From Pagrus major (lineage: Eukaryota; Chordata; Actinopteri; Spariformes; Sparidae): 64,000 nucleotides of DNA. Of the stretch, positions 1-64,000 are shown piece by piece; position 1 is the stretch's first letter, and every line of letters starts with the position of its first letter. A program made the translations under genes and the position numbers. The stretch is from NCBI RefSeq assembly GCF_040436345.1, contig NC_133237.1, forward strand, positions 27,385,861-27,449,860, written 5' to 3'. The notes beneath the pieces were generated by a model that made no database searches, had not been told where the DNA came from, and saw nothing but the letters and a program-made list of their open reading frames with translations.

Positions 1-315
1 TAGTGACTGTTTAGGCTAGAAAAATGTACTAAATGACGTCGTTTCCAGTAAACTCTGGATGTCGCCACTTCAGGACACTTGGACTGCAGTGGACGAGCAG
101 TACGGAGGAATATTACAAAGGTTATGTGTAGTTTTATGGACCTTTTCGTCTCGGGCACCATTGATGCCTGTTATATGGATTATTGCTGCAGGACGGTACC
201 ACCGCGGGTCTCCAGCTGCACTTTGAGGAATAAAAAACTACACCGGATTTCTCATCAGCATGAGGGTGAGTCCATAATGACTGAATTTCATTCTAGAGTG
301 AACTATTCCTTTAAC
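1..315 (+). mobile_element. Right part of a TTAA-flanked non-autonomous element, cut by the window edge
   Basis: The end reads as a degenerate gtgaactattcctttaa, the reverse complement of the terminal sequence AAAGGAATAGTTCAC shared by several elements in this window, and is followed by TTAA at 312-315. Just inside it is the phrase catgagggtgagt, common in this teleost repeat type. The left end is outside the window. The 80-codon open frame inside it has no recognisable product. Assignment to a piggyBac- or Kolobok-like group rests only on the TTAA target site and is an inference. Confidence 0.55.
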
Positions 316-839
316 TTATAATTCTGACTTTAATTTATAATTCTGCTTTTTTTCCTCTGACTTTAATTCTGAGAAAAAGTCGGAACCCATTTTATTTCTC
401 AATGGTCCTAATCCTCATCCGTAAAATATACATCTGTATATTTCCTTGTTGAGATCGTTTGGTCGACTGGTCGTTACAGCATCAGTTCAGACCATAAACA
501 CACACAGTGTCTCAATATGTACAGTTGGATTAAAGGTTATTGTTAATGTTTCGTGCTTACATTTTGGAATCACCTGTTATATTGATGTTAATTTTCTTTT
601 TTTCCAATAATGGTGATTTTAATAGAAATGAAAGGAGTATAATTATCCATGTACCGAACAAACCCTTCATACAAAATAACTGATTATTTACAGCTGAAAA
701 CACAAAAGACTGAACTGCAGAGTTGTCCTTGGTTGAACAGAAGATTCATTCATGATTCGGACGTCTTTTCATGATAAATACTAAATAAATCAGATTATCC
801 ACACTGGTCCTCTACTGAGACCATATTAACAGCACTCAC

Positions 840-888
840 CTGTAACCGCTAAAGCCACAACAACACAAACCAACAGTTTGACCTCCAT
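840..888 (-). CDS. First coding exon (signal peptide) of an unidentified secreted protein; partial gene
   Basis: On the minus strand an ATG at 888 in good context (A at -3, G at +4) opens the peptide MEVKLLVCVVVALAVTG, a charged start followed by a hydrophobic core as in a signal peptide. It runs straight into a consensus splice donor (G|GTGAGT, GT at 839-838), leaving one base of a split codon. A TATAAA box lies about 100 bp upstream. An intron that splits the signal peptide is common in small secreted-protein genes such as apolipoproteins and secreted enzymes. I do not recognise the family, and no second exon is visible between 1 and 835, so the rest of the gene should lie left of the window. 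The exon is too short to appear as an ordinary long ORF. Confidence 0.6.
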
Positions 889-987
889 GATGTGATTCCT
901 CCAACCAACCGTGTCTGGTAATAAGATGAGAAGCTGATCAGTCTGGAACAGGAAGGTGTGACTGTGCCTCGCTGGAGACCTGCGACA

Positions 988-993
988 TTTATA
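988..993 (-). promoter_or_regulatory. TATA box for the minus-strand secreted-protein gene
   Basis: The minus strand reads TATAAA inside cccatataaatg. It lies 100 bp upstream of the ATG at 888, which would place the transcription start near 960 and leave a 5' UTR of about 70 nt. The match is exact. Its role is inferred from its distance to the signal-peptide exon. Confidence 0.5.
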
Positions 994-1139
994 TGGGAGG
1001 TCGTCTCCACTCGTTCAGACAGAGAAAGAAGTTGTAAAGCTGCAGATGTTCAAGAGCAGAGAGTCAAACGAGCTGCTGCCGCCCACACGCTTCGATTCTG
1101 AGTGAAACGTCTTTAATGTGCATTAAAAAACAAAATACA

Positions 1140-1297
1140 TTCACTCAAGTTCAACACGTGTGAGGAACTTCGAGTGTACTTGAATATTTCCATTTTCTGC
1201 AACTTAATACTTAAAACCATTTTGGAGGCAAATATTGTACTTTTTTTCTTCACTACATTTACTTTACTCACTTCAGTTACTTCTTTTCAGATAACAC
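1140..1297 (+). repeat. Dispersed 'tactcaagta' family repeat, diverged copy
   Basis: Contains tcactcaagt, gaatatttccattttctgc, ggcaaatattgtactttttt and cactacattta in the order seen in this teleost interspersed repeat. Related fragments occur near 10.46-10.56, 14.94-15.06, 31.86-31.90, 32.80-32.84, 36.56-36.74 and 55.92-56.05 kb. No coding capacity. Confidence 0.5.
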
Positions 1298-1299
1298 GC

Positions 1300-4200
1300 T
1301 GCATCAGAGCCGAAGTAGCACATTTTTAGATTAATTTATTTTACCGGCATTCAGCCTTTTGTTTTCTCTTCCGCCTCCTCGTTGTCAGGTCATCATGTCC
1401 GGCTGCTCAGAGGTGGACTGATGTTTGTTTCGTAGGTAATTTGCATTTTATTCGTATTTACTCGGTGGATTTTCTTTTTTTACTGCCCGCGCAGCATTTT
1501 GTAAACTTGTTTTTGGAAAATGCTGCATAAATAAAGTTTATCATCGACGTGAAGATCAACAAGTACAGTTATTTTTTTTTTGGATCCCAAAACCACTTAT
1601 CTCAAGATCGAGGAGTGACTGTACTGGCAGTGTTGCTGCTGTGCCCTGATAACAAGGAGTTTATTGCTTTTCATAATAAACATGTTGCTCTGATGTTACA
1701 ACACCAAGTCACATTATTAGTTTTTGTTTCTGGAGCATCGGTGAAACCTGCGAGGTGTGGACAGTCCAAAGGACACTGAAACACCCACCACAGCCTTCAT
1801 GTTCATCCTGCTGCCGAGAGAGACAGAAGAATCATCTGATGACAGAGCAGCTTGTTTCATCATGAGATCTCATCATCACAATACAATACTTTGTTATTTT
1901 GAGGGACTATAACTCTCATTTCATTACAGCAGCCTGTTGTATAATAAGTGACCCTTTAACTTTCTATAGCCACTTTAATGTTGCACCGTTTGCTCCGACA
2001 TAAATAAAGCTGTGTACAAAATGTTCAGAGGTGCCACTGACAGATATTAGTGACTGCTTGAGGTCTTGTTGATATCTTTATATACAATTCCTTTCATGTA
2101 ACTTCCAGTTTCCACTGTTGTTGACGTCCAATAGACCGGTTGACGTTTCCAAACCCAGACCAAGTGGTTTTTGTGCCTAAACCTAACCAGAGCACAATAT
2201 TAAACTGAAAACTGAACATAAAGAAATGTAAAGTTGCAACAGATCGGGGCCCACCGTCGAGGAGGTGGACTACAGTAATCTGTCTTGAATAAGTTATGAA
2301 GATGCAGATGTTTAAATGATTTGTATTTGAATGTCCTGTAGTGTAATATGACCATATAATCATAAATAAGTAGTTAGTGGTTAATGACAACTGGTAACAA
2401 GTACTGAGATATTAAAGAATCTAATCTAAATGTGATGGAATCACAAATGAATGGTTAAAACGTGTTGCTCTGCACTAGTTGATTGAATTGATGATTAAAC
2501 TACTGAATTGTGTTACTCTGGAGTGAAATATAACCACAAATGAAAGAGTGAAATCATGTAATCACATATACCACATTTTTTATTATTGTTGTCAGTCAGT
2601 AGGGCAGTGGAACGAGTCACCAGCACAGAGGAGCCGCGGTCAGAGGAGGAGACAGGGCAGCTCCGACATCTGACGGCGGCAGAGTTTTTCTGAGCAGAGA
2701 AGATCGTAGAAATGTCGCAAGACGGGTCAAGAGCAGAAAGGGGGAGGGGGCACATGTTTTTGCCTCGTGCAGAAAACACCCGAGCCAGCAAAAATTGGAC
2801 GTAAACAAAAGAACGAGCCAGGATTGGACGAACATGGGGCCCGGCCCCTGAATTAGTGAATATAAGGAGGATGTTTTGTGTTGAGAAGTTGGGTCTTATC
2901 GGATGAACTTTTGTCTGTATGATCTCATGTTTTATTGTCCACAATTAAACATTACTGCACTCAGCTGTGGAGGACTCCTGGAGACTATTTCCTTTTTATT
3001 GGGGACTTTTTGAAACTCTGAAAAACCTTTTTGGACAAACAAAGATAACAAAGTCGATACACGACAGTATCGCTGCTACGATAACCTAATTTAACTTGGG
3101 GATTAATAAAGTTATCTATCGATCTAAAGACGTTCCATGTAAATATTTTCCATCTGGATCACTTTTTATCTCGTCTTCATGTTTTTATCATTATTGTGTT
3201 TGTGATAAAAGTTCTTATAAGATACTAAACTTTTGGATGATAAGTGCCACGTTAATGTTTTTATCTGCATCGCTGGACTTTGCCATAAAGATGAGAAACA
3301 TAGTTTTTGTGGTTTTTCATGCTCAGATTTTTCATTATTAAACGCTCAAGAATTCTTCTGATGTCTAAAGAGACTTAAAGGTCACGAGAGGAACAATAAA
3401 ACACTGATACTAAGAGAAACTGTCCAGATGTTTGTGGGTGTTTGTTCTTTCATGTGTAAGAATAATAATCCAGACTTTCTGACAGCTGGCTTGTCAACAT
3501 GTTTAGTATTGTTGTGCTGCTGGACTTTACAATAAATATGATTGGTAAATAAGTTTTTGTGTCTTTTGGTTTTTATCTTTAATATCACTGGAGTTGGTGA
3601 TGCATTTTGAAACAGTGAGTCATCAGAATTTAACATGAAATCAAACCAAAGATTATTAATATTCTACAAACAAACTGCAGGAAGAATTTCCATAAATTAT
3701 TTAAAAAATGACCCCATGTATGTATGTTTATATGTATATATGTATGTGCCCTGTATAACTGAATAAGTATGTAAAAAAACATAATTTGTAAACTTTATCA
3801 TCTGAGATTACTGCTATTGCTTGTATTATTCGTGATGTTTGTTTTATTTTCATGTGATTGAGTCTGTTCTTATTTTGTGGCTTTCATTATGTCATTTTTT
3901 ATAAATAAAAATAGATTGAGAGAAAAGAAAATACTTAAAATGAGTCCATAGTTGTTTCATATATTCAGATAAATGTCACGGCCTTTCAAACAGTTATTCT
4001 TCTGAATTAAACAAATATATGTCAAAATAAATAAATAAATAAATAAATGCCCTATGTAATCAAAGCGTTTGTTTCTTGTACATTTTGCAAAAGAAGATAA
4101 ATTATGAAGTTGTGATGAATGTTGAATGTGCGCTGCAGGACACACAAGCACCACTAGATGTCGCCATTTCACTGTAGATTTGGCAGATTACCTCACTGTC

Positions 4201-4700
4201 CTCTCTCTGTGTCATGCAGGAAAAAAGACTTGATTTTATATTTCATTTAAGAAAATCTTTATTTTTTTGTCTTCTACATTTGTGTCCTAAGATGACATCA
4301 CTGAATTTACTGTGACAGTAACCATCAGCAGACATCCAGGAACAAGTGTTGATAAGTGAACATGAACCTGGTCTCAGCTCAGGGTGATATTATCCAGGTC
4401 ACATGTTATTTTCTCCAGTTGTATCTCACACTGCCAAACTTCACTGTGAACAAAGAACATAAAAATAGGAAACTATACTGATTCTGTAAGAAAACAGAAA
4501 AAACACACTGAAGAAGCCTCAGCTGAAGCAGGTGAGAAAGCACCTGGCTGCAGACGGGTTGTCCTGTCACACAGGACATTAATTAATTAGACACATTAAT
4601 TCAACATTTTCATCAACAACACTGAACATTTTCATAACACAGAGTTTCTACTGAGTGCTGCGCCTCAGCGTTATTAAATGTGGCCAACATTTACGGAGTC
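1300..4700. other. Intergenic DNA upstream of taok2; no gene recognised
   Basis: AT-rich sequence with no open frame I can assign. It holds low-complexity tatg/tata runs near 3715-3750, a short (aaat)n run at about 4025-4048 and a 143-codon minus-strand ORF at 2513-2944 without recognisable motifs. Nothing resembles an RNA gene. Confidence 0.4.
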
Positions 4701-4779
4701 CCTGTAAAAATAATCATTAAATGAAGCCTTCGAGCCTTTGTACCAGATTATTAATATTATCTAGGTCGGTTTATTTATA

Positions 4780-5355
4780 CCCTTTTATTTGTGAAGCGGA
4801 AACCTCACCGGAAACAGAACCCGTCAGCTTCCGGTCAGCGCCTGAGTCCCGCCCCACCAGTCTGAGCCATCTTGTATTTAGCAAGAACAAAAACGGTGTA
4901 AGAAACAAGTCCAGCCTCGGGATGGGGCGCAGGCTTTAGGACGGATTTCAGGAGAGTATTTTTAATCAGGTCCGGTGCGACGGGACAACATGCTCGGAAG
5001 CGGGTCGCCGCGGAGACACATCAGCCACACCCCGGAGAATAGCTAATGTTACCGTTAGCTCGCAAGCTATCGAAGCTAAGCTAGCCAATTAGCTAAGGCT
5101 AGTAGCCCAGTAACGCAGGAGAGACAACTGGCGAGCTTAAAGTTTCTGCTCGAGCCAGCTTTATTAGCAGCGTGTTTTCTGAAAGCTTAATTTATTTCAC
5201 TGCTGCCCTGAAACCAGGAGGGACTTCGGTGGAAATGGGCCACACGTCGTGCTGATTATCTGCCGAGAGGAGACTCGGGCTATGAGGATAGAGGCTCGCT
5301 AGCTTGGCTGCTAACAGTTGTTTTTCGTTCCAGAGCGGAACCACAATAAGCCGCG
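4780..5355 (+). promoter_or_regulatory. taok2: Probable taok2 promoter and non-coding first exon
   Basis: This GC-richer stretch has ETS-like sites (caccggaaac, agcttccggtc), an Sp1-like cccgcccc and a YY1-like gccatcttg near 4866-4875, all usual for TATA-less housekeeping promoters. It ends with a good splice donor (ccgcg|gtaagt, GT at 5356). The first coding exon of taok2 begins at an acceptor at 11489/11490 with only 9 nt before its ATG, so at least one upstream non-coding exon is required. This is the best candidate. The transcription start was not located. Confidence 0.5.
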
Positions 5356-6885
5356 GTAAGTGATGCTACACTTAGCTAGCTGCGGTGCTAGCTCATCCAG
5401 TTAGCCGCTCCAGGGGTTTTCAAACTTGGGTCCGGGGACGCCCTGTGGGCTCTGATCTGCTCTCAGATGCCTTCAGTAAAATGAAAAATGGTGTTAAATT
5501 GCTGCAGCTAGCGGTTAGCTTAGCAGACTCTGATGGGTCGTTTCATCGGCTTTTATTCACTTAGCAGAATTCATCGCTATTTTTCTTTACGCCGAACAAC
5601 CGAGATGAAGAATTCAGTGACAAGTCGGGAACAAAAAGCGACTTCATCCAAGCAGACAGAGGTTTTCTGACAGTGTCCTGTGGATGCTGAGCCTTTTCCA
5701 GCTGTGGGTCTGTAGATCAGCCCCGCTAAAAAATAAATAAAGTAACATTAGCGCCTGCTGTCATGAAGTGTTAGCTTCGCCCTTCATAAACATTCATCAG
5801 CATTTGCTAACGTTAGCACGTGAATACAATGGCTGATTAAGAAGTAAACTATGTATAGTTGTGTCTGATGCAGCTGGTTACATCCAGGTGGAGTGAATCC
5901 TCGATTTTAATGAGCAACTTTGACCACAACAAAGAAAAGCTGAGCCTGTGATGAGCTGAGCTGCTGACAGGATGTTACAGGCCGTCCAACACATTTACCA
6001 CCAGCTGGACAACACTCATGTCTTCTGATGAGGGAGTCATCGGGGTGGTTTACAGTTTATTGATGCTGCTGCAATGCCCAAACAAGACTTACTTAACAGA
6101 TCTGAGGTTTCATTTTTAGGGCAGAGGTTGATGCAACGCTTACGTAAACCTAAAAATCAAAGCCTCACATGTTGACTGTCTCCTTTTCATCCGAAATAAC
6201 TGTGGAGAGATTCAGTTTGATATCGGGACGATGTCTGCCTTCAGGAGATGTGGTGTCAAATCACATAAAAGCGTTCAGTTTCCCTTTGTGTGCTCCCACA
6301 GACACGAGAAGCCTACAAGCCTCAGTGTTACAGTTAGAGTCAAAATGTATTTATTGTCATAGTGGTGCAGTTTGTGGATATTTCAGTTTTAATGTACGAA
6401 CTTTTCTCAAAGGTCGGACCACGCCCGGTGAACAGTGTCGATGCCTCCCAGCCTGTGATCAGACTCCTTTGCTGTGAACTCGCATCAGTGTAGTTTTTAT
6501 GTGGTGCTGCTTATTGGTGCTAATAAACACTTATATCCCCACTTTGTGTGACTGTTTCACACATTCACAACAAAGAGCTTCTGTTATGCAAAACTGTTTC
6601 CAAGTCCGGGCTCAGTTCAGCCATGTGATCTCGGTCATTCGGCTCCACTGACACACCAGATTTCACGTCACGTCTGAGGCTTCGTTTCCCTTTTCCCTCC
6701 TCTGTCTTCAGTGTCTGATGCTGCCTTCAAATGCAACTTCATTGAACTTGTGTGAGTTTGTTTTTTCCATATAGGATGTTGAGGAAACTTGCGTCCCCAG
6801 AGTTGTGTGTCTGAACTTGTGAGAACAACCGTGTTCACTGGAAAATAGCTAAAATAGAACCGCAAGCTGGCTTCTTGTTTAAAAA

Positions 6886-7075
6886 TGGGGAATGATTTGG
6901 TGTTTTTTGCTTTTCAACGTGAAGCTGAGGAATCAGAAAATGGTTGACATCAACTGTGACGAACCTCTCTGCGCTTTTTTTCTTTTTAAACACCAGTCCG
7001 CTCCTATGTCATCGTCCATGAGCTTTGGTTTTCAGAGAATTTCCATTTAGTCATGAATACCACAACACTGGGTCA
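6886..7075 (+). repeat. Copy A of a block duplicated within taok2 intron 1
   Basis: Starts around atgatttggtgttttttgc, passes gtgaagctgaggaatcag and ctttttaaacaccag, and ends in tcatgaataccacaacactg just before the TTAA element at 7076. A clearly similar block in the same order and orientation occupies 12393-12577, also followed directly by a TTAA-element end. Confidence 0.65.
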
Positions 7076-7616
7076 TTAAAGGACTAGTTCACCCACAAAT
7101 GTAAATGAGTCATTATCTCCTCACCCCCATGCTCACCCTCACCCTGACAACAGCGTCGCAGCATTCTCCTAAACGACCGAAGTAGCTGGGGACTTTTAAA
7201 ACGTAAAAGAAACAACCAATTAAACCATAAAATGGCTCCATACTGCTCGTTTGCTGTAAACCTAAGTCTCCAGATGCCCCGAGATCCCAAACTGATTTGA
7301 AAAGACATAATTTACACCCTCGATGTGCGGTTGAGCTCCTGCGCCCACTCCAGATGGGGTGAATGCTAGCACTTTTAGCTTAGCAGCTATATAGATAGTT
7401 TGTGATCTCGGGGCTCCTGCAGACTGTGATCACAGCAGACGAGCTGTATGGAGACATCTGATGTTTAAATCATCTCCAGCTGCTTCAGCTGTTCAGCAGA
7501 ACGCTGCGACTCTGTTTTACTGTGAAGCTCCAGAAATGTTCTGTGGACTACGAGACTTCACCTGACCTGATTACATAATGTCTGAATTTACATTTCTGGG
7601 TGAACTAATCCTTTAA
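7076..7616. mobile_element. Complete-looking TTAA-flanked non-autonomous element (about 540 bp)
   Basis: TTAA at 7076-7079 is followed by aaggactagttcacccacaa. The right end reads ttctgggtgaactaatcctt followed by TTAA at 7613-7616, so the ends are inverted repeats of about 25 bp. No transposase frame is present. It lies within taok2 intron 1. The TTAA duplication and terminal repeats suggest mobilisation by a piggyBac- or Kolobok-like transposase, which is an inference. Confidence 0.7.
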
Positions 7617-8609
7617 TATCACGACCCTATTCGAAGGCCACACTTACTTTACTTTTTATTGTGAAAATGTTATAATGCAGATGATAGAAAACCGGAGAGG
7701 AATGTCATGATGAAGATTCCTGACGGATCAGAACCGGTAACATCACAGTTGCACAGTTTAGGCTTCAGGCAATCAGGACGCCCCATTTCTCTCTTTCTAA
7801 TTAAAGAGTACTTGTTGTTCCTCCTGTAGAAAAATGTCGTTCCCTCTCTCACAGTTTTCGGCTTGCCTGTTTTCCTCCTGACTGTAGACGGTTGCTGCAG
7901 GCGTCTGAGTCCTCGGCTTGGACCGAACACCATCAGGCCGCTGAGTGCCACATTATATATGATTGGAAATTGGTTCACTGCGTTCTGAAGAAATGTTGGG
8001 TTTGGGGTGGGAGGGTGGTAATAATCTGTCTCCTCGTCTAGCACAGATTTACTAGCACGTTCACACAGCGGTGCTTTAAAGGGAACACGCCTGGCAGTCC
8101 TGCATTAAACAGGGACCCCGAGGCCGTGTGTTCATGCATTCACCGACTCACAGAGGCCCGGTTATGTTGCCGGCTCTCCTCAGGGCTCCAGCTGACACTC
8201 AAGGATGAGCAGCTACATTAACCCCATTATAAAATGATGTTGCTCTCGTCAATAACCTAGGCCCCGTGTGCAGGCTGGGAATACATTCAGAGGGCTGAAT
8301 CAGTCAGATGACTGAGGCTCATCCTCGCGTCTTCACACGGACCTTTGGGTTGAGTTGGACGGTGAAGAACTTGTCAGTTTGGCTTTCTGCTGCGCTCTGA
8401 TCTTCAGATACACGAGACGGCACAAGTGTCGAGCATGTAATTAAATTACACGTATGTATAGATGCATCTTTCTCCATATTTTAAATTCTTTGTGAGCCTC
8501 TGATGGGCTGTTGTATTCTTGATTTTTCTTTTAAGAAGCAGGACGTCTTCCCTCACATGACTTGAAACAAGAAACGAGAAAATGAAAAAAGAAATGTATC
8601 AACTGATCA

Positions 8610-8770
8610 ACGATAATAAAGCTGCTGCAGCTTTGACAGTTGATTACTGGATTCGTTGTTTGGTCTTTAAAATCTCCACAATGTGCTCACGTTCTTAAAT
8701 CAATTATCAAAATAGTTTGCAATTAAAATAATACTTGACAACTAATTGAGTAATTACTGCAGCTCTAAGT
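8610..8770 (+). repeat. Fragment of the dispersed 'gttgcagctct' repeat family
   Basis: Contains atcaaaatagtttgcaatt and ends in attactgcagctcta, the typical 3' end of a teleost interspersed repeat. Better copies are near 10.84-11.18 and 29.40-29.58 kb. Confidence 0.4.
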
Positions 8771-10839
8771 TCTCGATGCAGATCTCCAAGATGAGTCTGT
8801 CAGATATTACATGAGTAACTGTGATTTAAAGGACCTATTTGTAAATGAGGTTGATTTTCTTGTCTCATTCCCAACTTGTCAAATACTGACGCTTTGGGAT
8901 TACAGGACGGGCTGACCCTTTAAGTTTTCTTGACTACATGGGAGTTTGTTGTTTGATTGATATGAAGGCAAACAATCATTGCTCGTTCTTGATCTGCTCT
9001 GGTTGTTTGCTCTGGTTCTTACAAAATCACCCAGTCAGTCCAGATTGATTAATTCCAAGTAAATCTATTCAGGTAATCTGGAGGGGAAGTCCCTGTTTGT
9101 TCACGTATTTGGCAGAAAACCAAAAGGCAGTGTCAGTTTTTCCGATGTCACGCAGCCCTGATAAGTGCACATGTGTCATCTTCAAGTATCTGCTCAAGTT
9201 TTTGATTTTAATTTGCATTTTCTGGCACAAAGTGTGACACTTAATGTCGCCGTTAGACTCTTAACTGATTGTAAATCCTGACTGTAGCGGCGTGTTCGTA
9301 TTCTGGAAACCTTCGCAGCATTTACGTATTTCAGTTAATAATTGAAATCATGTTGTATTGCACTTTGTATAAAACCAGCTGCCATTTTGTCTCCGCCACA
9401 TCAGTTCTCCGTCTCTGCTGTTCATGTCACTCTTGTTCACGTCTCCTTTCTGTTTAACTCGCTCGCTCCAGTTTTTCAGGACTTTCACAGTTGTTGGTTT
9501 TCTGTTGAACGTCTTCATGTCACAACCTGTCGGACGGTTACTGTCCCAGATAGATCAGCTGTGGAAGATAGAGGCTGTTTTCCATCAGAGCCGCGATAAC
9601 TCATAAACATTTACGCCAAAAGCAGCCAGTCATGACATTCCTGAAATATTGCACAATATCTGAGACATGCTCCATAGATTGTGAACATCAGGCCGGCTGA
9701 TAAAGTCTCTGATTTTCGGTGCACATGAGGGAGTTTTGCAAATGGGTCACTTTACAAGAGTACAAGAATGCATTTTCCAGCATGTTTAACACATTAATTA
9801 GACGGTTTTCTGCCCAACTGAAGTGGAAAACAGACGCTTCACATCCTTCAAAAACAGAATGGGCACACGCTCCACGATCCAAATATAAACCAGAGGGAAG
9901 TTCCTCCAGCAACGTTCAAAACACAGGACTGGAACCTGCCATCGCACCCAGACTGATGAACACGTCTCCAAATACATCAAATGTAAATGATTCATAATCC
10001 TTTTAAAGGATTGTTTAAGTCGGCGTCGTCAGCGTTGTCCTCAGGGTTTGTGGCTGCGTGTATTTGTTCAGGGGTTTTAGGGTCCTCAAGGATTTTTAAA
10101 TTAAAAAAAATGTAAATTTTGGACAAATATGATGAACTTAAATTAGAAAAGCAGATAATAAACTTCGACCTCAAAGCTTCATGATGAATCTTTTAGTATA
10201 TGTTCGCTGCAGACGAACTACAACCATGTGATCCAGGAAAAGTCCTTTAATTAGTTTTGATGCTTTTCACATTGATTTCACATAATTCTGCTACAGTGGT
10301 GCCCAAAATGTTCTGAACTGAAACCGGTCAGCTGTGAGGAAACGTACGGGTTTGTTTTATTCAGTGCTGAGCCCGATTGTGAGTAATCCAGGAGGCAGAT
10401 AACTGATAACTGGATCTGATTTACATTTACAGGAAAATTAAAAATCTGTGTCAAAGTCGAGAATAACCAGTGATGGAAAGAAACTCACGACTTCACTTCA
10501 GTATTTCTATTTTCTGCTTCTTAAAACTTTCACTCCACTTCATTTATTTGATCAGATAATTGAGTGCTGATCAGCTGTTGCTCCTGACATCAGGTAGCGT
10601 TGTGGACACTGAGACCACAGAGGAGTCGAGAAGGACTGCAATAAAAAAAGATCAAACATTTATTGGCAATCACACAAAAACACAGACGACCGTAAAAGCG
10701 TTGAATATCAGCGCTGATGATCGTTCTTCCCTGATGAACGTGCCAGCAGATCAAAAGTCAGAGATTCAATTAATTACGACGTGAATCGTCATTTCAGAAT
10801 CTGAAACCTCTAAATGTTTAATATTTAAGTTTGAACAAC

Positions 10840-11180
10840 AGATTATCAGAATTGTTGCCGACTGATTTTCTGTCGGTCGACTTCGTGATTAATTGTTTCG
10901 GCTCCGGTGATTAAATCTTACAGATCAGACTCCGGCTGCCTCACTGTTGTTGTTGTTGTTGATTCATCTCTTGATTAATTCATTTGTCGTTAACTCCATA
11001 AAATGTCTTGTTTTGTCCACAACTCAAAGATCTTCAGTTTACTGTCACAGAGGAAAGAAACCAGAAAATATTCACATTTAACAGGCTGGAATCAGAATTC
11101 TGACTTATTTCCCCTAAAAATGCATCAAAATAATTAAATAATTGAAGTAAAATTAGACAACTAATCGTTTATCGATCACA
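10840..11180 (-). repeat. Copy of the dispersed 'gttgcagctct' repeat family
   Basis: Shares ordered phrases with other copies in the window: tgtcttgttttgtccacaac, caaagatcttcagtttactg, gaaaccagaaaatattcac and then aattaaataattgaag / gacaactaatcg. It lies in taok2 intron 1 and has no coding capacity. The strand assignment is uncertain. Confidence 0.45.
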
Positions 11181-11450
11181 CGTTGCTGTTTATAGTGAGT
11201 TGTTATCTTCTTAAAATGGCAAAGACATCTTCAGCTCTGGGAAATTAAAATTGCAGCTTTCGGGCTTTTTGAGACAAAAAGATTGATCAGTAAATTAAAT
11301 GTTTTTAAATTAATTACATCTATTTGAATTGTATAATAGGATCTCTATTATAGTGATCAACAATTAACAAGTTTTATTATTTTAGACCAAAACATTTCTT
11401 CAGTCGTACCTCTGAGGTCTGACGGGTGTTACCTTGTTTTGACCTTTGTC

Positions 11451-11489
11451 CTCTCCTCACCTGTCCTCCTCTCCTCACCTGTCCTCCAG
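11451..11489 (+). repeat. Short tandem repeat forming the polypyrimidine tract of the first coding taok2 exon
   Basis: An 18-bp pyrimidine-rich unit (gtcctcctctcctcacct) is repeated about twice and runs directly into the acceptor tcctccag at 11482-11489. Confidence 0.55.
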
Positions 11490-11498
11490 GCCCTGGCC

Positions 11499-26695
<15,197 letters not shown>

Positions 26696-28375
26696 GAGGC
26701 TCCTCCTCCATGACCCTCTGCTTCTGTAAACAAACAAACAAACAAACAAACAGGGCTACGACGTGTTTCAGATATCGAGAACAGAAGTAGAACCAGGCCC
26801 GTTAGAGAGAGAGTTCTGTTTTAGCATGTTTTAAAAGGCTTCATAGAGCTAAAGTCAAACAAACCAAACCCCAGTTTAAAAAGTGTCAATTTTAGGATCT
26901 CCTTTCCTGAAGAAAGAGAGGAAAAGCCTTTTACAGTCACTGTTCTGAACGAGTATTAGCGTCACTGTCGAGCTCTTCCACACATTACAGAGTTGCACAG
27001 AAACGGTGACGAAACGAAAACAAACGTCACGACACGTCCACGCGTGAAAATGAGCCGTGTGTCGCAAAATGAACAAGTCGAACCGTTTAAGATCCGATTA
27101 AACAAAAAACACACTCGAGTCCATTTGTTGATTTTGCGACACGCTGATCCGTTGCACAGTATTGAGTCGCCTGTTGGACCAGTTTGAGATTCAGGTTTAA
27201 AGTCGAGCCGAACGAGCGGGTTTAGATTTTCAGTTTGTGTCGAGTTGAGCGACAGTTGTGGAGCTTCCACTTGGCTAGCGGTGCTTTAAAAACCACTGTA
27301 ACTATGTAAATAACAGTAAATTGTAAACCCAGTTTTTTTTTTGTTTGTTTTTTTTGGATCTGTCAGTGTTTCATACGTTCGGCGGGCGGCGGGGGGGATT
27401 TCTTGACGACACATTTATTTTATTTGTAGTGATAAGATTCTGCATATGACAACTGAACAAACACTGCCATCTCAAGACGACTCGACCACTGCCCTTTAAA
27501 TCTTCTTAAAGGGGCAGTCCAACATTTTGAGATCGTTTTGCCGTCTCAGCTCGAGTCAGAAGACGAGACGAATCATCGGATTGATCTGGTGTTCAGAACA
27601 GAAGACGATCCAGTTCATTTATCTCACATTTACAAGCCGGAAGAAAGAAAGTACAGAAGACGATTAGAGCCGCCGTAAAAAATGTTTTTGAGTTCTGACT
27701 TTCAAATAAATGTGTCTTCCGTAAGAATGAGATGTTTCAGCTCCATGATGAGAAATAAACACAGGCCACAGTGAGAGGAAATTAATTTTGTGATATCGAC
27801 GTTTCCACATCGTCTGTTAAAGGATGAAAAACAAGACCGAGGTGTCTGTTTTGTGACTCGTCTCAACAAGTTTAATACGTCACATAAAAACAGTGCTGCT
27901 CATTCATTTACATCATTACTGAACGGTGATTCACGACCTTTTTATTCTGATTATTTTTTGATGCCTTTTAGTAGAAAGTCTTCAGTAGACTGACGACAGA
28001 AAGTCGCCTAATAGAATTATATGATTATGGGTGTTAAATAACATCCAGTTAAAATCCTTTTAAGTCTTTTTCACGTTGTTAACCTGCACGTTCACAGGTT
28101 GTTTTAAATATGCTGAAGATCAGACTCACTAAATACAAACATGTGGAGCGAGATATAGATGTTCCCTGAAATACAGCCACTGGGTCTGAATTTTAGCGGC
28201 TGATGACGATGTTGGGGAGCAGAAAGAGGCCAATATCCATAAACACAGATTGTTTTATTATATTTTCTCGTCTTCCAGTTTCTGTTCTGAACTCCGAATC
28301 TGACTCGACTTAAAACAGACGAGGAAAAAACGTCTCAAACTGTCGACGTGCTCCTTTAACAGGATGCTGCCAGAG

Positions 28376-28425
<50 letters not shown>

Positions 28426-28711
28426 GCTCGCCTCCACCTGCCCCCCCACCCCCCACCCCTCCCCCACAGTCTGGTCTGCATCTGTAGATACGATGTACAT
28501 GTTACATTACAGACTAGAACATTTCAGTGCATGGACTTTGTGTACAGACGGCATTTGTATGGATCAACATGCACACTACCTATTTATATAAATGCATATA
28601 AATGTAAGATACCTGTAAATGTGGCAGGTATACTGAAGATTGTTCACTGTCCAACACTTTTGACTTGCATTGTACTTACCAGTGTACATAAAAGCACTAA
28701 CTTTGAGACTG
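26696..28711 (+). other. taok2: Probable taok2 3' UTR (extent uncertain)
   Basis: No other gene is visible after the stop at 26693-26695. Features: a caaa repeat at about 26729-26751, a (GT)n tract at 28379-28419, and a conserved-looking AU-rich stretch at 28480-28711 with atataaatgcatataaatgt and acataaaagc. No strong AATAAA lies at a convincing end here. Other candidate signals are farther down (aaaaataaag near 29632, gaaataaaag near 31813), so the transcript could be longer. Confidence 0.35.
28379..28419 (+). repeat. (GT)n microsatellite, about 20 units
   Basis: Uninterrupted GT tract followed by gcgcgc and then a C-rich stretch at 28440-28470, in the probable taok2 3' UTR. Confidence 0.97.
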
Positions 28712-31700
28712 TGTTAGAGTAATAATAATGATTATTTTGTCACGTGACTTCAAACCGATTTGTACTAGATTCAGACAAATAGATGCTATCATTATTATTA
28801 CCTCTACTGCAGCTGTAATATTTATGTTGTATGCTACTTTTTAATATGTAATTGCCAATTTTTGACCACTAGGTGGGTGAATAAGCGCAATGTTACTGTG
28901 ATAGAGCTATAAAAAGACAAAAATATTAGTGTTTTTTTAAGGAGGACAAAAAGGACTACCTTTCCCAGCATTCCTGTCGAGGTCTCAGGGAAGGAGTCTC
29001 CAGTTCTGGGCGGGGCTGCGATCCACTTTTTAATTTTTTATTTTTGAGCCAGTATTAAAGCGTGGAGCGTCCACGGTCGAGCGGAGCGATGTTTCCAGAT
29101 TCTTTCACTACGTTTTGGTGCCATGTTGTTTTTTTAAAAAAAAACTTTTTTTGGTTTTATGTTTCGAAACTCTTCGGTCGCTGCGCAAAAAAGGACGTCC
29201 CCCCAAAACACACTGTAACCTGTGAAATACGGAGGCTCAGAGTGGACAACGTCAGATAATCAAAGAGGAATGAAGAGTCGTGTGAAAACGTTGTTAGATA
29301 TGAAATATATGTCGCGATTAACTTAGAAAATACTGAATTTTCTTTTGTTCAAACAGTCGTTTTAATTTAAGAAATGTTTATTTCAGATTCTCCTTTTTAA
29401 ACATTTTTTGTCCAAACAGTTAAAAACGACAGACAGGCAGCAGATCGTCACATTTAAGAAGCTGAAACTGATTTTTGTCTTTGAAAAAAATACTGACATC
29501 ATAAATCGATTTTCAAAAAAGTTGCTGTTTAATTTTCTTCTCGATCTGAAATCCTTTAATCGACTACTTGTTGCAGCTCTGATATTTAAATGATCCAATA
29601 AATGGTGAAATAATTGACTCATTTTTGTAAAAAATAAAGAAAGAAATAGTTTTATTGGTTCAGACGTACAGAAGATGATTAGGGCCAATGTTGAACTACA
29701 TTTTTGGCCCTTGAGTCAAAATACAATAAAATGGTGAGTTTTAATAATTAGTTTCAGTTTTTAATGAATTTGAACTCAGTTTATTCACACGGCTCTTCGT
29801 CCTGACGTTGTTTGTTTGACGCTGAACACTTTGTGAACTCGACTCTTCGATTTAACGCCTCATCATTTTATTTTGCACAGTCCGAATGGGTAGAAAAATC
29901 CTCGGGAGGCTTCCTGCAGCAGGCGATCAAACCAATCAGCTGATCGCTCTGACTTCCTGTCACGTGACCCTCGTGACGTCGCCGCTGCAGGAGGCCGACG
30001 TCCGTGTGATCTGATGCTGTCCGTCATGTCTACCTCATTTGCACTGATAGTAAAAGAATGTTTGGTGGGTTAACAAAGATCTTTAGTTTCTTTCCCGTAT
30101 TTTTATTTTGTGCAAATGTTGCCGAGATGCTGAATGAGAGCCGGAGGGACGCAGACGAGCTCCTCCAGTGAGAAACATCAGAGCGGGAGCTGTGTTTAGT
30201 TTGATTTCCCTCCGCTGACTCGTCGTTACAGGACATGCTGGACTTTAATCTCAGACACTAAAGACGCTCGCTGTTGATCTGTGGATGGATGTTTGGTGGG
30301 AACCTGCTGGTGGACGAACTTTTCCCCATCCTCAAAAAAAAAAAAAAAAAAACTCAAGAAGATGTTCAAACCGTGAGATTTCATTTTGCCAACTTTGTTT
30401 TTTCTTTTTTTTTTTAAATGCATCTTTTTGTAAGGAGCTTCAGTTTTGAACCATTCCTGTGTTAATTCTGCCAATTAAAGCTGCACTGACGAAGATCCAG
30501 TCTCCACAGAGAGACGAGCAGACGTGGATCCATCCTGATTAATGTTGGAGTCACCAACATCACGTGTTCACGTGATCACAAGTTCATGTGTTCACATGTT
30601 CACATGTTTCAGGTCCCAGCAGCAGATAGACATGATCGTACTGCGATTAGTTCACTGACATCAGGATTTCTGTGTTTTCAAACAGGAACGTTTTGGGAGA
30701 TTTTCACGTTTGCTGTCGTCTCTGGAGTTTAGTTTAATTACTGATTCATCTGCAGCTTATTTTAATGATTCTTCATGAGCTGATAAAATGTCCCGAAAGT
30801 AAGAAAAAAAAGCCTTTTTGTAATTCTCTTAATCCGACAAACATTTTAACACAAATATTCAGTTTAGAGCCGAAACAGTCGACGATGGACAGAAACGGAG
30901 TTCATCAGATTACAGCTGCTGAAATGTGACAATTTGCTGTTTTTCTGTTTGATGATATTTTTATATTTTCAGACATCGTTTGAATGTGAGGAGCAAATTT
31001 CTGCCATAATTAATTAACAGACGGTTCATTTAAAGCTGATTTGATCACTAACTTGTAAAAACTTGCTGGTTTTGATATTATTTCACAGAAAAAAGATTAT
31101 TTTAAATTTTTTGGGACAGAAAAGACATTTGATGACAACTGGATTGGGATGAATGATGAACCACTGTAAATGAATTACTCAAATGGAAAAAAACAAAAAT
31201 AATTTTAGTTCCAGCTTCTAACGTGAGAAATTGATGTTTTTTATCTATAGAAAATATAAGACGTGATCCGACTTGTGATGAGCAAATCCTTAATTTCTGA
31301 CACACTTCAGAGTAATCAGTCGATTAATCTAAAAAATAATCTGCAAATTGATGAAAAATGAGCTGATGTAATCGATGAATCGGTCATTTTCAAAACAAAA
31401 ATACAAAAATCTTAGTTACAGCCATTAAATGTGATAAAATTCACAGTAAAACTGTATTTTTTGAAATTTTGTTTGTAAAATGTTTCTCCAGACTTGAGGG
31501 CAAACAAGCAAATTTCCCAGAATGCCGTTCTGTTAGTGTTCCTTGTTTTCTTCATGTGGGTCCATTTTGTTTCCTGGTGCAGTTTTAACAGCTTCCCTCC
31601 CTCTGAAAGACTCAAACACCCGACGGTCCTGCTGTGTGTGGCCGGCAGGTTCAGAAACTGAGAGCTGTGAGGATGAGGATGATGAGGATGTTTGTGTGGC

Positions 31701-31900
31701 GAGCAGGATGGATGTTGGATTAACACGAGTTTTAAATGTTCAGGTTCAATGCAAAATGTTCGGAGGAGCCGAGAGACGAGTTGTACAGAAACGTAACAAA
31801 ATACTTTTGGAGAAATAAAAGAACAAAAAGAGACGCGTGGTTTGTTTTTATTGGGTCTGATGGTGGAGAGTAACTAAGTATATTTACTCAAGTACTGTAA
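28712..31900. other. Non-coding region between taok2 and the minisatellite element
   Basis: No coding sequence recognised. Contents: a ZNF143-like motif (ggactacctttcccagcatt, about 28953-28972) next to a GGGCGGGGC box near 29008, 'gttgcagctct' family sequence at 29395-29585 and about 30840-31350, a 17-nt A-tract near 30335-30351, and a cluster of catgtgttcac-type direct repeats at 30560-30610. It may be extended taok2 3' UTR or intergenic DNA. Confidence 0.35.
29395..29585 (+). repeat. Copy of the dispersed 'gttgcagctct' repeat family
   Basis: Holds tttgtccaaacag, cacatttaagaagctgaaac, ataaatcgattttcaaaaa and ends in gactacttgttgcagctctg, collinear with the copies at 10.84 and 23.26 kb. Confidence 0.5.
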
Positions 31901-32795
31901 TTAAAGGAACAGTTCGCCCCCATGCTGATGGAAGTTTTGTAGTCAACAAAACATTTCTGGACGACAACATGACTCCATAAGTCCATTTAGAAATGCTCAA
32001 CAAAGACGCTCCTTACATGTGCAGAACCTGCCTTAGAAACATCATGTTTTTAAGTTTTCTCAGTATCACAGTAATCCAGTGACAGTTGTCTGTACGTCCA
32101 CAGGTTCACTGCAAACAGGAAGTGCCAACAGCTGATTCTGCAAAGTTTAAATGGAGTTTTTTTTTTTAGTTTTTTACATTTTAAATCATCTCCAGCTGCT
32201 TCAGCAGAACGCTGCAACTCTGTTTTACTGTGAAGCTCCAGAAATGTTCTGTGGACTACGAGACTTCACCTGACTTTATATCATCAGGAGGAGATGATGA
32301 CTGAGCCTGACTTTATATCATCAGGAGGAGATGATGGCTGAGCCTGACTTTATATCATCAGGAGGAGATGATGGCTGAGCCTGACTTTATGTCATCAGGA
32401 GGAGATGATGGCTGAGCCTGACTTTATATCATCAGGAGGAGATGATGGCTGAGCCTGACTTTATATCATCAGGAGGAGATGATGACTGAGCCTGACTTTA
32501 TATCATCAGGAGGAGATGATGACTGAGCCTGACTTTATATCATCAGGAGGAGATGATGGCTGAGCCTGACTTTATATCATCAGGAGGAGATGATGGCTGA
32601 GCCTGACTTTATATCATCAGGAGGAGATGATGGCTGAGCCTGACTTTATATCATCAGGAGGAGATGATGGCTGAGCCTGACTTTATATCATCAGGAGGAG
32701 ATGATGGCTGAGCCTGACTTTATATCATCAGGAGGAGATGATGACTGAGCCTGACTTTATATCATCAGGAGATGATGGCTGAGCCTGACTTTATA
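31901..32795. mobile_element. TTAA-type element carrying an internal minisatellite, inserted in an older repeat
   Basis: TTAA at 31901-31904 is followed by aggaacagttcgcccc. The interior shares agaacgctgcaactctgttt and ctgtggactacgagacttca with the element at 7076-7616. The expected right end is replaced by the 37-bp array. Flanks read actcaagtactgta on the left and catttgtactttttactta on the right, two parts of the 'tactcaagta' repeat, consistent with a nested insertion. Confidence 0.6.
32269..32795 (+). repeat. Minisatellite array 1, 37-bp unit, about 14 copies
   Basis: Units begin cctgactttatatcatcagg and end gatgatggctgag or gatgatgactgag. Thirteen 37-bp units start at 32269, 32306 and so on to 32713. 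One 34-bp unit starts at 32750 and a partial copy at 32784. Copies are nearly identical, differing mostly at a G/A site and one tatgtcatc variant. The repeats are contiguous without spacers. The unit appears to come from the element's own 3' part, which normally follows gacttcacctgact. Confidence 0.95.
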
Positions 32796-34000
32796 CATTT
32801 GTACTTTTTACTTAACTACATTTATTTAATTTAATTTTTTTGTTTCTGACACGAAACTTTGATAGAAAGTTGAGTCGCACACTTTTTTATTTTAGTGAAA
32901 AACTTTATTTCATTGAAGCGAAAGAATCAACTGGAGTTCAACATGTGAAACAACAACAACAACAACACAACCTCGACACAAACAACCGACTGACACCTCA
33001 GTGACACACACAGCTGCAGCGATCATCAGCAAACATCCTGATCAGTTATTAATCATCAAAACTCTGACGGCAGCGTCTGAAACGTTCACACTGACAGTTT
33101 GTCAATGCAGCTTTAATTTTTAGTTTTGGTTCAACGATTTCATTTTCAACATCGGCATCTTTAATCTTCCACACAACAGATCAATAATCCATCACCTTCA
33201 ACAATCCTGGATCATCTCTGCATTTTCTTTATATTGCAGCCAAACACTCAGAACAAGAACATTTTCAGGACCCAGTGTGAAGACTGAAGGAACCGATCGA
33301 CATCTTAATCATTACGTCTTAAAATCAATATATTCGATCAATTTAAAGGACAATTTCACAGCTGAATGTATCAACGCTTCACCGTCACTTTTCCTTTTCT
33401 TAATTTTAAAAGACACATTTTTAACCGCCGACAGAGTGAAGCATGAATTTAGACAATTAAAGATGAAAAGTAAAAATGGTACTGAAGATGTGAGAAGTAG
33501 AGCAGCAACGATTGATCGATCGGTCGGTTGGTTGATCGGTCGGTCGATTGATCGATCGGTTGGTTGTCAGCTACTGAAACAAAAAGTCATATTCTCTGAT
33601 GTCAGTTTGTTAAATGTGAATATTTTCTGGTTTCTTTTCTGAAAACGAAACACTGATCGACATTTTATAGATCGAACAGCTGATCGATCGATCCAGAAGG
33701 TAATCATTAGCTGGTCTTTTTTACACCTGTGATCATATTTTTAAGATTCTTGAGCGTTTTAATTCAATATTTGACTTTTTATTCAACATGTGTGCATTAA
33801 AATTGGTAAATGAATTTAGAAATGTTACATCACAGCTTCATGTTGTGTGTAAATACAGCAGGCCCGCCCAACGTTGGGCCCGCGGACCAGAGTCGGGCCG
33901 TCACAGGTTTGAGTCCAGAAAAACATAAAAATAAAGAATATGAATCGCTGTTTCTTCTGATTTATTTTCACGAGGTAAAACCGCTCTTTAAATACGTGAG
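32796..34000. other. Non-coding region downstream of dcp2
   Basis: Begins with a 'tactcaagta' repeat remnant. Includes a short (acaa)n run near 32947-32967 and an imperfect gatcggtcggtt-type simple repeat at about 33508-33570. A GGGCCCGCGGACC stretch near 33877 looks like a repeat remnant. No gene recognised. Confidence 0.4.
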
Positions 34001-34007
34001 ATCCCGA

Positions 34008-34013
34008 TTTATT
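34008..34013 (-). promoter_or_regulatory. dcp2: Candidate poly(A) signal for dcp2
   Basis: The minus strand reads AATAAA here, about 595 nt past the dcp2 stop. A second AATAAA lies at 33966-33961. Which is used, if either, cannot be told. No long genomic A-tract marking a retroposition junction is evident next to them. Confidence 0.35.
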
Positions 34014-34607
34014 AATTGTTTTTCCTAATCCTGAACAGGAAGTCAGTCAATTAAGGTAAGTACGGAAGCCCGGAGGGACAAAAAGGAAATTTAGATTACC
34101 CTGAGAAAACATCAGCTTTTGGAATGGATCCCTAGAATTAGTTTTTTGTCCTCTCGGGGCCTCCGTACTGTGCTCCGTGCAGCCATGTTGCATCTTATCA
34201 AAACATTTTAAGAGGTGCTTTGTTTTGGTCCAACGATAAGCTCCGGTTTTGGTCGTCTGAGGGGAAAAGTTTGGGCCGACGACCGATCGATCAATCGGGA
34301 AAATGATCAACAACGAACAGTGAAGCTTTCGTGATGCGTTCAATGATCATTGTAAATGTGCGTTCATAATAAACAAGGCAAGAAAAAAGGCAAAATTAAA
34401 GAATTAAAAGATTCAGGATGAGTTGGAACGATCGTGTTTGTATCACGTTTCTCATTTTCACTGAAAAATCTGTTAAAATCGTGACGAAGTGACTTTTTCT
34501 AACATCTGGAAACAAACTGACAAACAAACTGAAGCTTCTGATGTGGATGATGTCTGGATGATGTCTGGATGAGTCGTGCAGCTCCGGTCCGGACGGTATC
34601 AGGAGGC

Positions 34608-35699
34608 TCAGAAGTCGAAACACTTCATGATGGCGTCTCTGTCGAACTTGAAGTTGAGGAAAGTCTTGGAGGAGAAGTTCTGCAGGTCTCGGTCGAAGCT
34701 GTCCTGCAGCCGGCGCGGTTGGATCCTCTTGTCGTCCTTCTTCAGCTGCTGGCTGCCGGAGCCGTTGTTGTTCTTGACGTGAGGAGAGTCCTGACTTCTC
34801 CTCTCGTTCCCTCTCAGCTCGTACTGACCCACGGTCCGGCCCGGCTTCTGTTTGCTCCAGGCCTCTCCCGGGATCACCTCGGTCCCGGCGAGTCTGCGCG
34901 ACTTGGACCGGCTGTCTGCGGGTTTTCCCGGAGTGTTCGCGAAGTCCTCGTCGCTGTCCGTGGACTCTCCTCTCAGCCGGCTGATCCACTCCCTCAGAGG
35001 CCTGATGAACGGGATCGCCATGAAGAACCGGTTCGGGGCCAGACCCAGCTTGGACTTGGGGGTCATGTCGTTCCGGTGACACGGCAGCTTCTCGATAGGA
35101 AACCACTCGATGTTCCGGATCTCCTTCCGGGTTTTGGGGTTGAACTTGGTGTCCTTGGACACTCCCGGGATGATGTAGAGCCGGACCAGCTGGTCGGTGA
35201 TCTTCTGCTCGATGTACCGGTCTTTACTGATGCGGTTCTTGATATCGAAGCCGGTCTCCTCCATCACCTCCCGCACCGCGCAGTCGTGCGGAGCCTCGTC
35301 CTCGTTCACCTTCCCCTTCGGGAACCCCCAGCCGGACTTGGCCAGGTAGCCCTGAACCAGCAGCGCGTTCTCCAGAGACTCGTCCAGGATGATGGCTCCG
35401 TACGTGGGCACCCCCATCTTGTACTCCTTCCACTGCTCCAGCACCTTCTGCACGTCCTCCCCGTGCGGCAGCAGGAAGGGGCAGTGCTGGAAGACCGCCT
35501 TAGCGAAGTCCCGGATCCCGCAGTGCGGCGCTCCCGGGGTGTTCTGCATGCAGAAGTCCAGGTAGAACCAGTGGGCCAGCTCGATCTGGAAGCACACCCG
35601 GATCGCGTTGTCCCGCTCCTCGCTGGGGATGTGCAGGATGAAGCGGCTGCAGAGGTCGTCCAGGACCCCGGTGGGGATCTCCGGTCTCTTTGTGTCCAT
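34608..35699 (-). CDS. dcp2: mRNA-decapping enzyme 2, intact intronless copy, 363 aa
   Basis: DCP2 hydrolyses the m7GpppN cap of mRNAs committed to 5'-3' decay, working with DCP1 and EDC proteins in the cytoplasm and P-bodies. The N-terminal regulatory domain covers about 10-95. The Nudix fold covers about 96-240 with an intact box, G129-x5-E-x7-REVMEETGF, and catalytic Glu147/Glu148 at the human numbering. The C-terminal motif ([17 protein letters not shown]) is also kept. The whole protein lies in one uninterrupted frame, whereas the usual vertebrate gene has many introns, so this looks like a retrogene with purifying selection on its frame. It is about 57 residues shorter than human DCP2 (420 aa), mainly in the disordered tail. 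Start chosen at 35699 (MDTKRPEIP), matching orthologues; an in-frame ATG at 35714 would add MFSSN. The long frame on the other strand is a shadow. Confidence 0.9.
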
Positions 35700-35714
35700 G
35701 TTGGAGGAAAACAT

Positions 35715-35990
35715 CCCGACTTCCGTTCAGAACATCCGCAGGCGGGTCAACAAGGCCCCGCAGAGGAGAGCTGCTCCCGCGCGTGAGACTCAGCGGCTCC
35801 GCGACTTCAGTTCTGATCCAGAAACTTTCTCCTGCGACCAAAACAAACCGACAGGTCCGCTCTGCTTCCGGTAAACCCCGCTGCATGCTGGGAGGGCGCT
35901 CACATGACGTCACGACCCAACCGGGGCTGCGGCTGCGCTGTGGACGCTGGCGTCATCAAGCTGGACAGAAACAGGAAACACAAACCGGAA
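35715..35990 (-). promoter_or_regulatory. dcp2: Probable dcp2 promoter (GC-rich, with CRE)
   Basis: Contains a perfect CREB/ATF palindrome TGACGTCA at 35905-35912, an ETS-like cttccggt near 35865-35873 and gctgcatgctgggagg near 35879-35894, which resembles half of a ZNF143 site. An ordinary retrocopy would not bring such a promoter, so the copy either acquired one or sits at an existing CpG promoter. Its function is inferred. Confidence 0.45.
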
Positions 35991-36039
35991 TGTATATTTG
36001 GTCTTAAAATAAAAGCACAACTTGAAAATGTTGATGTTT

Positions 36040-36750
36040 TTTTCCCGTTTTTATTTTATTTTATTTTTCAATTTTATTTCACATTTTATCTTGTTTTTTT
36101 ATCTTGTTTCATTTTTTATTAAAAAATGTTTTATCTTATTTTATTTCATTATTTTGTTTTATTTTATTAGACTTATTCTATATGTCTTATTAGACATGTG
36201 AACAGGATTTATTTATTTTTTTTACAAACACAAGAAATTTAAAAAAATATATTTACAAAAACATCAAGTTAAATAAAGACATTAAATAAAATACTTCCAT
36301 TAACAGTTTTAAAAGCCTTTTTCTTGTGCAATATTTAACTGACAGTAAGTACAGTTCACACTTTTTATGAAAAACTGAGAATAGAGGAGTTTTTTGTTAA
36401 ATAATGACAATCATAAGAAGAAGAAGAAGAAGAAAAGAAGAAGAAGAATTAGGTTGATGATGTAAGCTTGTTTCTTCTTCTTCTTATTGTATTTTTTTTT
36501 TAAACAAACAAAACATATTTATATGGTAAAGTAAAATCATCTATAAATGTAACATGTAACTCGGTCACAGAAAAATAAACAGTGTTTGAAGTATTCAGTA
36601 AAGGTACTAATACCACACTGTAACAATACTCTGTTACTCTGCAAAGTCCCGAATTAAAAAATGTAACTTAATTAAAAGTATATCAGTACAATTAGAAAAA
36701 AATGTGCCCACGTATTAAAAGTAGACATACTCACTGCGGCAAAAGACGAT
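36040..36750. repeat. AT-rich low-complexity DNA and 'tactcaagta' family remnant between dcp2 and cdipt
   Basis: 36040-36180 is built of ttttattttattt runs. 36417-36448 is mostly (aag)n, with a short (ttc)n run at 36473-36484. 36565-36730 has aaggtactaataccacactg and ttaattaaaagtatatcag, phrases of the dispersed family. No gene seen. Confidence 0.5.
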
Positions 36751-37049
36751 TCAGCAGAAATAAGATGAAGACACTGTGCCACGTTTTAATGAATCTCATC
36801 GATAATATTTGATATCAGATTCTGTCACACTAACTCGAGCAGGATGACGCTTTTATTCTGAAATCCACCGGAAGTCGCGCTGTTGTTGTGGTCTGAAAAC
36901 AGACGCTTGACTGTTAGCTGCTGGGAGGAAGTCGCCTCTGAAACAAACCTTCAGTCTGCCGCAGTTTGTCCGACAGGACGAGCCGAACACACGGAACCGA
37001 AACAAGAAGACGACGAGTTTCCACCACAGAACCTCCCCGAACATCCAAC

Positions 37050-39425
37050 ATGGCGCAGGACAACATTTTCCTCTTCGTTCCTAATTTAATCGGTGAGTTT
37101 TTACCGCCGCTGCTAACAGGGAGCTAGCTTAGCTTTAGCCTTCGTTCAGTGGATGCTGCTGAGAGAGTGTCACACCAAAGTCCATTCAAAAAAGTGACAA
37201 ATATAGCGATTAGACCAAACACATTTAACTTCTGTCTATCTACATATATGTTTTAAATCTGGTTCTTTTCCCTCTGATTTATGTTTCCATCGGTGTGAAA
37301 TATTGAGAACTTACAGCAGGTCAGGCTTCTGAAATCCTTCAAATACAATAAAATAACAGACAATTAATCTTTGGCAGCTCATCACCAAAAACTATGATAA
37401 GTGACAGAAGGAGACTTTAATTTCTGGGGGTCACAAATCAAAAGGTTTGGGAAAAACTGCTCTAATTAATCCCACAATTCTTCACCTGCTAACTGTTTCA
37501 GCTAACCATGAAAGTAAAGAATCAAAATCACACAATTAATCTACTTTGTTGTTTGTTGTCAAATCCAGTCCTGACTGTAATGTCATAAAAACGCACACGA
37601 CAGGATGCACGATGACATGTGAAGAGACAACAAAACCAAAGTGCAATAAAAAATATAAAGTCAAAAATAGATATATTTATCCCAACATCAGAGGGTTTGA
37701 ACAGAAAGTTCAATGTGAAAATGAAACTGTGTTCACTTACATCTTTATTACAGACAGCAGAGAGCTGACAGGAAGTGCAGCCTTAAACTGTCATGGCGGC
37801 TTAAAACTTCATCTCTATTCTCTCACTTCCTGTCTGTTTATTGAGGCCAGAGTCATCCTATACTACACACATCACCCAGGTGTGACTTGTCGTCTGTACC
37901 TGCAGGTTACGCCCGTGTTGTTCTGGCCTTCATCGCCTTCTACCTGATGCCCTGCTGCCCGTGGCCCGCCATCTTCTGCTACCTGCTCAGCGCTCTGCTC
38001 GACGCTTTCGACGGCCACGCTGCCCGGGCGCTTAACCAGTGTACGTATCTGGAGAGGCTTATCTAGTATATATTTGTATACATGTTAATATTCTGCTTCA
38101 TTTTCTCATGAAACCCAGCCTACAGTGTTGTGTATCTGTACAAGGAGAAAACTGTTAACTAAAGAAACATCTGGAAATATTCCAGCGGTTTGTAATAGTT
38201 TATGAATTAAGTCGAGTTTCTCACAGATAAAATTAATCTGACTTTCTGCATTTTTTTCTTTCAGCCACCAAGTTTGGCGCGATGATGGACATGCTGACAG
38301 ACCGCTGTGCCACCATGTGTCTGCTGGTCAACCTGTCCCTGCTCTACCCCTCCTACACCTTCCTGTTCCAGGTCAGCATGTGTCTGGACATCGCCAGCCA
38401 CTGGCTGCACCTGCACAGGTACATCATGTTCCCGCACTTCTCCAGATTTTCTGCCCTGTGATTGGATGATATTTATTTGAATAATCTAGGTTTAACTTTA
38501 ATGTTTCTCTAGAGTCTGTAACCACAACATCACCAGACTCCCTTTACAAATGTGGTGATTTTAAGAGTTGTTTCATGAGGAGAAACTCAACAAACTTTGT
38601 GAATCGGCTACGACAAATTCTGAATCATTGTCTCCTTCTTGTAAATTCAGTAAATGTTCTACATGAACTTTTTTCTGTCTTTGTGTAAAAACATGGAGTC
38701 TGTTTGTCCCAGTGAGGTTTGTCTGAATATAGAGCAGGAAGTGAGATCTGATCACAGGTGGTCGCTCAGGATGGATGTTAATACCAGGTCTGATGAGGGC
38801 CTTATATGTACACGTGTTGGCTCCGCGGACCAGAACCCGCTAGAATCATGAGAACCAGCTCTCATCATGTTTTTTCTTTCTCAGCTCAACAATTCAGGGA
38901 TCAGCCAGTCACAAGACTATCGACCTCTCCGGCAACCCCATCCTCCGTATCTACTACACATCCAAGGTGAAGAACACACACACACAAACACACACAAACA
39001 CACACACACACACACACTCATACATTGAGCCTCTGTTAATGAAAGCGTCAGTAGAGAAGCTGGCTGAATGTTTGTTCTCCTGCAGCCGGTGCTGTTTGTG
39101 ATGTGCGCTGGGAACGAGCTCTTCTTCTGTCTGCTCTACCTCTTCTATCACATCGAGGAGCCTGCAGGTGAGATGTTCCTCCTCTTCACGTGATGTCCAA
39201 ACGTCTCCGAGGCTTTAAAGTAAACCCGTCCACTGTGAGCAGCTGGTAGTAATGAGTTGTGGTTGTGTTGTGTGTGTTGCAGCGTGGCTCTACTGGCTGC
39301 AGGGTCTCTGCGGGATCATCTGCCTGCTCAAGTCCGGCATCAGCCTCCTGCACCTCATCACCGCCTCCCAGAACATGGCCGCCCTCGACGCCGCCGAGCG
39401 AGAGAAGAACACGAAGGCGCAGTGA
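37050..39425 (+). CDS. cdipt: CDP-diacylglycerol--inositol 3-phosphatidyltransferase (phosphatidylinositol synthase), 6 exons, 212 aa
   Basis: Catalyses CDP-diacylglycerol + myo-inositol to phosphatidylinositol + CMP in the ER membrane, the entry step for all phosphoinositides. Exons: 37050-37092, 37906-38040, 38265-38418, 38885-38966, 39086-39167, 39283-39425, all GT/AG and in phase, summing to 639 nt. The protein begins MAQDNIFLFVPNLIGYARVV, as in orthologues, and is one residue shorter than human (213). The CDP-alcohol phosphotransferase motif DG-x2-AR-x8-G-x3-D-x3-D is complete (DGHAAR, then FGAMMDMLTD), spanning the exon 2/3 junction. Hydrophobic segments flank it as expected for a multi-pass enzyme. 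The C-terminus is lysine-containing (EREKNTKAQ), consistent with ER retrieval. The start sits in aacATGGCG, a YY1-like context common in compact housekeeping promoters. The gene is head-to-head with dcp2, about 1.35 kb apart. Confidence 0.96.
38514..38660 (+). repeat. Interspersed repeat copy in cdipt intron 3 (partner at 47480-47622)
   Basis: The first about 74 bp (including caccagactccctttacaaa and gagttgtttcatgaggag) are about 95% identical to the reverse complement of maz intron 5 sequence; the following part matches more loosely. Confidence 0.7.
38972..39016 (+). repeat. (CA)n microsatellite, interrupted, in cdipt intron 4
   Basis: CA units broken by two caaa interruptions, starting a few bases after the donor at 38967 in a 119-nt intron. 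Confidence 0.9.
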
Positions 39426-41765
39426 GAGAGAAGCGAGCGAGAGCTTCAGCTACAGATCCACCATGTTTTTATGTTTTATTTATCTTTATTTTAGGGGTGA
39501 CGGTAGACTTCATACACTTGAACCGAGGTGACTTAAATAAGACGTGAATCAGCGAGAACACACTTCAGTTTGTCACAAAACATCAGAGAGGAAGACGGAA
39601 GATTTATGACCAGATGTGACGAAATTAAAATTCCAAACGCCGGCAGCAAAACTTCACGAGCTTCATTTATTTCAGAAGCCTCAGCAGAAAAGTCTCTGTA
39701 GCATTTTCATCTACTCCGTTTATAATAATCATGACGATGTTTCACAGTCAGAAGTGTGGAGTGAAACATCTCACAGCTCAGAGGAAGTGACCACATCCAC
39801 TCTGATTTCAGCTGCTCCTGTTTTAAGGGCCCAGTTTGTTCAGTCAAAGTGAAAAAGACAATCAGACAAACACAAATATCAAAGTTATTCACAAATGTGT
39901 TCGTAGATGTCGTTTAAAGTGAAGCCAGTTTAAACACTGTTGTGGGATTAAAGCAACACAATCTCCAGAATATAGTCAGATACGTTTCTGTAAAACCACA
40001 GATAAATTCAAACTGAACGTTTCTTTATGTCGCAACTTTACGTTTGTTTAGGTTGAATTTTCTATTTCTCTCGTCACAACCCTGTGATTACGCTCTGGTT
40101 AGGTTTCAGCACAGAAACAGTTGGTAAGGGTTAAAAAAACATCACGGTTTGGCCTGAAATACCGATCACAGATGGAAACTTCTGCAGGTCTCCGTTAAAA
40201 AACACACACCCGGTGTGGACGTAACAGAAACAGTGAAAGTCAACTGATGAGCGTATAATGTGAACGTGATGACACGTTTAGTACAAATATCGAGCTTGGA
40301 CGTATCTGTGGTTTGCTAACATGAAGTCAACAGACGCTAGAAAATAAATATTACCGTCGATGTTTGGATATTTGGATGTTTGGAATCAGAAGAAATCACA
40401 GTGATCTGGAGAGTTCAGATAAAAACATGACAGATAATCTTCTCTGAGTTTGACGTGTTTTATCTGAACTGTCGCCTCACGCTGACGGCCTTCATGTCTT
40501 TATTAATGATGAATAAATCTTAAATAATGCTCAATTTATCAGTTAGAAATCTGCCGAAACACAAAAACTCACTGGTTCCATCTTCACAAAATGTTTTCGT
40601 TTTCTGTGATGTGAGATTCTTCTAATCTTTGACTTCTGGACAGTTTGCTCAGACAAAAACATTTAAATATTTCATGTGAACGAAGAAAATAATGGTGAGT
40701 CAGATTTTGGTCCCGAGGTCGTCGTCCTCTTCAGGATCGACCCGACTCAACCGGACAACTCGGAAGTGTTTCTGATTCCTGGTTTCTAACTGATGACCGA
40801 ATATTTATAAAAGATTATTGACCAGCTGTCAGTTTACTGACACACGTCGGACCTGAACTGATTCATACATTCAAACCAACTGTTGTAATGTTTTTGGACA
40901 AAATGGCCGCTGCTTCATCGTCTCAATGACCAGAACGCGTAAAAACAATGAAATTGTGTCCCTGAAATCAAAACCAACCATAAAACTGAAGCTTCGACCA
41001 CTTTATTCAGACGTCTTTTTGTTCTTGAAGTTCACCTTTTCTTTTTATTTTGTTATTTTTTTTAAATCGTTGAGATGAACTTGTGTCCCTGAAAGCGTCG
41101 ACAGACCAAAACACTGAAGCTTTCTTTGTTTATTCAGACGTCTTTTTGTTCTTATTCACAATCTTTTACTCGTTGTTTGTTTTGTAATGAGGCACTTAGT
41201 AGAAGATGTTTAAATATGCTCAAATATTCCTTTTGTGATGTCCGAGCCACTATTTTTTGCTGTTATTGTTGATTTCTTGAGATTCCTGCTCATATTTCGG
41301 TGCGGTTGAAACGGTGATAGTCACATTAGAGGGATTTTGCTTATTTGACATTTATGATGCTGTTTTATTTTGTGGTAGACGAGACGTGTTTCCTGTTTGT
41401 TTTAGTCACTTAGAAACAAATAGAGAGTTATGCAGGTCATAAGTTATACCTCACGTGAAGAGCACCAAGTATTCTGGTTTATGGTTTTACATTTTAACGT
41501 CACACGTTTGTGCTGCTTATTGACGACTGTAAAGACAAGTGTCGACGCAAAGTGTGTGAAAAGTGTTAACATAAAGATTTGCCTCTTGTTTTCCTAGAAT
41601 GTATTATTATGAATTATAAATGTATATCAACAGCAAAGCCAAGTCTTATATTGTATTTAAGACACCAATTGTTGTAATTAATATATTTGATGGTTATTTT
41701 GTTTGAAGTGGTTTGAATTTACTGTAAAAGCAGCTACAAAATAAAGAAAATGAAAACCACATTTT
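39426..41765 (+). other. cdipt: Probable cdipt 3' UTR
   Basis: About 2.3 kb with no coding sequence. It ends in a compact AU-rich block (tgtattattatgaattataa onward) with AATAAA at 41740-41745, a good candidate poly(A) signal. The continuity of the UTR is assumed, not shown. Confidence 0.5.
41740..41745 (+). terminator. cdipt: Candidate cdipt poly(A) signal
   Basis: Canonical AATAAA in ctacaaaataaagaaaatg with T/G-rich sequence (tttttgttttgttttttt) about 20 nt further on, the usual downstream element. Confidence 0.55.
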
Positions 41766-42540
41766 TGTTTTGTTTTTTTGAGTTTCTGCAGGTCTTTAAA
41801 ATGGTGTTTTCCTAAATGAATAAAAAGTACAGAGTCGTGAGGAGTCGTGTCGGAGGCAGTGTCAGTATCCCATCCTGATATTAATTAAACCTTCTGAGAT
41901 GTAAACAGTAACTGTTTCCACTAATGACATCGGTCTTATTGATCAGTAATTATTGTAAACATTGTAAACCTCTGAAGAAACTTAGACAGATGGTCAGCTT
42001 CATGTGTATGAGGGGTCGAAATAACAAATTAACTGACACATGCATAGACAATATATGTGAAATTAAAAATAGATGGCGAAAAATGGATTTGAAATGGGAA
42101 AAAATTAGAACACATTTGTTTTGTTTTATTGTTTTTTATGGCATGTGTATTTTGTATGTGATTGTAAAATTAAATTAAAAAATGTGAATAAAAAATACTT
42201 GTGTTTATACAGACACAAAAACCCATACATATACACATATGTGTATATGTATAAAAAATATTTATTTTCCTGCTTTCCATAGATTCACGTCCTCCAATAT
42301 TATATACAAATTCTCATTTAATTTACCCTCAAAATAATATAGACCAAGTCCAACTTCAGCTTCTGTCACATAATGAAAAAGTTGACCTTTTCTTAACCAG
42401 GACACTGCTCGGTGTTTACACGCATGCCGAATTTACGAGCGACTAATACTGAATATAATAAAACATCGTTGGCCCTCTTATTATTATTTTAACTGTGGGC
42501 GTCGTGAAATTTAAGGTTTTGTGAATGGAGTTTGGCGTGC
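41766..42540. other. Intergenic DNA between cdipt and the maz promoter
   Basis: AT-rich. It contains a 24-bp perfect palindrome, acatatacacat/atgtgtatatgt, at about 42229-42252. No gene recognised. Confidence 0.45.
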
Positions 42541-43655
42541 CGTTCCGTCTGGCCCACCGGAGCATGGACGTCATGCGGACCGGGGTGAGATCCAGCTGTT
42601 GCACTTGCGCGCATCGTTACCTTTAAGATGCTGGAGGATGAAGCCTTGATTTAGCTAAACCCGACACCATTTTAGCGAAGAGTTCGCTGCGTCTGCTGAG
42701 CGAGGTCCGGCCGACCCGCCGTGCGCTCGCAGCGGTACCGACGGACTCTCCCTCCCCCTCGAAGGCGACGCGGGGAGAAACAACGGCCGAGCTGATTCCC
42801 TAAATGTCGGATTTCATTATCTGTCGGCCTACCGTGAAGAGGCGGCGGCGGCGGGGGCGAGAGGGACGGCACGAGACGAGCCGGGGTCCGCCAGGAGGGC
42901 GCACGCACAAAATACTTTCCCTTTAAAGCGGAGAGGGACAGAGGGGGTGAAGAAGAGATAAAAAAAGAAAAGGAAGAAAGACCGAGAGGGAGGGAGGGCG
43001 AGAGGGAGTGAGGAGAGGGGGGGAAAAAAAGAGAAAGATGGCATCCTGTCGATTCAGACACCGAGGCGGAGCCACGGACCGCGGCCGACCAGGAGCGCTC
43101 TAGTTAGGGGACGCGCAGTACGCAACGCCGAGGCTCGGGACGCGACGCTGCGGCCTTTTTTTTTTTTTTTGGAGCTATCGCAAAATAAATGACTCCTGAA
43201 CAGCTGCTGACGATGATTAGCACGTTTCGACTACATCCTCCTCATCTTCTGTATACAAATACTCTCTATTTTGCATGCAATTCACCAGATTTGATTACAG
43301 TAGACATAAGCAAGTGGTATTAAAACGCACCATTAAAGAAGCAAAGCATGATACCAACCATTTTGTCGCATTTACAAAAACCATCTTGTCAGCGCCTGTT
43401 CACCGCCAACAGATCGCCACATTAATTCATAACTCACAGCAGCCTGACCCCTGACGAGTGTCGGCTACTTTAAGCTAAATCTCGTCCGGTGTCATCATAT
43501 ATTTCCATGAATTAAGCCGGGCAGGAGAGCCGCGGTACAGGCCTCACATTGTGCTTTCACAGCGGCCGCTGGAGCGGTTGTTCCCCGGCTCCGGTGCCCT
43601 CCTCCCCCCCTCTTTGCTGCCCGGCTGCTAGCTCTCGGTCCCCGCGGTGCTCAGG
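42541..43655 (+). promoter_or_regulatory. maz: Probable maz promoter and 5' UTR (CpG-rich, polypurine tract)
   Basis: A CpG-dense region with no TATA box in clear position. Between about 42930 and 43040 the + strand is almost pure purine with two overlapping GGGAGGG motifs near 42988-43000 and a run of eight G near 43017-43024. It is followed by an AAGATGGC YY1-like motif at about 43034-43041 and further GC-rich blocks around 43075-43150 and 43520-43650. GGGAGGG is the known MAZ recognition core. The long minus-strand frames here are shadows of the purine tract. Confidence 0.5.
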
Positions 43656-46600
43656 ATGGACACCTCCTGGAGCAACTTCCTCTTTCAGGTGAGCTGCCGG
43701 TGGTCGGGGTGTTAGTGGAGGACGGGGGGGTGTTTGACATCTGTGTGGGGGTAAAGAAGGAGGGAGGGGGGCAACAGGGCAGGTCACAGGGGGGTCAGGG
43801 GGAAGCTGGATCCGGGTTTGGTCTCCTCCAGCCGGCAGCACCTGGGCTGTGCTGCAGGTGCGCAGGAGGAACTGGTGCTGAAGGTTTCACTCTCAGGTGG
43901 ATGTTCAGCTTCAGCTCTCACTCCTCCTGTCAGACTGATGTTTGGACACTTATTACTAATACAAACATCAGTTGTCTCAGAGGCCCTGGGTCACTGCTCA
44001 CAGTTTGCTGTAACCTGATTAATTGTTTATTTGTTTGTGAATAAACACAGTTACCTGACGGGACCAGGCTCCTTCATCGCTGCAGCTATCGATCGCCGTC
44101 GCTATCGATTCATCTGCAGATTGTTCTCCTGATGGATCGTTTAGTCTGTGAAAAGTTTTTAAAGTGACGTCTTCAAACTGCTTCTTCTGTCCAACAAACC
44201 GTTCAAAACACAAACGCGCTTCATTTGTTGGACTCGGTGATGCCCAGAATAATATATCACGATATTTTCCCGCCCAAAGATCGCGATACACAACAGAGAC
44301 GTTCAGTAATGAGTCCTGAAACCCAGAAATCAGTTAGCATGTTAGCACATCCAGTCCCTCCTCTCACAGTCTGAGGGGTTTTTTAATCAGTTTTTCGGTT
44401 AAATATCTGAAATATTAACACATTTTGTTCTCCGACATAAACTCATCATTAAATGTCCACAGTTTAATTATGAAGCTCTTCATGTGTTTAAAACAGTTAG
44501 CGGTTGCTAACAAGTGTCTGAATGAGGCTACAGAGGTTGTCGGGGACATTAAACGTCCTCACAGCGAACACGGAGACTCATCTGCTCACTAGTCCGTCTT
44601 TACAGGCCACTTTAGTTACACACTGTTCTGACTCTGACTTTACAACTCGTACATCGATCAGTTTATAGAAAACCTGGAGAGTAATTGTGCAGTAAGACGC
44701 TCAGTGGTGGAGACGTTAAGTCATGTGGCCGTGATGTCGTCTGTTTGTAGCCTAGCATTAGCTTTTTACTGCTACACATTTAATTTACGCTTCAAACATC
44801 AGAGTGGAGTTCACCTGTCCTCCGCTCTGATCCCTCCAGGTCAGCCAGGTGAGAAATAACACTGTAATGAAGTCAGATACAGTCAGAGCGGCTCCTCTCA
44901 GGTGAAGAGTCACGCAGCTGTTTCATATTCAGATCAATATTGTGAAAAATATCACTTATGATGGCAAATATCGCGATATTCAGTATTATCTAATATCGGT
45001 CCAAGCCCGTCAGGAAGCTGGAAGCAGAATTGTTTTTGACATAATTGCTTTTAAAATGACTGAAATGATGAATCGATTATCAGAGATGAATTGTGTCACG
45101 TTGTGGACCTCCGGTCTCAGCCCGCTGATCCATCACCCTGGTGGGATCAATGAGGTGATCAGAGGAGCAAAAACATTCCTTCTGTTTTAGTTTGTATTAA
45201 AACCTGTGAGTCCTGCCAGCCCGAGGCTCAGCTGTGTATCTGAGGATTAATAAATATGTTCCTGTTGAATTCTGGCAGACGCCGTCGACTCAGAGCCAAC
45301 CTGAGACGCCTCTTCAGTCTGAGCTGCTGCCCGAGCTGACCGGCGCCGCTCAGACTCCTCCAGCTGAGCACATCGTCACGCCGCCGTCCACCGTCGACAC
45401 CGCCGCCCTGAGCGAGGAGCCGCTACCTGGTGAGAGGGGCGGGGCCTCACACTGTCGCCACAGGGGCCCAACTCAGATCCACTTTATTTAGTTTTGTTGT
45501 TGTTTGTTCTCTGGACGTGTTTATACCCCGATGGAGGGTTGGAGACGGGAACCAGCCGGAGCTGATGACACTGTATCTTCACTGAACGTGTAACATAAAT
45601 GTTTCTGGTGCGGATGTGAAGAGCGCTGAGAAGGCAGATGTTAACGCAGAACAAACGCATCACTCAACATTCAATAAGGCCGTTGGTGCCACGTTGGAAC
45701 AATAATTTGTTTCTCCTTTTAGACACACACGTCAAGTGTGTGTCGTTGCATATACTCAATCCAAAAACAAACTATAATCAGTGTCAGTGTTGGTTTATAA
45801 CAAACAGGCTGGAATAAAAAGTGTCATCCTGATCCACATCATAAAAATATAGTTTATTTATCAATGAATTAGTTCTGTTTTCACAACTGATTCATCGTTT
45901 TTAAGCAAAAAAGCCAAATAGTCTCCAGTTTCAGGTTCTCTGATGTGATCACTTATACGACCGTAAACTTATTATCTTTGTTTTTTTACTGTCAGTGGAC
46001 TGTGGGAGGTTATAACAGATATTTTATTATTTTTGGAGAATTTTAAAGACAAAATGATTGATCGCTAAAAAAGAAGATCGATTGATTAAAAAGAAAATGT
46101 AAACGTAACGGGGATGGCAGAAAGGGAAAGTGTAACAATAATAAGTATATTAAGGCAAATATATGGAAAATAAATATTGTTTTATTTTTTGACCTCCATT
46201 AACAAACATCTGCACTTCAAAATAAACGTGACCTTGATTCTCACTTTGAACTCGACTGAATTATAAAGTTCAAATCAAACTTTATTTTTCTCTCCTCTGC
46301 GTCCGTCAGTCAAACCGCTCACCAAGCCGAGCCGGCCGGCCCACATCTGCGCCACCTGCAACAAGGAGTTCAAGAACAGCTACAACCTGCGGCGGCACCA
46401 GTCGGTGCACACGGGCATCAAGATGAAGGACCGAGCCACCCGAGAGAAGGAGGAGGCGGGGAAGGTGGCCCGGGTGGAGAAGCAGATGGTTCCCCTCTCC
46501 CTCCTCCACCTCACCCTGCCCACCCAGCCTCCCCCTCCCCCCACCGCCGCCGTCCCCGACACCCTCCCCCAGCCCGGCCAGCACGCCGACCAAGAGAGCC

Positions 46601-48190
46601 AGCCGGTCTCTGTGTCCATCGCCCCGGCAACCGTAACCATGGCTGCACCGCCTCAACCCATCCAGGCAGCTGTTGTGGTCGTGGGCTCCATGGAAACGGT
46701 GGGTTCATCATAGACCATCATTAAAGGGGCAGTTCAGGGTTTTTTATTCATGTGCATGCATCATGTAGAGATCTCTTCTCTTACCTGATTGGACGAAGCT
46801 TCATGACTTCTGCTGCTCCACAGAATCAGAACCCCAACCCGAACCCCAACACCAACCAGGTGAGGAAGAACCACGCCTGCGAGGCCTGCGGCAAGGCCTT
46901 CAGAGACGTCTACCACCTGAACCGCCACCGTCTGTCCCACTCGGACGAGAAGCCGTACTCCTGCCCCATCTGCCAGCAGCGCTTCAAGAGGAAAGACAGG
47001 ATGAGCTACCACGTGCGCTCGCACCAGGGCGGCGTGGAGAAACCTTACATCTGTCCGCACTGCGCCAAGGCCTTCTCTCGGTACCGACCCACATCCGTGT
47101 CCTTCAAACTTTTATCTCTTCACGACATGACAGTTCTGTCTGCTGCTGTTTCTTTTCAGATGCGACCACACTGCTCATGTTGTCTTCTGGCGTGGAGATA
47201 TTTAGTCGTCTGTAATGACTCGTTTTGTTTTTGTGGATTTTTTTCAGACCGGACCACCTCAACAGCCACGTCCGACAGGTTCACTCCACAGAGAGGCCGT
47301 TCAAGTGCACGGTAACGTCTTCATGCGTCTGCTGACTGACATTAAATGTGTCTCCAGTGACCTCCTTCACATCAATGTGTTGTATTCTTCAGTAAATTTG
47401 GTCTAAATGGTGAAATCAGCGTCTTCAAACAGCTTCAAGACGCAAACTGACACTTTTAACAAGGAAACGAACAACTTCATGTTTTCATTTAATGCTGAAT
47501 TCACATGAAGCTCCAATGATTCAGAACTTGTTGTAGAAAGTTAGTTCAGTTTCTCCTCATGAAACAACTCTTAAAATCACCTCATTTGTAAAGGGAGTCT
47601 GGTGATGTCGAGGTTACTGGTTCAATAGTTAGTTTCAACAAACAGTGCTTTCACAGATGTTCACTGCTGACATCAGCATCTTCTTCTTCTTCTTCTTCTT
47701 CTTCTTCATCAGTTGAGTGAGTGGTCCTTCATGTGGTCCAGGACACGCTGCCTAAAGACTGGTCTGAGTGATCAGATCTCACGTGTCCTCAGTGCGTCTT
47801 GAGGACACGAGCGTCCCGACTGTTTTGTGATCGTGGTTGTTTGTAGTGTCTCCTGTAGAGTGGACTTCACACCCGCCTTGTTGTCTGTCAGTCTTTGTGT
47901 CTCACTGAATGTATTCATGTTTGTCTGGTTGTTTTCCACAGACGTGCACTTCAGCGTTCGCCACGCGGGATCGTCTCCGCGCCCACCTGATCCGTCACGA
48001 GGAGAAGGTGCCGTGTCACATCTGTGGGAAGCTGCTGTCTGCCGCTTACATCACCGACCACATGAGGGTCCACAACCAGTCGCAGCACCACGCCTGTCAC
48101 CTCTGCAACCGCAGTGAGTCGCAGCGACGTCACCACGCACCTCTGATAATCACACTGACACGTAGTCCTGCTGTGAACAAAACATACTCA

Positions 48191-48243
<53 letters not shown>

Positions 48244-48570
48244 CCAGGCTTCACCACGCTCACCTACCTGCGTGTCCACGCTCAGAAGCATCACGGTCAG
48301 GAGTGGAAGGAGAGCGGCGGGGCGCGAGGGGGCTTCGGCGGGACGGGGGCCGGCGGCGTGCTGCTCTGCCAGCTGTGCGGCGTGCAGTGCAAGACGGCCA
48401 CGCAGCTCCAGGGTCACATGGGCACCCACGCCAACCAGGACCCCACCCCCGACCAGACGAGCGCGGGCCCCGTGGGCACCACCAGCGTGGCCGTCACTGT
48501 GTCCAGTGCGAGCACAGTGGGACTGCTGGTAACTGACTGCTCCAGTATCGCCCCCCAGCCCCACAGCTAG
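43656..48570 (+). CDS. maz: MYC-associated zinc finger protein, 7 exons, 462 aa, eight C2H2 fingers
   Basis: MAZ binds G-rich promoter elements (GGGAGGG), acts as activator or repressor and has insulator activity alongside CTCF. Exons: 43656-43688, 45279-45429, 46310-46698, 46824-47080, 47248-47311, 47942-48113, 48248-48570; all junctions are in phase, summing to 1389 nt. The start MDTSWSNFLFQ matches the alternative first exon of MAZ/VEZF1 proteins. STVDTAAL (exon 2) and the finger linkers favour MAZ over VEZF1. Finger 1 (ICATCNKEF) is in exon 3. Finger 2 (RKNHACEACGKAF), finger 3 and the start of finger 4 are in exon 4. Finger 4 ends and finger 5 starts in exon 5. Exon 6 completes fingers 5-6 and starts 7. 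Exon 7 ends finger 7 and holds finger 8 (LLCQLCGVQC). Exon 7 corresponds to the C-terminus of a longer human MAZ isoform. Teleosts have two maz genes; which one this is I cannot tell. Confidence 0.93.
43689..45278 (+). other. maz intron 1
   Basis: A 1.6-kb intron with G-rich sequence near its start (43720-43810). It includes 'gttgcagctct' family-like sequence around 44150-44230 (aaagtgacgtcttcaaactg). No hidden exon was supported. Confidence 0.5.
47480..47622 (-). repeat. Interspersed repeat copy in maz intron 5 (inverted partner of 38514-38660)
   Basis: The reverse complement aligns closely with cdipt intron 3 over gtttctcctcatgaaacaac and aaagggagtctggtgatg. Only about four differences occur in the best 74 bp. 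Confidence 0.7.
47681..47709 (+). repeat. (CTT)n microsatellite in maz intron 5
   Basis: Uninterrupted ttc/ctt tract of about nine units. Confidence 0.95.
48194..48241 (+). repeat. (TG)24 tract abutting the acceptor of the last maz exon
   Basis: An uninterrupted TG tract is followed by only ttccag before exon 7 (start 48248). No conventional polypyrimidine tract lies between the repeat and the splice site. Confidence 0.97.
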
Positions 48571-49184
48571 CACGCTGGACGGGCCGGGGGGAGGCTGGGG
48601 AGGGACGGGTGGGGCTGGGGGTGGAGGCGGGGGAGTTGGTTAAATGGAGGCAAAGGAGGAGGACCCAGAAGACGGCGTCCAATCCAGGTGCGTTTGAACC
48701 TCGTTCTTCTTCTTCTGTTTCTCTCCAGCCGCTGTTTCAGGAATAAAATGTGTCGGTTGAAGACTAACAGGTATAAATCTGTTGGCGTGGAGGTAAATCA
48801 GACGTCTGCTGCAGGCTGCAGGCCTGTAAGCATCACACACCCCAACTCTGAGTGAACTGTCAGCGCTCAGGTTGCATTGTGGGTAGTCTGACTCACTTGA
48901 TGACTACTTTGGTGTAAAACCTGCTGTTAGTTGTCAGTCGGTGGTCATACTAACAAACCATCACGGTTTTAGTCTGCTGAACTTCTGAGCTTCGTCCTCC
49001 TCAGTGAGTGAGAGACGAACTCATCATTCAGACGCCTGCAGAGAAGAGTTCCCGCTTCCTGCACGAAGTTTCAAAGACAAGCGGCTGTAACATCCGACGT
49101 GACGTCACTTAATCCTGAAATCTTCTCTTAAGCTGCTGAGCTAACAGTGTTAGCACGAGCTCGGCAGAAAGTCGAGAGTGTAAA

Positions 49185-49243
49185 CATCATCTCCTCAGAT
49201 CAGGTTGATCTCTGTGATCACAACCTGATCTGAGGAGATGATG
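49185..49243. repeat. Inverted repeat with 23-bp perfect arms and 13-nt loop
   Basis: The arm at 49185-49207 (catcatctcctcagatcagg...) is exactly complementary to 49221-49243. The right arm runs into the first minisatellite unit and shares its ggagatgatg core. Confidence 0.95.
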
Positions 49244-49811
49244 GCTGAGCCTGACTTTATATCACCAGGAGGAGATGATGGCTGAGCCTGACTTTATATC
49301 ATCAGGAGGAGATGATGGCTGAGCCTGACTTTATATCATCAGGAGGAGATGATGACTGAGCCTGACTTTATATCATCAGGAGGAGATGATGGCTGAGCCT
49401 GACTTTATATCATCAGGAGGAGATGATGGCTGAGCCTGACTTTATATCATCAGGAGGAGATGATGGCTGAGCCTGACTTTATATCATCAGGAGGAGATGA
49501 TGGCTGAGCCTGACTTTATATCATCAGAATGAGATGATGGCTGAGCCTGACTTTATATCATCAGGAGGAGATGATGACTGAGCCTGACTTTATATCATCA
49601 GGAGATTATGGCTGAGCCTGACTTTATATCATCGGGAGGAGATGATGGCTGAGCCTGACTTTATATCATCAGGAGGAGATGATGGCTGAGCCTGACTTTA
49701 TATCATCAGGAGGAGATGATGGCTGAGCCTGACTTTATATCATCAGGAGATGATGGCTGAGCCTGACTTTATATCATCAGGAGGAGATGATGGCTGAGCC
49801 TGACTATAAAC
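49231..49811 (+). repeat. Minisatellite array 2, same 37-bp unit as at 32.3 kb, about 15 copies
   Basis: Unit starts are 49250, 49287 and on to 49762, with two 34-bp units (49583, 49728) and partial copies at both ends (tgaggagatgatggctgag on the left, cctgactataaac on the right). Variant units include caccagg, cagaatgag and gagattatgg. The consensus is identical to array 1, including the G/A site. Confidence 0.95.
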
Positions 49812-49961
49812 TAGATCTTCTCTGACTTTCTGAGTTGTTGCTCTGACTCACGTTCACGTGACTTCTCCCAGTTGGAAATGTGTTTTTCTGATTATTCCTA
49901 CGTCCCATGAACGCACTCTTAATGACTGAATTTTAATGTTTTGGGTGAACTGTTCCTTTAA
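49812..49961. mobile_element. Right end of a TTAA-type element next to minisatellite array 2
   Basis: Ends in ttttgggtgaactgttcctt followed by TTAA at 49958-49961, the same terminus as the other elements here. The left end is not identifiable. It may be upstream of the array, making the array internal as at 31.9 kb. Confidence 0.55.
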
Positions 49962-50935
49962 AGCTGAATAAAAGTATCCCAACATTATTAGAAACTTCTT
50001 AAACCACGCCTGCAGCACGATCAACTGATTCAAAACATAATCCACTTCTCCGTTTCCCAGATTTGTCCTAACCAGACCGCCAACCGAGGACACCGAGCGG
50101 GAGAAGCTGCCGGGGGGTCGTCTGTCCTCCTCCGCGTGGCTCCTGCTGTCACGAGGACGTCCTCACACCTTTGTCTCCAGCTCCATCAGCGGCGTTAAGC
50201 AGCTCACCTGCCACGAACACTGTACACGTTTCATACTGTACAACGTCCTGCAGCCCGGGCGAGTGGGAGCCAGGGAAGAGACTGTGGGTTAGACAATAAG
50301 GAAACCTCTGCTCATTCATTCAGAAGGAAGATTAATGTGTATTTTTATCCTCATGGCTTTTAGCAGTTAGCTGTTTGTATTTGCCATCATGTCATCGTTT
50401 TGATTTCCACCTGACCTGCACAGCCCGTCATGATTTTGTAAAGCCGTTTGCTGTTTTTAGATCATTTATATTTCATGAGATGTGTGTTTGTTTATAATGA
50501 GGAACTTGAGCTGAAGACCTCGAGGATGAATTATCTCAGTTTCTCCCCTAATTTATGACAAAAGTCTCCAGTTTGCCTTCGTCGGGCTCCTGGGAGCAGG
50601 GACCCCTGACGGGACCCCTGACAGGACGGGAACAAGCGTCTCAGACGGGCCATCATGTAAATACACTTTTATAAAGCTGATAAAGGCAAACTACTAGTTG
50701 TTTGTGTATATTCTCCATGAACATTGAATGTTGCATAACTTCTCTGCTTCATAAGTTATGATCTTTGCTCTTAACGCTGGATGCTGATTTGTAATTCTTG
50801 GAAAAGGTAAATTGTACTTTGTAGCTACCTTGGTGACACATTTCTGTGGCTGTGCATATTGATTGTACTTGATGCATAGTGCATAGCGCCTCGTTACTAC
50901 TGTATTAAAAGGCAGTAAAATGCATGTGTGGATTC

Positions 50936-52253
50936 AAGTGGAGATGATCTTAATGGGTGTCTGGGTGATTATGCACTTTATCTTAATCGTCTCAGGTGGT
51001 TACGTGAAGCTAAGTTAGCGTTAGCATTGTTTACAGCGGGGTGCAAAGCTCCAACCCTCCCCCACCCGGCTCTACCAGCTCCTCCTACTTCATAAGCTAG
51101 CCAGCTAGCTGTAGCTGTCGCCGTGAACGCGACTAGAAACCCGGCTGGTTTAACATAACACCGAGGGCCTGCTGGATGAGACACATTCATCCAGAGAACA
51201 CAAAAAACTGCCTTTATGGGACTTTTATTCTGTGGATATGACAAAGCGATGACCAGCTAGCGAGCAGTCCGGAGCTAGCAGCCGCTAGCTGGTCAGCTAC
51301 ATCACAGTGCTAGCTAACAATCCAGCTAGCTCCAGGAGCCGGGGAGCAGAGCTCCGCCGACGAGCATCTAACTCGGATTTTTAGCCTTTTGGGGATTTTT
51401 TCGTGCCATACGTTCACTGATTAGCCGAGTTCTGTTTGTACTTCGGTTAAATTAAGTCACCAGGAGAAGGATTTCTACTGAAATATGTAGCTAGGTCACC
51501 GTACCCGACCGATGATCGTTATATGGGTCACAGACATCATCGGGTTAACCTATTAGCTGGAACAGCTGGTTAGCAGGGTAGCTAGCTGCTCGCTGACGGC
51601 AGGGGATTTTTTATATCAGTCGTTTCAAACGGAGAGGCAATAACGTTAACGCACATGCTCGTGTTGGTGAGAATTACTCTGCAGCTTGCCTGGCTGAGGT
51701 TCACATCGGGTGGGACTTTTAATTTTTTCATATTTTGGAGACGTCGCTGAGCATCGTTAGCTAGCTGGGTGCTGTTAGCAGAGTTAACCGAGCAGCTTCA
51801 CTAACCAGGTAAGAGCCGCTCGACGCAAACAAAGATTAATTATCTCTGTGATTAAAGTGTTTGGACCTGTGATCTGTCTGTGAGCCGTTAAAACACATCC
51901 AGGAACGTGTTTGATGAATTTACGTGTGTTTAAACCGACACGCTGCAGACTTTTAATGTGTTTTGTACGTGTTAGCTTGGTGGATTAGCATCGTGCTGCG
52001 GTGCGAACACGGCAGCTCTGCTCTTTATCTGCTCGCTTGTTTACATCAGGCTCAGTCTGTCCTGTTATACATCAGGCTCAGTCGGTGCTGTTACATGTCA
52101 GGCTCAGTCTGTCCTGTCTGCACACAGGACACTGATGGATCATGCTGAGTGACGAGCTGAGTTTCCTCCGCGCCTAGCAGCGGCAGCGGCAGCGGCAGCA
52201 GCAGCGGCAGCGGCAGCAGCGCGGTGCACTCAGCGGACGGTTCCGGGGAGACG
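50936..52253 (+). promoter_or_regulatory. nlk1: Probable nlk promoter and 5' UTR region
   Basis: Rich in gctagc/agctag words and CpG at 51060-51800. A good donor (ctaaccag|gtaaga, GT at 51809) may end a non-coding first exon, with a candidate acceptor gcgcctag at 52177 just before the coding exon. Between them, three imperfect about 26-bp direct repeats containing caggctcagtctgtcctg lie at 52041-52116. A (cggcag)n/(cag)n tract lies at 52178-52220 in the presumed 5' UTR. No start site can be fixed. Confidence 0.4.
52178..52220 (+). repeat. (CAGCGG)n-type trinucleotide repeat in the presumed nlk 5' UTR
   Basis: cagcggcagcggcagcggca continues with cagcagcggcag variants, ending about 33 nt before the ATG. 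Confidence 0.85.
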
Positions 52254-58568
<6,315 letters not shown>

Positions 58569-61500
58569 ACGCTCCTCCTCTTCCTCTCGAGGAGCGACAG
58601 CAGTCTGAAAGGATTTCATCGGCCGCAGCATCTGAAAATACCGAAGAGTTTGGGTCTATTTTTTTTTTTCTCTCTTCTTCTGGAGGACGCGGAGGAAAAC
58701 GACTCATCCAACCACCAGAGAGAATAAACGCCCGACCCACCTGAGCTCCTCCTGAAAATCCTCCCTTCGTTGTCTCCTCCTACAAAGTTTCAAGAATCTG
58801 AGAACGACTGCTTTCCTTTTCGAAACGACCCAAACAGCTGATGCTCGAGGCGTTTTCGGTGCTGAATTTAAAAAAAAAAAAAAAAAAAAGAAAATGCTGC
58901 TGAAGAAAGAGGAAAATAACTGAACTCGGTACTAGATTGGGTTTTTCCATCTATGTTAGTTGAGAAATAATGGTTTTAATTGTTTGGTAGATTGTTGCTT
59001 AGTTGATTTTTGAAGTCATTCCAGCCCTGTGCAATATGGTTTAATTTAAACAAGCGATAAACACACTGATATCAGACTTCTGCTGTAGGACGATGTTCAG
59101 ATCGGTGTGTGTCGAGCTCCCGGACGTAATAACCCGCCAAACAACACCACATCATTAACCGCCAACACCTCCAAGTTTTTCCTTTTTTTTCCGAACTGCA
59201 TTTGAACGCATCACTCACTCACTCACTGTGTTTCCTGTCATCGCGCGGCGTCTGCGTGCGTCGACGCGGCGATAATAATGCAATCTAACAGATGTAGCAG
59301 GTTTTAACCACACATCTCCGCACACACACACACACACACACTCAGCTTTGTTTGTTTCTTCATCGCGGTGAGCCGTCTGTCGTTTCTGCCGTCTTTAAAA
59401 ACAGGAAGTCATTCCCCCGCAAGTCTGTGTGATTTTATTTTGAAAAATATGACAGGAAATTGTGACTTTTAAGTGTTTTAATTTGACGGAAAGATGCCGA
59501 AAGTAAAACTTTGGCTGTTCTTCTCCCTCCCGTCTCGTCGTGTCTCATCTGAACACCGTGTGGACTGATCGTTTTCTCCTGCTGACCTCCTCGGCCTCGA
59601 CTTTTTTGTCCCACCAGCGGAGAAACGACGGCGCTGATGGGTTTTTTTTTATTTCTTAATTTATTGAGTGTTTGTTGAAGAGTGTGTGTCTCCACCCTTT
59701 TAGTTTTGAAGCGACTCCTCTGCAGGTCTGCGGCCGTCTCGGTTACCTCAAACCCTGGAAAGACAAAAAAAAACAAAAACCAGAACTGATGTGCATATCT
59801 GTAACCCTCCCGTCACAACTTTATCGTCATTCCTCCAGATGGTTGTTTTACCTCGTGCTCGCTCCTCGTCTCGCCCCGCCGCTCAGAATCAGCGTGAGGT
59901 TTTGAGATGTTGTCGGTGAAATGCTGCTGTTTTTGTTTCTGTTCTCCGGTTTGTTGTTTTAGTTCCTGTTTTTTAGTTTAAGGCTCAGGTGTCCCGTTAT
60001 AAACAGACTATGAATTGTACAAAGCTACGTGAGGACGCTCCAGTATTGATCCTGGATCGGATGATCAGATTCTCCACTGTAAGAAGTTTAGTAGAAGAGT
60101 GTCGGCTCTGTCGCGGTGTGATGAAGAGATTTTCTGTTCTGTGACGACAAACTGATGGATTATGTTTTAATGTCATCACTCAGGTGACACAGTGACGTCT
60201 GATTGGTTGAATTTGAGCGTGCTGGTGGTTTTGCATGTTTAACCCTTTAAATTGTGTCGACTTTGCTCCCGTCAGTTTAACGAATCGTCCTGGAAGTTTG
60301 ATTTTCCAGCTGCTTGTTTGAGTTCAGGGAAAATGAACCTGCACAGATGTGAAACTTCTGATTCAAATCGATCCGATGGTGCATTCAGGTGCACCGTATT
60401 TCACCTGGAAAACTCAGAAATCTGTACACAAATGACCAGGAAGGCAAAGTTTCTATATTTTTCTTATTTAACAGTTTAATTTCCAGCATTCGTTCTCTCA
60501 ATCTTTTTCTTTTCCAAACAAAATTTGTATTCTGACTAAAATATTTCTAACTGAATCAACTTAATTGAACGTTTGGTTGATCAAACATCAGCAGCTCAAG
60601 CTGACGTCTGAAACATTAATGTCAAAGCTCTGATTAATTTTCTGTACAACAAAAAAATGTATTTACCAACCAGCTGTGTCCAGCTGTTGTTATCGTCTCC
60701 ATCTAAAGCCATAGGAGCAGATCTTCACTGTGATGCGTTCAAAGACGCTCCGACTCTCTCAAACTAATTTGTCTAATATGGAAATTCTGGCTCAGATCTT
60801 AATTTGCCTTGAAGCTGCGATCTAAATCACATTTAGACTCAAAACAGATGTTGTCTAAACACTTGGGATACAGAAGAAGATGAAGGCGAGTGTGATTCAA
60901 TCTCACTTCTGACTTTTTTCACGAATTCTGAGAAAAATGGCAGAATTTTTACTTTAAAGGCCTTTAAACTCGGGGATGTGATGAAATCGTCCAATCTGTT
61001 AAGATTAATTAATTAAAACATCAAAGTGACAAACAAACGAACCGACAGAGGCAGCGGTGCACCAGCAGCTCTGTGAGGTTAAATGACTGTTTTTATGAAA
61101 GCAGTCTGGTGGGTTCAGTTCTCATCTGTCTGTGCAGAGAGCTTTCTTTGTCATATTGTCTCTATAATTTACTGGACTCGTGTCATGTGATACAGGGTGA
61201 TGACAAATGTAAACAACAATAACAAAAATATGAGTTTAAAGGCCTGACAACAGAAATAAGTCACAATTCTGAGGAAAAACATCAGAACTGAAATAAATAA
61301 ATTCCTGTGATCTCGCTGCAGAGACCAGGTGTCTGCAGAACGTCTCCAGTCTGTGCAGGTTTATGTTCATGGAGATAAACTGAGTGGAAGTTCAGTTCCT
61401 GCTTTGAGAGCTGTGACAAACATGCAGATCCATCAGCACCATCCTCTGGTTTCTGAGACGTCCGGCCCCTGTTTGACTGCAGGAACCTTTTTTTTTTTAG

Positions 61501-62255
61501 GATCTCAGGAACTTTTTCTCGAAGAGGCTCAACTAGTTTCACCTCAACATTCAAACATCGCAGCAGTTTGTCTCGTCACACGTTAACGATTCGGTCTCTA
61601 ACAGGCTGTTTTTCTTTTTAAATCCACGTTTGGTTCCTTTTCCTGAGAACACACTGAAGGAAGCTCTAGCTCCTGGTTCAGTTCCTCACTTCCTGGATCG
61701 TGTGTTTGAAAGGTTTTGTTTTTTTTTCTTGTACATGCCCTGAACCTCCAGCAGGCGGGGCCCCTGAGCCGCGGGGCCCCTGAGCGTCCTCGTTGGTCCC
61801 TGACAGTTTCCTGAAACCTCAGCTCCTCTTCTCCAGGAACACACAGCGAGTCTCTGTTCGTCACGAGGCTGCCACGTTACCTGACTTGTATATCTGCATG
61901 TGTATATTTATTATCCCATGGAGAGCATCTGGGTTTGAATGCTGTGCAATGGTTGAGTTTGTCGACGATGACGCAAACGTACATTTTGTGGTAATTTTTA
62001 TTTAATTCATCTTAGGAAGTGATTTTTATTAGAAGTTTTTGTTTTTGTTTGTTGTGATCTGATTAGATTTTTACAAAAGACCAAGAGAACGTTTTGATGA
62101 TTGTTCCCTCAAAATATCCAAACAGTGGTTGAACATCTGCGCTGTCGTGTTAAAACGTTTGTTAGTTCATCAGTGGTTGTCTTTAAAGTGGTGTCGTTTC
62201 ATTTTGATTATGACTGAAACGTTACGACCTGAAATAAAGTTATTGGTGTAGAATG
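58569..62255 (+). other. nlk1: Probable long nlk 3' UTR
   Basis: About 3.7 kb without coding sequence, ending near AATAAA at 62233-62238 (cctgaaataaagttattgg). It includes an 18-nt or longer A-tract near 58870-58888, (CA)n near 59321-59341 and a doubled gcggggcccctgagc near 61756-61784. The UTR could end earlier; the region is assigned only because no other gene intervenes. Confidence 0.4.
62233..62238 (+). terminator. nlk1: Candidate nlk poly(A) signal
   Basis: Canonical AATAAA followed by T/G-rich sequence (ttggtgtagaatgattg, then aatttgtgtcttg) within 30-45 nt. Confidence 0.45.
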
Positions 62256-62269
62256 ATTGATATAATTTG

Positions 62270-62440
62270 TGTCTTGATGGATTAGTTCCCTCAAATTACT
62301 TCATTTCTTCAAATTGCTGAATTTGTTCTCAAACTACCAATTAACTTCCTCCAACTTTAACAATTGGTTTCCTCAAAAACTAGTTCCCTCAAATTACTAC
62401 TTAATTTTCTGCTATTTTAAGAATTAGTTCCCATGAATTA
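62270..62440 (+). repeat. Degenerate tandem repeats with a ttagttccctcaaatta core
   Basis: The core phrase recurs at about 62282, 62385 and 62428 with weaker matches between. No coding capacity. Confidence 0.45.
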
Positions 62441-62826
62441 ACACTTCTTCCTTTTCTTTATTACTCCCACTGTGGATTTACACTTTGACTTCCATCACAC
62501 AGATGAAATTAACCTGCAGCTGCAGCGTTTAATCAATAATTAATCCCACGATCGATTCTTTATTTTAAACATCGAGTCTATAAAGAACTAAAATATTCTG
62601 ATTGTCTCGTTTGAAAGTTTTGGGTTTTCTTGTGAAGGCTGATGAACAAAGTTTACATCTCGAGTCCCGTTTGTGGCGACATTTTGGGAACTAAATCACT
62701 TCTGTGAAGTCGAGGGAAAGATGATGTCAGTGAAATGTTTAAAAAAACAGAACATCTGTTGGTGTGTTTGGACAGAAGACGATTACAGCTGTAACTCGAG
62801 TCTTTGACATTTAAAATCACTTCAAA

Positions 62827-63757
62827 TTAAAGCTGCAAGCAGCGATGAACGGGCCCTCGCAGTCCACGCGCGTCGGGGCGTGCTGCTGTCGTGACATGCT
62901 GCTGTCGTGACGTGCTGCTGTCGTGACGTGCTGCTGTCGTGACGTGCTGCTGTCGTGACGTGCTGCTGTCGTGACGTGCTGCTGTCGTGACATGCTGCTG
63001 TCGGGGCGTGCTGCTGTCGTGACATGCTGCTTTCTGTGCTTCTTCATGCAACAACTTCCATTGAGGAAATGAAAGTGAAGGCAGTCAAGCTGTCATGTCG
63101 TCATTTAGCAATAAAAGCGGCACCTATTGGTGGATATGCACCGAATTTTGCACAAACCCTCATGTGGGCATTGAAAACAAATCAAAAAAGTTTTGTGTTA
63201 ATCGGACTGTATTTGGTGGAGATATGAAGAACTGTGTGTCTGACCAGAATGTGCAGGAAGTTGTAGTTCTATATTTTGGTCGTTCTTTGGACTATCACAA
63301 TTCTTTTGATAACTTTTTGTCAGGAGGGTCCACAGATGCTGTGTGCAAAGTTTGGTGCAAAGCGAAGAAATTACCTGGGAGGAGTTTGAAAAAGTAGGTT
63401 TGCCACATTTTGCGAATTTGCGGAAAAAAAACGGTAGGCGGAAATGGGCGTGGCCTATATCAGGAGATTCAGCACAATTCACTGAACGCGTGGTTTTTTA
63501 ATGTGCGACAAAGTATGTGGGAGTTATTAGCCAAAACGCACTTTCCTTGATTATAGCGCCACCTAGTGGTGGAAATTCACAACGACAACATTATAAAATT
63601 TTTCGCCAGGTGTCACATATATTCCAAGTTTGGTGAGTTTTGGGGTACGTTCAGGCAGTGAAAAATGTGATCATTTCGGACGAAGGAAAACTAAAACTAA
63701 TAATAATAATCATTCGAAAAACAATAGGGTCCTTGCAGTTTCACTGCTCGGGCCCGA
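62827..63757 (+). mobile_element. Interspersed repeat element, about 0.93 kb, with internal tandem array
   Basis: The left end reads ttaaagctgcaagcagcgat then gaacgggccctcgca. The right end reads gggtccttgcagtttcactg then ctcgggcccga. Both ends carry GGGCCC and related gcag words, matching a repeat I know to be common in fish genomes, but I cannot assign its class. The interior has ataataataa and cgccacctagtggtggaaat. The open frames inside look accidental. Confidence 0.6.
62875..63030 (+). repeat. 16-bp tandem array (about 9-10 copies)
   Basis: The unit gtgctgctgtcgtgac (with an atg variant and one ggggcg variant) is repeated without spacers inside the element. Because 16 is not a multiple of 3, all three minus-strand frames stay open and read the same cyclic peptide. 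Confidence 0.95.
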
Positions 63758-64000
63758 ATGATGAATAAATGTAAAAAAGGAAGCTGATTCATCCATTGAG
63801 GTCATTTGGGAAACGTTTGTAATTTGAAGCTGAAGTGTAAAGATTTAGGGAACAATGAATCAAAACTTTTCCCTCTTGGACTTTTCCTTTCCTTTTCTTT
63901 CTTTTCTGTTGTTGTGTTGGTAGAGATCCTTCCAGGTGAGGAGCAGTTTTTTAAACTAGATGACCTGTTTGGTCTTTTCCCTCCCTGCACACTGATCAGA
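63758..64000. other. Window end, nothing recognised
   Basis: AT-rich sequence with a pyrimidine run near 63871-63910. No gene or repeat I can support. Confidence 0.4.

Follow-up and report, generated by a model that had tools for sequence, protein, structure and literature searches.

An intronless dcp2 between taok2 and cdipt in Pagrus major: probably an old retrogene that took the place of its multi-exon parent

Introduction

Given that DCP2 normally is a multi-exon gene in other vertebrates, a dcp2 coding frame without introns on contig NC_133237.1 of Pagrus major raises the question of how this gene arose, and whether it stands beside a multi-exon parent or in its stead. The locus lies in a stretch of 64,000 nucleotides that was analysed as a whole and is referred to here as the window. 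We contend that the gene is quite probably an old functional retrogene, reverse-copied from the spliced dcp2 mRNA, that has replaced a lost multi-exon parent as the only dcp2. In this proposed course of events, a spliced dcp2 mRNA would have been reverse-transcribed and then inserted between taok2 and cdipt, the retrocopy would have gained or kept a GC-rich promoter and stayed intact, and the multi-exon parent would have been lost, leaving the retrocopy as the only dcp2 gene.

The coding frame and its neighbours

The gene and the two genes that flank it are located as follows:

34608..35699, minus strand: dcp2 coding sequence, 363 aa and stop, uninterrupted (open reading frame, Pfam and tblastn)
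35700..35714, minus strand: in-frame N-terminal extension (MFSSN) from an upstream ATG at 35714, 368 aa in total
11499..26695, plus strand: taok2, multi-exon (tblastn with the N-terminus of human TAOK2 over 11499-19640; gene end set by eye from the open reading frames)
37050..39407, plus strand: cdipt, multi-exon and divergent from dcp2 (tblastn, and a first exon, MAQDNIFLFVPNLIG, read from the sequence)

The dcp2 frame runs on the minus strand from an ATG at 35699 to a stop codon that ends at 34608, with no stop inside it. A single tblastn segment spans residues 1-420 of human DCP2 at 63%, with gaps confined to the tail, whereas the same script breaks the neighbouring cdipt and taok2 into several segments each. 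The coding frame thus lacks introns, as expected of a retrogene, and the complete, intronless dcp2 described in the initial annotation is upheld as far as the coding frame is concerned. Its placement between taok2 and cdipt is likewise correct; human CDIPT alone gave five tblastn segments at 37905-39407. The ATG at 35699 (CCAACATGG) coincides with the human DCP2 start in the alignment, and by the Kozak rules it lies in a better context than the ATG at 35714. A search of the minus strand between 35600 and 36600 for 5' splice donors gave none of strict form and two of loose form, and the 5' UTR may carry an intron.

Other open frames and genes were seen in the window. An antisense frame of 405 aa (34569-35786, plus strand), with no Pfam match at E<=0.01, covers dcp2 and most likely just follows from GC-rich third codon positions. 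A 128-aa out-of-frame ORF (35500-35886, minus strand) has its ATG upstream of dcp2 and overlaps the dcp2 start; it would be an overlapping uORF if the dcp2 transcript starts upstream of 35886. Further along the plus strand are C2H2 zinc-finger frames at 46803-48532, presumably maz-like, and a second kinase at 55168-55802, weakly matched by the TAOK2 query, which we take to be nlk.

Identity and predicted function of the protein

The following parts of DCP2 were recognized in the encoded protein:

35421..35666, minus strand: DCP2 box A (regulatory) domain, PF05026, E=7.1e-30, found at the same place in the genome-wide search
35070..35408, minus strand: NUDIX hydrolase domain, PF00293, E=8.2e-18
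35247..35315, minus strand: Nudix box of 23 aa, the sole pattern match in all six reading frames of the window
34611..34676, minus strand: C-terminal 22 residues, at a position matching the EDC4-binding end of human DCP2

The box A and NUDIX matches both exceed the Pfam curated cut-offs, and the two domains follow one another in the order that characterizes DCP2. The Nudix box is intact and retains the catalytic glutamates, the equivalents of E143, E146 and E147 of S. pombe Dcp2 all being E. Alignment with S. pombe Dcp2 gives 109 identical residues out of 225 aligned. We checked 11 S. pombe positions with roles in cap binding and catalysis; eight are identical (W43, D47, K93, G128, E143, E146, E147 and E192), while R95, D131 and Y220 are replaced by G, N and F, the letters also present in human DCP2 (PDB sequence).

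The best match among solved structures is the catalytic domain of human DCP2 (5qoh, E=5.9e-91), with 133 of 165 residues identical over the stretch and 124 of 145 over the first 145 residues, the ordered core. Against the human sequence, identity amounts to 82/94 for residues 1-94 and to 14/22 for the last 22 residues; the catalytic core is conserved, and most of the divergence falls in the disordered tail. EDC4 binding has been assigned to the C-terminal end of human DCP2 (PMC8984151). The regulatory domain, Nudix box and conserved C-terminal motif read initially from the letters were all recovered by Pfam, by pattern match and by this C-terminal identity, respectively.

Judged from its sequence, the protein should act as an ordinary DCP2, removing the m7G cap together with DCP1 and EDC4. 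Its box A and NUDIX domains would hydrolyse the cap inside the DCP1-EDC4 complex, committing mRNAs to 5'-3' decay, a predicted function that draws on knowledge of the family and on the conserved residues.

Search for another dcp2 in the genome

The lineage-specific duplicate and the sole copy were both offered at first, and a search of the same genome for a multi-exon dcp2 had been set beforehand as the test. The genome searched was the one assembly that contains the window (785.9 Mb, 25 contigs); parts of it may read N, and each search scored its best candidates. With the window protein as query, all ten candidates were scored and ten matches were obtained at E<=10, namely its own ORF (100%) and nine others at E of at least 0.19. 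Eight of the nine map to one part of the query; seven of these share one DNA sequence, at 188 or more of 192 bases, on one strand or the other, and the eighth, in another register, gives nearly the same protein, so that the eight represent one repeat. The ninth is a chance match (28% over 89 positions in a local comparison, E=6.13 genome-wide). Human DCP2 as query matched, at E<=10, its one candidate only, the same ORF (75% over residues 1-367), and the PF05026 profile likewise returned a single match, again this ORF (two candidates). A multi-exon dcp2 was hence not found in this assembly with either protein query at E<=10 or with PF05026, and within this assembly no parent was seen, as in orphan retrogenes and as would follow from loss of the source gene. 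A search of viral contigs also found no relative, in a collection that may lack records near the window's genome.

How far this negative result reaches was gauged with genes that are split by introns. The human REEP5 query hit three places, with four segments in each case (34 aa for the shortest, identities of 43-77%), and gave three further weak matches at E>0.04; the human SRP19 query hit a single place on C5, again in four segments, of which one is weak (E=0.06). As the protein search resolves these split genes, it should also have picked up a multi-exon dcp2. The SRP19 family profile, in contrast, found nothing in this genome at the default threshold, though the protein query finds SRP19; the profile form of search can therefore miss split genes, the PF05026 result for dcp2 is weaker accordingly, and the sole-copy claim is made from the protein queries.

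These results favour the sole copy of the two options first offered and yield no second copy for a duplicate. It could be argued that the gene is a functional retrogene beside a multi-exon parent that is missing from the assembly or hidden in stretches that read N, which would make it a duplicate and not a replacement. An assembly of 25 contigs may lack unplaced sequence, and retrogenes with living parents are common, a zebrafish screen having reported 652 retrocopies, 440 of them intact (PMC3091775). Against the silence of two protein queries, in a search that does see split genes, we nevertheless regard such a duplicate as unlikely. A recent processed pseudogene or an artefact, intact by chance, is far harder to credit and hardly conceivable: transcription of the locus is something we infer, which leaves this explanation some room, but no other copy was found, and the differences from human DCP2 lie mainly in the disordered tail, the catalytic core being conserved.

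If the retrogene did replace its parent, its retention as the only dcp2 copy would imply purifying selection. It also appears likely that the multi-exon dcp2 was lost outright in this lineage, in which case the mRNA of the sole intronless copy would lack both exon-junction complexes and control by splicing in its coding region.

Route of origin and the ancestral site

Human TAOK2 and CDIPT lie at 16p11.2. Human DCP2 is located in 5q22.1q23.1 together with SRP19, REEP5, MCC and APC (PMC10379344), a setting that differs from the taok2-cdipt neighbourhood observed here. Retroposition is expected to yield just this combination of an intron-free coding frame and a different neighbourhood.

The scars of such an event were sought on both sides of the gene. 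On the minus strand, no A run of at least 7 is present in 33401-34607, and no target-site duplication was detected, the longest word shared by the flanks being 9 letters, while 188 of 200 shuffles give 8-10. The gene thus shows neither a poly(A) tract nor a target-site duplication. These are hallmarks of young retrocopies and are not required of old ones; their lack fits an old event and proves nothing. The retro-origin put forward at the outset is backed by the intron-free frame and the non-human neighbourhood and gains nothing from poly(A) or target-site signals. Third-position GC content (GC3) was considered as a sign of origin and rejected, given that the neighbours are GC3-rich too (dcp2 0.89, cdipt segments 0.85, the taok2 pieces used 0.73).

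The missing scars would also suit an origin without any retroposed insertion, in which every intron disappeared from the gene where it stood, or the gene was relocated as DNA and shed its introns thereafter. However, the simultaneous loss of all introns would itself be best explained by a cDNA, and the different neighbourhood of the human gene at 5q22-23 (PMC10379344) makes loss in place less likely; we consider this route improbable. Reverse transcription of a spliced message therefore remains our preferred explanation.

Within this genome, the human 5q22 neighbours that were searched are scattered, as protein searches place three multi-exon genes of REEP5 type on C11, C12 and C16 and SRP19 on C5, and the single MCC-type domain (PF10506) lies on C11, more than 22 Mb from the REEP5-like gene of that contig. 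In 200 kb around the REEP5-like locus on C12 (5,000 bases of which are N), local tblastn revealed no dcp2 remnant (best E 2.5), and the ancestral dcp2 site was not recovered there. No srp19 or apc match was found in the same 200 kb either, for which reason the silence of this region on dcp2 says little. One frame in it is presumably syk-like. None of 13 loci of about 3 kb taken from matched places gave a dcp2 match at E<=10.

Flanking sequence and expression

Two flanking regions could serve transcription:

35700..35960, minus strand: presumed promoter and 5' UTR, GC-rich, with TGACGTCA and ETS-like cores
33961..34013, minus strand: candidate polyadenylation signals AATAAA (first bases 34013 and 33966), matches to the consensus

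The CRE, TGACGTCA, occupies 35905-35912 and precedes the ATG at 35699 by about 206 bases. The initial annotation had read this element and other promoter motifs as suggesting expression. The element is indeed there, but the window has three copies of it against a shuffle mean of 1.29, and 14 of 100 shuffles reach three or more, so that it is no more than a hint; as proof of expression it was rejected as weak. When the 300-nt promoter itself was shuffled by mononucleotides, the motif arose in 84 of 20000 cases. A pattern scan of 35700-36100 found ETS-like cores at 35719 and 35865 and no match to a TATA, CCAAT or GC box. A bacterial promoter scan carries no meaning here and was set aside.

GC content, about 0.6 in 35001-36000, drops to 0.21 at 36001-36500. 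An AT-rich tract at 36001-36750 separates dcp2 from cdipt, with 21-27% GC in two overlapping 500-base windows, the first of which has a CpG observed/expected ratio of 0.18. On the 3' side of dcp2 is an imperfect inverted repeat (34069-34091 and 34136-34158; 23-nt arms with 74% complementarity and a spacing of 44 nt) that may be a small hairpin element. GATC-rich short repeats occur at 33509-33566 and 34280-34311 and include an inverted pair of 18 nt without mismatch, separated by 753 nt.

Significance and comparison with known systems

The unusual point is that the gene concerned is a core mRNA-decay enzyme. If our reading is true, a widely conserved RNA-decay enzyme is now encoded by a reverse-copied gene in place of a multi-exon one, with no surviving backup, and the species would provide a clean natural experiment on the importance of introns, splicing isoforms and exon-junction marking for the DCP2 message. 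Annotation by position or by exon structure may, in that case, wrongly report dcp2 as absent or pseudogenized. Our literature search found nothing on-topic on dcp2 as a retrogene, as an intronless fish gene or beside taok2 and cdipt, and nothing on zebrafish synteny of the 16p11.2 genes cdipt and taok2; dcp2 is not mentioned in the main texts of PMC8207432, PMC3091775 and PMC13320880. An intronless dcp2 may have been published earlier, and we make no claim of being first.

With vertebrate DCP2 (m7GpppN-mRNA hydrolase, NUDT20) the gene has in common box A, the NUDIX domain, the Nudix box and the C-terminal end. It differs in its coding frame, which is without introns, and in its product, which at 363 aa has a shorter disordered tail than human DCP2 (420 aa). 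The intact frame, the apparent sole copy and the non-human position are shared with orphan retrogenes, that is, retrocopies that replace a lost parent, whereas here the loss of the parent and the age of the copy are the probable parts of the comparison and no retroposition scars were found. Single-exon genes are known from teleosts, the European sea bass having 1,585 of them, 312 with multi-exon paralogues (PMC8207432), and the dcp2 described here is a gene of the same kind.
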